Shown here piece by piece: positions 1-64,000 of a stretch of 64,000 nucleotides of DNA. Numbering within the stretch: position 1 is the stretch's first letter; each line of letters opens with the position of its first letter. Under the pieces are notes generated by a model. It did not search any database. It was given only the letters and a program-made list of their open reading frames with translations, and was not told the origin of the DNA. The stretch is from Pseudomaricurvus alkylphenolicus. Its GTDB lineage: Bacteria; Pseudomonadota; Gammaproteobacteria; Pseudomonadales; Cellvibrionaceae. The stretch covers positions 868,001 to 932,000 of the forward strand of contig NZ_JAAQPI010000001.1 in assembly GCF_011683955.1 (NCBI RefSeq), read 5' to 3'. The position numbers and the translations under genes are program-made.

Positions 1-1207
1 ATACACCCGCCTGCCAGGAAACCGTTTGATCAACCGGTGAAGCGATTCGAAATTCCTGACTGAATTGGTCGTAGTCTTCATCCAGATGAACATTGACGCC
101 ATCCAACGCCGTGTAGTCACAGTCACACAGTTCCTTGAGTGAATAATCAACCTGCGAAGTGACCGAGGTCAGCTCGTATTCCCCCAGTTGGTATGTCACA
201 TTGAGGGTAATATTGGATACTTCATTATCGCTGAATTCATCGGCGTTGGCGTAACGCTTGTAGTTCACTTGATTGTCGCTGGTGACAAAACCCGCACCCC
301 CTTTTACCGAGTAGAGCGCATCGTTAATATCCCGATAGCTGGCTGCAGACCCGCGCGGCAATACTCCCGCCGCCGCAAGCAGATTGGGTACCGCTCCTCC
401 GATGGTGCCTGTGCCCGTGGTTGCATTGGCCCTGGCGCTATCATGACCAATCTCAACCGCACGGCCGTTGGTATTAAAGTAATCTCTTTCCACCTTCAAC
501 AGCGCGGTAAGCTCGTCACTGACGTCCATTTCCAACTGCAAGCGCACCGCCAAATCATCCCGACCCATTTGGTCTTCATCGCGAATAACATTCTTCATAT
601 AGCCATCGCTTTCAGCGCTGCGAACCGCGATGCGACCACGCACTGACTCCGTGATGGGCCCCGAGACAACCCCTTCCACCTCGGTGGTGGCCCAACTGCC
701 ATAGGACAAACTGACACGCCCTTCCAGTTCGTCGGTGGGCTTGGCGGTCGTCAGGTTCATGGCGCCGGCAATGGAGCTTTTACCAAATAAAATACTCTGG
801 GGACCACGCAACACCTCAGCGCGTGCCATATCAAAGAAGGGGGCTCGCGTTAGTTGCTGCCTGGCATAGGACACGCCGTCAATATACTGCGTAACGGCTT
901 GCTCAAAACCCTGGTTGTTGCCGTTGCCAATACCACGAACATACAGCTGAGTGCTGATACCGGTCTGATTCATCGACAAGTTAGGAATATACGCCGTCAT
1001 GTCTTCAATTCGATCGATGCCGGATTCGTTGAGTTTGTCCCCGTCCAACGCGTTAACGGAAATGGGCACGTCTTGCAGGCTTTCCGCTCGTTTTTGGGCA
1101 GTGACTATTACCTCCTCTAGAGCAAAGGACTCTGCAAAAACCTGGGCAGACAACCCAACAGACACAACTGATGCAATGGCAACACTTAATGCATTCATGC
1201 TCTTCAT
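1..1207 (-). CDS. TonB-dependent receptor, N-terminal part (cut by window edge)
   Basis: The reading frame enters from the left edge of the window on the minus strand, so only the first 402 codons are present. It starts at an ATG with GGGAGA about 7 bases upstream. The product opens with a signal peptide (MKSMNALSVAIASV, cleaved near QVFA), then a TonB-box-like EEVIVTAQKR and a plug domain with LYVRGIGNGN, YIDGV and EVLRGPQSILFGKSS, the usual plug signature of outer-membrane receptors. The family imports scarce ligands such as siderophores, glycans or lipids across the outer membrane using TonB energy. It diverges from the AcnX operon across a 226-bp gap, so it may import that pathway's substrate, which is inference. 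The barrel C-terminus is not visible. Confidence 0.93.
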   Translation of the reverse strand, partial: MKSMNALSVAIASVVSVGLSAQVFAESFALEEVIVTAQKRAESLQDVPISVNALDGDKLNESGIDRIEDMTAYIPNLSMNQTGISTQLYVRGIGNGNNQGFEQAVTQYIDGVSYARQQLTRAPFFDMARAEVLRGPQSILFGKSSIAGAMNLTTAKPTDELEGRVSLSYGSWATTEVEGVVSGPITESVRGRIAVRSAESDGYMKNVIRDEDQMGRDDLAVRLQLEMDVSDELTALLKVERDYFNTNGRAVEIGHDSARANATTGTGTIGGAVPNLLAAAGVLPRGSAASYRDINDALYSVKGGAGFVTSDNQVNYKRYANADEFSDNEVSNITLNVTYQLGEYELTSVTSQVDYSLKELCDCDYTALDGVNVHLDEDYDQFSQEFRIASPVDQTVSWQAGV

Positions 1208-1290
1208 CTTATCTCCCGTATTTTTTCTCATGTTTTGTTTTATTGATTTCTACTGAGGAATTGGGCCTGGACTCTCAACCAGGCACTGGA

Positions 1291-1303
1291 TTGACTTTAT
1301 CAA
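1291..1303. promoter_or_regulatory. FNR/CRP-like inverted repeat in divergent promoter region
   Basis: TTGA-CTTTA-TCAA lies in the 226-bp gap between the divergent TonB receptor and the AcnX operon. It resembles an FNR box (TTGAT-N4-ATCAA) but has a 5-base instead of a 6-base centre. A Crp/Fnr-family regulator is encoded at the other end of this cluster, which makes the site worth testing, but a chance match is possible. Confidence 0.25.
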
Positions 1304-1433
1304 AGCTGTCTACGGGGAAATGCCACATTTGTTGCTGTTGGCCTCCTATGCGTTTGGTAACTTTTACCCCATCAATCAGAACCGGCGGTCGAATCCGATT
1401 ATTAAAAGGCATCCGCTTATGGAGAAAATGCAT

Positions 1434-2744
1434 ATGGCACTCACCCTCGAATTAACACCTGAAGAGCAGGCCATCATGAAAGGTGAACAAGGAGAAACGC
1501 TGCAAAAGGTGATGCAAACTGTCGTGACCTTTGGCGAGCTATTCGGCGCAACCAAACTCGTCGATCTTCAGGCAGCCCCACACCTGGCTATGAGCTGGAG
1601 CAGCGATGCGGTACTGCCCTTTATCGAAATCTATGAAAAATTGGTTGCAGCGGGTCTGAAGACCTACGCGCCTTTTACCAGTAATCCAAAACCCATGGAT
1701 CACAACAATCTAGACCCGGGCGAAGAGAAACGCGTTGTTGTCCAAGAGCTTCACAAGCATCACCACACTCTGGGCGAGCTCTATAGCAACCTGGGCATGA
1801 AGGAAAACGCCTGGAGTTGCGCCTGCTTTGTGCCGCAGATTGGCAATACACCTCAACAGGGTGATTTTATTTCCTGGTCGGAATCGTCGGCGATCAACTT
1901 CGCCAACTCTTATTTAGGCGCACGTACCAATCGCAACTCTGTGGGCATCGATATGATGACCGCAATACTGGGTAAGGCTCCCTATTTCGATCTACTGACG
2001 GATGAAGGCCGCAAGGCCGATTGGCTGATCGACTGCTCCGCGCTGACCAAACTGCCCCATCCGGAACTGCTCGGTGCCGTGATCGGCTTGAAGGTCATGG
2101 AAGATATCCCCTACATCATTGGTATGGACGATAGGGTCAACGCCTTGGATGACGTTGTGGGTTACTGCAAGGACCTTGGCGCGGCAACGGCCAGCAATGG
2201 TGCCGTCGGCCTCTTTCATATGGAAGGCGTCACTCCGGAAGCCCGAGACCAAGGCAGAAGCCTGCTTAAGTCCGACCATCAGCTTTACGTCATCAGCGAT
2301 GCCGAACTGCAGCGAGTATTCAACAGCTACCCGGTTTTGTGGCCCGATGAAAATGCCAAACCGGAACGTGTCTTTATCGGTTGCCCCCACAATACCCTGG
2401 CCCAGCTCAGGTGGTGGGGTGAGCGCATTGTCAGCGCTTTGGAAGCGGCTGGAAAGGACGCTGTCTCCTGCCCACCTTATTTATTCGCCCACGACAATGT
2501 CGCGTCCGAGTTCAAGGAAAACCATCCTGAGCTGAAGGCAAGAATGGCAAAATACGGAATAAGCGTCACCAACAACTGCCCTGTGATGTACATGACAACC
2601 CCAAAACAATCCGACGAGATCGTGTGCACCAACTCAAACAAAACACGCGTGTACAGCAAATCGCGATTCTATATGGACGACGATCTGGTGCACATCATAG
2701 TGACAGGGCAGTTACCAGACCAAGCTCCCAAGGCCCACCCATAA
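1434..2744 (+). CDS. Aconitase X (AcnX) catalytic large subunit
   Basis: The 436-residue product matches the AcnX catalytic family (formerly DUF521), seen in NNLDPGEEKRVVVQE, GARTNRNS, a GCPHNT motif near residue 317 and NNCPVMY near residue 382. In studied members such cysteines help hold an Fe-S cluster. Known bacterial AcnX enzymes dehydrate 3-hydroxyproline; archaeal ones dehydrate phosphomevalonate. The substrate here is unknown. Three in-frame ATGs lie close together (1419, 1428, 1434). I chose 1434 because GGAG sits 9 bases upstream and the protein then begins MALTLELTPEEQ, like relatives. It is the first gene of a tight operon with the small subunit (20-bp gap), an isomerase-like gene and acetoacetate-CoA ligase. 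Confidence 0.88.
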   Translation: MALTLELTPEEQAIMKGEQGETLQKVMQTVVTFGELFGATKLVDLQAAPHLAMSWSSDAVLPFIEIYEKLVAAGLKTYAPFTSNPKPMDHNNLDPGEEKRVVVQELHKHHHTLGELYSNLGMKENAWSCACFVPQIGNTPQQGDFISWSESSAINFANSYLGARTNRNSVGIDMMTAILGKAPYFDLLTDEGRKADWLIDCSALTKLPHPELLGAVIGLKVMEDIPYIIGMDDRVNALDDVVGYCKDLGAATASNGAVGLFHMEGVTPEARDQGRSLLKSDHQLYVISDAELQRVFNSYPVLWPDENAKPERVFIGCPHNTLAQLRWWGERIVSALEAAGKDAVSCPPYLFAHDNVASEFKENHPELKARMAKYGISVTNNCPVMYMTTPKQSDEIVCTNSNKTRVYSKSRFYMDDDLVHIIVTGQLPDQAPKAHP

Positions 2745-2764
2745 ACAAAGCGAGATAAAAGCCA

Positions 2765-3220
2765 ATGCCCAATATAAAAACGTTCAGCGGCCGCCCCGCA
2801 TTAAAAGGTGACGCTTCCGGCCCGGCAGCCGTCACCAAGCTCGGATTCAACGCGACAGCAACTTATATGGAGGTGCTGTTTGGCGGATCAAAATCCGGGG
2901 TGTGCAAGGACCATGATAATCCCGATCTGTATGAAAAGGATCTGGCCGGCACCGTTTTGTGTATTCCCCAAACCATAGGCTCCAGTGCGGCGGCCTGCAC
3001 CTATATGGCAGCCGTACAAGCCGGCATTGCGCCAAAAGCAATGCTGTTTGCCGGCCCCATGGACTCGATTGCCGCCTGCGGCTTGATCATGGCTTATTAC
3101 TGGGCAGATAAAACGCCCATTATTGCGGTAGATAACTTAGGTGATGAATTCCTGGAAACGGTAAAGACCGGAAACCGGATAGACGTTTCTTGCGATGGTA
3201 CCGTCAAGGTTCATCACTGA
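2765..3220 (+). CDS. Aconitase X swivel-domain small subunit (DUF126)
   Basis: This 151-residue protein is the AcnX small (swivel) domain, encoded separately as in many bacterial type II systems. It shows GRPALKGDASGPA at the start, the conserved IGSSAAACTYM loop near residue 72, and AKTPIIAVD-type spacing in the C-terminal part. The serine of the GSSAA loop is the expected active-site residue contributed by this subunit. It follows the large subunit by 20 bp, so the two are surely co-expressed and form one enzyme. The substrate cannot be read from the sequence; the neighbours (isomerase-like protein, acetoacetate-CoA ligase) do not match a standard 3-hydroxyproline cluster. Confidence 0.87.
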   Translation: MPNIKTFSGRPALKGDASGPAAVTKLGFNATATYMEVLFGGSKSGVCKDHDNPDLYEKDLAGTVLCIPQTIGSSAAACTYMAAVQAGIAPKAMLFAGPMDSIAACGLIMAYYWADKTPIIAVDNLGDEFLETVKTGNRIDVSCDGTVKVHH

Positions 3221-3263
3221 TTTTCGACATTCAACAGATACAGATATTCTAGAGGGTAACCCT

Positions 3264-3932
3264 ATGTCAGTTCGTATTGATTTATTCTGGTCTTTTCGCA
3301 GTCCCTATTCGTTTATGTGTACGCCACAAGCGCTGGAGCTGCCAAAAGACTTTGACGTGGAGATCGATGTACGCATTGTGATGCCCAAGGCACTGCGGAC
3401 ACCGGATTTCTTTAGCCCAGACAGTGAACCGCGCATTCGTTACATCCTGATGGACTGGAAGCGACGAGCCAAATTGCTGGGATTGCCACACGGTTGGCCC
3501 AACCCCGATCCCATTGTTCAGGATATGGACACACTGAAAATTGCTCCCAATGAAGAACAAATTTACATCTTCCGGTTAATGCGCTTAGGTGTGGAAGCAC
3601 AACGTCGCGGTCGCGGGCTTGAATTCATCCACGAAGTAGGACACCTGATTTGGAGCGGCACCCCCGACTGGGACAAAGGTGATCACCTGACCAAAGCCGC
3701 AGAACGTGCCGGCTTGAATCTGGACGACATGGAGAAAACCATCGCCAAAGATCCGGCGAATTACGATGCGGAAGTCGAGGACAACCACAAGAGACTGGCA
3801 GCCTTACCCCACTGGGGCGTTCCTACCTTTGGCTATCATCAGGAGCCGTTCTTTGGCCAGGATCGCATTGACTCGCTGCGCTTCCAATTGGAAGAAGATG
3901 GGCTTACACGCGCAGTCGCCTGCGCCGTTTAA
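3264..3932 (+). CDS. 2-hydroxychromene-2-carboxylate isomerase-like DsbA-fold protein
   Basis: The 222-residue protein has the thioredoxin/DsbA fold of the kappa-GST and HCCA-isomerase family: DLFWSFRSPYSFM at the N-terminus, where SPYS replaces a CXXC redox pair, then a long helical insertion and WGVPTFGYHQEPFFGQDR near the end, the cis-Pro and substrate-loop region. Family members isomerise aromatic chromene carboxylates with glutathione as cofactor, or act as glutathione transferases. ATG at 3264 is chosen because AGAGGG lies 7 bases before it; a longer open frame upstream only overlaps the AcnX small subunit. It is the third gene of the AcnX operon. Its true substrate is unknown. Confidence 0.8.
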   Translation: MSVRIDLFWSFRSPYSFMCTPQALELPKDFDVEIDVRIVMPKALRTPDFFSPDSEPRIRYILMDWKRRAKLLGLPHGWPNPDPIVQDMDTLKIAPNEEQIYIFRLMRLGVEAQRRGRGLEFIHEVGHLIWSGTPDWDKGDHLTKAAERAGLNLDDMEKTIAKDPANYDAEVEDNHKRLAALPHWGVPTFGYHQEPFFGQDRIDSLRFQLEEDGLTRAVACAV

Positions 3933-3978
3933 ACAGCTAATCGATCTATTAGAGCCGTCATCAAACAGGAGTCGCGCC

Positions 3979-5982
3979 ATGTCCGTTTCAGAAGGCCAGT
4001 TGCTGTGGGAGCCAAGCGCTGAATTTGCCAATGCCGCCAATGTCACCCAGTACATAGATTGGCTACAAGAGAGAAACCTGGCTGATTGTTCAGACTATAG
4101 CGAACTATGGCAGTGGTCAGTCGACAACATCGAAGCATTTTGGGGGTCGTTGTGGGATTACTTTAACATCATCTCCGACACACCTTATGAATGTGTGACC
4201 GACAGTCTGGAAATGAAACCGGGTAATCACTGGTTTGTTGGTTCCAGGGTTAACTTTGCCGAGCATATCTTGCGCAACGAGCGGGAAGGAGTGACCGCTC
4301 TCTTTTACCAATCAGAGATCCGTGGCATGGGCGAAATGAGTTGGCAGGAGTTGGCCGGCAGCGTCCGCATTTTGGCAACCAAAATGCGAGCGATGAACGT
4401 TAGGCCCGGTGATGCGGTTTGTTGTCTGATGCCCAACATCCCAGAGACCGTGATCGCCATGTTAGCGTCGATCAGCATCGGTGCCGTTTGGTCCAATGCC
4501 GCTCCGGAGTTTGGCAACCAGACGATTTTGGACCGCTTTACCCAGATCAAACCAAAATGGCTGTTTGTCGCGGACGGCTACCAGTTTGGCGGCAAGTCCT
4601 TTGATCGCAGCGAGGAAATCAAGGAAATTGTTGCTGCTTTGTCCGACTCCCTTGAGCAGGTAATCTATCTGCCCTATCTGACACCATCCAAGGAACACGC
4701 GCCCATTGGATCTACCCTGTGGTACGACCTGCTGCAAGGAGATGATCCCGGCCGGGCACAGTTCCAATTTGAACGAGTGGCACATGACCATCCGCTGTGG
4801 ATTCTATTCTCCTCAGGTACTACCGGACTGCCCAAAGCCATTGTGCACAGCCATATCGGTGCATTGATGGAGATGATGAAAATGATGGTCTTCCACATGA
4901 ACCTGACGGAAAAAGACATCAGTTTCTTCTACACCACAACGGGTTGGGTGATGTTTAACGTACAAGTGGCCATGATGCTGACGGGCACGCGAGGCGTTTT
5001 CTACGATGGTCACCCGGCCTACCCTCAAACAGACGTGTTATGGAAAATGGCCGCCGAAACCAAAACAACATTTTTTGGCGCCAGCCCGACCTATGTTCAG
5101 CTGATGGAACAACAAGGCGTCAAACCGGGCCGCAACCATGACCTGAGCGCGTTAACCGGGATTCTCTGCGCAGGTTCCACCGCGACGCCGGAGACCTTTA
5201 ACTGGTTTTACCAAAATGTAAAACAGGATCTGTGGTTAACATCCCAGAGCGGGGGGACTGAAATCGTCAGTGGTTTTGTCGGTGCCTCCCCAACGCTACC
5301 GGTGTATGCTGGTGAAATACAAACCCGTATGCTGGGCATGGATGTGGATGCCTGGGATGATAGCGGTAACCCGGTAAGGGATGATGTCGGTGAACTCGTC
5401 TGCAAGAAGCCTTTCCCATCAATGCCTATCTACTTTTTGGGTGATAAAGACAACCAACGTTACCGGTCATCGTATTTTGAAGATTACCCGGGCATTTGGC
5501 GACATGGCGATTTTGTCAAAATCAACCATCGTGGCGGTGTCTATATTTATGGCCGTTCCGACTCTACTCTGAATCGCTATGGGGTTCGAATCGGTACCTC
5601 GGAGCTCTACCGAACCGTTGAACAACTGTCTGGCGTTAACGACAGTATTGTACTGTGCCTTGAACTCCCGGGAGGCAAATTCTTTATGCCGATGTTTTTG
5701 GACTTGGCGGAGGACCAGACGCTTACCGAAGAACTGACAGCTACCATCAAAAAGCAACTGCGCGAACACTGCTCTCCACGGCATATTCCAGACAAGTTCT
5801 ACGCTGTTCCCGAAGTGCCCTATACCCTCACGGGCAAAAAGCTTGAAGTGCCGCTGCGCAAATTGCTAATGGGTTGGCCGCTGGAAAAGGCGGCGAGTCG
5901 CGACTCCATGAAGAACCCGAAGGCGATTGATTACTTCCTGAACTATGTGGCTACGACGGAGGACTACGAAGTGCCGGCCTAG
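3979..5982 (+). CDS. aacS: Acetoacetate-CoA ligase (acetoacetyl-CoA synthetase)
   Basis: The 667-residue product is an ANL-superfamily acyl-CoA ligase of the acetoacetate type. The N-terminal WEPSAEFANAANVTQYIDWL and NHWFVGSRVNFAEH regions are typical of AacS. The ATP motif ILFSSGTTGLPKAIVHSH begins near residue 275, and TLTGKKLEVPLRK near residue 619 carries the C-terminal catalytic lysine. It makes acetoacetyl-CoA from acetoacetate, CoA and ATP in the cytoplasm. ATG at 3979 has AGGA 8 bases upstream and lies 46 bp after the previous gene. Its place at the end of the AcnX operon suggests that the pathway yields acetoacetate or a similar 3-oxo acid. Its stop codon overlaps that of the convergent crp-type gene. 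Confidence 0.9.
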   Translation: MSVSEGQLLWEPSAEFANAANVTQYIDWLQERNLADCSDYSELWQWSVDNIEAFWGSLWDYFNIISDTPYECVTDSLEMKPGNHWFVGSRVNFAEHILRNEREGVTALFYQSEIRGMGEMSWQELAGSVRILATKMRAMNVRPGDAVCCLMPNIPETVIAMLASISIGAVWSNAAPEFGNQTILDRFTQIKPKWLFVADGYQFGGKSFDRSEEIKEIVAALSDSLEQVIYLPYLTPSKEHAPIGSTLWYDLLQGDDPGRAQFQFERVAHDHPLWILFSSGTTGLPKAIVHSHIGALMEMMKMMVFHMNLTEKDISFFYTTTGWVMFNVQVAMMLTGTRGVFYDGHPAYPQTDVLWKMAAETKTTFFGASPTYVQLMEQQGVKPGRNHDLSALTGILCAGSTATPETFNWFYQNVKQDLWLTSQSGGTEIVSGFVGASPTLPVYAGEIQTRMLGMDVDAWDDSGNPVRDDVGELVCKKPFPSMPIYFLGDKDNQRYRSSYFEDYPGIWRHGDFVKINHRGGVYIYGRSDSTLNRYGVRIGTSELYRTVEQLSGVNDSIVLCLELPGGKFFMPMFLDLAEDQTLTEELTATIKKQLREHCSPRHIPDKFYAVPEVPYTLTGKKLEVPLRKLLMGWPLEKAASRDSMKNPKAIDYFLNYVATTEDYEVPA

Positions 5983-5991
5983 TCGCCGGCA
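5972..5991. other. Stem-loop spanning overlapping convergent stop codons
   Basis: TGCCGGC, six loop bases, then GCCGGCA form a perfect 7-bp stem. The loop contains CTAG, whose two strands give the TAG stop of the acetoacetate-CoA ligase gene and the TAG stop of the convergent Crp-family gene. It could slow or stop transcription from both sides. No T-tract follows on either strand, so it is not a standard intrinsic terminator. Confidence 0.5.
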
Positions 5992-6722
5992 TCGCCGCTG
6001 CTTTTATCACTGTGGTATTCCGGCACAACCGGTTCCAGCGAAAGCAGAAAGTCATACTCCTTACCGAAGGCGGCAATATCCTTGATGATCAGCTTTCCGT
6101 ACTTGATCTCGATATCCCCTTCCTGCTCCAGCTTTTTCAACTCCCTGCCAACGCTCTGGCGAGTGGCCCCCACCAGCTTGCTCAGCTCATCGTGGGAAAT
6201 ATCTTCGATGATGGCGCCTCCCTCTGCATCCGTCTTGCCAATACTGTGCCCCATTCGCAGAATGACGCGGGCCAAGCGTTGGCGCAAAGGCAACAAGCAC
6301 GCATCTTCCGCCAGCATAAACGTGTGCCGCAGGCGTCGAGCCATCACCCGGTTCAGTGCCTTGGGGATCTCCTGGTATTTTTCGTATAACTGCTGGAAAT
6401 GGAACTTCTTCAACACATTCACTTCCGCATCACCGCAGGCATACACGAAATTCATGCGTTCTTCATCAATCAACAACGGCCAGTCGCCGATGCAATCGCC
6501 GGCCATCAAGTAAACCTGCACCATCTCCTGACCGGCATGGTTATAGGTACACACCTTCAGCCGACCTGCTATGACCTGATAACATTCCTCCGCCGCGTCC
6601 CCGAGGCGATACAAGCATTCGCCATCGCTCAGGCGCCGAGAACTGCAGCGTGCAATAACCTCGCGCCCGATCTCCTCCGGCAGCTCCGAGATCCAATTAT
6701 GCATATTATGGACTTTGTGCAC
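5979..6722 (-). CDS. Crp/Fnr-family transcriptional regulator
   Basis: The 247-residue protein has an N-terminal cyclic-nucleotide-type sensor domain (about residues 20-135, with GECLYRLGDAAEECYQVIAGRLKV) and a C-terminal winged helix, where ISHDELSKLVGATRQSVGRELKKLE is the recognition region. The cysteines do not show the four-cysteine spacing of FNR, so an Fe-S oxygen sensor is not supported; the ligand is unknown. The GTG at 6722 is preferred because GGAG lies 7 bases upstream, while the ATG six codons later has no ribosome site. It lies 66 bp after a MaoC-like gene on the same strand and ends tail-to-tail with aacS. A role in controlling the AcnX operon is plausible inference. Confidence 0.88.
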   Translation of the reverse strand: MHKVHNMHNWISELPEEIGREVIARCSSRRLSDGECLYRLGDAAEECYQVIAGRLKVCTYNHAGQEMVQVYLMAGDCIGDWPLLIDEERMNFVYACGDAEVNVLKKFHFQQLYEKYQEIPKALNRVMARRLRHTFMLAEDACLLPLRQRLARVILRMGHSIGKTDAEGGAIIEDISHDELSKLVGATRQSVGRELKKLEQEGDIEIKYGKLIIKDIAAFGKEYDFLLSLEPVVPEYHSDKSSGDAGD

Positions 6723-6788
6723 TTTGCTACTCCGTCACGGCATTCCGGCATGGATACCTTATCCCAAGTTAAAAGCGGATGCATATAC

Positions 6789-7283
6789 TCAATTGCTACA
6801 ACATTGATCTTCTTTATTCATCCGCGCCTCTGTGCGGTTGGTTGCGATCACCACAATACCAATCATGCTTAATACCAGATCTCCCTGTGTGTTAACCATT
6901 TCACACAGTAATTTCACCAAGCCACGGTCTGGTCTACTCTTCGATAAGCGCCGCTCTGCAATGGTCACCCGACCTGACAGCTTGTCGTCTGCAAACACAG
7001 GTTTGGCAAATTGCAGGTTTTCGACGCCGGCACCACCGAGACAAACCACGTTATTGAGAAACTGCCTGGCCATCAGTCGCTGGAACAAACAGGCGGTTTG
7101 CCACCCGCTGGCAGCCAGACCACCAAACACAGCGACGGATGTGGCTTCATCCAGGTGGAATGCCTGCGGGTCATAGCGTTCGGCAAATTCGAAGATATCT
7201 TCTTTGCTCACAGTTACCGAACCCAGTTCAAACTTCTTGCCTTCCTGAAGATTCTCAAAATACAACTTTTGCTCAAAAAACAT
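6789..7283 (-). CDS. MaoC-like hot-dog dehydratase
   Basis: The 164-residue product is a single hot-dog domain of the MaoC type. FAERYDPQAFHLDEATS near residue 36 contains the conserved D-x-x-x-x-H catalytic pair of (R)-specific enoyl-CoA hydratases, and GGLAASGWQTACLFQRLM follows. Such enzymes hydrate enoyl-CoA thioesters. The open frame extends to 7313, but ATG 7283 is preferred because AGGA lies 7 bases upstream and the protein then begins MFFEQKLYFENLQEG as in relatives. It probably shares a transcript with the downstream Crp-family gene. Together with acetoacetate-CoA ligase it suggests short-chain acyl-CoA metabolism. Confidence 0.85.
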   Translation of the reverse strand: MFFEQKLYFENLQEGKKFELGSVTVSKEDIFEFAERYDPQAFHLDEATSVAVFGGLAASGWQTACLFQRLMARQFLNNVVCLGGAGVENLQFAKPVFADDKLSGRVTIAERRLSKSRPDRGLVKLLCEMVNTQGDLVLSMIGIVVIATNRTEARMNKEDQCCSN

Positions 7284-7301
7284 TGCATTATCCTGATTTA
7301 A

Positions 7302-7317
7302 TAGGGTTAACACCCTA
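7302..7317. promoter_or_regulatory. Inverted repeat upstream of MaoC-like gene
   Basis: TAGGGT-TAAC-ACCCTA is a perfect 6-bp-arm palindrome 19 bases before the chosen MaoC start on the minus strand. Its position suits an operator for the MaoC-Crp transcript, but no factor can be assigned. Confidence 0.35.
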
Positions 7318-7398
7318 CTTTAGAGCAAGATAGTTTTGGACAATGCAACAAATCTGGCATTTGCAGAACCACCAGCACCACGGGTCTGGGAATTTTGG

Positions 7399-8556
7399 TC
7401 ACTCTTTATCGAGGGCCGTGAGTTTCATGATATGACCCTTGCCGTCACTGGTGACAATCAACAGAATGCTGCCGTCAGGCGCAACACTTATGTCTCGAAT
7501 CCGCCCATGATTTGACAGAATGGTATCCTGTTTGGTTACCTGATCCTGCTCTATGGTGAGCAATTGAAGCTCTTGGATGGCCAGGCCTCCGACCAGGAGT
7601 TTACCCTTCCACTGTGCAAACATCTCTCCCCCATAATAGGCCATACCCGCCGGCGCAATGGAGGGCACCCAATAATGCTTCGGCTGGGCCATGCCCGGTT
7701 TTGCGGTGAGGTCTGTAATGGTGGTGCCACTGTAGTTTTTGCCGTAGGTAATAACCGGCCAGCCGTAGTTAACGCCCCTTTCAATCAGGTTAACTTCATC
7801 ACCCCCACGGGGTCCGTGTTCTGCCTCCCAGATTCTGCCAACCCCTGGCTCCACAACCAGGCTTTGCGGATTTCTTAGCCCATAGGACCAGATGCCCGCA
7901 AGCGCATCTTCGGTATCAACAAAGGGGTTGTCGTCCGGTATACGGCCATCGTCATGCAACCGGAACACCTTGCCATTTGGAAGGCTCAGATCTTGTGCGC
8001 TGGGCCTATCGCCTCGGTCACCGACGGAGAAGTACATATAACCCTCTCGAAACACGATGCGGGAGCCGAAATGGCGAGTGGATCTGGAATGGGCTTCGCG
8101 GGGTGCTTCGAAGAGGATCTGGTCATCTACCCAGCGGTTGTTTTTAATCTTGCCTCGTGAAATCCTGAGGTGGCCTTTGGAGCCATTGCGGGAGGATGCG
8201 TAGGCAAGATAAACCCAGCCGTTCTTCTTAAAGTTCGGATGCAGGGTTATATCCAGCAGACCGCCCTGCCCGTGCTGCCAAATGTTCGGCAGATTCTGCA
8301 CCTTTGAGAGTGGTTCGCCGTTTTTGGAGATTCTCAGTAGTTCGCCATCTCGTTGTGTGACGAGCAGGGAACCGTCTGGCAGGTGTTCCAGTGCCCATAG
8401 GACATTATCAGCGATATGGAGGGTTTCCACGTTGAAGGTGTGGCCCATTGAAGTCAGGGAATGTACTGCTCCATTTGTAGTCTGCGCAGTCGCTGGGATA
8501 TTCGTGAAGAAACTTATGATTAACAGTGAAATCAAGCCTGGAAGTTTACTCATCAT
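7399..8556 (-). CDS. PQQ-dependent aldose sugar dehydrogenase, exported
   Basis: The 385-residue protein belongs to the soluble glucose/sorbosone dehydrogenase family (YliI/Asd type), a six-bladed propeller that oxidises aldoses in the periplasm with pyrroloquinoline quinone. A signal peptide is seen (MMSKLPGLISLLIISFFTNIPATAQ). Family motifs include GQGGLLDITLHPNF, HFGSRIVF, YMYFSVGDRGDR, IWSYGLRNPQ, EHGPRGGDEVN and the PSIAPAGM loop; several of these line the PQQ and calcium site in known members. The length is normal. No PQQ synthesis genes lie in the window. It diverges from the DUF2157 gene across 245 bp. Confidence 0.9.
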   Translation of the reverse strand: MMSKLPGLISLLIISFFTNIPATAQTTNGAVHSLTSMGHTFNVETLHIADNVLWALEHLPDGSLLVTQRDGELLRISKNGEPLSKVQNLPNIWQHGQGGLLDITLHPNFKKNGWVYLAYASSRNGSKGHLRISRGKIKNNRWVDDQILFEAPREAHSRSTRHFGSRIVFREGYMYFSVGDRGDRPSAQDLSLPNGKVFRLHDDGRIPDDNPFVDTEDALAGIWSYGLRNPQSLVVEPGVGRIWEAEHGPRGGDEVNLIERGVNYGWPVITYGKNYSGTTITDLTAKPGMAQPKHYWVPSIAPAGMAYYGGEMFAQWKGKLLVGGLAIQELQLLTIEQDQVTKQDTILSNHGRIRDISVAPDGSILLIVTSDGKGHIMKLTALDKE

Positions 8557-8801
8557 CTGTCACTCGTGTCTGCTGGAACCCTGTCGATGTAAAAGTCAGT
8601 ATAGTTTACTGTTAACGGCCTTTTTCTTTCCATCTAACGGCAAGTACTACAATATCCACCTTCAAGTTGCAATATATGCGACTTCCGGATCAACTATTGA
8701 CCAGGTTCGCCACATGAGAGAGATTTATGCACTGACCCAGAGTCCAGTCTTCAGCAAGAAACCATGAATAGACGGACAGGAAGTAAAGGACAGAAAAAAC
8801 C

Positions 8802-10109
8802 ATGCGACTGATTCGTCTCTTGAAAAACGATATTGCCAAAGAAGCCGGGGAGTGGGTTCAGGACGATCTGATTACCGAGTCTCAGGCTGAACGGATTTGT
8901 GAACGCTACGACGTGGATTACCACCAAGCTCAGAGTTATTCTCTCGGGTATAATGTTCTTATCGGCTTGGGCTATCTTTTCGTCGGTTTGGCACTGATTA
9001 CTCTGATCGGCCATAACTGGGACGACATCCCCCGCGCGGTACGCATGTGGGGATTGATCGGCCTGACCGCGTTGACGCAGGGCCTGGCCATTCGAAAACA
9101 CGCTTCAGGCGATCTTGCTGCGGCCAACGTTATTTTTTTGTTGGGTAATCTGTTTTACGGCGCCTCCATTATTCTGATAGCCCAGATCTATCATTTGGGC
9201 GAACACATGCCCGACGGTGTGTTCTGGTGGGCACTGGGTATCCTGCCCATCGGCATATTGATCAATAGCCCTTTGGTCACCTTACAAGCCGCTCTGCTGG
9301 CATTGCTTTGGTTCCTTCTGGAAGTGTCGATGGGTTTTTACCCCGCTCTGTTCCCCTTGTTTATTTTCGGCGCTTGTATTGTGCTTCTACGGGGTAAACA
9401 GAGCATTTTGCTGTTTCTGACGGTATGTGGAAGTGTCGGTTTGTGGTTTGAATATACACTGGCGCAATTCTGGCGCGACGGGCGCCATTTTGATTTTCAG
9501 GCTGAACATGTGGCGGTAAGTGTTGGGCTCTTTATTCTTGCCTACTGCTTCAGCCACTGGCTGGCATTAAAGCCGTCAGCCCGAGCCAAGGATTATGCCG
9601 CCGTGCTATCGATCTGGAGTCTTCGCTTTGGCCTGATCTTTATGTTGATCATGAGCTTTGATCACCCTTGGCGTGGTTTGCTAAAAGCTGACTGGAACCA
9701 GCAGCTGTCCATGCTAATCCTGGTTACTGCCCTCAGCACGGGTTCATTTCTGCTGGCTCGACGTGCCGGGCAATCCACTTCGACGATATTTATTTTACTT
9801 TTCTATCTGTTATCCCTGGTGGCAGTGTTGCTGTCTGGCAACACGGATCACGCCCACTATTTCCAGATCGTCTACAATTTGGTGTTGATCACGAGCGGGG
9901 TCGGGTTGATTCTTAAGGGCATTCAACGCGGTATATCGCATTATTTTTTTCTTGGAATTGTTACCATTCTGTTAACGGCCTTTATGCGCTACGTTGATCT
10001 TATCGGTGACTACATAGGCGGTGCCATGCTGTTTTTGGTATTCGCAGCCCTGCTACTGGGAGCCGCCAAATATTGGAAACGTATTCAATCCAGGGAGACT
10101 GTAGCATGA
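8802..10109 (+). CDS. DUF2157 multi-pass membrane protein
   Basis: The 435-residue protein begins with a soluble N-terminal region of about 50 residues (VQDDLITESQAERICERY) followed by the DUF2157 core, GLGYLFVGLALITLIGHNWDDIP, and about a dozen hydrophobic helices up to AKYWKRIQSRE. It is an inner-membrane protein of unknown biochemical role. Its stop codon overlaps the next start (ATGA), and the next gene is the GDYXXLXY-domain partner often found fused or adjacent to DUF2157. The two are therefore one translationally coupled unit. The start is ATG with AAGGA about 11 bases upstream. Confidence 0.85.
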   Translation: MRLIRLLKNDIAKEAGEWVQDDLITESQAERICERYDVDYHQAQSYSLGYNVLIGLGYLFVGLALITLIGHNWDDIPRAVRMWGLIGLTALTQGLAIRKHASGDLAAANVIFLLGNLFYGASIILIAQIYHLGEHMPDGVFWWALGILPIGILINSPLVTLQAALLALLWFLLEVSMGFYPALFPLFIFGACIVLLRGKQSILLFLTVCGSVGLWFEYTLAQFWRDGRHFDFQAEHVAVSVGLFILAYCFSHWLALKPSARAKDYAAVLSIWSLRFGLIFMLIMSFDHPWRGLLKADWNQQLSMLILVTALSTGSFLLARRAGQSTSTIFILLFYLLSLVAVLLSGNTDHAHYFQIVYNLVLITSGVGLILKGIQRGISHYFFLGIVTILLTAFMRYVDLIGDYIGGAMLFLVFAALLLGAAKYWKRIQSRETVA

Positions 10110-10627
10110 AGAGCAAGATAACACTCGGTCTGATTATCGCTGCACTCTGCCAGGTTCTTATTTTGAGTGGCATGTATGTTGTTGCCGCTATCCCTTTTTG
10201 GACCGGTACTGAGATCCATATAAGAACGATTCCCGTAGATCCCCGTTCGATGTTTCGGGGGAATTACGCGCTGCTGCGTTATGAGATATCCGAGATGGAT
10301 GCCGATCTGTTGCCAGATTCCAAAGACCTTCGTAATGGCGAAATCGTGTATGTGGCACTGAAGCCCGGAAAAGACAGTTATCATGACTTCTCTGATGTGT
10401 CACTGGAAAAACCAGACTCAGGAGTCTTCCTTCGGGGCCGTATTCAGAACCGGTACTACGAAGACAACGCCAGTTACTTCCGTATCAAATTCGGCATTGA
10501 AGCCTTTTTCGCCCCGAAAGATAAAGCTCTCTCGCTAGAGCGAAAGTTGCGCGAGGGCGGTACTGCCGTTGTGATGGTATCGTCCAGTGGCAGGGCGAGG
10601 TTAAAGCAGGTGATAAACGGCAGTTGA
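10106..10627 (+). CDS. GDYXXLXY-domain membrane-anchored protein
   Basis: The 173-residue product has one N-terminal membrane helix (ITLGLIIAALCQVLILSGMYV) followed by an extracytoplasmic domain with DPRSMFRGNYALLRYEI. This is the GDYXXLXY family motif, with the aspartate replaced by asparagine (GNY). YVALKP and FLRGRIQ follow as in relatives. Its ATG overlaps the TGA of the DUF2157 gene by four bases, so the two are coupled. The function of the pair is unknown; a cell-envelope role is suggested only by topology. Confidence 0.85.
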   Translation: MKSKITLGLIIAALCQVLILSGMYVVAAIPFWTGTEIHIRTIPVDPRSMFRGNYALLRYEISEMDADLLPDSKDLRNGEIVYVALKPGKDSYHDFSDVSLEKPDSGVFLRGRIQNRYYEDNASYFRIKFGIEAFFAPKDKALSLERKLREGGTAVVMVSSSGRARLKQVINGS

Positions 10628-10678
10628 CGGAGTATGCATCAGGCGGACTCTCCCTCCATTTGGAGCTTCATCCTTCCG

Positions 10679-13600
10679 CTACTCAGAGCCTGTTCCCATC
10701 GCTGCGCTGAAAGCGTCTACTTCGGTTGCCGATGATTGCTCCAACGGTTGCAGACTGATCATTTTCTCTTCGACCGTCTGTCCATGACGATGGAAACCGC
10801 CACTCAACACCCAATGGTTCTGATGACGCTTGACCTGCAGCCGCGCAAATCCATCCCCCGGGAAGAACTGGCTGACTACCTGACATTGACAACCGTCTGC
10901 AAACTCGAAAGTTTCATTGGCAGCGAACAGCTCGGCGCTGGAATTCACAAATTCGAAAGGCGCATAGAGGCCGGAGCTGTGTATCGAGTGGACGCGTTTG
11001 CGACGACCACTGTCGGGATCTTGAAGGTCGATTTGTACCAGGCTGGACATATGCTCATCACCGGAGAGAAACACCAAGGCGCCGCCATCGGTCTCCAGCA
11101 AGCGGCTCAGTAATCGCTGCAGCGTTTTGGGGTAGCCGTCCCAGGCATCACTATGAATGGCAGAGAGAGGTTCGTCGGCACTGCGTAACCTTCTCGGCAA
11201 CAGCATGGAGGCGGACACCACAAACCGGGGGCGATCATCGATTGTCGGTTGCGCAAGCCAATTTTCGAAAGCCTGCATTTGTGTTTCTGAGATCAAGGTA
11301 GCCGGTAGTGGTTCGCCCGCAGCTACACGACGGCCCTCTCGCTCTGTGCGAGTATCCAGCAGGAAGAAGTCGAAACCCTGGTGTTGAAAACTCCTCCACA
11401 GGGGCTCATCAAGCAGGGGGATTTGGTCCTGCGCGCATTGGTGTCGCTGGAACAGTTGGTAGGCTTCTTTACCGTGTTTGAACAGCTCTCGTCGTTCTTT
11501 GTACGTTTTACTGGTATTGCGGAGCTCCGACGACAGTTCAGCGAGATCCCAATCGTTTATAAATTCGTGGTCGTCGGGCATCATTACCGTGGGTACGCGA
11601 CGCAATACCGCACGCACCTCCGGTTGCGACAACCATGTGTGGTATGACTTGCTGAATCGCTGGTAGCGGTCGCTGGCATCAAATAGTCCGGCGCTGGCAT
11701 CGGTGTAAACCTGGTCGCCCATAAGCAACAGTAAATCTGGAGAGGCGTCGCTGCGATCGATATAGTCTGCCAGCTGCTGGTAGGAACGATAGGCGGGTTT
11801 GCGATCCAGCAGGCCCGCAGGATATTGGCAGGCGGCGGCGATTATCGTCAGTTGGGCCAAATCCTCCGTGTGTTGCGCAGGTTCGATGACAGCGGCCCGC
11901 AGTTCGTGAGCGGGACGATTGAGAAGACGGCCTAATTCGTCGTCAAAGTCGGTGCTTAATAACGTATTGTTGATGTAGTCCGCCAGGTTTTTAAGGTCAG
12001 GGTCGGTGGCGAGATCCGGTAGCTCCAATATATCCAGCAAGTTGCCCGGTCGGGTTTCCGGCAACACCAGTTCGCTGTCGATTTGAGAAAGATTGTCGAC
12101 GATTACCACCAAAATGCCGTCACCTTGTTGCAGCGTCGGGCGCATCGGCAATAGTGTTCGCCACCAGTTATCGCGCTGGTTTCGAATGGGTTGCACCACA
12201 ACAACGTCCTTTAGTGCCTGACCTTCGATGAGTGCAGGCTGCAATCCTTGGGAGCCGGTCGTTACGGGTACAAATACCGCTAATTCCGGGCGCAACATTT
12301 GGCTGTCCAAACCCAGGCTTACGGGTAACAAGGCGCCATCAGCGCCGGAGCTTAGTGGCCCGATGACCGGCCCGGAGCAAGGCAGTTGCAGATGCAGACC
12401 GGAGGTCTGTCGAAGGCCGCGGGTGGTTTCTGCATCCAAAAAGTCCGAAATCTTGCGAAAGTTCTCTTCGGATCCGCGACCAATCAACGAGTCCTGGTGA
12501 CCAAAGCCTTTGAATACAAGGGTCTGGTAGTCCCGTCCGGCAGCCTCCATAGTTTCCTGCATACGGCCGAGGGTAGCGATATCCGCCAGACCATTGTCAT
12601 CGCCATGCACGCTCAGGGTTGCGAAGCCCCAGTAGCGTTGCAGCCGCTCGTGAGTGACGTATTCGTTTTGGCCTTTGCGATTGGTGACGCGTTCGTTAAT
12701 CGCAAAGTCGATAACCTGCCCCAGTGTATCCATATTCAGGGGGCCAAACAGATCGTCGATGGCGGCGAGGCTATCGGGGTGCATATTGGCGAGCGTGAAG
12801 GTTCTACCGTAGAGACCGTCCATACGGTGGCGGGTGCCCGTGTAGGCGGTCTTCTTCCAGGGAGCGCCCGGGTTTTCCAGATCAAATTCACCGTCAGGGT
12901 ATGGCAACGCATTGAGCAGACGATCCAGCACCGTCTCCATCGGGTTGGGCGCATCGGAGCGGCGGAAGGCATAGTAGACGTAAGGCAACATCTGTTGCAG
13001 CTGTTTTAGGCCGTAGGCCCGAAAGATATTTTCCGGGCTGAATACCACACGGGGGCCCACCTGAGAAAGGACGGCCCGGCGGATTCTCTGCGGCAACGCC
13101 TGGCGCTCCCGATAATATCGGGCTCCGCTCTCAGGTGGTGCCAGCACTGCCATGCTGAACATGGCGGCGCCCATGCAATGGGCAATCAAATCGACTTGGC
13201 TTGCGCCCGTCTCCCGGCAGATATGCTCGATGGCAGCCGGAATATCCGCAAACGCCACATCCTCGAAGTGCCAGGGCAGCATGGCCGTAGGCATACCGCT
13301 GCTGGTGCGCAGATCCAATACCCACACATCGCGGCCTTGGCGCCAAAGATGCGCGGCCATTGAAGGCTTCAGCGATGGGTGAGTGTAGGTGTTGCCACTG
13401 GCACTGTAGCCGTGAATCAGTACTACTGGAGGATGGTCACTATGCTCGCGGGGGTAGCGGGTCAGGCGGACATTGACCGGCAGTGCCTGGGCCATACCGA
13501 GATCAAATTCACCCACACAGAGCTCTTCGATTCGGGGCTTGGGCAAACCCTTGATCGCACCGGGAAGCCGATGCGGGGCGCGGATTTTTTGGTCATCGGG

Positions 13601-16429
13601 TTTGCGGAAGCTCCACAAATGGATGTGGGCCAGAACCCGGAAGAAATAGGCACCGAACGCCCCCATATCGGCTAATGCCGTGACCTGGTCCTGTTGGCTG
13701 ACAATGCGCAGGAGCGGTTTGTTGTAGTGAGTGAGGAATCGAGAATCAAATCGCAGAAAAGCGGGCTCGCCGTTGGGTTGTTGGTCGTCCGGTTGCAGTG
13801 CCGGAAATTGCTTCAGCACCATATCTTCAAATTGCCGCAACGGATTGCCCGCGCGGGTGTAACGAATGTGTTTATTGCCCGCAACATCGACGCTTGCTGG
13901 ATTGCCGGCAAAACCACCCAGCTCCTTAGGCCAGCCGGATTCCGGGCGCTGCAGCTGCAGTCGATAATCAAACAGTCGCAGTTCACCGGCGTGCGAGGCC
14001 AACGCCAGGGTGTCGCGGACCTTGTCTTTGATCAGGCGCCACAATCCGCCGGCACCCCCACTCGGACCGCTGCGGGTCAGCAGCAAATTTCTGAGGCTTT
14101 CCTCCGCGGCCTGCCAGGTGTCTCGCACACCGCGATTGCGCAGCCAGGGCCAAAGGCTGCGCCTGACTCGTTGCCAAGGTCCGGAGGGTCCACGCCCCAT
14201 AATTTCCAGCTCACCGGTGACGGGTGCCACCAACAGTGCCTGCTCAGTAAATTCGTCGTCGCTGACCCCGGCGTGGTTGAGTTGCTCCCAAGTATCGAGC
14301 CGAAATATTCTCAGTTGGCTGATGGGCTCGTTGGCGTCATGGCGAGTATTGACGGTGAGTGTCCGCTCAGTGGTGCGTACCAGTTTGAGCAATTCTTTTG
14401 GCTGGAAGCGCAGGGTAATGTCCATAACGCATTGCAGGGATTCCCCGGTTGCATCGCGGAGGTTTACCTTGCCGGCGATACGCTCGGTGATTTCCACTTC
14501 TGTGGGTTGGGCTGAGACGGGTGCCGGTGCGTCGCTGTAGCTGGGGCGTCGAATGGGCGTTGCTAACCTTGTCGTATTATCCTCAGCGGGTTTAAAGTGC
14601 CAGTCTTGTTTGAGTTGCTCCACGGCTCTCAGGGCGCAGGCCGCAATCGTCAGTGCCGGATTGGCGCCCAGCGCCGAAGGGATCATGGCGCCGTCCAGCA
14701 CCACCAGCCCATCGTGCAACGATGTTGACTTACTGTTATCCGCAGCGTCGAACACCTGGCCCAGATCGTCCACCACCCCGCTCTCTATATCGTCACCCAT
14801 AGCGCACCCACCCAAGGGGTGTACCGTTAATTGAGGGCCTTTGGCATTACCCACCAGGGAGGCCATCGATTCTGGCAGCGGCTGCCAGAGCGGGTTGCCC
14901 ATGGCTCGGCCACCCGTGTCTTTGAGCAGCGTTTCCAGTGTTTTGACCTGATCGGTAAACAGGGAATTGTAGGGCAGGTCCGGCCAGTGCACACGGATGG
15001 CGCCATCGCCGACGTCCAGATCCTGTGGGTCGCCAATCAGTTCGAAGGCGCCCGCTGCGCCGTCGTCGCCCATCAGGGCATAGATGGCGGTTTTGTCGAT
15101 GGCATCGTCGTTAACGCTAAAGGGATCTTCTTGGGGCTGACCCGCCTCGTGGCGACTGCGGTCTCGCTCCAATAGCTGCGCGAGGCTGTCTGCAGTGGTG
15201 GCCAATTCTTCGTAGAAACGGCGCAGTGCGCCGGGTACTGCCATTTCTTCCATCAGCAGTGGCCGTTTGAACTCAGAATTTTCTCGCAGGTCAAGCACGG
15301 AGGTAATGGTTGGGCCGATATGGCGTTCGGTTGTGGACTTGCTTTCATCGGCGATCGCACGGACTTTGTGATTGTGACCAAATCCGGTGGCCAGCATGTC
15401 GCCATTAGACGAAAAACGTTGGCCCAACTGACGAGAGAACTGTAGGTCGTCGCTGCGTGAGCGCAGCAGGATTTCAGTGGAACCGTAACTGCCGGCGGCG
15501 AGAATGACTTTCTTTGCTTTGAGCGCCAGTGGATTGCCCTGGCGTTGACGCAGTTTATGGCGGGTGTGGACGACTGATAGCGACCAGCGGTCATTCTCCG
15601 CTTTGGATACCCGCAATACCGTCGCTCCGGTGTACAGCTCAACCCCTTGTTGGTACGCACGTACCAATAGATTGGTGTCGAGCGAGTTTTTGGCATTGTG
15701 GTTACAGCCAGTGGCGCAATCGCCACAGAGCTTACAGGCATTAAGGTAGACGCCGTCCTGGTTGGCACCGTCTTCCATGGCGACAGTAATGGATGCGGGA
15801 TCAAAACGTCTTTTGTCGCTGGCCAGCAGCTGCATATGCTGGAATTTCTGCAGTGCTTTGTTTTTGTGCTCGGTGTGACGTGCGATTGTATTTAAACCTT
15901 TGTCATCGGCGGCCCCAAGCAGAGTAAGCGCACGCTTATAGTATCCGCTCAGGGGCGTCTGCGAGGAATCGGGTTGGTCTGGAGCGCGAAGAGATTGCGG
16001 CCAGCGATGATCAAACACACTGGGGCTGGCTTCGATCATGACCCCGGCGTTAATCAGCGAGCCTCCACCCAGGCCATTGCCAAGGACGGAATTGAGATGA
16101 GGCCCCAAACGCAGATCAAACAGACCGTCGCGGTTACCTGCCGGCGATGGGTTGTTGGAGGTATTGAAGCGAACGTGCTGCGGCAGCTCCGACATTCGGG
16201 AGGGAAACATGCCCTGAAGGTATTCATTGCCGCGCTCAAGTACGCAGATTTTGAGAGAACCACCATCCGGGCCCGCCAGACCTGCCAGCTGACTGGCGGC
16301 AATGGCGCCGCCGTAGCCGCTGCCGACGATAACTACGTCATATTCAATCGCGTCGCCTTGGTTAAGCAGACATTCAAATCCGCGGGAGATCCAGGATTGC
16401 TGGCGGGGTTGCTGGGTATCGGTGGTCAT
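10679..16429 (-). CDS. Giant fusion: GMC (cholesterol-oxidase-like) oxidoreductase + alpha/beta hydrolase + PhoD-like phosphatase
   Basis: This 1916-residue protein joins three enzymes. Residues ~28-615 are a GMC flavoprotein: VVIVGSGYGG at 33-41 binds FAD, GNGLGGGSLINAG is the GMC signature, CKLCGDCATGC near 233 is a four-cysteine cluster seen in cholesterol-oxidase-like relatives, and VHPLGGCAMG with ALGANPALT closes the domain. Residues ~985-1340 are an alpha/beta hydrolase with VVLIHGYSASG near 1003 and the nucleophile elbow AHCMGA near 1082. Residues ~1520-1900 are a PhoD-like metallophosphatase with LLLMGDQVYTD, MPDDHEFINDWD near 1615 and GDEHMSS near 1788. No signal peptide is evident. 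ATG 16429 has AGGGA 8 bases upstream; the open frame runs to 16570 without a better start. Likely sterol or lipid chemistry, by inference. Confidence 0.9.
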   Translation of the reverse strand: MTTDTQQPRQQSWISRGFECLLNQGDAIEYDVVIVGSGYGGAIAASQLAGLAGPDGGSLKICVLERGNEYLQGMFPSRMSELPQHVRFNTSNNPSPAGNRDGLFDLRLGPHLNSVLGNGLGGGSLINAGVMIEASPSVFDHRWPQSLRAPDQPDSSQTPLSGYYKRALTLLGAADDKGLNTIARHTEHKNKALQKFQHMQLLASDKRRFDPASITVAMEDGANQDGVYLNACKLCGDCATGCNHNAKNSLDTNLLVRAYQQGVELYTGATVLRVSKAENDRWSLSVVHTRHKLRQRQGNPLALKAKKVILAAGSYGSTEILLRSRSDDLQFSRQLGQRFSSNGDMLATGFGHNHKVRAIADESKSTTERHIGPTITSVLDLRENSEFKRPLLMEEMAVPGALRRFYEELATTADSLAQLLERDRSRHEAGQPQEDPFSVNDDAIDKTAIYALMGDDGAAGAFELIGDPQDLDVGDGAIRVHWPDLPYNSLFTDQVKTLETLLKDTGGRAMGNPLWQPLPESMASLVGNAKGPQLTVHPLGGCAMGDDIESGVVDDLGQVFDAADNSKSTSLHDGLVVLDGAMIPSALGANPALTIAACALRAVEQLKQDWHFKPAEDNTTRLATPIRRPSYSDAPAPVSAQPTEVEITERIAGKVNLRDATGESLQCVMDITLRFQPKELLKLVRTTERTLTVNTRHDANEPISQLRIFRLDTWEQLNHAGVSDDEFTEQALLVAPVTGELEIMGRGPSGPWQRVRRSLWPWLRNRGVRDTWQAAEESLRNLLLTRSGPSGGAGGLWRLIKDKVRDTLALASHAGELRLFDYRLQLQRPESGWPKELGGFAGNPASVDVAGNKHIRYTRAGNPLRQFEDMVLKQFPALQPDDQQPNGEPAFLRFDSRFLTHYNKPLLRIVSQQDQVTALADMGAFGAYFFRVLAHIHLWSFRKPDDQKIRAPHRLPGAIKGLPKPRIEELCVGEFDLGMAQALPVNVRLTRYPREHSDHPPVVLIHGYSASGNTYTHPSLKPSMAAHLWRQGRDVWVLDLRTSSGMPTAMLPWHFEDVAFADIPAAIEHICRETGASQVDLIAHCMGAAMFSMAVLAPPESGARYYRERQALPQRIRRAVLSQVGPRVVFSPENIFRAYGLKQLQQMLPYVYYAFRRSDAPNPMETVLDRLLNALPYPDGEFDLENPGAPWKKTAYTGTRHRMDGLYGRTFTLANMHPDSLAAIDDLFGPLNMDTLGQVIDFAINERVTNRKGQNEYVTHERLQRYWGFATLSVHGDDNGLADIATLGRMQETMEAAGRDYQTLVFKGFGHQDSLIGRGSEENFRKISDFLDAETTRGLRQTSGLHLQLPCSGPVIGPLSSGADGALLPVSLGLDSQMLRPELAVFVPVTTGSQGLQPALIEGQALKDVVVVQPIRNQRDNWWRTLLPMRPTLQQGDGILVVIVDNLSQIDSELVLPETRPGNLLDILELPDLATDPDLKNLADYINNTLLSTDFDDELGRLLNRPAHELRAAVIEPAQHTEDLAQLTIIAAACQYPAGLLDRKPAYRSYQQLADYIDRSDASPDLLLLMGDQVYTDASAGLFDASDRYQRFSKSYHTWLSQPEVRAVLRRVPTVMMPDDHEFINDWDLAELSSELRNTSKTYKERRELFKHGKEAYQLFQRHQCAQDQIPLLDEPLWRSFQHQGFDFFLLDTRTEREGRRVAAGEPLPATLISETQMQAFENWLAQPTIDDRPRFVVSASMLLPRRLRSADEPLSAIHSDAWDGYPKTLQRLLSRLLETDGGALVFLSGDEHMSSLVQIDLQDPDSGRRKRVHSIHSSGLYAPFEFVNSSAELFAANETFEFADGCQCQVVSQFFPGDGFARLQVKRHQNHWVLSGGFHRHGQTVEEKMISLQPLEQSSATEVDAFSAAMGTGSE

Positions 16430-16621
16430 GAGCGTCGTCCCTGTTGATCCGTCCCCCTGTCCTGCCCGGGGGTGAGCACGATTGGTTGGCAGTGAATGAA
16501 AGTATAGTGCCTGCAACGAGAATTGTTGCGCCAAGTGAAAATAGCAATTGCAGCCCACCAAAACGGGCAAATTCCTGTAGGATGACGGTCAGCAGAGCAA
16601 TTTGATATAAGGGAATTAACC

Positions 16622-17581
16622 ATGGCCGATTACGATGTATTCAACGGCGACGCAGACGGTATCTGTGCTTTACTCCAGTTACGCAATAGCGAGCCCAGAT
16701 CCGCTCAGTTGATTACCGGGGTAAAACGGGATATATCGCTGCTTAAGCGAGTTGACGCTGGCAGCGGAGACCGGATCACGGTGCTCGATATCTCCATGGA
16801 TAAGAACACATCGGAGCTGGTCAAGCTGCTGGATAAGGGGGCCTCCGTCTTTTATGTGGATCATCACTTTCCCGGAGATATCCCGGACAGTGAGTTTCTT
16901 GACAGCGTGATCAACGAGGCTCCCGATACCTGTACCAGTATTCTGGTGAATAAACACCTTAAAGGTCAGTTTGTTCAATGGGCCATTGTGGGTGCCTTTG
17001 GCGATAATCTGAACAAAAGCGCGCGGGCACTGGCAGACAGCATTTCTCTTGAAGAAACTGAGGTGTCTCTGCTTGAGAATCTGGGTATCTACATCAACTA
17101 CAACGGCTACGGTTCAGACCTGGAGGATCTGCACTTTAGACCGGATGATCTATTCAACAAATTACGACCCTATGCCAATCCAATGGACTTTATCCGCGAT
17201 GGCAATGAGCATTTCAGTCAACTGGAAAATGGCTATCAGGCGGATATGGCGGCAGCAGAACAGAGTAAACCTGAGGCGAGTACAGACAACAGCGCCGTCT
17301 ATATCTTACCCAACGAAAAATGGGCGCGACGGGTCAGTGGTGTATTCAGCAATGACCTGGCGAACCGCCACCCTGACCGGGCACACGCTGTGCTGACTGA
17401 AAAAGCCAATGGCAACTACCTGGTCAGCGTCAGAGCCCCCCTGAGCAACAAGACCGGCGCCGTTGATCTGTGCCGGCAGTTTGCCACCGGTGGTGGTCGC
17501 GCAGCGGCAGCGGGCATCAACGACCTGCCCTCTGATCAACTGGGGGCGTTTATCAGGCAGTTGGAGACTCAGTACACCTAA
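16622..17581 (+). CDS. DHH-family phosphoesterase
   Basis: The 319-residue protein carries the DHH phosphoesterase motifs: DVFNGDADGICAL at residues 5-17, TVLDISMDKN, then YVDHHFPGD with the DHH triad at 80-82, all metal ligands. A C-terminal DHHA1 domain ends with FATGGGRAAAAGIN near residue 290, the GGGH-like substrate loop with R in place of H. Relatives include RecJ exonuclease and nano-RNA or cyclic-dinucleotide phosphodiesterases; this short form is not a full RecJ. The start ATG follows AAGGGAA. It diverges from the giant fusion gene across 192 bp. The substrate is unknown. Confidence 0.85.
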   Translation: MADYDVFNGDADGICALLQLRNSEPRSAQLITGVKRDISLLKRVDAGSGDRITVLDISMDKNTSELVKLLDKGASVFYVDHHFPGDIPDSEFLDSVINEAPDTCTSILVNKHLKGQFVQWAIVGAFGDNLNKSARALADSISLEETEVSLLENLGIYINYNGYGSDLEDLHFRPDDLFNKLRPYANPMDFIRDGNEHFSQLENGYQADMAAAEQSKPEASTDNSAVYILPNEKWARRVSGVFSNDLANRHPDRAHAVLTEKANGNYLVSVRAPLSNKTGAVDLCRQFATGGGRAAAAGINDLPSDQLGAFIRQLETQYT

Positions 17582-17701
17582 ACTTCCGTGTTCCCGGCAG
17601 CATCGGTTGGTCATGTGTGTCACACCCCGCCGTTCTCGGTCGTCTTAACGTGGAGCCCTACAAGATCTGGGGCTTTATCTGAATCCTTTGGAGACGACTT
17701 G

Positions 17702-18214
17702 ATGACTGAACGCAATATTCGACAGGAAATCGATGATTTCGAGAGCCACTACGGTTATGACACCACCTTTATGCGAGAGCTGCTGGAGACTTCACCGGGG
17801 GGCTACCAGAAGTTCGATGCTTTCTTGCCGATGGCTCACCATAACGAGAAACTGAACGCAGAAGACTTTTGGGTAACCAAACTGGCCGCCATGAGGGTGG
17901 CGGACTGTGGGGCCTGTCTGGCTCTGAACGTGAGGATGGCCAGGGAGGCCGGCGTTTCAAAGGAGCTAATCGCCGCGGCGGCGAATGGTGGAAGCCGCTT
18001 GGAGGCCTGCTCGAAGGACCTCTATGAGTTCGCCGCCGCTACGGCCTCAAATGAAGTTATTGATAGTGCACTGATGAAACGGATCGAGAGTCGGTATGAT
18101 AAAGGCGCATTGTTGGAGATCGGGATCAGTGTGGCCTCTGCGGTGGTGTTTCCTACCATTAAGCGGGCGCTGGGATACACTCAGCATTGTCAGCTGATTG
18201 AGGATATTACCTGA
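17702..18214 (+). CDS. Carboxymuconolactone decarboxylase / AhpD-like protein
   Basis: The 170-residue product resembles the CMD/AhpD helical family: FDAFLPMAHHNEKLNAEDFWVTKLAAMRVADCGACLALN places a C-x-x-C pair (DCGACL, near residue 70) where AhpD-like enzymes keep their redox cysteines. Members act as peroxidases or decarboxylases. ATG 17702 has GGAG 8 bases upstream; a longer frame from 17588 has no ribosome site. The tail overlaps the convergent C39 peptidase gene by 8 bp. Confidence 0.75.
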   Translation: MTERNIRQEIDDFESHYGYDTTFMRELLETSPGGYQKFDAFLPMAHHNEKLNAEDFWVTKLAAMRVADCGACLALNVRMAREAGVSKELIAAAANGGSRLEACSKDLYEFAAATASNEVIDSALMKRIESRYDKGALLEIGISVASAVVFPTIKRALGYTQHCQLIEDIT

Positions 18215-18830
18215 AATTAGCACGAACAAATTCTCTCGCCATACCCAGTGTATCCGGGGGTGGTGAGAGGAATACCGGGTTTTCTGGCCGATGGTCTTGG
18301 TCCGGCAGGACCAACAGCAGTTTTCCCTTGGAATCGTTTGAAACCCACATGGACTGAAATCGGTGCCGGGTCAATACAATGTTTCCCCAGGAAGGGTCCG
18401 ATAACCACACCCGATTGGCGTTTTGGTCTATGCCCCGTATGACGGAGAAGTGACCTTGCCCTTGGTGCTCCATATGAACAATGGCTGGCATCTTGAGTTT
18501 GCTGAGTTGTACAAAGTCAGTTTGCACGCCAACCGAACGAAAACCGAAGTGTTGGATGGCGATTGACAGTTCGGTAAAGGAAGCGGCAAGGTCATTGTTG
18601 AGATCCGGTATGAGATTCAGGACCGTGCTTTCATTCACGTCCAGGCCGTAGTGGTATTTTAGCAATGAAGCCAGGCTGGCCGCTCCGCAAGAGTAGTCTT
18701 TTTGTTGTTTTTCGATCTGATAGTCTCGCTGGGATTTCCAGTCATTGCGGTCAGGAAGGCCTGGCGGCGTCGCAAGGACGGATTGTGCCAAGATCAGAGA
18801 GATCAAGCTTGGGGGGAATTTGATTTTCAT
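18207..18830 (-). CDS. C39-family papain-like peptidase, exported (FapD-like)
   Basis: The 207-residue protein has a signal peptide (MKIKFPPSLISLILAQSVLA) and a complete C39 catalytic set: KDYSCGAASLASLL with Cys48, GQGHFSVIRG with His127, and LSDPSWGN with Asp145. It lacks the ABC-transporter parts of bacteriocin exporters. A stand-alone exported C39 peptidase is typical of Pseudomonas fap amyloid operons (FapD). Its ATG overlaps the TGA of the upstream 88-residue membrane protein, so the two are coupled, and it is the last gene of a four-gene minus-strand cluster with an exported Gly-rich protein and an outer-membrane barrel. Likely role: processing of, or support for, the exported partner; this is inference. 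Confidence 0.85.
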   Translation of the reverse strand: MKIKFPPSLISLILAQSVLATPPGLPDRNDWKSQRDYQIEKQQKDYSCGAASLASLLKYHYGLDVNESTVLNLIPDLNNDLAASFTELSIAIQHFGFRSVGVQTDFVQLSKLKMPAIVHMEHQGQGHFSVIRGIDQNANRVWLSDPSWGNIVLTRHRFQSMWVSNDSKGKLLLVLPDQDHRPENPVFLSPPPDTLGMAREFVRANFR

Positions 18831-19093
18831 TTTTTTTCTTTGATGCTGAGGTCGATGTATTTACTGATAACATAGAACATGGCGTACATTAAGATGACTG
18901 GTGAAATTGTTAATGAGAAACAGGTAAACCGAGAAACCAGTGAACAAGAGCTGTCATCAAAGTTCAGAATGAATAGGATTGAACACACGAATGCTGCGGC
19001 CACTTCTTTCCACTCTTTCCTTCTCATAGTCCAATAGACATAGGGCCAAGAAGCGATGACAAAAAGAATTGAATTATCACTGTTGATTTCCAT
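18827..19093 (-). CDS. Small membrane protein in C39 peptidase cluster
   Basis: The 88-residue product has about three hydrophobic stretches: SILFVIASWPYVYW, VAAAFVCSILFILNF and SPVILMYAMFYVIS, with a basic tail ending KEKK. I recognise no family. Its stop overlaps the start of the C39 peptidase by four bases (ATGA), which is good evidence that it is a real gene. It could be a membrane partner or protector for the peptidase system. Base composition is more AT-rich than most neighbours. Confidence 0.6.
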   Translation of the reverse strand: MEINSDNSILFVIASWPYVYWTMRRKEWKEVAAAFVCSILFILNFDDSSCSLVSRFTCFSLTISPVILMYAMFYVISKYIDLSIKEKK

Positions 19094-19222
19094 TTCAGAT
19101 TTCCCGTCTCTTCATGAGTGAGTACTCCCCACAATCCCTAAGACATTCGAGTTCGTTAGAGGTTTTATCCGCCAACGAACTCCAAGTATTTGAATAGGTA
19201 CCAGTTAGCGAGGATCCAATTA

Positions 19223-19915
19223 TCAATACGGTGCAGTTCTTCGTCCGCTGGTTTGATAACTGACAACGTCACTCAGATTTCCAAGCCCAGTAATCGTAAT
19301 ATTGTAATCAGGTAGGCTCGAGGTAATATTCAACGATCCAATAGAATTCATCACCTGAGGTGATACCACTGGACCGGAATAGACACTTGTTGGCACCGAA
19401 CTGCCACCACCACCACTATCCTGAGATGAATAGTCTAATTCCTCGACTTCCACTGCAGGCTCTCCAACTGCTTTCGATACTCCCGCACTCATCTGCAGGC
19501 CCAAGGTCAAGATCTGTACTTGTATATTAGGTACGCCGTATCCCCCAGAAATTGCTCCGATCGCGGCGCCAGTTCCAAATGCTGTCAGTGCGTCTCCTGT
19601 AGTGAATTCCTCGTTGTCCTTTGCTGTGACTGAGGCGGTCGTTGCAGTATTGATAATCCCGCCAGAAACCGCTCCAATTGCCGACGCCTTTAGCGCCCCG
19701 ACCGCCCAGGCCGGCAATGCCACCAAAGGAAAAACGTTCCCCTGCGTCGAATCCATCTGCTCCTGGCTTAATATACCCACGCCACTGACTTGATCACTGA
19801 ACGCATTATAAAGAAAATCATCCTCCAGCGGCTGACTCAAACCCGCCGTCGCCAGGGACGATATGAACAGAGGCAGAACGGGTAAAGCATAGCAAACATT
19901 TTTCAGGTGTTTCAT
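19223..19915 (-). CDS. Exported Gly/Ala-rich protein with leader-like motif (possible peptidase substrate)
   Basis: The 230-residue protein has a signal peptide (MKHLKNVCYALPVLPLFISSLATA), then ILSQEQMDSTQG at residues 48-59, which looks like the LSxxEMxxxxG leader motif recognised by C39 peptidases. A small-residue segment with GxxxG-like spacing follows (WAVGALKASAIGAVSGG, then FGTGAAIGAISGGYG), then a Ser/Gly linker (SSQDSGGGGSSV) and a Ser/Asn-rich tail. I recognise no named family. AAGGA lies 9 bases before ATG. Lying between the barrel gene and the C39 peptidase gene, it is the best candidate for the exported and processed component of this cluster. An amyloid or pore-forming nature is speculation. 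Confidence 0.7.
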   Translation of the reverse strand: MKHLKNVCYALPVLPLFISSLATAGLSQPLEDDFLYNAFSDQVSGVGILSQEQMDSTQGNVFPLVALPAWAVGALKASAIGAVSGGIINTATTASVTAKDNEEFTTGDALTAFGTGAAIGAISGGYGVPNIQVQILTLGLQMSAGVSKAVGEPAVEVEELDYSSQDSGGGGSSVPTSVYSGPVVSPQVMNSIGSLNITSSLPDYNITITGLGNLSDVVSYQTSGRRTAPY

Positions 19916-20006
19916 CGTTTATTTTCCTTAATCGTAGAGAGATAGAACTGGCCGAAGTCCCTCCGGCCAGGGAATTTTCCTCGCGAACTTGCGCCAAGGA
20001 AGCTGG

Positions 20007-20843
20007 TTATAAGGATTCATCAAATTTATACGTCAGATTTAACCGCAGTGTAGAGCCACTATCCTCTGAGAGGGCGAAGTCTGTGCTCACTCGTATGGAG
20101 AGGTCCTGTGACCAGTGGTACCCCAGCCCCAGAATCAACTCGGACTTGGTGGCATTAATGGAAGCCTCTTCACCGTCCAGCTGGTGCCCCTCGATCCAGC
20201 TCCAGCGCAGACCGCCGGAGAGAGTAATCCAGGGGTTCACCGCAAAAGACACGGTCGGCACCAAGGTGACGCTGTCGCCAGGAGTGACGCGGAGATTCGC
20301 TACACGGTAGGGCTGATGGCTGCCAATCGAAAGCGATGCCGACAGGAGGATAGGATCCAGCGAACGGTAAGCGGTAATTCCGTATACCCAGCTCCAGGAG
20401 TTGTCGCCGCTATCTTCACGTTGGTGGTAGTGGGCGTCAGCGAACGCCAGCAGTGCCGGGTGCTTGCCATTATCCGCGGCGAAACGATGGGTCGCTCCTA
20501 ATGTCCATTTGCTCATATGACTGTCGCTCATCTGGGACAGATGTGTACCCTGCTGATATCTGGCCTGCATATGCTGCCAGGAACTCTGTAATGAAAGCTC
20601 TGTACCCAGCGTCAACCCATACCTCAAGCCCATATTCACGGTCACCAGATCCAGGTTGCTTTTTTGGGCTAACAGCTGCTCGTCAGTTGAATCGTTAAAG
20701 TAGTTCACGTCGAGATCGACCCGATAACGGTCATTGGCCGTCAGCAAGTCTTCGACGGTCAATGGCAGTTCGGAACTCTGCGTAAATAGAGGGACTATTG
20801 AAAGTGCGATAAGAAAAGCAGCGCGTAGCATGAGTGTCAGCAT
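20007..20843 (-). CDS. Outer-membrane beta-barrel protein in C39 cluster
   Basis: The 278-residue protein has a signal peptide (MLTLMLRAAFLIALSIVPLFTQ) and alternating amphipathic strands typical of a porin-like barrel, for example VNMGLRYGLTLGTELSLQ, WTLGATHRFAAD, ITLSGGLRWSWIEG and SELILGLGYHW. It ends LRLNLTYKFDESL, with the terminal strand close to the C-terminus. It is 91 bp upstream of the exported Gly-rich protein on the same strand and heads the cluster. FapF plays the pore role in fap systems; whether this protein is its equivalent cannot be decided here, as the long N-terminal coiled coil of FapF is absent. Confidence 0.7.
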   Translation of the reverse strand: MLTLMLRAAFLIALSIVPLFTQSSELPLTVEDLLTANDRYRVDLDVNYFNDSTDEQLLAQKSNLDLVTVNMGLRYGLTLGTELSLQSSWQHMQARYQQGTHLSQMSDSHMSKWTLGATHRFAADNGKHPALLAFADAHYHQREDSGDNSWSWVYGITAYRSLDPILLSASLSIGSHQPYRVANLRVTPGDSVTLVPTVSFAVNPWITLSGGLRWSWIEGHQLDGEEASINATKSELILGLGYHWSQDLSIRVSTDFALSEDSGSTLRLNLTYKFDESL

Positions 20844-21049
20844 CCATGTTGTTGACAGTGGTCGTGTTCAGACATCCGATGTCTATTGATAATATCGAGA
20901 GGCAGACGTTATTGATTTTCCGGGACGCTGGCAATATTTACAGATCGGTTTCATTCCAATTTATGAGTTGTGCCGACGTCGTATGCAGAGCTGTTTCGGA
21001 TCTGCTATGCTGCATTGGTGTAATTGTACTGAGAATCAAGGATAGAACG

Positions 21050-21853
21050 ATGAGTATTGTTACAGACTTTTTTTGGTTTCTGATCACCGCCGCACTGATG
21101 GTTCCAATTGGCTTACTGGTGTTCGGCGCTGTTGTTACCTGGATTGGTTGGTCCCGCCTACCTGAAGACATTCCCCTTGAAGAACGCAAAGCCGCTGTCA
21201 AACAATGGTGGCGTGTAGGGGTTCCATACGGTGGCGGTGTGCTGCTGACCTACTTTCCCATGGGTATGTTAGTGGCGGCAACCACCCGACCGACCGTTAA
21301 CCACCTGGGCGAGTTTTATACCGAGCACGATGAAAAGTACATCAGCAAGGGTTCCAGCGGGCACCATGTTTATCTGGCATCACCCTACGGCTGGCTGGAC
21401 TGGTGGAACAACTACGAAGACGGTACCGCCGGTGAAGGCAGCGGTAAACATTCCGCGCGGGTGGGAGGCAATGAATACAGCTGGTGGAACCAATATTCCT
21501 GGAGCTGTCGCAACCCCTTTAACAAAGCCAAGCGGACCAGTGATTTCTTTGCCTGCTTCGTCAACGATTGCGAGATTGAGTATTGGGGCAAAGAGAGCCT
21601 GAGTGACAAGAATGAAGACCCTGAACAGAAGGGTTGGTACTTTGTCAAAGCCACCCACAAACAAACCGGCAAGGTATATTACGGCTACCGCTCCGTTATT
21701 TTGCTCGACGCCAAAGCCGGTGAGAAAGCCCGGGTAAGGCAGGTGAATTTGGGCTTTAAGTTGAAGCCTACCCACGCCAACACCACACAGGATCCGGATG
21801 ATTTGGATAAAGCGTTTACGCTGCGAATGCAGTGGAGCAGTGAGATTAATTAG
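21050..21853 (+). CDS. Unrecognised protein with two N-terminal membrane helices
   Basis: The 267-residue product begins with two hydrophobic helices (FFWFLITAALMVPIGLLVFGAVVTWIG and GVPYGGGVLLTYFPMGMLVAA) around a charged loop, then a Trp/Tyr-rich soluble domain with WLDWWNNYED, EYSWWNQYSWSCRNPFNKAKRTSDFF and a short Cys-containing stretch (CFVNDCEIEYWG). I do not recognise the family; the aromatic, charged style recalls small phage or prophage membrane proteins, but no other phage gene is nearby. ATG 21050 has AAGGA 7 bases upstream; the longer frame from 20834 overlaps the divergent promoter region. It converges on the PhzF-like gene. Confidence 0.7.
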   Translation: MSIVTDFFWFLITAALMVPIGLLVFGAVVTWIGWSRLPEDIPLEERKAAVKQWWRVGVPYGGGVLLTYFPMGMLVAATTRPTVNHLGEFYTEHDEKYISKGSSGHHVYLASPYGWLDWWNNYEDGTAGEGSGKHSARVGGNEYSWWNQYSWSCRNPFNKAKRTSDFFACFVNDCEIEYWGKESLSDKNEDPEQKGWYFVKATHKQTGKVYYGYRSVILLDAKAGEKARVRQVNLGFKLKPTHANTTQDPDDLDKAFTLRMQWSSEIN

Positions 21854-21875
21854 TTTCTGAATGTGAACTGGGTGG

Positions 21876-22694
21876 TTACTGCGAGAGACAGCGCTCGCAG
21901 GCACCACCAACTTCGATGACGCGCTCACGCACGGACGTCCACATCACGCCCCCAATACGTTCGTCCATCGGCAAGGCCTGCAAAGCGATATAGTTATGTT
22001 TATTCAGTTTGTGATACCAATACTCAGCCAGTAGCACGTTGGCTGAGCCGGTGGCCATGTCTTCATCCATTCCATATTGCGGTGCGAAATATCGAAGCTC
22101 GTAATCGTAACGCTCTTGGCTGGATCTATTCGTGGCAATAATAGCCCGCTGTGTATGTTTGCAGATCACCTCCAATTTAACTGGCAGTTGACGTACAGGT
22201 TGCTCAAACTCCAGGATCATGTATCCATTGGCGCCGCCGGAGTAAGCCGCCGCTATTGGGGTCGCAGCAAAACAGTCAGTCGCCCAGGATGCTACTTTGG
22301 CAGCCTCCATTATTGGACGCTCTACTGAAAAGCCGAATCCGTAGGGTCTTCGAAAGATGGAAGCAGTGAGGCTTTCAGCAAGCAACGGCGGAGCCAGTTG
22401 GTTGAGAGTGCCTTCGAGCAGAACACAGGCAGACGCCACCAAACCGGATCCACAAAAGGACACCTCGCGACCATTTTGATACCAACGGGTTTTAGCTCCG
22501 GTCTCATCAACAGAACCAATATATGCGAGAGTCCTGGGATTACCCAGGACGTCGCTGCCCTTCGAATACTCACTCAACTGCTGCCATTGAGCGTCGGTGG
22601 GCCATGAATCGAGTTCCAGCACTTCGACCCGATTACCGCAATAATTCTGATCGTGAAAGACCTTGTAGGTAGCTCGGCTGCGTATCAAAGTCAA
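21876..22694 (-). CDS. PhzF-family isomerase-like protein, coupled to egtD
   Basis: The 272-residue protein has the PhzF (diaminopimelate-epimerase-like) fold: YCGNRVEVLELD near the start, the conserved Glu42 in LSEYSKGSDV, SFCGSGLVASACVL, and FAPQYGMDEDMATGSAN near residue 215. Relatives isomerise phenazine precursors or amino-acid derivatives; many are uncharacterised. It begins at TTG 22694, and that TTGA overlaps the TGA stop of egtD, giving tight coupling. No ATG start is possible before the conserved N-terminal segment. Position as third gene after egtB and egtD suggests a role in ergothioneine or related thiol-histidine metabolism, which is inference. Confidence 0.82.
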   Translation of the reverse strand: MTLIRSRATYKVFHDQNYCGNRVEVLELDSWPTDAQWQQLSEYSKGSDVLGNPRTLAYIGSVDETGAKTRWYQNGREVSFCGSGLVASACVLLEGTLNQLAPPLLAESLTASIFRRPYGFGFSVERPIMEAAKVASWATDCFAATPIAAAYSGGANGYMILEFEQPVRQLPVKLEVICKHTQRAIIATNRSSQERYDYELRYFAPQYGMDEDMATGSANVLLAEYWYHKLNKHNYIALQALPMDERIGGVMWTSVRERVIEVGGACERCLSQ

Positions 22695-23650
22695 TCTTCA
22701 CTCGCCCGCAAAAGAAAAACGGTAAATAACTGCTCGCCCGCCACCCATTTTCTAACGCTGCGCCAGCCTGCACCCTGGGCCAGCTGAAGGAACTGCTCCG
22801 GCGTATACTTGTGGGAGTTCTCGGTATGAATACTCTCACCGGAGTCAAAGTAAAAACGTTGATCTCCAATAGAGACGGTCTGAGCCTTCTGGCTGATCAG
22901 GTGCATTTCGATACGCCCTTCGGTTGGGTTATAGAAAGCGTAATGATCGAAATACTCGGTATCAAAATCGGCATCCAGTTCACGATTGATATGGGTAAGA
23001 ATATTCAGGTTAAACTTCCTCGTCACGCCTTCGCTGTCGTTATAGGCCTTGTGAAGCATATTGGCGGATTTTTTGGTGTCGACACCAATCAATAGCAGCG
23101 CCCCCGGGCCGAGTGAAGATCGCACCCGTTGCAGAAAGGTCTGAGCAAACTGCGGCGAGAAGTTGCCGATGGTGGAGCCCGGAAAAAACGCCATGCGTTT
23201 GGCGCCGTTCAGGCCCGGCATATTCAGCTCAGCGGTAAAATCAGCCGCCATGGGTTCCACCGTGACTTTTGGGAATTCCTGGCGTAAGTCATCGGCGGCG
23301 TTTTCCAGGTGCTCGCCCGCAATATCGATGGGAATAAAGCGCTCGATTTGCGACATATGACGCAACAAGAGCCGGATCTTGACTAGGGAGCCGGCTCCGT
23401 ATTCCACCACATCCAGAGGCTCTGGCACGATGTGAGAAAGGTCCTGCGCAACTGAGGGCAGCATCGCCAACTCGGTACGGTAGGGATAATACTCCTCCAG
23501 CTCGCAAATCTGATCGAATAACGCTGAGCCATAGGTGTCATAGAAATACTTGGCCGGAAGCGATTTCTGGCTTTGCTTAAGACCACTGACAACATCCTGC
23601 TCGAATGCCGAGCGCGCGCGGGAGGTGTCCGATACCACGTTTTGTTGCAT
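22691..23650 (-). CDS. egtD: L-histidine N-alpha-methyltransferase EgtD
   Basis: The 319-residue protein is an EgtD-type SAM methyltransferase that trimethylates histidine to hercynine, the first step of ergothioneine synthesis. Visible motifs: LPAKYFYDTYGSALFDQICELEEYY, DVVEYGAGSLVKIR for SAM binding, FFPGSTIGNF, LIGVDTKK and a C-terminal FTVFLLR. ATG 23650 is chosen since AAAGGA lies 7 bases upstream; the longer frame to 23668 overlaps egtB. It begins one base after the egtB stop, so the two are co-translated, and its TGA overlaps the TTG of the PhzF-like gene. Confidence 0.93.
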   Translation of the reverse strand: MQQNVVSDTSRARSAFEQDVVSGLKQSQKSLPAKYFYDTYGSALFDQICELEEYYPYRTELAMLPSVAQDLSHIVPEPLDVVEYGAGSLVKIRLLLRHMSQIERFIPIDIAGEHLENAADDLRQEFPKVTVEPMAADFTAELNMPGLNGAKRMAFFPGSTIGNFSPQFAQTFLQRVRSSLGPGALLLIGVDTKKSANMLHKAYNDSEGVTRKFNLNILTHINRELDADFDTEYFDHYAFYNPTEGRIEMHLISQKAQTVSIGDQRFYFDSGESIHTENSHKYTPEQFLQLAQGAGWRSVRKWVAGEQLFTVFLLRASED

Positions 23651-23651
23651 G

Positions 23652-24887
23652 TTAACTATCCTTTGCAAGCCGCAGGCCCGTGAATTGCCAACGCTGGTGA
23701 GGGTAAAAGAAATTGCGATAACTGGGCCGCATCTGCTCGATAGGCGTCACACAGGAACCGCCCCGCAGGACATACTGTCCCGACATAAATTTGCCGTTGT
23801 ATTCGCCCACCGCCCCTGGCGCGGGGCGAAAACCCGGGTAGGCCATATAGGGGCTTGCCGTCCACTCCCAGACATCGCCATAGAGTTGCTGAATGCCCGA
23901 CGCCTGGGCGGCTTGAGGCAGCCAATGCTTGTTCTCCATAAAATTGCCTTCTATGGCATGCTGCCTGGCGACCACCTCCCATTCCTGCTCGGTAGGCAGG
24001 CGGGCGCCGGCCCAGCGGGCAAAGGCATCAGCCTCAAAATAGCTGATGTGGCTAACCGCCCGATCCGACTCGACGGGCTGGCAGCCGTAATGGGAAAACT
24101 GAACCCAATCACCGTCGATTTGTTGCCAGTACAGAGGCGCGCTCCAACCCTCCTGCTGGCACCGGGCCCATCCGTCAGAGAGCCACAGAGTCGGCTCTGT
24201 GTAGCCACCATCTTCAATAAATTCGAGCCATTCCTGATTGGTGACCGGACGACGAGCCAGGGAAAAGGCCCTCAAAAAGGCCTGGTGGCGAGGCCCCTCA
24301 CAGTCAAAGGCAAAACCCTTGTCTGTGGCACCGATCGAAAACAGACCTTCGTCGAAGGGTAAGAATCTCTGTTCCCCTGTCGAGAATGTGGGTATGGCAC
24401 TTGGTTGTTCAACCATAGCCGGAACCATGGGATTGAGAGACAGCGCGTGGAGGATATCCGTCAACAGCAGCTCCTGGTGCTGCATCTCGTGGTGCAGTCC
24501 GACAGTGATGGTACCTGTCACACCATGCTCTCTGGCAAAACCACGGTCCAGGCGCTCCAGCACCGAGGCATTCACCGCTTCGCGGTATTCCAGCACTCGT
24601 TGTAGGCTGGGGCGAGACAGCATGCCACGCTCAGGGCGGGGATGGCGCTCGCCGATGCTATTGTAGTAGGAGTTAAACAGGAAATTGAAATGAGGATCGA
24701 ACTCTGTGTATTCGGGATCGAACCGCTTAAGGACGAACTGCTCAAAGAACCAGGTGGTATGGGCCAGATGCCATTTGGCGGGGCTGGCATCCTCCATGGA
24801 CTGCACCACCATGTCTTCGGCGTCCAACCCCTGTATCAGGTCCAGGCTGGCTTCCCGGCGCCTCGCAAACGTTTCCGCAAGCGTCAT
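23652..24887 (-). CDS. egtB: Ergothioneine biosynthesis sulfoxide synthase EgtB
   Basis: The 411-residue non-haem iron enzyme joins a thiol to hercynine using oxygen. The N-terminal DinB-like domain supplies the iron ligands: His43 in HLAHTTWF, and His133 and His137 in LHHEMQHQE. The C-terminal FGE-sulfatase domain shows RRPVTNQEWLEFI, LPTEQEWEVVAR, GDVWEWTASPY and VLRGGSC. ATG 24887 has AGAGGA 7 bases upstream; the GTG two codons earlier is less likely. It is the first gene of an egtB-egtD-phzF-like operon. No egtC or egtE is seen, as usual in proteobacteria where other enzymes do the later steps. Confidence 0.93.
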   Translation of the reverse strand: MTLAETFARRREASLDLIQGLDAEDMVVQSMEDASPAKWHLAHTTWFFEQFVLKRFDPEYTEFDPHFNFLFNSYYNSIGERHPRPERGMLSRPSLQRVLEYREAVNASVLERLDRGFAREHGVTGTITVGLHHEMQHQELLLTDILHALSLNPMVPAMVEQPSAIPTFSTGEQRFLPFDEGLFSIGATDKGFAFDCEGPRHQAFLRAFSLARRPVTNQEWLEFIEDGGYTEPTLWLSDGWARCQQEGWSAPLYWQQIDGDWVQFSHYGCQPVESDRAVSHISYFEADAFARWAGARLPTEQEWEVVARQHAIEGNFMENKHWLPQAAQASGIQQLYGDVWEWTASPYMAYPGFRPAPGAVGEYNGKFMSGQYVLRGGSCVTPIEQMRPSYRNFFYPHQRWQFTGLRLAKDS

Positions 24888-25226
24888 ATCCACATCCTCT
24901 GGTGAAGACTCTGTTTTTATTCCGGCTTAATTTAAGAGAATAGTATAGATATTGCGTTTTGATGACGGCTTTCGCTATTTATGCAAAACGCCAATGTAAA
25001 AAATCAGAGCCACATAGTGGAGTGATCAGGCCTGGGGGCGTGTCTGTTTGACCGTTTGGCGTCTGGATACACATTTGCGCTTGGTCGTCATCGGCATAGC
25101 CGACAAGCCGCAGGGCGCCTTCGATTGGCAACTGTCGATATAAAAAACGCCCCGAACAAAGCCGGGGCCATAAGGGAGAGCGTTACTGGACTGCGAGACC
25201 AGCAGCGCGGAAACAGCGGAGAGCGG
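24888..25226. other. Gap between egtB and TonB receptor gene
   Basis: This 339-bp gap should hold the egtB promoter at its left end, and it contains the receptor terminator at 25142-25168. I see no convincing gene in it. Confidence 0.5.
25142..25168 (-). terminator. Rho-independent terminator of TonB receptor gene
   Basis: On the minus strand GCCCCG, an 8-base loop and CGGGGC form a GC-rich 6-bp stem followed after one base by six Ts, about 60 bases past the receptor stop codon. This is a standard intrinsic terminator. Confidence 0.85.
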
Positions 25227-27518
25227 TCAGAAATTGTAGTCCAAAGAAATACCGTAGGTGGCTGGCGGCGCGTATCCTTTTAACAGCCAACCGAATGCGG
25301 GCAGATCGTTCAGATAGGGAGTATATTCCTCTTCCGTAATGTTTTTGCCCCAGATGGATGCCCGCCATTGATCATCCGCAGACCCGATGGAGATCCTGGC
25401 ATTAACCAACCAGTAAGCTTCCAACAAGTTACTAGGCTGGTTGTTGACTTCCAGATAGTGATCATCCCTCCAGCTGAAATCCGTTGAGAAGATCGCCGTC
25501 ATTGAATCTCCGATGGGCGCTTCGTAGCGAACCTGGCCGTTAAATGTCCATTCGGGGCTGAACGCCGGGCGATTTCCTTTCAGGCTGACCGGTCCGATGC
25601 CAGTGGCCAGGGTCAAGTCGGATTTCACTTCGTTATCCACCCACCCCATACCGGCTTTGAGATCCAGACCTTCCAGTGGACGCCAGTGCAGATCCAATTC
25701 TGCACCTATGGTTTCGATTTCTGCAGCGTTGATGGTAATAGGTACTGGCGAGCCAGGGGCATCCACATCGATGTGCCCGTCTCGGAAGTCGTAGCGGAAC
25801 ATAGCGCCGTTTAATCGAAAGGTGTCTTCCATCCAACTCGACTTAAATCCAACTTCATACGCCGTCATTTCCTCTGGTGCCAATGCCGTTAACTCATCCT
25901 GTGAGTTCGCGAAAGCAACGCTGAAACCACCACTGCGAAATCCGGTGGATACCGAGGCGTACACCATAGAATCATTGTTAGGCGTCCACTCGGCACTGAC
26001 CTTGAAGGAAACGTCCTCATCACGACGAACATTACCCCCTTCGATCAAATCCGAACTGGCGATAGCAGCGCCGATGGTTTCCGGTTTCTCTTCTCCACCG
26101 AAGTCCGTTATACCCGAACCCCCAAAGGTGCCGCCATTGAGCTCAGTCTCTTCCCAGGTAAAACGGACGCCATTAATAATACGAAAGCTCTCCGTCAACT
26201 GAAATTCAAGGTGAGCGAACGCAGCAAAGGCGTCTACCGTTTGATTATAGCGGGAGTAGTTGTTGAGCCCGTCAAAAACATTGGCGTATGCGGTAAGGTA
26301 ATCCCCATTATAATAGTCATCGTGCTCGTAGAAGAGCCCAATAATGTAGTTATAACGGTCATGGTCCAGATCTGAAGTCAGACGAAATTCCTGTGTGAAT
26401 TGTTCGAACTCCGTATACCAATACACCTCAATGGACTGAATAGAGCTATTGTCTGAATCCTCCCGCTGGTTTTGGTCAAAGTTCTCGTAGCCCGTAATGG
26501 ACGTGAGTATGGCATTATCAAATTTATGCTCGACCTTGACCAGTCCTCCAAAGGCTTCGTTGTCCACGGTAAAGCTGAGATTGTTCTGGGTGGTATAGGG
26601 GTCATCCTCCCCGGGTTGGTACTGACTGATCGGTGCTCCCGGGTTAAACAACAGATCCAATCCCCGCAGACAATTGGGGGTATTGCCTTTAACGCTCCCG
26701 TCCAGATACTCGGGACAGAACCCGCCTTCCAGCTGAGTATTGCCCAGCCCCTCGTAAGGCAACAGTTCCGATCGGTCCTTGCCGTAGTGTAACGACAACA
26801 ATATCTCTGTGTCTTCGAGATTCCAAAGCAGTTGCCCCCGCAGCCCAATTTCGTCTACCTTGCCTTCGGTGGTACCTCGAGTGGTATTTTTGTAGAAGCC
26901 CTCTTCCTGCCTGGTCATATAGCCGGAAAGGCGGCCACTGAGATTATCGGCAATTGGACCTGTTACATAGCCTTCGAAGTTCTGGGTCTGGTAGTTGCCG
27001 TAGCCGAGAGTAACGTTGCCAGAAAAAGTGTCCTCCGGTCGCCGTGTGAAAAAATTGACCGCGCCACCGGTGGTGTTGCGTCCGAACAGATCGCCCTGCG
27101 GGCCTTTTAGAACTTCTACCCTCTCTATGTCGAATAGAGTCATACCCGTTAAGAAGCCCTTACTTTGATAAACCTCATCCACATGAACCGCGACCGGCGC
27201 ATCAAGATTGGCCGTGAATTCGTTGAGTCCCAGCCCGCGGATATTAAAAAAGTTGTTGCCCAAGCCATAGTTAACCTGAACATTGGGCACATTGGCGGCG
27301 ACATTGACGACGTCACTGACATTCATCTCTTTTAACTCGTCGCCACCAAAAGCCGACATAGTAATACCCACATCCTGAACGGATTGAGCTCTTTTTTGTG
27401 CCGTAACGATAACCTCTTCGATGGAAAATGCGGACTCTTGCGCATTGATCTGCTGGGTCAAAGCGGTTACACCCAACATGGCCATAACCAGGCATTTGGG
27501 TTGTGCGGTCAGTTTCAT
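25227..27518 (-). CDS. TonB-dependent receptor linked to amidase
   Basis: The 763-residue protein has a signal peptide (MKLTAQPKCLVMAMLGVTALTQQINAQ), a TonB box (SIEEVIVTAQKR), a plug domain (NNFFNIRGLGLNE, VHVDEVYQSKG, VEVLKGPQGDLFGRNTTGG) and a C-terminal barrel ending YGISLDYNF with a final aromatic residue, as required for assembly. ATG 27518 has GAGGAGAG about 6 bases upstream; the longer open frame runs into the amidase. It lies 43 bp after the amidase gene on the same strand and is followed by a clear terminator, so both form one transcript. It probably imports the amide substrate of this gene group, which is inference from context. Confidence 0.93.
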   Translation of the reverse strand: MKLTAQPKCLVMAMLGVTALTQQINAQESAFSIEEVIVTAQKRAQSVQDVGITMSAFGGDELKEMNVSDVVNVAANVPNVQVNYGLGNNFFNIRGLGLNEFTANLDAPVAVHVDEVYQSKGFLTGMTLFDIERVEVLKGPQGDLFGRNTTGGAVNFFTRRPEDTFSGNVTLGYGNYQTQNFEGYVTGPIADNLSGRLSGYMTRQEEGFYKNTTRGTTEGKVDEIGLRGQLLWNLEDTEILLSLHYGKDRSELLPYEGLGNTQLEGGFCPEYLDGSVKGNTPNCLRGLDLLFNPGAPISQYQPGEDDPYTTQNNLSFTVDNEAFGGLVKVEHKFDNAILTSITGYENFDQNQREDSDNSSIQSIEVYWYTEFEQFTQEFRLTSDLDHDRYNYIIGLFYEHDDYYNGDYLTAYANVFDGLNNYSRYNQTVDAFAAFAHLEFQLTESFRIINGVRFTWEETELNGGTFGGSGITDFGGEEKPETIGAAIASSDLIEGGNVRRDEDVSFKVSAEWTPNNDSMVYASVSTGFRSGGFSVAFANSQDELTALAPEEMTAYEVGFKSSWMEDTFRLNGAMFRYDFRDGHIDVDAPGSPVPITINAAEIETIGAELDLHWRPLEGLDLKAGMGWVDNEVKSDLTLATGIGPVSLKGNRPAFSPEWTFNGQVRYEAPIGDSMTAIFSTDFSWRDDHYLEVNNQPSNLLEAYWLVNARISIGSADDQWRASIWGKNITEEEYTPYLNDLPAFGWLLKGYAPPATYGISLDYNF

Positions 27519-27561
27519 TCGATCTCTCCTCACTTTATGTGTCGTGTTGTTATCAATATTG

Positions 27562-29076
27562 TTAGAACTGGTGCCAGTCATAATGACTTTCAAACGCATA
27601 GGCCGCGCGATACAAAGTGCTTTCGTCGTAGTGCCTGCCGACAAACATCATGCCTACCGGTAATCCCTCGCTGAGCCCACAGGGAACAGACAATGCCGGG
27701 TGTCCGGTGGCGTCCATGGCGCAGGTGTTGCCGATCATTTCGAAGGCGCGTTGAATATACTCCTCTCGAGAGGCGTCCGGCGCCGGCAAAGGGGTGGCTT
27801 TCATCGGTACGGTCGGCATCATCAGCAGGTCGTAGTCCTGCAGGTAGCTATCGTATTCGGTACGAAGCCGGCGATTAAGGTTTTGCGCCTTCGCGTAGTA
27901 GTAACCGTGATACTTCTCCAACATATACAGACCGGTAAGCATGCAGGACTTGAGAGAGTCCGACAGCTCATCAGCGCGCTCGCGCCAGTTTGCGTGAGCC
28001 TGCAACAATTGTGTGTCATAGAGTCCCTTCCAATTGAGGCCTGTACCGTTGCGCAGCATCATCTGCTCCGTCAGTCCCTCCAGGGCAATGGCCAGCCAGA
28101 CGGATTGACCGATGTTATGCCAGGGTATCGACACTTCGGTAACTATCGCCCCCAGGTCTCTTAGAGCATTGGCCGCCTTCCTGACTTTTTGATCAACGTC
28201 CGCTTCTGATTCCGGGCGATCGAACCCCTCTTTCACCAAACCAATACGCATACCTTCGACACCGCCTCTCAGCTGTTGACTGTAGGGCTGTGTTTTTACG
28301 TCGTATTGTCTTGGGTCCAGACCGTCCGCTCCTGCAATGGCCTCCAACAGCAGAGCATTGTTATAAACGTTGTTGGTAATTGGGCCCGCGTTGTCGATGG
28401 TCGCCTCGATGGGCATGATGCCCGTATAGGGAACGAGCCCCCAGGTGGGTTTCATGCCAACACATCCACACCAGGCAGATGGGATCCGAATGGAGCCTCC
28501 CTGATCGCCACCAATCGCAAACTCCAATTCGCCACTGCCGACCAAAGCACCACAGCCAGCGGACGAACCCCCGCTTGAGCGATTATGGTCGTGAGGGTTA
28601 TGAACCGGGCCCAACGCGGTGGTGTGGCTGCCCCCCGACAAACAGAAGTATTCACAGTGAGCCTTACCTGCGATTTCACCCCCGGCATTCAGAATGCGGG
28701 TAACCACCGTAGCGTCGATATTCGGCACGTGATCTGCTAGCGTGGAGGCACCATTCATCATGGGTACGCCAGCCAGGCTGATATTGTCTTTAAGGACAAT
28801 CCGCTTGCCTTCGAGAATTCCGTGGTTCTGAGTCTTCAGCGCCGTCTTTTGAAACCAGGCATTGAGAGTATTCTCCGATTCGCCGGCGGGACAAAAATCG
28901 GGGGCTTCTGACGCTGGTGCCGGAAGATTGTCCTCCAACGAGTCCAGCAGCTCATAGGCTTCTATGTTGGGCTTAATCAGCTCTCGAAATGACTCCAGAT
29001 CCTCAGGGGAGAAGGACATATTCAGGCGTTCGGCCACAGTTTTAAGCTCTTGCAGTGTCGGAACGGATACAGGCAT
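27562..29076 (-). CDS. Amidase-signature family amidase
   Basis: The 504-residue protein is an amidase-signature serine hydrolase. GKRIVLKDN gives the catalytic Lys96, NRSSGGSSAGCG is the signature, and GGDQGGSIRIPS holds the cis-Ser and nucleophilic Ser. GMKPTWGLVPYTG and ATIDNAGPIT follow as in nitrile-pathway amidases. It hydrolyses an amide to a carboxylic acid and ammonia or amine. ATG 29076 is preferred over GTG 29085, as GGAG lies 8 bases before it. The gene diverges from an acyl-CoA ligase, and its product could supply that ligase with acid. An AmiC-like amide sensor is encoded nearby. Confidence 0.9.
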   Translation of the reverse strand: MPVSVPTLQELKTVAERLNMSFSPEDLESFRELIKPNIEAYELLDSLEDNLPAPASEAPDFCPAGESENTLNAWFQKTALKTQNHGILEGKRIVLKDNISLAGVPMMNGASTLADHVPNIDATVVTRILNAGGEIAGKAHCEYFCLSGGSHTTALGPVHNPHDHNRSSGGSSAGCGALVGSGELEFAIGGDQGGSIRIPSAWCGCVGMKPTWGLVPYTGIMPIEATIDNAGPITNNVYNNALLLEAIAGADGLDPRQYDVKTQPYSQQLRGGVEGMRIGLVKEGFDRPESEADVDQKVRKAANALRDLGAIVTEVSIPWHNIGQSVWLAIALEGLTEQMMLRNGTGLNWKGLYDTQLLQAHANWRERADELSDSLKSCMLTGLYMLEKYHGYYYAKAQNLNRRLRTEYDSYLQDYDLLMMPTVPMKATPLPAPDASREEYIQRAFEMIGNTCAMDATGHPALSVPCGLSEGLPVGMMFVGRHYDESTLYRAAYAFESHYDWHQF

Positions 29077-29176
29077 TGATTTCACTCCGGATTAGCCAGT
29101 GTTTTTCCAGAAACAAGCTGGAATTGATTTCCTATTTATCTAATCACTCCTTGGATTTACCTGTCAATATTAATTA

Positions 29177-29206
29177 TTGAATATTGGATATTCTACTAAT
29201 AGAATA
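29177..29206 (+). promoter_or_regulatory. Promoter and MarR-type operator of acyl-CoA ligase
   Basis: A -35-like TTGAAT (29177-29182) and a -10-like TAGAAT (29200-29205) are 17 bp apart. The perfect palindrome TATTCTACTAATAGAATA (29189-29206) covers the spacer and the -10 element. A third half-site, GAATAT at 29179, adds a second overlapping inverted repeat. The palindrome agrees at 14 of 18 bases with the one before marR, and sits at the same distance from the -35 and -10 elements, so both are likely bound by the MarR protein encoded at 32343. It may also affect the divergent amidase. Confidence 0.72.
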
Positions 29207-29273
29207 TTTACATTGATTGCAGTCGAGTCTTGCCGCCGATCTGCTAATTCCTATTCAGAATAAGGAGTACATC

Positions 29274-30989
29274 ATGCAACATCCCAGTTATCAGCGAGGC
29301 GACGAATTGTCGGAGTTCCTGGATGTCACTATTGGCGAATACTTCGATCAGGTCGTCGATAGATTTCCCGACCGTGAAGCCATTGTTGTTCGACATCAGA
29401 ATATTCGTCGTACCTACCGGCAATATCAGCGGGACATCCACCGACTGGCGTTCGGTCTGCTATCGCTTGGCATCAAAAAGGGAGACAGAGTGGGCATCTG
29501 GGGACCCAATTCCTACGAATGGTGCCTGACACAAATGGCGACCGCCAAGATAGGCGCCATATTAGTCTGTATTAACCCCGCCTATCGTTTGCACGAGTTG
29601 GAGTTTGCGCTGAATAAAGTCCAGTGCAAAGCCATTGTCTGTGCAGATGCTTTTAAGAACAGTGACTATACCGGCATGTTGAAGTCACTGGCCCCCGAAC
29701 TGGGTCACTGTTCAGGGGGCCAATTGAAAGCTGATCGCCTGCCATCACTGGAATTGGTTATTAAAATGGGGAACCAACCGGAACCGGGGATGTTGAATTT
29801 CTGGTCGATTTGTCATGCGGGTGAGACAGACTCCTCAAAACCCGGGCAGTGGGCACATGAACTCCCTCAACACATTGATACCGGCCTGAGACTGATTGCC
29901 GATGAGCTTAGCGCCGACGACCCCATCAATATTCAGTTTACCAGCGGCACCACCGGCAAGCCCAAAGGGGCCACCTTGACCCATAAAAACATCCTCAATA
30001 ATGCCTGGTTTACCGGGCAATACCTGGGCTTTAGTGAGCAGGACAGGCTGTGTGTACCTGTGCCGCTCTATCACTGTTTTGGGCTGGTATTGAGCAGCCT
30101 CACCTGCATGGTACACGGCGCCGCTGCCGTATACCCGAACGACGCCTTTGAACCGGTGAGTGTTCTGCAAACGGTCGAAGAAGAGTCCTGTACCGCACTG
30201 CATGGGGTACCGACCATGTTTATCGCAGAGCTCGAGCTGGAGAGTTTTCGGGAGTATGACCTCAGCAGCTTGAGGACCGGTATTATGGCCGGCGCACCTT
30301 GTCCGATCGAAGTTATGAATCGGGTCATCGAGGAGATGCATATGAAGCACATCTTGATTGGCTACGGCCAGACCGAGCTGAGCCCGATCAACCACATGAC
30401 AAGACCTCAAGACCCCATCGAAAAACGTGTCGAAACGGTCGGTCAGGCCGTTCCCGGCCTGGAGGTGAAGTTGATCGACGATAGCGGCAACATCGTACCC
30501 AGAGGCGAGCGCGGAGAGGTTTGTACTCGTGGTTATTCCGTTATGCAAGGTTACTGGGGGGATGAACAAGCCACCCTTGAAACCATTGACGCACAGGGAT
30601 GGTTGCACTCTGGTGACATTGGCATCATGGACGATGAAGGCTATGTAAGCATCGTTGGGCGCAGCAAGGATCTGATTATAAGAGGTGGAGAGAATATCTA
30701 TCCTCGGGAAATAGAAGAATTTCTGCACGGTCATCCACAAGTACTGGACGTTCAGGTATTCGGCATACCGGATCAAAGGTTTGGTGAGCGCGTTTGCGCC
30801 TGGATTCAACTACAGACTGGAGCCGACGTCTCCGAACAAGACATTAAGTTATATTGCAGAGATCAGATCACACACTTCAAGATACCCGCCTTGATTCGCT
30901 TTGTGGAATCATTTCCCATGACCATTACGGGTAAAGCCCAGAAGTTTAAAATGCGCGAACTCGAAATAGAGCGGTGTTCGGCCAGCTAG
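29274..30989 (+). CDS. Acyl-CoA synthetase (AMP-forming, fatty-acyl type)
   Basis: The 571-residue ANL-family ligase has the ATP motif IQFTSGTTGKPKGATLTH near residue 219, YGQTELSP, the hinge-region GWLHSGDIGIMDDEGY and IVGRSKDLIIRGGENIYP, and a C-terminal MTITGKAQKFKMRE carrying the catalytic lysine. It joins a medium- or long-chain carboxylic acid to CoA. ATG 29274 has AAGGAG 6 bases upstream. Its promoter holds the palindrome shared with marR. In context it probably activates the acid released by the divergent amidase for beta-oxidation. It ends 13 bp from the convergent AmiC-like gene. Confidence 0.9.
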   Translation: MQHPSYQRGDELSEFLDVTIGEYFDQVVDRFPDREAIVVRHQNIRRTYRQYQRDIHRLAFGLLSLGIKKGDRVGIWGPNSYEWCLTQMATAKIGAILVCINPAYRLHELEFALNKVQCKAIVCADAFKNSDYTGMLKSLAPELGHCSGGQLKADRLPSLELVIKMGNQPEPGMLNFWSICHAGETDSSKPGQWAHELPQHIDTGLRLIADELSADDPINIQFTSGTTGKPKGATLTHKNILNNAWFTGQYLGFSEQDRLCVPVPLYHCFGLVLSSLTCMVHGAAAVYPNDAFEPVSVLQTVEEESCTALHGVPTMFIAELELESFREYDLSSLRTGIMAGAPCPIEVMNRVIEEMHMKHILIGYGQTELSPINHMTRPQDPIEKRVETVGQAVPGLEVKLIDDSGNIVPRGERGEVCTRGYSVMQGYWGDEQATLETIDAQGWLHSGDIGIMDDEGYVSIVGRSKDLIIRGGENIYPREIEEFLHGHPQVLDVQVFGIPDQRFGERVCAWIQLQTGADVSEQDIKLYCRDQITHFKIPALIRFVESFPMTITGKAQKFKMRELEIERCSAS

Positions 30990-31002
30990 CAGAGCAGTCA
31001 AA

Positions 31003-32085
31003 TCAGAAGGCAAAGGATTCCACATGTTCAAAAAAGAGTCCGTTTGCCTTCACAATATGCATTGCTGAAGTGGTGTGATGCCGACTCGAATAAAGTTCTC
31101 CCCGAGGCCCACTAAATGGCGTATAACCGTCGGACTTCGCTTCCATTTTGCCGGCATCCATAGAGCGAACACCTTTACTCAGCTCCGAGAGCAACATGAT
31201 ACCCTCGTAGCAGGACACGGCGAATTGGTTCAAAGCGGGAGCTTCCTGACCGAACGAAGCGTAGTAGTATTTGCAAAAGCCTCGAGCAGCTTGAGTCTCG
31301 AGATCGGCGTAATAGCTCATCGCGGAGTACATATTCTTGGTATATTCAGCACCAATGGCGTAAAGCATGTTCTCCTCGATGGCACCACAATAGCGAATGA
31401 TATCTCGATCGAGCCCTCTTTCTCCAAACTGCCGGTTAAATTGAATACTGCAATCTCCGAGCAAATTCACCACGACAACATCCGGCTGAAGATTCTCTAT
31501 ATTATCCAGATGTTCAGCATAGTCTTCTGTCGACAAGGAAACGTATTCTTCTCCAACGATTTGGTTGGCAGGATTGCGGTGCAAACAATCTTTGGCAAAA
31601 CTATTGGATACTCTCGGCCAAACATAGTCGTTACCGATAAAATACCAGCGGTGGGCATCAAAATTTTCCTCCAGCCAACCTATTATCGGCTTGACCTGAT
31701 ACTCTGGTGTATCGCCAGTGGTGTATACACAGGCGTGCGACTCTTTGCCTTCATACATGGGCGTATAAATATAGGGAATACGCCCTGCGACCACTTGCAC
31801 CAGCGCCTGGCGAACATCACTGGCGTGCATGCCAACGATGGCGTCCAGCCTATTGTTCACCAGCAGGTCACTGGCCTTGCGGGCAACTTCCAGCGGGGAA
31901 CCGCTGGAGTCCACCAAATGTAAATGAACCTCTTTGCCGAGAATCCCCTGATAGTCATTCAGCTCTGCCGCAGCCAGCTGGGCACACCGCTCGCTTGACG
32001 GCGCCCAAAGGCCCATGGGGCCACCATAGGGTATAAATAGACCGACGTTAATCTTGTTGTGTGTACGGTCTGCTAGTCTGTTCAT
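31003..32085 (-). CDS. AmiC-like amide/branched-chain amino-acid type binding protein, no signal peptide
   Basis: The 360-residue protein has the type I periplasmic-binding fold (Peripla_BP_5): NVGLFIPYGGPMGLW, ERCAQLAAAELND, VDSSGSPLEVARKASDLL, AIVGMHASDVRQAL and YVWPRVSNSFAKD. No signal peptide is visible, so it is likely cytoplasmic, like AmiC of Pseudomonas, which senses amides for the amidase operon, or like NspR-type sensors. No amiR-like antiterminator gene lies beside it; a MarR regulator does, divergently. ATG 32085 is a best guess: the frame runs to 32172, but neither start has a strong ribosome site. It probably senses the inducer of the amidase group. Confidence 0.75.
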   Translation of the reverse strand: MNRLADRTHNKINVGLFIPYGGPMGLWAPSSERCAQLAAAELNDYQGILGKEVHLHLVDSSGSPLEVARKASDLLVNNRLDAIVGMHASDVRQALVQVVAGRIPYIYTPMYEGKESHACVYTTGDTPEYQVKPIIGWLEENFDAHRWYFIGNDYVWPRVSNSFAKDCLHRNPANQIVGEEYVSLSTEDYAEHLDNIENLQPDVVVVNLLGDCSIQFNRQFGERGLDRDIIRYCGAIEENMLYAIGAEYTKNMYSAMSYYADLETQAARGFCKYYYASFGQEAPALNQFAVSCYEGIMLLSELSKGVRSMDAGKMEAKSDGYTPFSGPRGELYSSRHHTTSAMHIVKANGLFFEHVESFAF

Positions 32086-32266
32086 CTGCGATTCTGTTCT
32101 TGTGTTTATTACCTCTGGTTTTAACCAGACAGGTCTTTTATGGAAACTTACAGCTGACAAGCGTGTATCCAAATGTCATCAGGCTGGATAACAAGTCTAG
32201 CATATCTCCATCCACACGCATTCTGGACAATCCAGCCCAGCTAGCAGACATTATCGCTTTCGATAA

Positions 32267-32296
32267 TTGAAGTCTAGTTATTCCACATGTAGAATA
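32267..32296 (+). promoter_or_regulatory. Promoter and autoregulatory operator of marR
   Basis: TTGAAG (32267-32272) and TAGAAT (32290-32295) are spaced by 17 bp. The near-perfect palindrome TATTCCACATGTAGAATA (32279-32296), with one mismatched pair, overlaps the -10 element 46 bp before the marR ATG. The same layout recurs at the acyl-CoA ligase promoter, which supports binding by the MarR protein and self-repression. Confidence 0.72.
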
Positions 32297-32342
32297 GTTT
32301 CTTACTTAAAAATTTCCATCTCCCGAAAGAAAGCGTAGCAAC

Positions 32343-32780
32343 ATGTCACAGCCCGGAACATCCAGCCTGGCCAAATTGATTTTTGAGGCCGAGCATTACG
32401 TCAACAAGCAGTTAGACGCTTTTTTGAAATCACAGGATCGGAAAATCACGATCGAAAGCTGGCTCGCAATGGATACATTGAGCAATGATCAAGGCAAGTC
32501 GATGAAGGAGCTGTGCGACAACCTGCACATCAACGACTCCACGCTGACCAAGCTTATCGATAAGATGGTAAAGAATGCCCTGGTGTATCGTCGCCCAGAC
32601 CCAAAAGATCGCCGCAAGGTGTTGGTGTATCTTTCCGCCAGAGGCAAGAAGCTGCACGAGCGATTGAGCGCCGGTGTTGACGCCTGTTATAACGATTTGT
32701 TCATTGATTACAGCACTGAAGATGCCCACATGCTTAAGACTCTATTGTCGGACTTTGTGGATCGAAGTCGAATTAGATAG
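32343..32780 (+). CDS. MarR-family transcriptional regulator
   Basis: The 145-residue protein is a MarR winged-helix dimer: SMKELCDNLHINDSTLTKLIDKMVKNALVYRR is the recognition helix region near residues 55-86, and RRPDPKDRRKVLVYLSARG is the wing with the conserved DxRxx motif. MarR proteins usually repress and release DNA on binding an aromatic or acyl ligand, often an acyl-CoA. The gene sits next to the amide-utilisation group, and matching palindromes lie over its own promoter and the acyl-CoA ligase promoter. The ribosome site is weak. Confidence 0.9.
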   Translation: MSQPGTSSLAKLIFEAEHYVNKQLDAFLKSQDRKITIESWLAMDTLSNDQGKSMKELCDNLHINDSTLTKLIDKMVKNALVYRRPDPKDRRKVLVYLSARGKKLHERLSAGVDACYNDLFIDYSTEDAHMLKTLLSDFVDRSRIR

Positions 32781-32822
32781 TGTCTGTGGAAAATATCGCC
32801 CAATAACCTGGACGGCCGATCG

Positions 32823-33527
32823 TTGAAAGCCTTCATTTCCCTGATCCTATTTCTCTCCATTGCCTCCCAGAGCTGGCCCTTATATGCCGGGTGGTTTTCC
32901 TGGTCGGAGAAGAAACTCGCCAAAGAAGTTTTGCGTATCGACCGTGACCTCAACAAGAAACGCTGGCAAAAAGTGATAGACAGGGCTCAGAAGGTCCTGC
33001 CCCATTGCGTCGAGATCCACAGCGAACGTCATCAGCGCTGCATTACCATGCTGCGCAATATTAATTTGGGCTACGAGAAGACACGGCGCTTTAATCCCGA
33101 TGCCAAACAGATTAAAACGGCCTACGAGCTGGCGGTGACCGAGCTGGGCAGTCGTCATATCACCACTCAAATGGCCCGGGATTATTACTACAAGTACCTT
33201 CTCTTTATTGAGAACTATAAAAAAGCCCTGCCGCTGGTCAAGGAGATGATTGATGCGGAAACGGCTGGCGCAAATGATCAATTTGAAATTCTGGAGCGGG
33301 TGACACAATTGTATGCGCTTCACGGTTTGCTTGAGCAATGGCCGGAAGAACAAGCAGCGCTTGAACGACTATTGACGATGACGGCAGACTTGGTAGGTGA
33401 TGACAGTGAAGACTACACAAAAACCGCTGAAGCGCTTGCCGTCAACTACTGCATTCAGAAGAAATACTTCGAGTTCTTCGAACTCGTCAACCGGCTGAAA
33501 CTTGAGGCATCCTGCCAACTTGACTGA
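32823..33527 (+). CDS. Exported helical-repeat protein of unknown function
   Basis: The 234-residue product has a signal peptide (MKAFISLILFLSIASQSWPLYA), then an all-helical region that looks like TPR-type repeats, for example KKRWQKVIDRAQKVLPHC, YYYKYLLFIENYKKALPLV and QLYALHGLLEQWPEEQAALERLL. It starts at TTG 32823: the frame is closed by a stop overlapping the end of marR, and only TTG or CTG are available, so TTG is the sensible choice. It may be co-transcribed with marR (42-bp gap). I recognise no specific family. Confidence 0.65.
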   Translation: MKAFISLILFLSIASQSWPLYAGWFSWSEKKLAKEVLRIDRDLNKKRWQKVIDRAQKVLPHCVEIHSERHQRCITMLRNINLGYEKTRRFNPDAKQIKTAYELAVTELGSRHITTQMARDYYYKYLLFIENYKKALPLVKEMIDAETAGANDQFEILERVTQLYALHGLLEQWPEEQAALERLLTMTADLVGDDSEDYTKTAEALAVNYCIQKKYFEFFELVNRLKLEASCQLD

Positions 33528-33633
33528 CAAATTCCAGTTTGGCTGATGAATTATAGAACCTGGGGCTTGTCTCGATACCTGATTACCTTGGGCCTGGCAC
33601 TCAAAGGGGAGAGAAGTAGATACCATTTTATGT

Positions 33634-33650
33634 ACGTATGTTATATATTT
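33634..33650. promoter_or_regulatory. Ter-like site upstream of tus-like gene
   Basis: The stretch contains GTATGTTATATATT. Against the E. coli Ter core GTATGTTGTAACTA, 10 of 14 bases agree, including the first seven in a row. It ends 22 bases before the tus-like ATG and just before its AAGGAG. In E. coli, TerB lies at the tus promoter and Tus represses itself there, so the placement matches. The core is short and chance similarity cannot be excluded. Confidence 0.5.
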
Positions 33651-33672
33651 GGTCGGACAAAGGAGAGTCTGT

Positions 33673-34572
33673 ATGGACATGCATAAAGAAGTCACCGAAT
33701 GCCGAGCCCGGTTTACCGCGTTTACCAGATCTCTGGATGCGCTTTCGGAGAGGATTCTTTGTGAGGAGACTTTCAGTTTTTTCCAAGAAGGCACGACAGT
33801 TCCTGTCCAGGGCCCTGCCGCAAGGCAAGCCATTGTTGAGCATTTGCGAAACTTCCGATGGTCGGGGCTCGAGATACTGGACACTCCCCTGGATAGGCCG
33901 GATATATTCGCCGCGATGGCCTGCTGCCAAAAAACCCTGGAACAAATCCGGGCTGTTAATGAGAAAAAACAAGCCTTTAGGCAGTTTCACCACCGGGTGC
34001 GAAAAGGTATTTTGGACCAGCCCGGCAAAGTCAGCCGAGATGCCACAGATGTCTTTCGGCGCATCATTTTGAAAGCCATCGACGAAGAACTTCTGAACCT
34101 GGCTGCCGTTGATCGCCAGATTCCCCAATCCGAGTACCCATTGTCACGCATTGTATGGCACTACAACACCACCGCCGCCTCAAGTCGAAAAACAATGGCC
34201 GACGCCAAGGCTACGCTGGCTGCCTGGATGGAGACCGTAGGCGACGCACGTTTTGAATTGTTGAATCAGGAGTTAGCCTCTATCGAGCACTTACCCAATG
34301 ATTTGCCCGTAGCCTACTGCCCTCGACAACCGGTAACCGCGCTAAAATTTCGGGCAACGGGTCATGATCAGACCAATGAATTGGTCAGATACGCAGACTA
34401 TGGCCGTAACCCTGTTTTCTTTCCATCGGGCAGTGGCGACCCTGAGATTAAGCTACCCCCGGAAATCACCGGAGAGAAGAAAATCCAGGGGCGTGGCCGC
34501 AAAAAGTCCATCTCAGATAGAAATGTCACCCCCTCTTTAGAGAAATGGTTTTACTATCTTGATAAAGATTAA
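33673..34572 (+). CDS. tus: Tus-like replication terminus-binding protein
   Basis: The 299-residue protein is close in length to E. coli Tus (309). From memory of the Tus sequence I see matching landmarks: an IRAVNEKKQAFRQFHHRV helix like the Tus segment INKLKTTFEHIV, SRIVW like LRFGW, then a long helix, LASIEHLPND followed by RQPV like IAALPQN and RPV, and a C-terminal WFYYLD like LHLYVAD. Tus binds Ter sites and blocks replication forks from one side. ATG 33673 has AAGGAG 7 bases upstream; the TTG at 33649 is unlikely. A Ter-like core lies just upstream. The alignment is by eye; a profile search (Pfam Tus, PF05472) would decide. Confidence 0.6.
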   Translation: MDMHKEVTECRARFTAFTRSLDALSERILCEETFSFFQEGTTVPVQGPAARQAIVEHLRNFRWSGLEILDTPLDRPDIFAAMACCQKTLEQIRAVNEKKQAFRQFHHRVRKGILDQPGKVSRDATDVFRRIILKAIDEELLNLAAVDRQIPQSEYPLSRIVWHYNTTAASSRKTMADAKATLAAWMETVGDARFELLNQELASIEHLPNDLPVAYCPRQPVTALKFRATGHDQTNELVRYADYGRNPVFFPSGSGDPEIKLPPEITGEKKIQGRGRKKSISDRNVTPSLEKWFYYLDKD

Positions 34573-34606
34573 GTGGCCAAACCCGGTAGAAAGAACACAC
34601 TATTCC

Positions 34607-37159
34607 TTAGAAAAAACTGGACTGGAGACTTAGGTACCATTCTCGTCCGCGTGCGAATACGCCTTCGGCGTAGCCGATTTGCAGATTTTCGTTGGCGGAG
34701 ACCAAATAGGCTTCATCGGTCAGATTGGTGACACCGCTGATCAGCTCCCACTTGCCCGTTTCACTGGCCAAGCTCAAGTGAGCATTGGTCACGGTATAGG
34801 CTTCTTGCACCACATCTGATTCATTTTCCGCGGTCCCCTCCGTTCTCGACTTGTAGGCAACATCCAGGTGAGGCGTAAGTGTCCATCCACCACCGAGATC
34901 AAACGCGTAGGACACCGACAAACTGCCAGACCACTCGGGAATTCGTGCAAATTCGTTGGAGCGGGGAAAGCGGACTTCCGGCGAGAATTTTCGGTAACGC
35001 GCATTGAGGTAACCTACCTCACCCGAAATAAGCAATGATTGTATGGGAACGAAGGAAAACTCCAGTTCAACGCCGGAAATCTCAGCCTGCGCGGCATTTT
35101 GAGTGATCGTCGCCCCACCGGTCACGTCGGAATTGGTACTGATCTGAATATCTGAGTAGTCGTTATAAAACAATGCGCCACTGATGCGCAGGCCCGCATC
35201 TTTGTCAGTGTATTTGACCCCCAACTCATAGAGGTCCACATATTCGGGGGCGTAGCCAATGGCTTCCAGGCCCGGTGTAGGTTGCAGGTAACGGGAATTA
35301 AAACCACCGCTTTTGAATCCCTCTGAATAGCCCGCGTAAGTCATTAGATGCTGGCTCCAGTCGTAGGAAATTATGGCTCGATGGGTGGTTTCGCGGTAAT
35401 GCGCAGATGCGCTTGGGTCATCGACCAGGACGTCTATCGCCTCTGCCCCAATCAATCGCTGCAGCGTGCCATACCCGTTGCGTTCGCGGGTATGCCGACT
35501 GCCCAGTGTAAGATGAAGATCGTCGACGATATCGTAGGTGATTTCGCCATAAATCGCCCAGCTCCGATTCTCCACTTTGCTAAACAGATTTCCGTCCTGC
35601 AATCGTCCATCGAGTTCGGGCAGAACAATCCGGGTCAGATCACTGGCGGACTCTTCGAAGTAATATAACCCCGACACCCAGTGAAATCGACTGTCACTGG
35701 TATCCCCCGTCAACTGGAACTCCTGACTTAACTGATCCTGACGTAGAGCATTGGAGGTAGAAAAAACATTGAAGGGCGTGTGATCGGAGTCCCTCTGAAA
35801 TGATGCCCTCAATTCACGATACGCGGTGAGAGAACTCAACAATCCCCATTCACTTTCATAATCCAACCGCAGAGAGCCACCGTAAAATTCGTTGTTACTT
35901 TTACTTGGAAAGGTGCTGGCGGTTCGATGCTTTGATGAATTCAGCCATGCGGGTCCAAAGCACAGCCGGCTGGAATTTTGAATTGCTGAGCTACAGCCTT
36001 GCTCTGCGGCCTCTCCCATAGGGGCGAAATTGGTTCTCAACGCGATCTCGGCGTCTGCAAATAGATTGAGCGGTACGTTGGCTGCGCCATTTTCCTGATT
36101 GCGGTTGAAATCGGAATCGAGCGACAGCGTCAATAGTTCGCTAATATTCCACAGGATTCGGGATCGAACAGCCAGGGCATCATCATCACCCAATGCCGCA
36201 CCATTACCATCGGTGACGTAGCCGTCACGCTTTCTGATGGAAACATTGTAACGACTAAACAGGGTTTCGCTTAGGGGCAGATTTAACATGCCGTGGACGT
36301 CGCGGCGTTGATTTTCCCCTAGAGTGATAGACAGCGCCGCGTCCAAGTCTTTCGCTGGCGACTTTGAAATAAACTGGACGGCACCACCAATGGTATTGCG
36401 ACCATAGAGTGTGCCTTGAGGCCCTCGCAAGACTTCCACTCGTTCCATATCGAACAATGCTTTTGTGGCGCCGATTGTGCGCGCAATGTATACGCCATCC
36501 ACATAGATGCCAACGCCGGGATTCACGTTGATGGTAAAATCCAGTTGGCCAATGCCCCTCAGAAACAGCGCCATCGCATCGGAATTACCGGAGATCGGAG
36601 AAACCGTGTCGATATCCAGATTGGCCACCGCCCGCGACAGTTGCGAAGCGTTTTCCAGTTTTCTCAACGTCAATTCGTCGTCGGTAATGGCCTTCACTGA
36701 CAGAGGCGCATTTTGCAAGTCTTCGGCCCGGCGGCGGGAGGTAATCGTTACCTCTTCGATTTCAAAGGTGGCGACCTCGGTTTCTGATTCTCCGGTTGAA
36801 TCTTCCTGCAGGAGAAGGATTACGATAGCACCTTTGTGTCCCCGCTCAAACGTCAGCCCGGAGCCCTGCAGCAAAATCGTCAGTGCGTCCTCGTTGGTAA
36901 ACTCTCCAATCAACGTGCGGCTTTTTCTGCCACGCACCAGTTGATGCGCAACAAATAATGCTTGCTTGGACTGTTTGGAAAACGCCTTGAGCGCGTGGCG
37001 CATGTCCTGGGACGGAATGTTAAATTCCGCCGCCAGTGCCGGTGTTGCCCATACGATGGTGAAAAGTAACAAAACAAAAGCATGCGAAGCCCGACGAATG
37101 GTCTTCGAATGACCGGGGTCCAGAGTTGCGATGCGGTTTTTCAACAGTGTCGGACCCAA
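34607..37159 (-). CDS. TonB-dependent receptor with STN signalling domain
   Basis: The 850-residue product has an N-terminal signal peptide after a short basic stretch (ASHAFVLLLFTIVWATPALA), then an STN domain (about residues 44-100: FNIPSQDMRHALKAFSKQSK to DALTILLQGSGLTFE) that contacts FecR, then a plug domain (FLRGIGQLDFT, IYVDGVYIAR, EVLRGPQGTLYGRNTIGG) and a barrel ending WYLSLQSSFF. It starts at TTG 37159, seven bases after the fecR-type stop; no ATG precedes the signal peptide. It is the third gene of a sigma factor-FecR-receptor operon. The ligand is unknown. It is paralogous to the divergent receptor at 38964. Confidence 0.92.
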   Translation of the reverse strand: MGPTLLKNRIATLDPGHSKTIRRASHAFVLLLFTIVWATPALAAEFNIPSQDMRHALKAFSKQSKQALFVAHQLVRGRKSRTLIGEFTNEDALTILLQGSGLTFERGHKGAIVILLLQEDSTGESETEVATFEIEEVTITSRRRAEDLQNAPLSVKAITDDELTLRKLENASQLSRAVANLDIDTVSPISGNSDAMALFLRGIGQLDFTINVNPGVGIYVDGVYIARTIGATKALFDMERVEVLRGPQGTLYGRNTIGGAVQFISKSPAKDLDAALSITLGENQRRDVHGMLNLPLSETLFSRYNVSIRKRDGYVTDGNGAALGDDDALAVRSRILWNISELLTLSLDSDFNRNQENGAANVPLNLFADAEIALRTNFAPMGEAAEQGCSSAIQNSSRLCFGPAWLNSSKHRTASTFPSKSNNEFYGGSLRLDYESEWGLLSSLTAYRELRASFQRDSDHTPFNVFSTSNALRQDQLSQEFQLTGDTSDSRFHWVSGLYYFEESASDLTRIVLPELDGRLQDGNLFSKVENRSWAIYGEITYDIVDDLHLTLGSRHTRERNGYGTLQRLIGAEAIDVLVDDPSASAHYRETTHRAIISYDWSQHLMTYAGYSEGFKSGGFNSRYLQPTPGLEAIGYAPEYVDLYELGVKYTDKDAGLRISGALFYNDYSDIQISTNSDVTGGATITQNAAQAEISGVELEFSFVPIQSLLISGEVGYLNARYRKFSPEVRFPRSNEFARIPEWSGSLSVSYAFDLGGGWTLTPHLDVAYKSRTEGTAENESDVVQEAYTVTNAHLSLASETGKWELISGVTNLTDEAYLVSANENLQIGYAEGVFARGREWYLSLQSSFF

Positions 37160-37165
37160 AATGTA

Positions 37166-38173
37166 TTATTCTTGTAAGGCGCGATCTCGAAAGATAAACA
37201 CATTGCCATCGCGATGACGCCACTTTACCCCCGCCGTCTGCCGAAGGCCATAGAGTAGGGATTCCAGATCTCCGATATCGAAGTAAGCATCAATCTTGAT
37301 CGATTTAAGTGATTCATCCTGGATGATCAACTTCTTAACCGAATAGCGATTGACCTCCTCCACCAGCTCCGCCAGGGAAGTATCCGTAAAGCTGAGTCGA
37401 CCGTGTTGCCACTGAGTCACTTTGTCGACGTCCTCAATCACCCGGGGCTCGGAGATGTCTTTTTGGGAAAAAAGCAGGCTTTGATTGGGCGCCAAAACAC
37501 GACTATCTGCGGTGGCGTTGACTTGTACCTTGCCCTCCAGCAGGGCAACCAGAACCCTCTCATGCTTCTCCTCTTTGCGGATCGTAAACCGGGTTCCCAG
37601 CGCAACCACCTCACCGCCATCAACATCAACGGTGAATGGCCGCTCTTTATCGTGAGCAACCTCAAACAATATCTCACCCCGGGTCATCACCAGTTTTCTG
37701 CCACTTCGGGAATAACTCACCTGCACTTCGCTTTGGGTATTTAACGTGATTTCAGACCCGTCAGACAGCAACACAGACTGCCGCTCCCCGGTGGCCGTCC
37801 GATAGACGTGGCTCTCTAACCCAAAATAACCCAGGCCCATGGGGCCGGCAAGTACCACCAGTATGCCCAGTACCGCGACACACGCCGCCTGCAACAAGAC
37901 CCTCCGCGAGCCCCACTCGGATAATCGTGTGATACCCGCTGATTCGCCAGGAGGCACCAGTGTATTCGCAATATCCGGGTCCTTGCCCAATTGACCCACC
38001 ACCTCCCAGGCTTGTTCGCACCTGGCGTAGGCAGCTTCGGCCATGGGGTCCTGAATCCACTCCAGAAAGGCATCATACTGCTCCTCGGTGGCGGATTCCC
38101 CGTCACTGATAACCAAGTACCATTGCACGGCTTCGTCGTCGAGGGTGGTCCTGGATTTCAACGGCTTGCTCAA
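37166..38173 (-). CDS. FecR-family anti-sigma / sigma regulator
   Basis: The 335-residue protein has an N-terminal cytoplasmic DUF4880-type segment (EAVQWYLVISDGESATEEQYDAFLEWI), one membrane helix (VLLQAACVAVLGILVVLAGPMGLGYF), and a periplasmic FecR domain (YRTATGERQSVLLSDGSEITLNTQSEV, VALGTRFTIR) plus a C-terminal STN-like part (YFDIGDLESLLYGLRQTAGVKW). It relays receptor occupancy to the sigma factor. It starts at TTG 38173 with GGAG 7 bases upstream; that TTGA overlaps the sigma TGA stop. Confidence 0.92.
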   Translation of the reverse strand: MSKPLKSRTTLDDEAVQWYLVISDGESATEEQYDAFLEWIQDPMAEAAYARCEQAWEVVGQLGKDPDIANTLVPPGESAGITRLSEWGSRRVLLQAACVAVLGILVVLAGPMGLGYFGLESHVYRTATGERQSVLLSDGSEITLNTQSEVQVSYSRSGRKLVMTRGEILFEVAHDKERPFTVDVDGGEVVALGTRFTIRKEEKHERVLVALLEGKVQVNATADSRVLAPNQSLLFSQKDISEPRVIEDVDKVTQWQHGRLSFTDTSLAELVEEVNRYSVKKLIIQDESLKSIKIDAYFDIGDLESLLYGLRQTAGVKWRHRDGNVFIFRDRALQE

Positions 38174-38733
38174 TTCTTTACTCCGGTTTCTTTAATTGCC
38201 CTCACTTGGCAATAAACAAATGCTTCACTCAAATAACGTTCTACAGTACGCAGCGGTATGTTCAATTTGTCCGAAATGGCTTTGCAGGTCATGCCCTCCA
38301 GCCGTTTCATCAGGAACACCTTGCGCTTTTTCTCAGGCAGCTCCATCAGTGCCTGCTTCATCAGCAGCATCTGCTGTGCCAGCTGCAGCGTGTTTTCCGG
38401 CGATGCTTCCAGCGTGGGCAAGTTATCCAAATCGACGTCTTCACGGGCCTGCTGATTCTGCCGGTGCTCCCGCCGGTAGCGATCACGCACCAGATTGGTG
38501 GCAACCGACAGCAAATAGGCCTTTGGTGTATCCACCAGCTTTTCCGGCTGATTCTGCCGAATCACCCGAAAATAGACGTTTTGCAATTCATCCAGCGCCT
38601 CATCCTGGGTATAACCATGCCTCCGGAAGAAACCAGTGATCACACTGTTGTACTGCCGGTAGATTTCCTCATAAAACTGCTGACTCTCACGAGTCAGGGT
38701 GTTTTGCGGCAGGGATGTACATTTGTTCGCCAT
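38170..38733 (-). CDS. FecI-like ECF sigma factor
   Basis: The 187-residue sigma-70 family protein has region 2 (FYEEIYRQYNSVITGFFRRHGYTQDEALDELQNVYFRVI, then PKAYLLSVATNLVRDRYRRE) and region 4 (LMELPEKKRKVFLMKRLEGMTCKAISDKLNIPLRTVERYL). It should direct RNA polymerase to the promoter of the receptor gene when released by FecR. Its stop overlaps the FecR start by four bases. It diverges from the receptor at 38964 across 230 bp, which may hold a promoter it recognises. Confidence 0.93.
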   Translation of the reverse strand: MANKCTSLPQNTLTRESQQFYEEIYRQYNSVITGFFRRHGYTQDEALDELQNVYFRVIRQNQPEKLVDTPKAYLLSVATNLVRDRYRREHRQNQQAREDVDLDNLPTLEASPENTLQLAQQMLLMKQALMELPEKKRKVFLMKRLEGMTCKAISDKLNIPLRTVERYLSEAFVYCQVRAIKETGVKN

Positions 38734-38963
38734 GCTTATGTCGTTCTATTAGCGTCGTTATTGTATATAGCCGATCGTTATATCGGGCAATTCACCTCTC
38801 CGTACTCTATAAAAACGTCCCACTTTTGAATTCCCGCCAATATTTTTCGAAAGACGTTAAAAACATCCAAAATGTCAGATTTTCAAAGAAACTTTGGCGG
38901 GAACCCGAAAACCCGGCGTTTACCTAGGGGTGTCATATCAATAACGAAAGAGAGACGAGCCTC

Positions 38964-41321
38964 ATGAGAAATCACCGCAACACCCTGACTCAGTATAGTA
39001 TTTCCCCCCTGGCCAAAGCGGTAATGAGCATCGGCCTGACCACCCTGATCAGCACCGGCCACGTCAATGCCGCCAGCGGCTTCCAGCTTGAAGAGGTTGT
39101 GGTCACTGCTCGTAAAGTGGAAGAAAACCTTCAGGATGCCCCACTGGCCGTCTCCGCGTTTACCGGCGAGGGCCTTGAGCAACGGGGCTTTGCCGACATC
39201 TCTGCCGTCGCCCAATCCACACCGAACCTGGTGTTCGACACCTCGCCTCCCATCTCCGGGAACTCCGCCGGTGCGGCCGTATTCCTGCGCGGTGTGGGAC
39301 AGCTCGACTTTACCGTCAATGTGGATCCCGGCGTGGGAGTTTATGTGGATGGGGTCTATATGTCCCGCTCAGTAGGCAGTGTGGTGGACCTGATTGATGT
39401 GGAACGGCTGGAAATTCTGCGCGGCCCGCAGGGAACCCTGTTCGGGCGCAACACCATCGGCGGTGCCGTACAACTGTTTTCCAAACAGCCCTCTGAAGAG
39501 TTTGGCGGCTTCGCCAGCATGACACTGGGCAGTGACAGCCGTACCGACTTTCAATTGTCCATGGATGTGCCGCTCACCGACAACCTGCTGAGCAAGTTTT
39601 CCGTGCTCTCCCGCCAGCGCGACGGCTACGTGACCGATGGTCGCGGAGTGGAGCTCGGCGATGACGACTCCCTGAGCGCTAGAGCGCAATTTGAACTGCG
39701 GTCCACCGACAATCTGACCATCGCTCTGGCCCTTGATGCCACTCGGGACAGAGAGAACGGCACGGCGAATGTTGCGACAGAATTGTTCCCCGGCAGTGTT
39801 CCCAACACCCGCAGCGGGGCCGACGGCATGCCCACCCGCTATAACAACCTGTTTGCGATTCCCAGTACCTCCTGTACCGAGGACACATTGACAACCGACC
39901 GAGGATGCTTTGGCCCACAATGGGAAACCGGCAGCACGACACGTACAGAAAGCACCTTTCCACTCACCAAAACCGACAACGACATTTTAGGCGGTGCGCT
40001 GACCCTGACCTACGATATGGACTGGGCTACCTTTAAGTCCATCACCGCCGTTCGCAGCCTGGAATCCGAGTTCGGCCGCGACTCCGACCATTCCCCCTAC
40101 CCCATTTTTGCCACCGCCAACGTCCAGGAGCACGACCAGTTCAGTCAGGAGTTTCAGATCACTGGCGAATCCGAAAACCTGCGCTGGGTTGCCGGCCTCT
40201 ACTACTTTGAAGAAGAAGCTGACGAACTGACCCAGATTTACCTACCCGCCTTCGGCGGCCCCGTGGTGTTGAACGGCGTCTTTGACAACCATGTGGAAAA
40301 CAAGAGCACCGCACTTTACGGCGAACTGACCTACGATTTCAGCGACGCCTGGAGTCTAACCGTTGGTCTGCGCGGCACCGACGAAACCAAAGAATATGTA
40401 TCCGACCAGGGCTTCGTCGTATTGGGACTGCTGTCTGATCCAAACGTCGAATCCAATGCCAGCTACAAGGTCGACGTCAACCCGAATGACTTTGTCGTGA
40501 CCCTGGTCGACGAACCCGGTGCCGAAGTGGACTACACCGAAACCACCACCCGCATGACCCTGGCTTACCACCCCAACGAAGACTTGATGCTCTATGGAAC
40601 CTACGCCGACGGTTTCAAAAGCGGTGGCTTTAACCCCCGTTACCTGGCACCCGCACCCGATCTGAGGGCCGTCGCCTTCGACCCGGAATACGTCGACATG
40701 CTGGAATTTGGCGTGAAGTACACCAGCCCGGATAATACTCTGCGCATTAACGCCGCGGCCTTCATCAATGACTACGACGATATCCAGATCAGTACCAACC
40801 CCGACTTCACCGGCGGCGCCACCATCACGCAAAACGCCGCCAAAGCACAGATCACCGGGCTGGAAATGGAATTCACCTATGTGCCCAGCGATGCACTCTT
40901 GATTGAGGGCGGGTTTGGCTACCTGAACGCTGAATATGATGAGCTGTCGGAGGACGTCTCCTTTTCCCCCGACAATGAACTGGCTCGCGTCCCCGAGTTT
41001 ACCGGCAACCTTGGCCTCTCCTACCGATATGTTCTCAGCCAGGGGGGCACCATCACTCCCCGCCTTGACCTGACCTATCGCTCCGAGACAGAGGGTACGG
41101 CCGAAAACGATCCCCAGGCTCACGAAGACGCCTACTCCCTGCTCAACATCAGCGCCGCCTACCAGCCGGAGGGCGAAAACTGGCTGCTGACGCTAGGCGT
41201 CAGCAACGCCACCGACGAAGAATACTTTAACTCCGTCAACGTCAACCAACGCCTGGGTTATGCAGAAGCCGCTTACGCCAGAGGACGGGAATACTACCTC
41301 TCTGCAAAATATAAATTCTGA
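38964..41321 (+). CDS. TonB-dependent receptor without STN domain, paralogue of the FecIR-linked receptor
   Basis: The 785-residue protein has a signal peptide ending near TGHVNAA, the TonB-box region QLEEVVVTARK, a plug (VFLRGVGQLDFTVNVDPG, VYVDGVYMSR, EILRGPQGTLFGRNTIGG) and a barrel ending YYLSAKYKF. It shares many exact stretches with the divergent receptor at 34607, for example DGFKSGGFN, PEYVD and GGATITQNAA, so they are duplicates. It lacks the N-terminal STN signalling domain. It may transport the same ligand while the other copy signals, which is inference. Confidence 0.93.
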   Translation: MRNHRNTLTQYSISPLAKAVMSIGLTTLISTGHVNAASGFQLEEVVVTARKVEENLQDAPLAVSAFTGEGLEQRGFADISAVAQSTPNLVFDTSPPISGNSAGAAVFLRGVGQLDFTVNVDPGVGVYVDGVYMSRSVGSVVDLIDVERLEILRGPQGTLFGRNTIGGAVQLFSKQPSEEFGGFASMTLGSDSRTDFQLSMDVPLTDNLLSKFSVLSRQRDGYVTDGRGVELGDDDSLSARAQFELRSTDNLTIALALDATRDRENGTANVATELFPGSVPNTRSGADGMPTRYNNLFAIPSTSCTEDTLTTDRGCFGPQWETGSTTRTESTFPLTKTDNDILGGALTLTYDMDWATFKSITAVRSLESEFGRDSDHSPYPIFATANVQEHDQFSQEFQITGESENLRWVAGLYYFEEEADELTQIYLPAFGGPVVLNGVFDNHVENKSTALYGELTYDFSDAWSLTVGLRGTDETKEYVSDQGFVVLGLLSDPNVESNASYKVDVNPNDFVVTLVDEPGAEVDYTETTTRMTLAYHPNEDLMLYGTYADGFKSGGFNPRYLAPAPDLRAVAFDPEYVDMLEFGVKYTSPDNTLRINAAAFINDYDDIQISTNPDFTGGATITQNAAKAQITGLEMEFTYVPSDALLIEGGFGYLNAEYDELSEDVSFSPDNELARVPEFTGNLGLSYRYVLSQGGTITPRLDLTYRSETEGTAENDPQAHEDAYSLLNISAAYQPEGENWLLTLGVSNATDEEYFNSVNVNQRLGYAEAAYARGREYYLSAKYKF

Positions 41322-41347
41322 GACACTACGCGTCATATTGACCACGA

Positions 41348-41380
41348 GGTGGATTACGCTCTGCTAATCCACCCTTCTAC
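41348..41380 (-). repeat. REP-like palindromic element, copy 1
   Basis: GGTGGATTA and TAATCCACC form a 9-bp stem around an 8-base loop, with GTAG at the 5' end on the minus strand, as in GTAG-type REP elements. It lies 26 bases after a receptor stop and may also act in transcript ending. A second related copy is at 42683. Confidence 0.65.
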
Positions 41381-41410
41381 GAATTCATTTCACTGTGGAC
41401 CGAGTATCAA

Positions 41411-42664
41411 ATGAATGAATCCACCGCTACCCTGGAACAGCCCCTGCCCAAACGCTCCCTATTGGCTGCCGTCGGCCCCGGCATCCTCTTTGCCGCGACC
41501 TGTATCGGCACCTCACACCTGGTGCAATCCACCCGCGCCGGCGCCAACTACGGCCTGGCCATGGGGGCGCTCATCCTTCTGGCCTGCGCCATCAAATATC
41601 CCGCGTTTCGATTTGGCGCCGACTACGCCGCAGCGACAGGCAACACCCTGCTTAACAGCTACAGCCACCAAGGCCGGTGGGCCGTCGCCGTCTGTGTGCT
41701 GGAAATACTCGCCACCATGTTTATCGCCACAGCCGCCATTGTCCTTGTCACTGCGGGACTGATGAAAAACGTACTGTCACTGAACATCAACATTGTGTTT
41801 ACTTCCACACTACTGCTTGGGCTTACGGCAGCTATACTCATCGGTGGAAAATTTCACCTGTTCGAAAAAGTCACCAAAGCCTTTGTACTACTGTTTCTGG
41901 TCCTGATCCTTACCGCCGTCGCCCTCGCCTTGCCGGAGCTCGATATTTCAGCTGCCTTCACAACACAACCTTTCACCCCTGACCGCAATACCCTGCTGTT
42001 TATGATTGCCGTCGCCGGTTGGATGCCCGCCGCCATGGGCGCATCCATATTTCAGTCCATCTGGGTCTGTGCGAAGTCAAAAGACCTGGGCCGCCCGATG
42101 GAAATACGCGAAACCCAATTCGATTTCAACCTCGGTTACGGCATGACCGTGCTCCTGGCGCTGGCCTTTCTGGTACTGGGCACCGTGCTCATGTTCCAAC
42201 CCGGCATCGCCACCGCCACCTCTGCCAATGGATTTGCCGAACAACTGATCAGCCTCTTCACCCAATCCATCGGTGACTGGGCGTACCCCGTTATTGCCGC
42301 CGCCGCAGTCGCTGTTATGTTTTCCACACTGCTAACATTGGTAGACGCCTGCCCACGTGCGTTAGAACGACTGATTGCGGAAGGCGAAAAGCGCTACTAC
42401 CCACCATTGGTTATTTTGCAGTGCGTTGGAGCAATGATTATTCTGTTGTTCTTTTTGAATTCGTTTAAAGCGTTTATCGACTTCGCCACCAGTGTCGCTT
42501 TTTTGCTGGCTCCCTTGATCGCCTGGATGAATCACATGGCAATGCGGTCTAAAGAAGTACCCCAAAAACTAAGGCCTTCTAAGGGTTTAGTCATCTGGAG
42601 CTGGATGGGAATTGGAATTACCAGCGCGTTCGCGCTGGCCTATTTGTATTTGACTTTTGAATAA
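41411..42664 (+). CDS. Nramp-related membrane transporter lacking canonical metal-site motifs
   Basis: The 417-residue protein has about eleven membrane helices with the Nramp/LeuT arrangement: GPGILFAATCIGTSHLVQSTRAGANYG in TM1 and VAGWMPAAMGASIFQSIWV in TM6. Classic Nramp proteins have DPGN in TM1 and MPH in TM6, which bind Mn or Fe. Here TM1 has CIGTSH and TM6 has MPA, so the normal metal site is absent. Such divergent relatives have other or unknown substrates. It follows the STN-less receptor by 89 bp, with a REP-like element between. The ribosome site is weak. Confidence 0.8.
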   Translation: MNESTATLEQPLPKRSLLAAVGPGILFAATCIGTSHLVQSTRAGANYGLAMGALILLACAIKYPAFRFGADYAAATGNTLLNSYSHQGRWAVAVCVLEILATMFIATAAIVLVTAGLMKNVLSLNINIVFTSTLLLGLTAAILIGGKFHLFEKVTKAFVLLFLVLILTAVALALPELDISAAFTTQPFTPDRNTLLFMIAVAGWMPAAMGASIFQSIWVCAKSKDLGRPMEIRETQFDFNLGYGMTVLLALAFLVLGTVLMFQPGIATATSANGFAEQLISLFTQSIGDWAYPVIAAAAVAVMFSTLLTLVDACPRALERLIAEGEKRYYPPLVILQCVGAMIILLFFLNSFKAFIDFATSVAFLLAPLIAWMNHMAMRSKEVPQKLRPSKGLVIWSWMGIGITSAFALAYLYLTFE

Positions 42665-42682
42665 AGATCTCAGCGTATAATT

Positions 42683-42722
42683 GTTGGATTACGAAGCGCT
42701 ACGCGCTTCTAATCCAACCTAC
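42683..42722 (-). repeat. REP-like palindromic element, copy 2
   Basis: GTTGGATTA and TAATCCAAC form a perfect outer stem, and CGAAGCGC with GCGCTTC an inner one, giving a hairpin of about 18 bp; GTAG begins the element on the minus strand. It lies between the Nramp-related gene and the convergent M20 gene and may serve both as a terminator. It resembles copy 1 at 41348. Confidence 0.7.
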
Positions 42723-42789
42723 GCACTTAGCACACTACACTGTAGACGGCTGGGGGCATCAACCACCATTTTTCCGAAGCGCGAAATCT

Positions 42790-44085
42790 CTATTGTTTTT
42801 CGAAATAATCCAACGTCAACCGAACCAAAGCCTCAGTCCCAACCTCCAACGCACTCTCCTCAATATAAAACAAAGGCGAATGGTTACTGGGAGCCGTCAG
42901 CGGATCAGTGCCCTCAGGTGTCACACCCAAAAAGAAAAACAACCCGGGAACCTCATTGGCATAAAACGAAAAATCCTCCGCCCCAGTAATCTTATCAATC
43001 TCCATCACATGGTCGGCACCAGCAACCGCCTCCAACGTCGGCAACATCTCCGTCGTCAGCGCCTTGTCATTCTTAGTCACCGGATAACCTTCAAAAATCT
43101 CAACTTCAGCAGAAGCCCCCATACCCTCCGCCGTATTGGCAGCAATCGTCCGAATACTCTCGAAAATCTGCTGCCGCGTATCCATATCAAAATTGCGGAT
43201 CGTGCCAACCAATTGCACCTCATCGGGAATAATATTGTTGCGCACACCCCCGGCAATCTTGCCAAACGACACGATTGCAGGCTCCTTGGTAATATCCACC
43301 TGTCGACTCACAATCGTCTGAATACCCATCACCATCTGCGCAGCCGTCACGATGGGGTCCACCCCACCCCAAGGTCTCGAACCGTGCGTTTGCCGTCCCT
43401 TCACGGTAATCTCAAAACGATCAGAACTCGCCATTAACGGTCCCTTTCGGTAGCCGATCTTGCCCTCCGCCAAATTCGAGGTCACATGCAAACCAAACAC
43501 CGCATCCGGCTTATTGCGTTTGAAGATGCCCTCCTTAAGCATCAACTCCGCACCGCCCTCTTCACCCTTCGGCGCACCCTCTTCAGCCGGCTGGAAGATA
43601 AACATCACATCACCCTGCAGAGTATCGCGCATACCCGCCAACACCTCGGCCGCTCCCATCAACATCGCCACATGAGCATCATGACCGCAGGCGTGCATAA
43701 TGCCCGTTTCCACCCCCCGATAGTTCGTCCGCTTCTTCGAGGCAAACGGCAAATCCAGCTTCTCCTCCACCGGTAAAGCATCCATATCCGCCCTGAGCGC
43801 AACCGTCTGGCCCGGGCGTTTTCCCTTAAGCAACCCAACCACCCCCGTATGAGCAATATCCGTCTTCACCTCAATCCCCAGTGACCGCAGATGCTGTGCC
43901 ACCAAGGCCGCCGTTTCGAACTCGCGGTTACCCAGCTCCGGATTCTGATGAATATGACGACGCCACTCAATGACTTTAGGCGACACCCCCTTAAGCAACT
44001 TTTGGGGTTCTGCCGCAAAAACCGGAGAAGGCAGAATCAGACTCGCGGCCAACAACAATGATTGGGGGGATTGCAGAAATTTCAT
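42790..44085 (-). CDS. M20-family metallohydrolase (amidohydrolase), exported
   Basis: The 431-residue protein has a signal peptide (MKFLQSPQSLLLAASLILPSPVFA) and the M20D amidohydrolase pattern: VIEWRRHIHQNPELGNREF, ALRADMDALPVEE, GIMHACGHDAHVAMLMGAA with metal-ligand residues, FIFQPAEEGAPKGEEGGAE, and GAEDFSFYANEVPGLFFFLG near the end. Relatives hydrolyse N-acyl amino acids (hippurate, IAA-amino acids) or peptides. ATG 44085 is chosen since AAGGAG lies 5 bases upstream and it opens the signal peptide. It diverges from a large TonB receptor across a 401-bp gap. Confidence 0.9.
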   Translation of the reverse strand: MKFLQSPQSLLLAASLILPSPVFAAEPQKLLKGVSPKVIEWRRHIHQNPELGNREFETAALVAQHLRSLGIEVKTDIAHTGVVGLLKGKRPGQTVALRADMDALPVEEKLDLPFASKKRTNYRGVETGIMHACGHDAHVAMLMGAAEVLAGMRDTLQGDVMFIFQPAEEGAPKGEEGGAELMLKEGIFKRNKPDAVFGLHVTSNLAEGKIGYRKGPLMASSDRFEITVKGRQTHGSRPWGGVDPIVTAAQMVMGIQTIVSRQVDITKEPAIVSFGKIAGGVRNNIIPDEVQLVGTIRNFDMDTRQQIFESIRTIAANTAEGMGASAEVEIFEGYPVTKNDKALTTEMLPTLEAVAGADHVMEIDKITGAEDFSFYANEVPGLFFFLGVTPEGTDPLTAPSNHSPLFYIEESALEVGTEALVRLTLDYFEKQ

Positions 44086-44486
44086 GCGGTCTCCTTGAAT
44101 GGGATGAGTTGTCTGTATAACTGGCAAAAGTGTACTTGTTTTAGTCTATGACGGTTCACACCGCGAACCACGCAATTAATCACCAGATTTAATATCTCTA
44201 TCAGCGAAAGTGATGCCGTTTTACGTACAAACTATTTCGAGCACTTATGACGAAATATAGCGCAAATAAATTGTCCAGCGACTACCGACTGTGAGTAGAC
44301 TCAGTAGCGTTGAGTCTCATAACCATAACAAATGGCTCAATGATCGTGCCCCAGCACACGCACGGTCTTATCAAGGTTTTCGGTTCCAAAACGATTCCTT
44401 TGACTCCAGCCAAAGAAGCCGGGGCAGGTTACATTTGTCTCCCTTTTTTGCGGCGATGTCAAAAAACCAGAGAGGATAAGAATAAG
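44086..44486. other. Divergent promoter region between M20 hydrolase and TonB receptor
   Basis: This 401-bp stretch has no convincing gene: the open frame from 44310 simply extends the receptor frame upstream and lacks a signal peptide. It should hold the promoters of both divergent genes, but no clear operator repeat was found. Confidence 0.4.
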
Positions 44487-47405
44487 ATGCACACACTACC
44501 ATTTCGTAATCGCCTGCTGCCCCTGGCCATTGCGGCCACCTGTACCACCATGGGCCAGTTCTCCGTCGCCGATGAAAAACTGCAGGAACTAGAAGAAATA
44601 ATAGTGACCGGCTCCTATATCAAGGGCGCCGTCACCGATGCACCCTCACCCGTATCCATCATCAATCGCGATGATCTGATGCAACAGGGGGCTCCGTCCA
44701 CGGTCGACATCGTCCAGAGCATGACCTTCTCCAGCGGGACCGAAAACCAGACCAACCAGTTTGCCTCGGGCAATACCGCCGGTACCGCCAATATCAACCT
44801 GCGTGGCCTTGGCTTGAGTCGAACCCTGGTGCTCATGAACGGACGCCGTATGGTGACCGCTGCTGCCCAGGCCAACGACGGGTCGGCTTTTGTGGACATC
44901 AACACCATTCCCGCGCTGGCCATTGAGCGTATCGAGGTGCTGAAAGATGGCGCTGCCGCGATTTTGGGGTCGGACGCGGTGGCGGGTGTGGCCAACTTCA
45001 CCACCCGGGGCGATTTTGAAGGGTTTGAGGTCTCCGGCTCCTACCAGGACATCGACGGCAGCGATGGCGACTACGACTTCGGCGCCATTTGGGGTGTCGC
45101 GGGCGACAACTGGAACCTGGTTACCTCCCTCGGCTACCGCGAACGCACCGAGTTGCCGAACAGCGAGCGTTTGGATGATGTGCGCCCGCGGGTGGATACC
45201 CTGCCCTCCCAATTGACCGCCACCATCGGCGCTCCCAATGGACTGACCCTGTTCGGCCAGTCCAGTACCGGTAACCCCGCTGCCTTTATTCCGGTGCCTT
45301 TGGCGCTTATGGAAGCCGGCGGTGGCGTCAGCGCGCAAAACGCCGATCTCCTGCGTGCCGCGGGTTTGCCCGGTGGTTTACGTGCCGGCTTTGTCAGAGA
45401 TCCGGAGTGTGAAGCCGCCGGCGGTGTCCTGCAGACCTCCAACCGCTGCGGTTACGACTTTATCAACTTCAGTAACTCCATTGAGGATGAGGAGCACATT
45501 CAGTTCTTCGCCGAGGGCAGCTACGAGTTTGATGAAAACACTCGTTTGTTTGCCGAAGTGCTCTACGCCAACTCTGAAGTACCCAACTGGAAGACCTCTC
45601 CCTCCTACCCACCTCTGCTGGAAGCGGACCCCAACCGCTACCTGCCGGCAGACCATCCCGCCTTGCTGGACTTTGTCGCCAACTACCCGGGAATCACCAC
45701 CGGAGGCATCCCCGCCAACGGCGCTTTTGCACAACCGGCGGATTTTAGCGGTGGCGCCATTTTCGTCGGCCGACCTGTAGCCGTCACCGGCCCGGCAGAA
45801 GTCGGCAGCCGGGAACACACCACCTACCGCTTTCTGGCGGGACTTGAGGGCGAACTCAGCAACGGCGCCAGCTACACTACCTCTTTGACCCACGCCGAGA
45901 ACGTTTTTGAAGGTGCCACGGTGGACAATCTCACCGAACGCTATTCCGCCGCTCTGCGCGGTTTCGGCGGCCCCAACTGTGATGGCGTCACCGCCGGAGC
46001 CAACGGCTGCCAGTACTACAACCCCTTCAGTTCCGCCATACCCGGCACAGAGTTTTACGACCCGGCCCTGGCCAATGACCCCGAACTGCTCAATTGGATG
46101 AAAACGGCCTTGGAGCTGGAAACCACCAGCACGCTCACTGTGTTTGAAGCCGTGGTCAGCAATGAGCTGTTTGACATGGAGGCCGGCGCTGTCACCTACG
46201 CGGTGGGCTTTCAGTACCGCGACGAAGAGATCGCGAACGAGTATAACGATATTGCCAACATCGATCTCAATCCCGGTGGCGTCGATGTGATCGGAAACCC
46301 GACCGGTGCCTTTACCTTCCTGCGTGGCGGCAACAATACCACTGTCGACCAGGATGTTTATGCGGTATTCGGTGAACTGGCCATTCCGGTAGCGTCCAAT
46401 GTGGATCTGCAACTCGCCCTTCGATATGAGGACTACAGCGGCAACATTGGCGAGACCCTGGATCCCAAGGTCGCCATTCGCTGGGATCTCAGCGATCAGG
46501 TCACACTGCGCGGTTCTGCCAGCACCACGTTCCGGGCGCCGTCATTAAACCAGACCACCGGGCACAGTACCGCGTTGGAATTTATCGGTAAGGAGTTGTT
46601 GTTTAAAGCTGTGGACCGTATTGGCAATCCGGATTTGGACGCAGAAACCGCCGATACCTTTAACCTGGGTGTTATCTATCGCCCCACCGATCGCAGCAGC
46701 ATCTCTCTGGATTACTGGCACTTCGACTTCTCCGATCCTATCGTCAGAGAAAGCCCGAACGCGCTGGTTAACGATGTCGCAAATCAAAACGGTGGAGCCA
46801 TCTGTGGCGTCAGCGACAAGATTACTTGCGATGCTGGCGGCGTTACCATCGCGCGAATTGTCACTGAATATGTGAACGGCCCGGACATCACCACCAATGG
46901 TATCGACCTGAGTGCGCAGTACGGCTTCGACGCTTTGGGCGGGCAGTGGGATCTCGGCCTGGATGCCACCTATGTGCGCGAGTATCAGGTGGGTGAATTT
47001 CAGGGCAAGGATGAATTCGACGCAGTGGGCTCGTTAAACGCAGCAACCTTTGTGCGCCCAATGCAGGAGTGGAAGGCCAATTTCTCCGTCAATTATCGTC
47101 GCGATCAACACAATGTTCGGCTGGTGGCCGCTTATATTGATGACTATATCGATAACGCTACCGACGTACTGAACGGAACCTCCTTCGCCGACACCATCTA
47201 CGACAGAAAAGTGGATTCTCACGTTACCTATGATCTCTACTACACACTGTCACTGAACGAAGGTGGCTCCAGCCTCTCAGCATCGGTTATCAATATTGCC
47301 GACGAAGATGCTCCCTACGTGCGCGCGGACTTGCGCTACGACGCTCAAACCCACAATGCCTTTGGCCGCATGATCAAGCTGGGCTTTACCCACAAGTTCC
47401 AGTAG
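44487..47405 (+). CDS. TonB-dependent receptor, large form
   Basis: The 972-residue protein starts at ATG 44487, with AGGA 10 bases upstream, giving a signal peptide (LLPLAIAATCTTMGQFSVA) and a TonB box (ELEEIIVTGSYIKG). The plug shows VDIVQSM, INLRGLGLSRTLVLMNGRR, ERIEVLKDGAAAILGSDAVAG, the style of large receptors for peptides, glycans or complex organics in this group of bacteria. The barrel ends FGRMIKLGFTHKFQ. A UUCG-loop hairpin follows. It diverges from the exported M20 hydrolase, so the pair may handle a shared peptide or amide substrate, by inference. Confidence 0.93.
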   Translation: MHTLPFRNRLLPLAIAATCTTMGQFSVADEKLQELEEIIVTGSYIKGAVTDAPSPVSIINRDDLMQQGAPSTVDIVQSMTFSSGTENQTNQFASGNTAGTANINLRGLGLSRTLVLMNGRRMVTAAAQANDGSAFVDINTIPALAIERIEVLKDGAAAILGSDAVAGVANFTTRGDFEGFEVSGSYQDIDGSDGDYDFGAIWGVAGDNWNLVTSLGYRERTELPNSERLDDVRPRVDTLPSQLTATIGAPNGLTLFGQSSTGNPAAFIPVPLALMEAGGGVSAQNADLLRAAGLPGGLRAGFVRDPECEAAGGVLQTSNRCGYDFINFSNSIEDEEHIQFFAEGSYEFDENTRLFAEVLYANSEVPNWKTSPSYPPLLEADPNRYLPADHPALLDFVANYPGITTGGIPANGAFAQPADFSGGAIFVGRPVAVTGPAEVGSREHTTYRFLAGLEGELSNGASYTTSLTHAENVFEGATVDNLTERYSAALRGFGGPNCDGVTAGANGCQYYNPFSSAIPGTEFYDPALANDPELLNWMKTALELETTSTLTVFEAVVSNELFDMEAGAVTYAVGFQYRDEEIANEYNDIANIDLNPGGVDVIGNPTGAFTFLRGGNNTTVDQDVYAVFGELAIPVASNVDLQLALRYEDYSGNIGETLDPKVAIRWDLSDQVTLRGSASTTFRAPSLNQTTGHSTALEFIGKELLFKAVDRIGNPDLDAETADTFNLGVIYRPTDRSSISLDYWHFDFSDPIVRESPNALVNDVANQNGGAICGVSDKITCDAGGVTIARIVTEYVNGPDITTNGIDLSAQYGFDALGGQWDLGLDATYVREYQVGEFQGKDEFDAVGSLNAATFVRPMQEWKANFSVNYRRDQHNVRLVAAYIDDYIDNATDVLNGTSFADTIYDRKVDSHVTYDLYYTLSLNEGGSSLSASVINIADEDAPYVRADLRYDAQTHNAFGRMIKLGFTHKFQ

Positions 47406-47441
47406 CTCTCGAAAACTCTCTCAGGTGCGAATTGAGTGGTG

Positions 47442-47469
47442 CCGCTATCTTCGGATAGCGGTTTCTATT
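47442..47469 (+). terminator. UUCG-loop hairpin terminator after TonB receptor
   Basis: CCGCTATC, loop TTCG and GATAGCGG make a perfect 8-bp stem with a very stable tetraloop, followed by TTTCTATTT. It lies 37 bases past the receptor stop and between convergent genes, so it may act in both directions; the T-tract is imperfect. Confidence 0.75.
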
Positions 47470-47482
47470 TACTTGGATGTAT

Positions 47483-48370
47483 TTAGGAAAAACTAACCGG
47501 CTCTTCATCCAATACATGTGCAAGCAACGGGCTTTGCTGTGCACGTTCGAACGCGGCATCAATCGCCTTAAAGCGATTTTCTACCACCGAGCGATAATTC
47601 GGGTGAGTGAAAATATACAACTCTTTTTGCTGAAGTGCTTCCACCACTCGCTCACCGACAATCTCCACATCCAGCCCGTTGTTAATCACCTGCTGCATAT
47701 GATCTGCCATTGCCGACAGCTCTGCTGATGCATTTGGATCAGCCTCACCATTTTTATATTCATCCTGCTTGTTACGATAGGAGTGATTGATACGGGTTTT
47801 AACAAACGCCGGGCACAAAACCGACACATGAATGTTGTGAGGCTTTAACTCCACAGACCAACTTTCAGACATTCCCACCACCGCCACCTTAGTTGCAGTG
47901 TAAGCACCAGCAAACGGAACCCCCATCATACCTGCCATGGAGGCAACGTTAATCAGCCAGCCGCCCTCACCGTGTTGTTTCATCAGCGGCACCAGCGTTT
48001 GTGCGCCGTAGATAACCCCCATCAGATTCACATCCAATACCCACTGCCAGTCTTTGGCATCGGTCTGTTCAATCGCACCTGGCGTTCCGCCCACGCCGGC
48101 GTTATTGACCAGCAAGTGAACCTTGCCAAACGCCTCAATCGCTCTATCGGCCAGCACCTGCCAATCCGCTGGGCGGCTAACGTCCATAGTCACGGTAATA
48201 ACATCAAATCCCTGTGCGCTAAGCGTTTGTTGAGCAGTCTCAAGCTGTTGCGCGTCGATATCGCCCAATACCAGTCTCATGCCCTGCTTACCCAGAGATT
48301 GGGCAATACTCAAACCGATGCCTTCAGCGCCACCTGAAATGACGGCCGTTTTTCCTGCAAATTCGCTCAT
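47483..48370 (-). CDS. Short-chain dehydrogenase/reductase (SDR)
   Basis: The 295-residue protein is a classical SDR: ISGGAEGIGLSIA (GGxxxGIG cofactor loop, residues 12-19), GDIDAQQ after strand 2, LVNNAGVGG, INVASMAGMMGV with the catalytic Ser, and GAYTATKVAVVGM with the YxxxK pair. An acidic residue at the end of strand 2 suggests NAD(H) preference. The C-terminal tail is about 40 residues longer than the minimal SDR. The substrate is unknown. It converges on the large receptor gene. Confidence 0.9.
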   Translation of the reverse strand: MSEFAGKTAVISGGAEGIGLSIAQSLGKQGMRLVLGDIDAQQLETAQQTLSAQGFDVITVTMDVSRPADWQVLADRAIEAFGKVHLLVNNAGVGGTPGAIEQTDAKDWQWVLDVNLMGVIYGAQTLVPLMKQHGEGGWLINVASMAGMMGVPFAGAYTATKVAVVGMSESWSVELKPHNIHVSVLCPAFVKTRINHSYRNKQDEYKNGEADPNASAELSAMADHMQQVINNGLDVEIVGERVVEALQQKELYIFTHPNYRSVVENRFKAIDAAFERAQQSPLLAHVLDEEPVSFS

Positions 48371-48656
48371 TTTCTAAACCCTTTCCATCCAGTACTTCTT
48401 ATCGTTTGACGAAGCACTGTAGCGAATTTGCCCCTCGGCGGCATAGAGAAAATAGGTAGAAACCCTATGACTGGCTGTTCTCTCTCAGGAGATGGCAGAT
48501 ATGTCTTATCGCCATCACAGAGAGTGATTTCGCACTATTTCGAATAAAAATAGATGGTTATCAACGCACTTGTCGCTCTGACCAGATGATTCATGAGTGC
48601 TTGATTCTTATCCAGGCTATTGAAAAGCATAGAGTGTGCTTTTTCGATTTTCCGGC

Positions 48657-49271
48657 TTAATACAGCCTATCTTTATAGCTTTCACTTAAAGAAGATTCGA
48701 TCACTGAATCTTCGACGGCAAGAGCATTGGCAAGCTGTTTGACCATCAGCGCTGCTGCATCTTCTCCCCAGAATTCCGGTTGCCACAGTTTGGAGCGAAT
48801 CAGTGCTTTGCCGCAGTGAAAGAAAACTTCTTCCACGTCTACAATCGTGCATAACAACGCCGGTTTGCCATTTGCGGACAATTGCTCAAGCAGCTCCGGG
48901 TCTTTTGAAAGCCTCGCCTTTCCGTTTACGCGAAAAGTTTCCTTGGTGCCGGGAACCACAAAGATGACGCCAACGTGGTCATTTTCGAGCATGTTCAGAA
49001 ATCCAAGCGCAAGATGGTTACCGGGCCTTTCAGGAATCACCAGCGTTGTTTCATCGAGCACCTTCACAAACCCGGGAGCATCGCCCTTTGGCGAGACGTC
49101 CTGACGGCCCTTGGCATCGGAGGTTCCCAAAAAAATCAGCGGTGATTTGCTCACAAAGTCGATGCAGTTATCGTCAAGCGTCGTCTGGAGCTTGTTGGAG
49201 ATCATCGGGTTGGGTTCAGAGATAACCTCCCGAAGTTGTTTAACGGTGTGAATGCGATGTTCTTCCTTCAT
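48657..49271 (-). CDS. PPOX-type (pyridoxamine-phosphate-oxidase-like) flavoprotein, MSMEG_1061-like
   Basis: The 204-residue protein is an FMN-binding split barrel: FVSKSPLIFLGTSDAKGRQDVSPKGDAPGFVKVLDETTLVIPERPGNH contains the typical FMN-phosphate region, followed by NDHVGVIFVVPGTKETFRVNGKA. The ending FFHCGKALIRSKLWQPE fits the MSMEG_1061-type subgroup. Members reduce or bind flavin-linked substrates and many are uncharacterised. AAGGA precedes two adjacent ATGs; 49271 gives the better 7-base spacing. About 290 bp before the next gene holds nothing clear. Confidence 0.85.
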   Translation of the reverse strand: MKEEHRIHTVKQLREVISEPNPMISNKLQTTLDDNCIDFVSKSPLIFLGTSDAKGRQDVSPKGDAPGFVKVLDETTLVIPERPGNHLALGFLNMLENDHVGVIFVVPGTKETFRVNGKARLSKDPELLEQLSANGKPALLCTIVDVEEVFFHCGKALIRSKLWQPEFWGEDAAALMVKQLANALAVEDSVIESSLSESYKDRLY

Positions 49272-49504
49272 CATGAATTCCTTCAAAGTGAATATTTGCC
49301 ACCAAATAAAAGTGAAAACTGCCAACTCGTCGACAGTTATAATAAATGGTTCTTCAGTTGTGAAGTCAACTCCAAGTACCCTTCGCCAGATCCATCAGGC
49401 TTAAGTGTCTTTCCAAACTGGCTCTGATGCTGTCACCGGCATTTCTTAAGCTGGGCAGCCCCTATTTCTCTTGGTCAAGAGCCCCTTCTCATTCGCTGAC
49501 AAAG

Positions 49505-49927
49505 TCATTCACCAGGAGGAGTCTCCATTACATTAAACACCCCACTGGCGTGGGCAATCCGCTTACCCTCGACAAAAAAATAGCAATTGGCAAACGCCAT
49601 ACGCTTTCCCACTTTCTGCACATCGGTGTGAATCTCAATCCAGTCGCCGAGCTTGGCCGCGCCTGCATAGTCCACCGTCAGGCTGGCAGTCACCATAGGC
49701 ACCGGCTCTGCACCGGAAAAAGCTGCGTTGTAGCCCAGAGCAACATCGGCCAGACTGCTGAACACACCGCCGTGAACCAGATTTCTCGCATTGCAGTGTT
49801 TTTCCTCCGCCCTCAGGCCAATCACCAGACCGGACTCTCGCTGTTGGTTGTAGATGGGGCCGATGAGTTCCAAATAGGGGCTGCTTCGAAAAATGGGGCC
49901 AAATCCCCCAGGTATATCGCTTATCAC
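49505..49927 (-). CDS. PaaI-family hot-dog thioesterase
   Basis: The 140-residue protein has the hot-dog thioesterase signature EEKHCNARNLVHGGVFSSLADVALGYNAA, with the HGGV-x-A-x-x-D-x-x-x-G pattern carrying the active-site Asp/Glu position, and LTVDYAGAAKLGDWIEIH. It hydrolyses acyl- or aryl-CoA thioesters. It begins at GTG 49927 with AAGGAG 5 bases upstream. It lies 44 bp after the DUF998 gene on the same strand and may share its transcript. Confidence 0.88.
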   Translation of the reverse strand: MISDIPGGFGPIFRSSPYLELIGPIYNQQRESGLVIGLRAEEKHCNARNLVHGGVFSSLADVALGYNAAFSGAEPVPMVTASLTVDYAGAAKLGDWIEIHTDVQKVGKRMAFANCYFFVEGKRIAHASGVFNVMETPPGE

Positions 49928-49971
49928 GACTACTCCTTAACGTTTTGGATGATGGTGACAACTTGCCCGAA

Positions 49972-50568
49972 TCATGCCACCACCAGGGACAGACCGGCGA
50001 GCCACAGCAGCTGTGCACCATAGCTCAAACGCTGATGCAGACCGGGATTGCTCTGCTTTTTAAAGGCGCCAGCCAAGGTCGCCGTGAATATCAGCGTGGC
50101 AGCCAGGCAGACCACGGAAAACCCTTTAAATGCCACTGAGAATTCGCTGCTGAATAGACTCAGCACAGGAGCCACTATCAGTGAAAGCAGCATCACCACA
50201 CCCGCTAATCCATGAATTTTACAGGCTCTAGTGGGTGACGGGGTATAAGGATCGGCGTCCATAGGAAAATACCCCGCCACCCAGGTTCCAACGCCGTGAG
50301 TCACAATCAACCAGCCGATCGATGACATCAGCAGAGCATCTGCCTCGCTTGCCAGATAGACACCAAACAGAACGAACAACAGCCCCAGCGGGTAATTATT
50401 GATGATAGGAGAGAAACGCTCTGTCGGGCTGCCAGCCGCTCCCAGCTCGCTGCAGAATTGTCGAGTATGGGAGTAACCCTCGTACTTGGCTCCGGCTACT
50501 GCCACACCAATCACAAGCCAGATCGAAGCGGCCAGCCCCGAATAGGGCCACAGTTCGCTGATCGTCAT
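49972..50568 (-). CDS. DUF998 family membrane protein
   Basis: The 198-residue protein has about six membrane helices and the DUF998 N-terminal motif YSHTRQFCSELGAAGSPTERFSPIINNYPLGLLFVLFG. The role of the family is unknown. AGGAGG lies just before ATG. It is followed by the thioesterase gene and is preceded by the replicon control region. Confidence 0.83.
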   Translation of the reverse strand: MTISELWPYSGLAASIWLVIGVAVAGAKYEGYSHTRQFCSELGAAGSPTERFSPIINNYPLGLLFVLFGVYLASEADALLMSSIGWLIVTHGVGTWVAGYFPMDADPYTPSPTRACKIHGLAGVVMLLSLIVAPVLSLFSSEFSVAFKGFSVVCLAATLIFTATLAGAFKKQSNPGLHQRLSYGAQLLWLAGLSLVVA

Positions 50569-50729
50569 ATTGCCTCCTGCTTGTTTGAATCCTTCTTCGG
50601 CAGCCCCAGGTTATACCCCATTAGGGGCCTCTCGGCTGCACTCTTTGTTGATCAGCTACGATTTCGTTCTGCCATCGCCCCTATTGCTCGAAGTCAGCGG
50701 TTACCGGAAGGTTCGTCACGTGAATGAAA

Positions 50730-50745
50730 TGTTTCACGTTAAACA
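50730..50745. promoter_or_regulatory. Chromosomal-type parS-like site
   Basis: TGTTTCACGTTAAACA differs at one base from the widespread chromosomal parS consensus TGTTTCACGTGAAACA. It may be bound by the host chromosomal ParB or by the ParB encoded here. Confidence 0.5.
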
Positions 50746-50771
50746 CTTCACCCTTGTTGTTTTGTACCCAC

Positions 50772-50780
50772 TTATCCACA
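50772..50780 (+). promoter_or_regulatory. DnaA box
   Basis: TTATCCACA is the exact strong DnaA-box consensus. It lies 24 bases from the first inverted iteron, so DnaA may assist Rep here. A one-mismatch copy (TTGTCCACA) is in the main array at 54230-54238. Confidence 0.6.
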
Positions 50781-50803
50781 GGAGGGTAATCCTTTAGCAA
50801 CCG

Positions 50804-50827
50804 GTGGGAAACTGACGCGCTTTAAAA
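50804..50827 (-). repeat. Inverted iteron copy 1
   Basis: On the minus strand this reads AAAGCGCGTCAGTTTCCCAC, the same unit as the main array at 54141-54412 but in the other orientation and 3.3 kb away. Confidence 0.8.
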
Positions 50828-50903
50828 GAGGCTGAGGAGATTATCGCGGTGTAACTGGTAATACTCATGCGGGTTATGGAGCGAGAACAGCTCAAGAAGC
50901 GTG

Positions 50904-50929
50904 TAGTGGGAAACTGACGCGCTTTATAA
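50904..50929 (-). repeat. Inverted iteron copy 2
   Basis: The unit AAAGCGCGTCAGTTTCCCAC occurs again on the minus strand, with the 20 bases identical to copy 1 about 100 bp away. It is a second Rep-binding candidate outside the main array. Confidence 0.8.
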
Positions 50930-51206
50930 GCAGTGTCATATCTGATGAATTGGCCAAGCGCCACTTGCGTCTGGATTATCACCAAACAAAAGGCCGACTC
51001 GCAGCCGTAGTAGATTCTGCAGAAACGCGAACAACACGCCTTGAGAGGCAGTCTGCCCAAACTCATTGATTGCATTTAATTGGCAAATCAATCTCCGACA
51101 ACATTGCATTTTTGCAATCCAACCTGTTGAGATCAAGACGCCTGTCTCTCTCTAATGCCCCGCCCCGTGGGGTGCTGTCATTTTTTCGGAGCAAAAGGTT
51201 CGAAAA

Positions 51207-51221
51207 TGTTCACTGTGAACA
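51207..51221. promoter_or_regulatory. parS-like palindrome A
   Basis: TGTTCAC-T-GTGAACA is a perfect palindrome around a central base. With the copy at 51516 it shares AAAATGTTCAC, one variable base and GTGAAC, and further matches after it. Two copies close to parB suggest ParB centromere sites. Confidence 0.6.
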
Positions 51222-51515
51222 CTTGCCCGCAGCTTAGTTCGATTAACTGGCTTGGGCCTTCAACCAAAGAAACATTGGAGGTAAGCCGATTGGCTTTATT
51301 CAGATATGGGCCGCAGAGTGGAAGGAAATATGCGAGTAAGTATGAAACGAATACCGAAGACGGCAAAAAACTCTTAATTAGCGACACTTAACCCGGAGAA
51401 GTAGAAGACGCCTGCAAAATTGCAACTTTACATGCGTCTTCGGATTCAAAAATTAATGGAAAAGTTCTTATAAATCATTAGGTTAGTAAAAGATCACCCA
51501 GTTTTCAGGTCAAAA

Positions 51516-51530
51516 TGTTCACCGTGAACT
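51516..51530. promoter_or_regulatory. parS-like palindrome B at the 3' end of parB
   Basis: TGTTCAC-C-GTGAACT overlaps the last codons of parB and repeats the palindrome at 51207, differing at the centre and the last base. Confidence 0.6.
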
Positions 51531-52565
51531 TTCGCCTGAGAACCGTTCTTCCAGAATTCCGACCAACCAGGATTCATCCTGCTCGCTCAACCCGAACAAA
51601 TCCACTTTAAACTGATCCTTCTGGGTACGGTGGCGTGTAATCTTGGCGCGTACACCTTGTTCATCGCGAACTACGTAAGGTTTGCTGGCAAAAACAGGCG
51701 CCTTCTTTTTGGGTTTCTCGATTTCTGTTTGAATGGCCTTTTGAAGATTTAAGAGATTATCGTACTTCGATGCTGCCACAAACGTTTTCAAAGCTTCGGA
51801 TTGCTTGCTGGTCAGCTGCCCTACTTTCGACGCCAATGCCGCACCTGCATTTTGAGTCAGCAGCTGTGGGGAAGTCAGGCTTTCTATCACGTATTGTGGG
51901 ATCTTGGCGATCTGAAGCAGTTTATTGAGTTTCGGCCGGGTCATTCCCAGTTCAGAGGCCAGCACATCTTGGGTTTTGTAATGGTTGTCATCCATCGCGC
52001 AATACCGAGCGGCATCGATCGCTTCTTCCCAGGCGGATAAATCACGGCGGTCGCGGTTTTCGCTGATGGCGATTGCACGTCGATCCCCATCGGGAATATC
52101 GCCAACCCAAGCCCGGAGTTTAAATCCCCCTTCAACGATTTGGTTTAAATGCTCGCACACAAATCGCCTGGTAGTGCCTGCAATCACTTCATAACGAACT
52201 TCACCGTCGATTTTTATACGACGGGCCAGCACTGGGTCACGCTGCTGATCAGTACGAATGGACCGCTCCAGGTTTTGCACCTCCGGGTCATCCAGAGACA
52301 GCAATGTTTGGTTACGTGGGTTGATTGGTGAGGCAAAGGATTGCGTCGGGTCCAGCTCGATGAGATCCATTTTTATCTCGCGCTTGGATACCGGCAATGG
52401 CAGCATCATGGATTGAGGCGTATGAAACTGGGATGCCCGGGTGTTGGAATGCACAACTTGAGCTCCCGCCCGGGGAGCACGCTCTTTGACAGGGGTTTCT
52501 GTTGTGGACTCTTCTCCGCGGGCACGATCCCCCAGCTCCCGGATACTCATTCTTTTTTTGACCAT
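51519..52565 (-). CDS. parB: ParB-family partition protein
   Basis: The 348-residue protein has a basic N-terminal arm (KKRMSIRELGDRARG), a ParB/Srx-like domain with SINPRNQ-like text and the box II motif AGTTRRFVCEHL, then SENRDRRDLSAWEEAIDAARY and a helix-turn-helix (KTQDVLASELGMTRPKLNKLLQIAKIP) near residues 195-225, and a C-terminal dimerisation tail. It binds centromere sites and activates ParA. It starts two bases after the parA stop, so they are one operon. Candidate sites lie at 51207 and 51516. Confidence 0.92.
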   Translation of the reverse strand: MVKKRMSIRELGDRARGEESTTETPVKERAPRAGAQVVHSNTRASQFHTPQSMMLPLPVSKREIKMDLIELDPTQSFASPINPRNQTLLSLDDPEVQNLERSIRTDQQRDPVLARRIKIDGEVRYEVIAGTTRRFVCEHLNQIVEGGFKLRAWVGDIPDGDRRAIAISENRDRRDLSAWEEAIDAARYCAMDDNHYKTQDVLASELGMTRPKLNKLLQIAKIPQYVIESLTSPQLLTQNAGAALASKVGQLTSKQSEALKTFVAASKYDNLLNLQKAIQTEIEKPKKKAPVFASKPYVVRDEQGVRAKITRHRTQKDQFKVDLFGLSEQDESWLVGILEERFSGESSR

Positions 52566-52567
52566 GA

Positions 52568-53791
52568 TTAATAGACTCCCATATCTTCGAGAATGGCCTT
52601 CTTGGAGGGCCAGCGAGGGTAGATCAGGGTTTCGAGGATTTCCTCAAAAGCAGCGGAGTAATTCATAACCGCTTTTTTCAGGGCATCCCTGGGAACATCA
52701 ACATCTTTCGGATTGACTTCAAAAACCGTTCTTTTGACATAATTCAACGTGTGAGTTACCGAATCATGGCGCTTAATGACTGTCTTAAGTCCGGTGTCGG
52801 TAAACGTATGCCGAATATCATTGAGAACAACCTCTGAACCCTTGGTGTGTTTGCCGGGATTGAACTTGGTGGGCAAAAAGGCCAGCTGTGGCAGGTAGGG
52901 GGTAATGTCGAGATTATCCGTAAAGGACACGATGTAGTCCTTCAACATTTCCAGAAAACGCAACGAAGAAGAAAAGTCCGGAACTTCACAGGGAATCGGT
53001 ACGAGAGCAATATCACTGCTCAGGATGAGATTCATGGGCAGAACTCCCAAAGACGGCGTACCATCCGAAATCACAAAATCGTAGTTACGGTCTACATGGC
53101 TCAACACCTGCCCTACTCGCTGGTACATCGCCATAACTTGCTCCGACTCCCCTGCGTGGAGGTATCTCACCAATTCGCTGGTGAGTGTGCTTTCGACCGA
53201 AGCCAGGTCCAAACAGCCGGGAATAATGTCCAGGGTGGGAATACGCGTCTTGTGAATTGCAGTCTCAGAAAAGCGTTCTATCGGAAAATCTGGATCGTTC
53301 AACAAATAAGGACCAATGCCATCTTCGTACCCCACATCGTAGTCAGGCATAAATCCCATAAAGTCACTGATCGTTGCCTGAGGATCCAGATCATTCAGCA
53401 ATACCCGATACCCCTGATTTGCCAAATAGGTAGCGAGATTCCAGGCAATTGCGGTTTTCCAACAACCGCCCTTAAAGTTCGTGACCGAAAGATAAATGGG
53501 GGGTTCTTCCGGTTCCCGCCAGGGAAGCGCGTTGAAATGGTCCATACGTTCAAGCACTTCTTCCAGCACGTATCCCTGGCTGCGGCTCTGGCGATCCGGC
53601 TTGTTTAGCAGCCCACGCTCTTCCGCTTTGTAGACAGTATTAACCGAACTCAGTCCAAGCAACTTGGCAAGCTCTTGACCTTTAAAAACTCTGGGTGGCA
53701 GAGTTTCAATATCTTTGGATATGGTGTCTCGATTCTTTAGGATCGCTGTCCCGCGATCCAGCCAATCATCTATCATTTCGATGGACGTCAT
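52568..53791 (-). CDS. parA: ParA-family partition ATPase with N-terminal DNA-binding domain
   Basis: The 407-residue protein has an N-terminal helix-turn-helix (FKGQELAKLLGLSSVNTVYKAEERGLL), as in type Ia ParA proteins that repress their own promoter, then the ATPase domain: deviant Walker A NFKGGCWKTAIAWNLA near residue 106, LLNDLDPQATISDFMGF (Walker A' with QA) and YDFVISDGTPSLG (Walker B). The Walker A reads KGGCWKT, where many ParAs have KGGVGKT; P1-type ParAs also vary here. Inverted repeats 40-75 bp upstream may be its operator. Confidence 0.92.
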   Translation of the reverse strand: MTSIEMIDDWLDRGTAILKNRDTISKDIETLPPRVFKGQELAKLLGLSSVNTVYKAEERGLLNKPDRQSRSQGYVLEEVLERMDHFNALPWREPEEPPIYLSVTNFKGGCWKTAIAWNLATYLANQGYRVLLNDLDPQATISDFMGFMPDYDVGYEDGIGPYLLNDPDFPIERFSETAIHKTRIPTLDIIPGCLDLASVESTLTSELVRYLHAGESEQVMAMYQRVGQVLSHVDRNYDFVISDGTPSLGVLPMNLILSSDIALVPIPCEVPDFSSSLRFLEMLKDYIVSFTDNLDITPYLPQLAFLPTKFNPGKHTKGSEVVLNDIRHTFTDTGLKTVIKRHDSVTHTLNYVKRTVFEVNPKDVDVPRDALKKAVMNYSAAFEEILETLIYPRWPSKKAILEDMGVY

Positions 53792-53829
53792 GAATTCCCC
53801 CCAAGGCTGACTATTCGATGTCTAAACAG

Positions 53830-53867
53830 GTTTTTGTTTGAAAAACAGTAATCTTGTAGTAACAAGA
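53830..53867. promoter_or_regulatory. Inverted repeats upstream of parA (possible ParA operator)
   Basis: Two palindromes lie side by side: GTTTTT-gtttg-AAAAAC (53830-53846) and TCTTGT-AGTA-ACAAGA (53852-53867), 39-76 bases before the parA start. Type Ia ParA proteins bind such repeats to control their own operon. Confidence 0.45.
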
Positions 53868-54030
53868 ATATTTTCACATTCTAGCTGATTTCGCTAAAAA
53901 AAGTGTGACATTGAAGAAATTTGTTTGGCTTCTCTGAACTGAGAGTTTTTGAGATTCTTAATCGCCTAAAGCGCGTTGTTTTCTACCACTTTGAACCGAT
54001 ATTAACATCGGCAAGCTCTGCCAGACGGTA

Positions 54031-54137
54031 TCCTATTATTATTAATAGAGAATATATAAAAGAGGGTTAGATAGGTTAAAGAAAAGGTTAGGGCAGAAAA
54101 ATAGCGCTAAGCTATTGTTATATATAGATTTTTTCAG
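54031..54137. other. AT-rich stretch of the replication origin (candidate unwinding element)
   Basis: This AT-rich run beside the iterons includes three GGTTAG-like direct repeats (54065, 54074, 54086), a small inverted repeat ATAGC-gctaa-GCTAT (54101-54115) and TATATATAG. Origins of iteron plasmids usually have such a stretch where strands first open. The role is inferred from position and composition. Confidence 0.55.
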
Positions 54138-54140
54138 ATG

Positions 54141-54412
54141 TACCCGCGTCAGTTTCCCACCGGTTTCTGCGCCGGTTTCCCACCACTATTTACGAGTTCA
54201 CTGAAAAATACCCACAGCGGCCGGCTGCTTTGTCCACAGGTTTTACCGAAAGCGCGTCGGTTTCCCACTGCTTTAATCTAAAATCGCGTCGGTTTCCCAC
54301 TATATTAACTCTGAAAGCGCGTCGTTTTCCCACTACCTGGGCTCCAAAGGCGCGCCACTTTCCCTCTACCTGCGCCAGTTTCCCACTACTAACCGCGTCA
54401 GTTTCCATCTAC
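54141..54412 (+). repeat. Iteron array of the replication origin, eight units
   Basis: Eight direct copies of a unit close to GCGCGTCGGTTTCCCAC occur at about 54146, 54169, 54249, 54281, 54314, 54346, 54371 and 54392, with the sixth and eighth more diverged (CTTTCCCTC, GTTTCCATC). Spacing varies from about 21 to 80 bp. A near DnaA box, TTGTCCACA, is at 54230. The array lies just past the rep stop codon and beside an AT-rich stretch, so this is the likely oriV where Rep binds. Confidence 0.88.
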
Positions 54413-54425
54413 TTAAAATCTTCTC

Positions 54426-55442
54426 TCAAAAGGCAGCATCTACGCTCAGGCGGTTATCTTTTATCAGCTTATTGGCGCGAATCTGCTCAGAAATAAACTC
54501 AGGGCATGCCTCCACCACGTATTTAAAATCCACCACAGTACGGCCATCTTTGATCGGGCTGGAATCAAAATGCAGCAATACCTGCTCTTCCATCAGACTC
54601 TCCAGCGCGGAATCCAACTTGGCCCGGTCTTGGCGAATACGAGCACTGGGCGTGTGACCCGCGTTATTGAGCATATCCAACATCTTAAAATGATAGCTCT
54701 GGCCTGTGGCCGCGTAGGTAAAGGCATGTACCAACCGCTTGTAGATACTGCGGGCAATAGCGTTGGGCAGGCGCATAAATCGATCGTAGTTGTACTGACG
54801 ATAGTTTATTTTGCGAATGGATCGGGTCACCAGCGAGTGGAACTTTACAAAGCAAAGTGCATTCTTGCCCGCTTTTAAATAGTCGTCCCGGGTGGTGAGG
54901 CGTAGGCCTGGAAAGTAAGCGGATATCCACTTCATTTCGCCATCTGTGCTGTAAATTTCCAATTTGGAGTCGGCCAGAATCTCCAGTGCTTCGCGAATCT
55001 CCCGCTTGTTGTAGCCATGGCCATGCCGCTCCAGCTCCGACTGCACCTGCCCGAGCGTGAAAAACAAACCGGCTTCTTCATCAATCCAGGTACCACCACC
55101 GGAGGAACAGAGCTTTCGCAGCGCCTCTTCCACAATTTCTTCGCGCTCACTGGGGTACACCAGCGATACCGTTTCCACCCCTTTTACCTTATGGCGCAGG
55201 CGGGCTGGAGTGATAACAACCTGAAAGCTGTCATTGGCCAGGCGGTAAGTTCGTTCAATACGCTCGCCGATATCTTTTGCAAAACGCTCCCCTTTGCGTC
55301 CGTAGACATACTTATTGATTGTGTCGTAAATGGCGATGGAACCGCTGGTTTCATCACTTGCGCCGGTCCAGTAAAACAGCTCCATTTGAGGATCGGTTTC
55401 CAACTTGAGTCCTTTTTGCTGGTTCGGCTTTTTAATGGTCAT
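54426..55442 (-). CDS. Plasmid-type replication initiator protein (iteron-binding)
   Basis: The 338-residue protein looks like a two-winged-helix plasmid initiator: IAIYDTINKYVYGRKGERFAKD, a central VQSELERHGHGYNKREIREALEILADSKLEIYS winged helix, then FHSLVTRSIRKINYRQYNYDRFMRLPNAIARSIYKRLVHAFTYA, a pattern of Rep proteins of broad gammaproteobacterial plasmids. It should bind the iterons immediately downstream (54141-54412) and open the origin. A 17-bp palindrome lies 60 bp before its start. The family name cannot be fixed without a profile search. Confidence 0.85.
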   Translation of the reverse strand: MTIKKPNQQKGLKLETDPQMELFYWTGASDETSGSIAIYDTINKYVYGRKGERFAKDIGERIERTYRLANDSFQVVITPARLRHKVKGVETVSLVYPSEREEIVEEALRKLCSSGGGTWIDEEAGLFFTLGQVQSELERHGHGYNKREIREALEILADSKLEIYSTDGEMKWISAYFPGLRLTTRDDYLKAGKNALCFVKFHSLVTRSIRKINYRQYNYDRFMRLPNAIARSIYKRLVHAFTYAATGQSYHFKMLDMLNNAGHTPSARIRQDRAKLDSALESLMEEQVLLHFDSSPIKDGRTVVDFKYVVEACPEFISEQIRANKLIKDNRLSVDAAF

Positions 55443-55501
55443 TGAGTGTCCAAGGAAAATGGGGCGGGGCTGTGTTTAGGTTAACTGCGCAGTATGTTGG
55501 C

Positions 55502-55518
55502 TTACCTGGACCAAGTAA
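55502..55518. promoter_or_regulatory. Palindrome upstream of rep (possible Rep operator)
   Basis: TTACCTGGACCAAGTAA is palindromic except at three positions, 60 bp before the rep start. Initiators of iteron plasmids often repress their own gene by binding an inverted form of the iteron, but this palindrome does not resemble the iteron itself. Confidence 0.4.
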
Positions 55519-55628
55519 AGTGGCAGCCGCTGCTAAATCGTTGCACCTGAAATGCCACGGTGGTTACAAATGTGGCGCGCGGGTATCTGCCTTGAGGCCC
55601 GGGATGGGAACCCGAAGCCCTTGAAAGG

Positions 55629-55889
55629 TCACCCCAATGAATGGGTAGGCGGGGGCAGCTCTTCTTGGGATACCCTGCCCCGGCGGATTTCCTGGTGGAT
55701 TTTGTCCATCTGCTCCAGCATATCGTCCGTAACCTGCAGGTAAGGGATTAGCCTCGGAAACTGAATCCAGGATGTGGGCGCCGACTGAAGCAAAATCGTC
55801 AGTGCTCGAAGCTGGTCGACCAGGCGATCCAATTCATCCCAGCGTTTCTCAAAATATTCGACATCCGAGCCGCGTTCTTCGGTCTGCAT
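55629..55889 (-). CDS. Small hypothetical helical protein
   Basis: The 86-residue product is acidic and helical, with YFEKRWDELDRLVDQLRALTILLQ and VTDDMLEQMDKIHQEIRRG, and may be a coiled-coil protein. ATG 55889 has GGAGG 5 bases upstream; a GTG four codons earlier is also open. It lies just before the rep gene on the same strand. No family is recognised. Confidence 0.5.
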   Translation of the reverse strand: MQTEERGSDVEYFEKRWDELDRLVDQLRALTILLQSAPTSWIQFPRLIPYLQVTDDMLEQMDKIHQEIRRGRVSQEELPPPTHSLG

Positions 55890-56274
55890 CCCTTCCTCCA
55901 CCTTCCATTGGTTGCTCAGTATATCTTAGCAGCATTCGCCGGCTAAGCAATCCTTAGCAACGTTTTTTTGCCCCCCATTGAACCCTTCTCCTTTACCGGC
56001 TTTTACGGTTTATATTGAGGGCCACTGAAACAGCAATCTATTTAATAGACTACATTAGCTTCCAAAGACTACATATCTGGTAGGATCAAGAGCGGGTTTG
56101 TCTCAGCGTGAATCGGGCATGGGGATCAGCATTGAGGATGCTTACCTGGGCCGACTGCAGGTACAGGGTAAGTTCGCGTTGGAACCCCGTCTGGTTTTGA
56201 CGGGGATGTATTCCGGTTCTCAGGGGCAGGTGATTCGTGAACAGGTGGACTTGTGCAACGCGGTTTTAGACAGC
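55890..56274. other. Gap without recognised gene
   Basis: I see no convincing gene or repeat here. The plus-strand open frame that starts at 56098 runs antisense into the acetate-transporter-family gene and is rejected. Confidence 0.4.
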
Positions 56275-56877
56275 TTATTCAACAAAACTGCCAAATGTGG
56301 GCAGCAACTCTTTGCCATGAATATGATTATTCACAATGGCAGCAGCGAGATAGAGCGCAATCCACCCGGCGCTGAACAGCAGGTATCCCACCAACGGTTT
56401 GAATGCGGCATCCAACAGACCCAGGTCTAATCCGACGATCATCCACAAAACGATATCCACCAGGATCACCACTGCAAACAAGGGCTTTGGCGCCTTCAGG
56501 TAAGAGGGTGTAATGCTGGTGAGAAAGGCCGCCCCGGCCATCCAGCAGTAGCCCTCGACCACCGATTGCGGTGCTGCGCTGCCCAACATGCCCGATAACA
56601 TCAAGAATTTAACCAGAACACTCAGGGCAGCGCCAAACATAAAGAACGCCGAGAAAAACAAAAACACATTACCGCCTGTCATATTGTGATCTTTCAGTTC
56701 GATCACTGCCACGGTGTATTGCACAATGCCGCCGCCGATTAACCAGGCTGCCAGCAGTGGCAAGCCACCAAGCCCCACTTGACCGGTAAAGACCGCACCA
56801 AAGCCAAAACAAGCGACGGCCAATGCCGCCAGGCCAGCAGGGCCGGGTGATACAAATGTGTGTTGTGGTTCACTCAT
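56275..56877 (-). CDS. GPR1/FUN34/YaaH (SatP) family acetate/succinate transporter
   Basis: The 200-residue protein has six membrane helices. SPGPAGLAALAVACFGFGAVF is the place of the NPAPLGL motif, here GPAGL, and GGIVQYTVAVIELKDHNMTGGNVFLFFSAFFMFGA follows as in the family. Members carry acetate or succinate across the inner membrane. GGAG lies 6 bases before ATG. The first motif is not canonical, so the substrate is less certain. Confidence 0.83.
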   Translation of the reverse strand: MSEPQHTFVSPGPAGLAALAVACFGFGAVFTGQVGLGGLPLLAAWLIGGGIVQYTVAVIELKDHNMTGGNVFLFFSAFFMFGAALSVLVKFLMLSGMLGSAAPQSVVEGYCWMAGAAFLTSITPSYLKAPKPLFAVVILVDIVLWMIVGLDLGLLDAAFKPLVGYLLFSAGWIALYLAAAIVNNHIHGKELLPTFGSFVE

Positions 56878-57004
56878 AGGGTTCTCCAGGTGAGGTTGGT
56901 TCGAGCCTTGTGCAGGCCGGACTATAACCAGGAGACCCTATAAAACCCAGATGTGTCGTAGGGTCAGAGTCGATTTATTCGCGCGTTGAACAGCGATGGT
57001 CGTA

Positions 57005-57223
57005 TCAGGAACACTGTAGCGTTTTATTCACCACCTCGTACAGGTTTTCAGACATGTCTTCACCCAGGGTTTCTTTAATACGTCGCAGCTGCTCAAGCAT
57101 CCGATCCCGCACCGCGGGCACATTGCTTTCATCAATGGTGTTGAATTCCAGTTTGATATAGGGAACCAGGTGACTGGGAGGGCGTTAATCGGCGAGGCGG
57201 ACTTCCTGATAGTGAGCAGACAT
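57005..57223 (-). pseudogene. Short gene broken by an in-frame TAA
   Basis: From ATG 57223, with GAGG upstream, the frame reads MSAHYQEVRLAD, then TAA (57185-57187), then continues open for 60 codons as RPPSHLVPYIKLEFNTIDES, NVPAVRDRMLEQLRRIKETL and GEDMSENLYEVVNKTLQCS to a TGA. The part past the stop is well-composed, charged and helical, unlike random sequence. The best reading is a small gene inactivated by one nonsense mutation. The family is not recognised. A sequencing error would also explain it. Confidence 0.5.
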
Positions 57224-57504
57224 AAACAGCATCCTCTAAAGACTTCAAATTTCAATACGCCGGACATGATACCTAGCTCAACTATGGGGTAACAGGGATG
57301 TCCCACTTGTTTTACCGGCGACTGCAGAACATTGTTCTTAATTGGCACTGGTAAGCGTTAATGATCCGGTTACCTCGGCAGAGAAAGAAAAATACAAGGT
57401 CTGGTGTTGCTGTAAGTTCCAAGGTAATTTGGAATCGGTAGGGGTTGCCTCCGAGCAGGTAAGCCCTGTTTCTTTCTTCTGCAGAAGGACTCGCCTGACC
57501 CGTT

Positions 57505-57936
57505 ATGAAAGCCAACAACAAAACCCAGCCAACCCGTCAATCCCCGGAGGCGTTTATTGCCACGGTCGAACATCCCCAGCGTCGAGCTGACGGAGAAACA
57601 CTACTGGCCTTGTTCTCCCGTGTGACGGGCTTGAAACCAAAAATGTGGGGCAGCAGTATTATCGGTTACGGCCGCTACCAATACCGCTACCAAAGTGGCC
57701 GTGAAGGGGAACACTTCCAGACCGGGTTCAGCCCACGCAAAACCGCATTGACCATCTACATTATGCCCGGCTACCAGGATTTATCGGTAATGCTGGCCCG
57801 CCTGGGCAAACACAAAACAGGTAAATCCTGTTTGTATATCAATAAATTAAGTGATGTGGATCTGGCGGTCTTGGAAGAGATCATCCGTTTCGGTTTGGCC
57901 TATATGCACAAAAACTATCCCTGTTTTGACGAATAA
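57505..57936 (+). CDS. DUF1801 domain protein
   Basis: The 143-residue protein matches DUF1801: PEAFIATVEHPQRRADGETLLALFSRVTGLKPKMWGSSIIGYGRYQYRYQSG, then FSPRKTALTIYIMPGYQ and KTGKSCLYINKLSDVDLAVLEEII. The fold is like YdhG; the biochemical role is unknown. The ribosome site is weak. It converges on an SDR gene with a 32-bp gap. Confidence 0.88.
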   Translation: MKANNKTQPTRQSPEAFIATVEHPQRRADGETLLALFSRVTGLKPKMWGSSIIGYGRYQYRYQSGREGEHFQTGFSPRKTALTIYIMPGYQDLSVMLARLGKHKTGKSCLYINKLSDVDLAVLEEIIRFGLAYMHKNYPCFDE

Positions 57937-57968
57937 GCCAAGTTTGGCCAGTCCATCGGCGTGTAGAA

Positions 57969-58751
57969 TCAAGCGACCAGCGTTGTCCCACCGTCGATCG
58001 GAATAATCTGACCGGTTATAAACGCGCTGGCCTTGGACGCCAACATCACCGCCACACCGGCAATATCAGACGGTTCACCCCAACGGTGCATGGGTATCTG
58101 GCTGACTTCCTCCTCAAACGCTTCCTGATCGCTACTCAGAAACTCGGTCATCTTGGAATAAAAACGGCCGGGGGCAATGGCGTTTACTCGCACGTGGCTG
58201 GAAGCCAGCTCAGTGGCAAGCACACGGGTCAGCTGATGCACGGCGGATTTGGAGGTGGCGTAGCTGAAGTTGTCCAGACCGTTACCTACAATACCGGCAA
58301 TAGAGCCGATATTAATAATGCTGGACCAGTTCTCAGCGCTGGCGTTTTTGGTAAGCAGAGGTGTCAATGCCTGGGTCAAAAAGAAAGGCGTTTTGACATT
58401 GATGTCCATCACCTTGTCCCAGCCTTTTTCCGGGAATTGACCAAACTGACCACCCCAGCCGGTACCGGCGTTATTGACCAGCACGTCTATGTGCTCTTCC
58501 CGCTCATTGAGCTCCCGCACCAGCAGTTCGATTCCCCCGGCGGAGGCCATATCGGCGGGGATAGCGACGCAGTCACCGTATTGGCTCAACGTCTCGGCGG
58601 CAGCCAAACAAGCTTCAGCCTTGCGGGCAGTAATATAAACACGCTGGGCTCCGGCCTCCAAAAAGCCCTGGGCCATATAAGCCCCGAGGCCTCGGGAGCC
58701 TCCGGTAATCACACATACCTTACCTTGCAGGGAAAACAGACCCTCGAGCAT
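57969..58751 (-). CDS. Short-chain dehydrogenase/reductase (SDR), 3-oxoacyl-reductase-like
   Basis: The 260-residue classical SDR shows VITGGSRGLGAYMA near residue 14, LVNNAGTGWGG, INIGSIAGIVG with the catalytic Ser, SYATSKSAVHQLTRVLA with the YxxxK pair, and APGRFYSKM. It ends GQIIPIDGGTTLVA. An Arg after the second strand (ITARK) suggests NADP(H). RBS GGAGG is close to ATG. The substrate is not known. Confidence 0.9.
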   Translation of the reverse strand: MLEGLFSLQGKVCVITGGSRGLGAYMAQGFLEAGAQRVYITARKAEACLAAAETLSQYGDCVAIPADMASAGGIELLVRELNEREEHIDVLVNNAGTGWGGQFGQFPEKGWDKVMDINVKTPFFLTQALTPLLTKNASAENWSSIINIGSIAGIVGNGLDNFSYATSKSAVHQLTRVLATELASSHVRVNAIAPGRFYSKMTEFLSSDQEAFEEEVSQIPMHRWGEPSDIAGVAVMLASKASAFITGQIIPIDGGTTLVA

Positions 58752-58913
58752 CGCTACCTCCTATCGACCGGCGCTGTGAAACCGGCAGTGTGCAGGTTTC
58801 TGACAAACCCAGCCTATCAAACTCCCTGTGCTCACTCGTATTTATTTTTGTGATTGACCATAATTCACTGTAATGATTATGCAGGAGAGCACAGTCATCC
58901 CTGACCGCCACCA

Positions 58914-59831
58914 TCAGGCTGGCTCCTGCCCTGTAACCTGGCTCTCCTGTAGTACTGCCGGCTTCGTCAGGCGTGGCACAAGTACTGGGGTTTGTGCCTT
59001 GTAGGCGTCATAGAGATGATTACCCTCAAACTTTCTATCAGCACTCTGCTCCAGAGTTGGAATGCCGCTCACGCGCGTCAACAACAAGGTTACAAACAGC
59101 GGCGAAATCAAGGTGGCATAACCCCAGCCACTCAACACCGGCCAGGCAATAAGGCTGACGCCGATCCACAACACGATTTCACCAAAGTAATTGGGATGGC
59201 GGGAGTATGCCCACAAGCCGGTATGAATAAATTGGTGCCCTGTTTGTGCCCGTGTTGCCCGGAACACCCGCTTCTGGCGGTCAGCGATCACTTCCAGGGA
59301 AAAACCCAGTAACCACAGTGCAATACCCACCATGGCGAACCAGCCAAGAGGCTGGCTGTCAGTGGCAAGCATGGCAGCAAGCGCAGCCGCTGCGGTGATG
59401 GACACCCACAGCCCCTGCAAAGTCCACACCGCGAAAAATCGCACCGGATCAGGCTTGATCTCGTCGAAGCGATGGTCCGAACCGTCCTTGGTAATCCGCA
59501 TAAACAAAAAGCTGCCCAGCCGGGCGGCCCAGATCATCACCATGGCCGCCAGAAGTTGGCTGCGTGCATCCAGACCGTCGCGGACCAACAACACAAAGAT
59601 AATGATGGAAAGATAGGTCAGGCTACCCGTCAGATCGTAGAAATGCTCGGTCTGATTTAGATACGAGGGCACAAAACCAATCCACTGCATCACAAAGGCA
59701 ATGAATACACAAACCGCAAACAGTGGTACGCCCAGCCACGGTACGCTGCCTTCACTGCCAGCCCAGGCGAGGAGTGCTGCCAGTGTGATGCAAACAACAA
59801 TAACCTTAATGGCTCGTGAATTATCGGTCAC
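58914..59831 (-). CDS. DUF1295 membrane protein (steroid-reductase-like)
   Basis: The 305-residue protein has about eight membrane helices and the DUF1295 C-terminal region: KPDPVRFFAVWTLQGLWVSI, GFSLEVIADRQKRVFR, FIHTGLWAYSRHPNYFGEIVLW and LLTRVSGIPTLEQSADRK. The RHPNYFGE motif is shared with steroid 5-alpha-reductase and isoprenylcysteine methyltransferase-like enzymes. It starts at GTG 59831 with AGGAGG 8 bases upstream. The role is unknown. Confidence 0.85.
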   Translation of the reverse strand: MTDNSRAIKVIVVCITLAALLAWAGSEGSVPWLGVPLFAVCVFIAFVMQWIGFVPSYLNQTEHFYDLTGSLTYLSIIIFVLLVRDGLDARSQLLAAMVMIWAARLGSFLFMRITKDGSDHRFDEIKPDPVRFFAVWTLQGLWVSITAAAALAAMLATDSQPLGWFAMVGIALWLLGFSLEVIADRQKRVFRATRAQTGHQFIHTGLWAYSRHPNYFGEIVLWIGVSLIAWPVLSGWGYATLISPLFVTLLLTRVSGIPTLEQSADRKFEGNHLYDAYKAQTPVLVPRLTKPAVLQESQVTGQEPA

Positions 59832-60016
59832 TGCGGGAGCCTCCTTTCTTTATTTTGTTATTTCATGTTTTGGGAACAACTTAATTCAAGATATAAGTCA
59901 CTAGCGTTATAGGACCTTATCAAATCGTTCTCTGAAGTCAAACCAGGGTTTCGACAGTTCTCCGCAACGAGTCACTTCCGTAGGATACTAGTATCGTGAA
60001 TCCGAAGTTCGGTCTG

Positions 60017-61267
60017 CTAAGATCGGCTGGGATCCAGGCGCCTGCGCAACAAATCACGAATGGCCTGGGACGGTACATCGCTCAACGCGCATTCCCGATA
60101 ACGTTTTGCTTCTTCCAATTTCCCGCTGCGCAACAACAAATCCGCTTTAACGGCACTCCACAGGTACGATCCCATCAACCAACTTGGCGGTTCGGACTCC
60201 GCTAAAACCGCCAACCCTGCCTCGGGTCCCTCCAGCTCGGCAGTCGCCACCGCGCGGTTTAAACGATGGATAGGCGAGTCATTGGTTTTCTCCAGCAGTG
60301 CATAAGAATCCACAATGCGGTCCCAGCGGGTGTCCACAAACCTGGGAGCCAGACAATGCTCCGCTGCGATACTCGCCTCAGCGTGGTAACGGGAAAAAAG
60401 CTCGCCCACTGCAGATTTTTCCAGCCATGCCAAACCCAACTGAATCTGATGAAAATCCCATTGTTTTCGGTCTTGCTCTTCCAGCAACAATAAGCCCCCA
60501 CTACCGTCTGTTCGGCCGCGCATTCTCGCCATCTGCAGATGCATCAGCGCCAATAATGCTGCAACGGATGAGTCTTGGCCCGCGGGGTGTTCCGCCAACA
60601 GCGTCGTCAATCGGATGGCTTCCTCACACAGCTCCAGTCGGGTCGAAATCTCACCCTGGGAGGAGAGATAGCCTTCCGTGAACAACAGATACAGCATCTG
60701 GCAAACGGCCGGCAACCTTAAGGGGTAGTGAATTGGGGACAGATCCGTAATGTCGGTGCCGCCTAGCTGCAATCGCTTTCTAGCCCGGCCCAGTCGCTTG
60801 TACACATTTGCCTCACTGGTAAACAAGCGGATGGCGATTTCACGAACATCAAAACCGCAAAGGGTCTTCAGGGCCAGTACCAGCTGGGATTCCCGTGGGA
60901 TCGAATCATCGCTGCATACAAATAACATACGTAACAATTCATCCGACAGCTCTCCGCCCAGGGAGCGATCAAGAGCAAGATCCGGCGTCGGCACCAACTC
61001 CGGAGCATGCTCGTTCAAAAGTCGCTCGCGGCCAGAGCGCTGGCGCAGCTCATCCAGCAACTTATTACGGGCGACCTGGTATACCCAGGCCGACGGATTT
61101 TCAGGCACACCATTGTTTGTCCAGATTTCCAAGGCACGCATTAACGCAAACTGGGCGGCGTCCTCCACCGCCACAATCTCATGCACACCCACCCGGCGCG
61201 TCAGCAGCGCTACCAGGCGGGCGTATTGGTGCCGAAAAAAATGTTCGATCAGCGGTTGTGCCGTCAA
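60017..61267 (-). CDS. ECF42-type sigma factor with C-terminal extension
   Basis: The 416-residue protein begins with sigma regions 2 and 4 (DAAQFALMRALEIWTNNGVPENPSAWVYQVARNKLLDELRQ; LVLALKTLCGFDVREIAIRLFTSEANVYKRLGRARKRL) and continues with a long helical extension of the DUF6596/TPR type (LFTEGYLSS, AVATAELEGPEAGLAVL). This form is called ECF42 and is encoded beside DGPF (YciI-like) proteins, as here. It starts at TTG 61267, and that TTGA overlaps the TGA of the YciI-like gene. No anti-sigma factor is present, which is normal for the group. Confidence 0.9.
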   Translation of the reverse strand: MTAQPLIEHFFRHQYARLVALLTRRVGVHEIVAVEDAAQFALMRALEIWTNNGVPENPSAWVYQVARNKLLDELRQRSGRERLLNEHAPELVPTPDLALDRSLGGELSDELLRMLFVCSDDSIPRESQLVLALKTLCGFDVREIAIRLFTSEANVYKRLGRARKRLQLGGTDITDLSPIHYPLRLPAVCQMLYLLFTEGYLSSQGEISTRLELCEEAIRLTTLLAEHPAGQDSSVAALLALMHLQMARMRGRTDGSGGLLLLEEQDRKQWDFHQIQLGLAWLEKSAVGELFSRYHAEASIAAEHCLAPRFVDTRWDRIVDSYALLEKTNDSPIHRLNRAVATAELEGPEAGLAVLAESEPPSWLMGSYLWSAVKADLLLRSGKLEEAKRYRECALSDVPSQAIRDLLRRRLDPSRS

Positions 61268-61614
61268 GAGGTGCTGATCTCCCTGACTTCCACGCTTGAG
61301 CCCGGATGCACACCAGGGCTTTCGCGGGCTACTTCAATGGCTTGTACCATTGTTTCGGCAGCGATAATCATAAAGCCACCCACAACTTCCTTGGCCTCGA
61401 TAAACGGTCCATCGGTAGCGCCTTCAGTGGTAACCACGGCACCTTCCCCCAATTTACCGCCCATATCGACAATATTGTCCTTAAACTTTTCCTTCCAGGC
61501 GTTAAAGCGAGCGAACATCTGCTCCATCTGGTCGGGCGAAGGGGGAGGGCAACTGCTGGTGTCATTGCCATCCGTCGGGCGGCGCATTATGCAGAGGTAG
61601 TTCTTTTTAGACAT
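61264..61614 (-). CDS. YciI-like DGPF-domain protein
   Basis: The 116-residue protein contains TDGPFIEAKEVVGGFMII, the DGPF motif, and belongs to the YciI-related family. It is the usual partner and likely target of ECF42 sigma factors, and its stop overlaps the sigma start by four bases. Its biochemical role is unknown. Confidence 0.9.
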   Translation of the reverse strand: MSKKNYLCIMRRPTDGNDTSSCPPPSPDQMEQMFARFNAWKEKFKDNIVDMGGKLGEGAVVTTEGATDGPFIEAKEVVGGFMIIAAETMVQAIEVARESPGVHPGSSVEVREISTS

Positions 61615-61730
61615 GTTGGCATCCTTGAGTTTGATGTTGCGTTTGGGCGTCGATTTTCTTTGCCGACGGGGCTATAACGGTTGAGTCTGGAAGCTTTGGA
61701 CACCCCAATCTACAAAAATTTTCTTTTTTA

Positions 61731-63011
61731 CTAACCGTCATTCCCTTCCATGCAATCCAAAAACTGCGCTGCCGCTTCTGCCAGCCCATCCGTATAGGCC
61801 TTCACTTCAATAGCTTGTGGCTCGTTTCGATGCTGTACCGGTGGCGCAGGAGAAAAGCCATATAGGGCAGTGGCCCCAGTAGGCACACCCGTCGGAGGCA
61901 CCAGAACCGTTGCCGGGTCTGAAACAACCGTCACCTGATTAACGCCTTCAGGCTGTGAAATTGCCACGGAAGTCGCGGGAGCCACCGGAACTCCTGATTG
62001 TGTCACCATGGGGCCTGTACCCAGGGGAACCGCAGCCGCAATATTGGCTGGTGGCGTTGCAGACAGTGCCCCAATCGCCTGAATATCTCCGGCACTGGCA
62101 GAGGATGAATGCATCACGCCACCGTGCACCACCGTTGTCGCCTGGGCTGGTTTACGTTGCGCCCGCACCGAGTATTGCTTCTGCTCTGCCAAGGTGGTCA
62201 AGGCATCCAACGCGGCATTGCCATTGAGTACATCCTGATGTGTGGACACAGGTACCGGCATATTCTTGAGTTTAAACTGAATCTCCCGGCGCTCAAATGC
62301 CCAACTCTGCCCCCCGGCCTCAAGAAAAACGGACCCGGCGACAATATTCTGCTGGTTGGCTAAAGTGATATTCAGGCTCACCTTGGGGGTTCCGTCACCG
62401 GCATTATCACTCGGTGCCGGTTTCACCGTAACCTCTTCAACCATTCCCTGCGGGTCCTGGATCTGCTCGCTGGATGTCCGCTTACTGTATCGAAACCTCA
62501 AACTTGCCGGCTGGTTAAGATGCGCGAGTGTGCACACAGAGTGCGCACCGGAAAAATGCCATTGGGGGCGAAGGGTGCTGAGCGTTCCGTCCCGATACTC
62601 TCGCAACTGCTGAATGCGGCGATTCAAATAGGATTGCTGATACCCCTCCAGCGGTGCGCTGCCGTTACACATTGAATAGGAGTTGTCTTCGGTCAGAAAC
62701 AGCAGGTAGCTCTTACTGGCCTGCAACTGAAAACCGCAGACCGGAACTTCCTTGGTAATCACCGGTATCGCCGTGTCGCCTTTCAGCCCTTCAATCACCG
62801 CGAGCCGCCATTGGCTGGTGGAGCAGTGACCTTGTTCAGTGACTTCACCATCCACACACTCCGAGGCCTGAGCGATGTATATCCTTTCAGCACTGTCGTA
62901 TTGATCTTGCAGAAGTCCGCTTGGGCAGGTACAAGCGAGGGCAGCCTCGGCGACAAGTGCAGCTGCCAGGGTGGCAGTGAGTCTTAGCGATGTTAAACGG
63001 TTGGCATTCAT
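61731..63011 (-). CDS. Exported protein with TIMP/NTR-like N-terminal domain and Ala/Pro/Val-rich region
   Basis: The 426-residue product has a signal peptide (MNANRLTSLRLTATLAAALVAEAALA) directly followed by CTCPSGLLQDQYDSAERIYIAQASECV, which resembles the Cys-x-Cys start of TIMP/netrin domains, with further cysteines in VCGFQL and SMCNGS. A middle beta-rich part follows (residues ~190-280), then a low-complexity Ala/Pro/Val/Thr linker (VVHGGVMHSSSASAG to PPTGVPTGATALYG). A periplasmic or surface role is likely. The second half has no recognised family. Confidence 0.7.
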   Translation of the reverse strand: MNANRLTSLRLTATLAAALVAEAALACTCPSGLLQDQYDSAERIYIAQASECVDGEVTEQGHCSTSQWRLAVIEGLKGDTAIPVITKEVPVCGFQLQASKSYLLFLTEDNSYSMCNGSAPLEGYQQSYLNRRIQQLREYRDGTLSTLRPQWHFSGAHSVCTLAHLNQPASLRFRYSKRTSSEQIQDPQGMVEEVTVKPAPSDNAGDGTPKVSLNITLANQQNIVAGSVFLEAGGQSWAFERREIQFKLKNMPVPVSTHQDVLNGNAALDALTTLAEQKQYSVRAQRKPAQATTVVHGGVMHSSSASAGDIQAIGALSATPPANIAAAVPLGTGPMVTQSGVPVAPATSVAISQPEGVNQVTVVSDPATVLVPPTGVPTGATALYGFSPAPPVQHRNEPQAIEVKAYTDGLAEAAAQFLDCMEGNDG

Positions 63012-63144
63012 TTCATCCTCCTGATGATATTGACGGAAGCGGGTTCCCTGATGAAATGAGTGTAGCAGATCTCACATTTCTAACTCACCAATCCAAAATT
63101 CTGTTAGTTTCTAATCTTTTATCCCTGTGTAACGCGGAACAAAC

Positions 63145-63894
63145 ATGCCCCAAACAAATCAAAACCAGCATGCAGAATGGATCAGACAACAACTGCTCGC
63201 AGCGGGTACCCCCACAAAAGCTGAAAAGGTTAAACGCTACTTCCCCGCCGGCATCACGACCACCGGCGCTATGGCCGCCGACGTCACTGTGGTTATTAAT
63301 AGCTTTCGATCAAACAACCAAGATCTCACTCCGGAGCAGGTCCTACAGGTTTCAGAAGCAGTTCTCAAAAAAGCCGAATACAGTGAGGAAGTACTGGTGG
63401 CCTTCGGTATTCTCAACAAGCTGGTGAAAAGAAACTTTGATGACGACTTGCTCCAGAGGTTTGAATACTGGCTGGAACACTACGCCAGCAACTGGGCCCA
63501 CGTGGACGATCTCTGCATCAAAACCATCTACCAATTCTTCTTGTCACGCACGCATTTGATCGAAACCATCCAACCCTGGTCTCATTCAAAAGTCTGCTGG
63601 TGCCGGCGAGCAAGCAACGTTGCCTGGGTTAAGTTTATTCATCGGCCCATTGGCAGCAAAGTCTATAGGCTGGACCCGACACGGGTGTTCGAAAACTGCG
63701 ACCGATTGTTACGGGACGAAGACGAATTTGTGCAAAAAAGCATAGGCTGGCTATTGAAGGTGACATCGCAGCACCACCAGGCAGCGGTGTTGGATTATGT
63801 TCGAGAAAACCTTTCACGGATGGAAAAACCCACCCTGAGGTACGCGCTGGAGAAGGTCGACAAAGAAACACGCGCTGCGGTTATAGCCAGCTGA
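63145..63894 (+). CDS. AlkD-like DNA alkylation repair protein
   Basis: The 249-residue protein matches the AlkD HEAT-repeat family: RYFPAGITTTGAMAADV at the start, SEEVLVAFGILNKLVKRNFDDDLLQRFEYWLEHYASNWAHVDDLC, SKVCWCRRASNVAWVKF and DEDEFVQKSIGWLLK. The conserved Trp and Asp in NWAHVDDLC and the WCRR segment lie where AlkD contacts alkylated bases. It removes alkylated purines from DNA. It diverges from the TIMP-like gene across 133 bp. Confidence 0.88.
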   Translation: MPQTNQNQHAEWIRQQLLAAGTPTKAEKVKRYFPAGITTTGAMAADVTVVINSFRSNNQDLTPEQVLQVSEAVLKKAEYSEEVLVAFGILNKLVKRNFDDDLLQRFEYWLEHYASNWAHVDDLCIKTIYQFFLSRTHLIETIQPWSHSKVCWCRRASNVAWVKFIHRPIGSKVYRLDPTRVFENCDRLLRDEDEFVQKSIGWLLKVTSQHHQAAVLDYVRENLSRMEKPTLRYALEKVDKETRAAVIAS

Positions 63895-64000
63895 CATAAG
63901 ATTCTTATCCACTTATTGCAGGATTTTCCCACCAAGTCAAAAGCAGAACTTGGCGTCATTTCTGTTGTCCCCAAAAGGCTGATATGATTTGGTGTCTGTG

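Follow-up and report, generated by a model that had tools for sequence, protein, structure and literature searches.

The window, as we call the whole 64,000-nucleotide stretch of Pseudomaricurvus alkylphenolicus DNA that was analysed, carries a cassette of five genes together with two similar palindromes, O1 and O2. Their positions and the evidence for each feature are as follows:

25227..27518, minus strand: TonB-dependent outer-membrane receptor (family profiles; 65-66% identical to the Shewanella cassette copies)
27562..29076, minus strand: amidase-signature enzyme of the NF005565/PRK07235 type (PF01425; Lys96, Ser171/Ser172 and Ser195 present)
29162..29167, minus strand: TTGACA, candidate −35 of the amidase-TonB promoter, 21 bp from the edge of O1
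29177..29205, plus strand: ligase promoter candidate TTGAAT-N17-TAGAAT (promoter scan)
29189..29206, plus strand: O1, putative operator TATTCTACTAATAGAATA, over the ligase −10; centre 121.5 bp from the amidase start; counterpart in L011, L037 and L038
29274..30989, plus strand: acyl-CoA ligase of the NF009233/PRK12583 type (836.7 bits, cut-off 832)
31003..32085, minus strand: AmiC/UrtA-like protein (Peripla_BP_6/5; PF13458/PF13433), likely a cytoplasmic amide sensor, no signal peptide
32267..32295, plus strand: marR promoter candidate TTGAAG-N17-TAGAAT (promoter scan)
32279..32296, plus strand: O2, putative operator TATTCCACATGTAGAATA, over the marR −10 (predicted autoregulation); counterpart in L011, L037 and L038
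32343..32780, plus strand: MarR-family regulator, 145 aa (PF01047, 49 bits, cut-off 24.6), with NDSTLTK, which from knowledge of the MarR family we take to be the recognition helix, and RRPDPKDRRK, presumably the wing

The amidase and TonB receptor genes lie on the same strand with a gap of 43 bp and are presumably co-transcribed. The catalytic Lys, the GGSS serines and the Ser of GxDQ(G/A)GS were found in all seven aligned amidases, with variation in the surrounding motifs, and the best solved relative of the window amidase was 3a1k/3a1i (6.3e-143), which we take to be the amidase of Rhodococcus sp. N-771. The solved relatives of the TonB receptor were siderophore and colicin receptors, matched mostly in the plug region; the receptor may be a candidate amide importer. 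For the AmiC-like protein, the solved relatives were, in order, 8tg1, urea-binding proteins and AmiC 1pea (phmmer 4.2e-17), and a structure prediction from a three-row alignment gave a mean pLDDT of 51.6. Only about 11 residues precede the start of its domain, which fits the lack of a signal peptide, and the 29 codons that an upstream TTG start would add are not hydrophobic as judged by eye, in agreement with the sensor without a signal peptide named in the original prediction. No AmiR-type protein was present among the ten neighbour proteins scanned, and no nitrile hydratase gene among the neighbour genes scanned around the cassette; the nitrile hydratase profile PF02979 had no match in the window's genome and none in 14 control genomes either.

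O1 is located between the divergent amidase and ligase genes, and O2 between the divergent AmiC-like gene and marR. That the two 18-mers are near-identical was confirmed (14 of 18 bases), and each of them is self-complementary in 8 of 9 pairs, the outer seven pairs of O1 all matching. Palindromes with at most one mismatch occur at 5 places in the window against 1.33 expected, a number equalled in 1 of 100 shuffles. The genome-wide search that had been proposed for TATTC-N8-GAATA returned 8 exact places in 8.88 Mb, two of them being O1 and O2, against none for the reversed-pattern control, so that the palindrome is not common; five of the remaining six fall within stop-to-stop frames that are at least 150 codons long. 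The extended form TATTCYASWNNNAGAATA, which was written after O1 and O2 had been seen, fits only these two of the 8 genomic places. A link of the cassette to the aldoxime dehydratase/nitrilase cluster of the same genome (L019) was considered but is not claimed: that cluster has an AraC-type regulator, and the TATTC-N8-GAATA site at a distance of some 21 kb does not fit the extended motif. In a search for a shared palindromic pair in 14 loci, O1/O2 was the top pair of the window, with a score of 30, the 30 shuffles reaching no more than 26. The counterparts of O1/O2 were also the top pairs of the three Shewanella loci, although their scores of 27, 26 and 27 against a shuffle maximum of 26 are not decisive, and among the ten other loci the sole excess over shuffles was in L022 (25 versus 23), with an unrelated sequence.

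The cassette is rare among the relatives of its host. At E 1e-15 the MarR was found in the window's genome only among 58 genomes (0 of 57 relatives), and at E 1e-60 the AmiC-like protein in the window's genome only among the 390 genomes of the order (0 of 389 others); at E 1e-50 the latter was found in 2 of 369 genomes of the class. This lack of MarR and AmiC-like matches in the relatives makes horizontal transfer of the cassette likely; the base composition gave no clear sign of transfer. A scan of named genome contigs yielded four loci, two of them close, in Shewanella hanedai (L011, 46%) and in an alphaproteobacterial MAG (L012, 41%). L011 contains the same five genes, with identities to the window of 39% for MarR, 46% for the AmiC-like protein, 66% for the TonB receptor, 62% for the amidase and 54% for the ligase. 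The AmiC-like gene (E 1e-50 or better) is present in 3 of 129 genomes of the genus, S. hanedai included, and all three (L011, L037 and L038) possess the five genes and both operators. The sites before the ligase read TATTCTACTTTGAGAATA in two cassettes and TATTCTACTTTCAGAATA in one, and those before marR TATTCCAGATGTAGAATA in two and TATTCCAGATATAGAATA in one; the proposal that the operators link the ligase and marR is thus supported by both sites being kept at the corresponding promoters in three genomes. The three Shewanella cassettes are 81-87% identical to each other and therefore count as about one independent witness. The plain form TATTC-N8-GAATA is not rare in the S. hanedai genome, with 13 places compared with 9 for its control; among these 13 the extended form fits only the two cassette sites. 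The stretch between amidase and ligase is too diverged for MAFFT to line up the O1 sites of the cassettes; in the alignment of the marR stretch, no conserved block is longer than O2.

The promoter hexamers were conserved to different degrees. As the original prediction had it, the −35 hexamers TTGAAT (29177-29182) and TTGAAG (32267-32272) each begin 12 bases before their palindrome and stand 17 bp from TAGAAT at both sites. The support drawn from this shared geometry did not stand: promoter-like hexamer pairs numbered 4 in the window versus 3.9 expected in shuffles, which is not significant alone, and by eye neither −35 is conserved in Shewanella. TAGAAT, GAGAAT or CAGAAT is kept in the right arm of the operator across the four cassettes.

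The MarRs of the Shewanella cassettes are 38-39% identical to that of the window (0.38-0.39, against 0.40-0.41 for the MarRs of L021, L056 and L058, three loci without the TATTC-N8-GAATA form), and their recognition helix NDSTLTK is identical to that of the window protein. NDSTLTK together with YRRPxPKDRRK was found in 4 of 33 aligned MarRs, namely in the window and the three Shewanella cassettes, the same four that have TATTC-N8-GAATA operators. The best operator motif score was 26-28 in these four loci and at most 14.4 in the other 29. The sites, the gene set, their joint conservation and the helix match are read directly from the DNA, and O1 and O2 are very probably the MarR operators of a local regulon. 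It is very improbable that the sites belong to another regulator and are present by chance or shared ancestry: the promoter-like matches are at chance level and the loose form TATTY-N8-RAATA has 33 places genome-wide against 13 in its control, so that the loose arms alone are not specific, yet the sites, the gene set and the recognition helix are conserved jointly and the exact form is rare.

The MarR and the AmiC-like protein were found together in many other bacteria. We fetched 25 loci with MarR queries, picked from the matches by score and organism and including several close kin; the successive queries contributed 7, 2, 10 (of 14 places outside the window's genome) and 6 loci. These loci span alpha-, beta- and gammaproteobacteria and Actinomycetota. 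The AmiC-like gene adjoins marR in 24 of the 25, as it does in the window, the exception being L069, which has this type of MarR without an AmiC-like neighbour. Twenty of the 24 pairs are divergent, three lie tail to tail (L024, L066 and L067, with an insertion element interrupting the one in L067) and one is tandem (L026); L013, L014 and L039 have the AmiC-like gene and no MarR match in the fetched stretch. MarR and AmiC-like distances correlate (Mantel r 0.84 over 31 loci, L067 and L069 left out; 0 of 2000 permutations), with shared ancestry left in this figure.

Together with L012, L015, L016 and L017, the 25 loci make up 29 wider loci with a MarR match. An amidase of the window's type (42-59% identity) is encoded in 12 of them (L016, L024, L025, L026, L054, L055, L056, L057, L059, L065, L069 and L070), weak or partial matches were seen in L012, L068 and L071, and the fetched stretches of 14 gave no match, L066 among these having an annotated aliphatic amidase. 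L024, L067 and L070 have annotated nitrile hydratase, and aldoxime dehydratase is annotated in L070 and detected by Pfam in L012. About half of the wider loci have a strong link to amides, and most of the others contain ABC transporters. Where an ABC transporter comes with a binding protein of its own, this is only 21-27% similar to the AmiC-like protein, which is therefore unlikely to serve that transporter. Because the pair recurs, partly in nitrile hydratase or amide clusters, the AmiC-like protein, and not MarR alone, is likely to be the amide sensor. Pair-bearing loci within such clusters include those of Rhodococcus, Agrobacterium and the Aminobacter plasmid pBAM1.

A site related to O1 and O2 was sought in the wider loci. 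With a motif built from the gamma sites, the best match fell at the module promoter in 11 of 29 loci. As 12 permuted controls gave 4-9, and 1.6 would be expected from length, this excess is weak. These matches suggested a wider consensus, TATTTTACTTTTCAAATA, which was written with L012, L021, L055, L057, L059 and L065 in view. Allowing up to 4 mismatches, it matched 23 times in the 453 kb of loci, whereas 10 permuted controls matched 0-6 times each. Three of the 23 are O1 sites of gamma cassettes, 14 are located at the module promoters of other loci, and 6 are elsewhere. When the analysis was restricted to the 26 of 29 loci with a settable target start (several of them approximate), matches at the same threshold were present in 15 of 32 target promoter regions, corresponding to 13 of 26 loci and counting twice the L059 site between two divergent amidases, while 300 shuffled consensuses reached a maximum of 10 and a mean of 0.39. 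Without the six loci in view at writing, 7 of 20 loci have the site, four of them rhizobial kin (L015, L017, L022 and L023). No match at up to 4 mismatches was found in L024, L025, L026, L054, L058, L061-L064, L066, L068, L069 or L070; L025 and L061-L064 have one at 5 mismatches. In 11 of the 15 regions the site is centred 90-145 bp upstream of the start codon (range 58-235), the O1-amidase distance in the window being 121.5 bp. The matches indicate that the arms TATTY-N8-RAATA are shared: positions 5 and 14 are C:G in the gamma cassettes and T:A elsewhere, within arms common to both.

On the amidase side of O1, TTGACA is found exactly 21 bp from the operator in all four cassettes, followed 16 bp beyond by TATACG in the three Shewanella cassettes (by eye); no good −10 was seen for it in the window. 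The amidase/TonB promoter is thus probably separate from that of the ligase, and if TTGACA is its −35, O1 is centred near −66 and control there may differ from that of the ligase and marR. Simple blocking of RNA polymerase at the amidase promoter would be disfavoured by such a position of O1. MarR and the AmiC-like protein might instead activate the amidase-TonB promoter from O1 and repress only the ligase and marR, a rather unlikely variant, compatible with the sensor role of the AmiC-like protein. The constant 21-bp spacing speaks for it, as does the Rhodococcus NhhC/NhhD pair, which is reportedly needed for amide-dependent expression, but the related site of several wider loci overlaps TTGAAA, which is followed after 16-17 bp by a −10-like hexamer, and by eye this suggests repression. 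A scripted promoter search in these wider loci gave no strong hexamer pair for most of them.

As the best explanation, which we hold to be fairly likely, the cassette would constitute a local amide-utilisation regulon with MarR as repressor, the AmiC-like protein as its sensor partner and a pathway running from the TonB receptor through the amidase to the ligase. We infer that MarR binds the sites, that it is acted on by the AmiC-like protein, in which order the pathway runs and what type of substrate it uses. MarR dimers would cover the −10 at O2 and O1 and thereby turn off marR and the ligase, and through O1 MarR would also control the divergent amidase-TonB operon. The TonB receptor would import the amide, and the AmiC-like protein would bind it in the cytoplasm and relieve repression by MarR, acting as a sensor or antirepressor partner. 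The amidase would then free the acid and ammonia, and the ligase would turn the acid into an acyl-CoA that feeds acyl-CoA metabolism. Judging by the amidase relatives, the amide used is probably a primary one. Instead of fatty or N-acyl amides, some relatives suggest primary amides of nitrile/amide pathways, and our guess is that a bulky amide would explain the receptor. Of the single MarR-controlled amide regulon originally proposed, the core is upheld by the rare sites and by the conservation of gene set, operator and helix, with the corrections that the AmiC-like protein, and not MarR alone, is the likely ligand sensor and that amidase/TonB seem to have a promoter of their own.

MarR regulators of the FerR/CouR/BadR type provide a precedent for the sensing of acyl-CoA, and MarR itself could sense the acyl-CoA made by the ligase, leaving the AmiC-like protein another job. 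The ligase and marR do have the operator in common in the window and the three Shewanella cassettes; nevertheless, when 23 wider MarR/AmiC-like loci were searched for the ligase, just three gave a match (L023, L024 and L054), yet the MarR/AmiC-like pair is kept, and we consider this reading distinctly unlikely.

NhlC/NhlD and NhhC/NhhD of Rhodococcus rhodochrous J1 are AmiC-like and MarR-like regulators of amide-induced nitrile/amide genes, and to our knowledge the MarR/AmiC-like pair is known mainly from nitrile hydratase producers. By analogy, the window system would work like an amide switch of the NhlC/NhlD type, although it is not classed as a nitrile hydratase cluster. Homologous pairs are adjacent on pNit of R. 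rhodochrous BAA-870, next to genes for an aliphatic amidase and for cobalt transport (L066), and occur beside nitrile hydratase in strain M8-35 (L067). Unlike Rhodococcus, the window has a TonB receptor and an acyl-CoA ligase and no nitrile hydratase nearby, and its pair is divergent instead of tail to tail; searches for the gamma operator form in the Rhodococcus loci L066-L068, and for the wider form in L066 and L068, gave no match. AmiC of Pseudomonas aeruginosa is a cytoplasmic amide sensor encoded in the amidase operon, with the antiterminator AmiR as its partner. The window protein is a related member of the substrate-binding-protein family and likewise lacks a signal peptide, but is nearer to 8tg1 and urea-binding proteins than to AmiC (1pea), and its partner is a MarR and not an AmiR-type protein.

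The Aminobacter MSH1 plasmid pBAM1 (L054) also brings together AmiC-like, MarR and acyl-CoA synthetase genes and one amidase, the latter 42% identical to that of the window; it differs in that its stretch has no TonB receptor match and no such operator, and its ligase is only 28% identical. The pBAM1 amidase BbdA hydrolyses 2,6-dichlorobenzamide to the acid (PMC8460812, PMC8235418), and the passages that describe this do not mention the regulators of the pair. Nitrile hydratase, amidases and regulators have been described as a cluster on the BAA-870 plasmid (PMC6941271). No description of an operator for the MarR/AmiC-like pair was found in the literature searched, mostly without subscription journals.

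On a wider scale, we tentatively suggest, as a possibility somewhat short of even, that the pair represents a widespread two-protein switch whose MarR repressor does not sense the ligand itself but relies for this on a cytoplasmic substrate-binding-protein partner. Its ancestral operator would have been TATTY-N8-RAATA, whose fifth base pair changed with the recognition helix, and the window/Shewanella lineage would have been rewired, adding the TonB receptor and the acyl-CoA ligase. For the MarR/AmiC-like pair the analysis provides a candidate DNA operator open to searches and tests, and an outer-membrane receptor that may import an amide can be named. The pair is predicted to act as one sensor-repressor unit in loci for the degradation of amides, nitriles and pesticide residues (BAM).

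Two additional short palindromes were found in the intergenic stretch between the gene for the AmiC-like protein and marR in the window:

32114-32129, short palindrome
32250-32267, short palindrome abutting the candidate -35 of marR

The TonB receptor gene is adjoined by the ergothioneine genes egtB and egtD, with a PhzF-like gene alongside (21876-24893).

Among the loci fetched from other bacteria, a MarR/AmiC-like gene pair was located together with an ABC transporter on a plasmid of Klebsiella pneumoniae (L021, 7539-9408), where the related site carries one mismatch to the wider operator consensus, which was itself written with this site in view. In a second locus (L059, 5939-6069), one related site is common to two divergent amidases, and an 18-mer identical to it also precedes the gene for an ABC binding protein. 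In Rhodococcus sp. M8-35, an IS481-type element splits the AmiC-like gene that adjoins nitrile hydratase (L067, 8417-10592).

The genome of P. alkylphenolicus (8.9 Mb) is larger than the five other genomes searched from its genus (4.0-5.7 Mb). Elsewhere in this genome the following genes were identified:

contig C2, 156524-157414 (locus L019, 7351-10632), aldoxime dehydratase with an adjacent nitrilase-type enzyme and an AraC-type regulator

The aldoxime dehydratase and nitrilase-type genes constitute a separate aldoxime/nitrile pathway.
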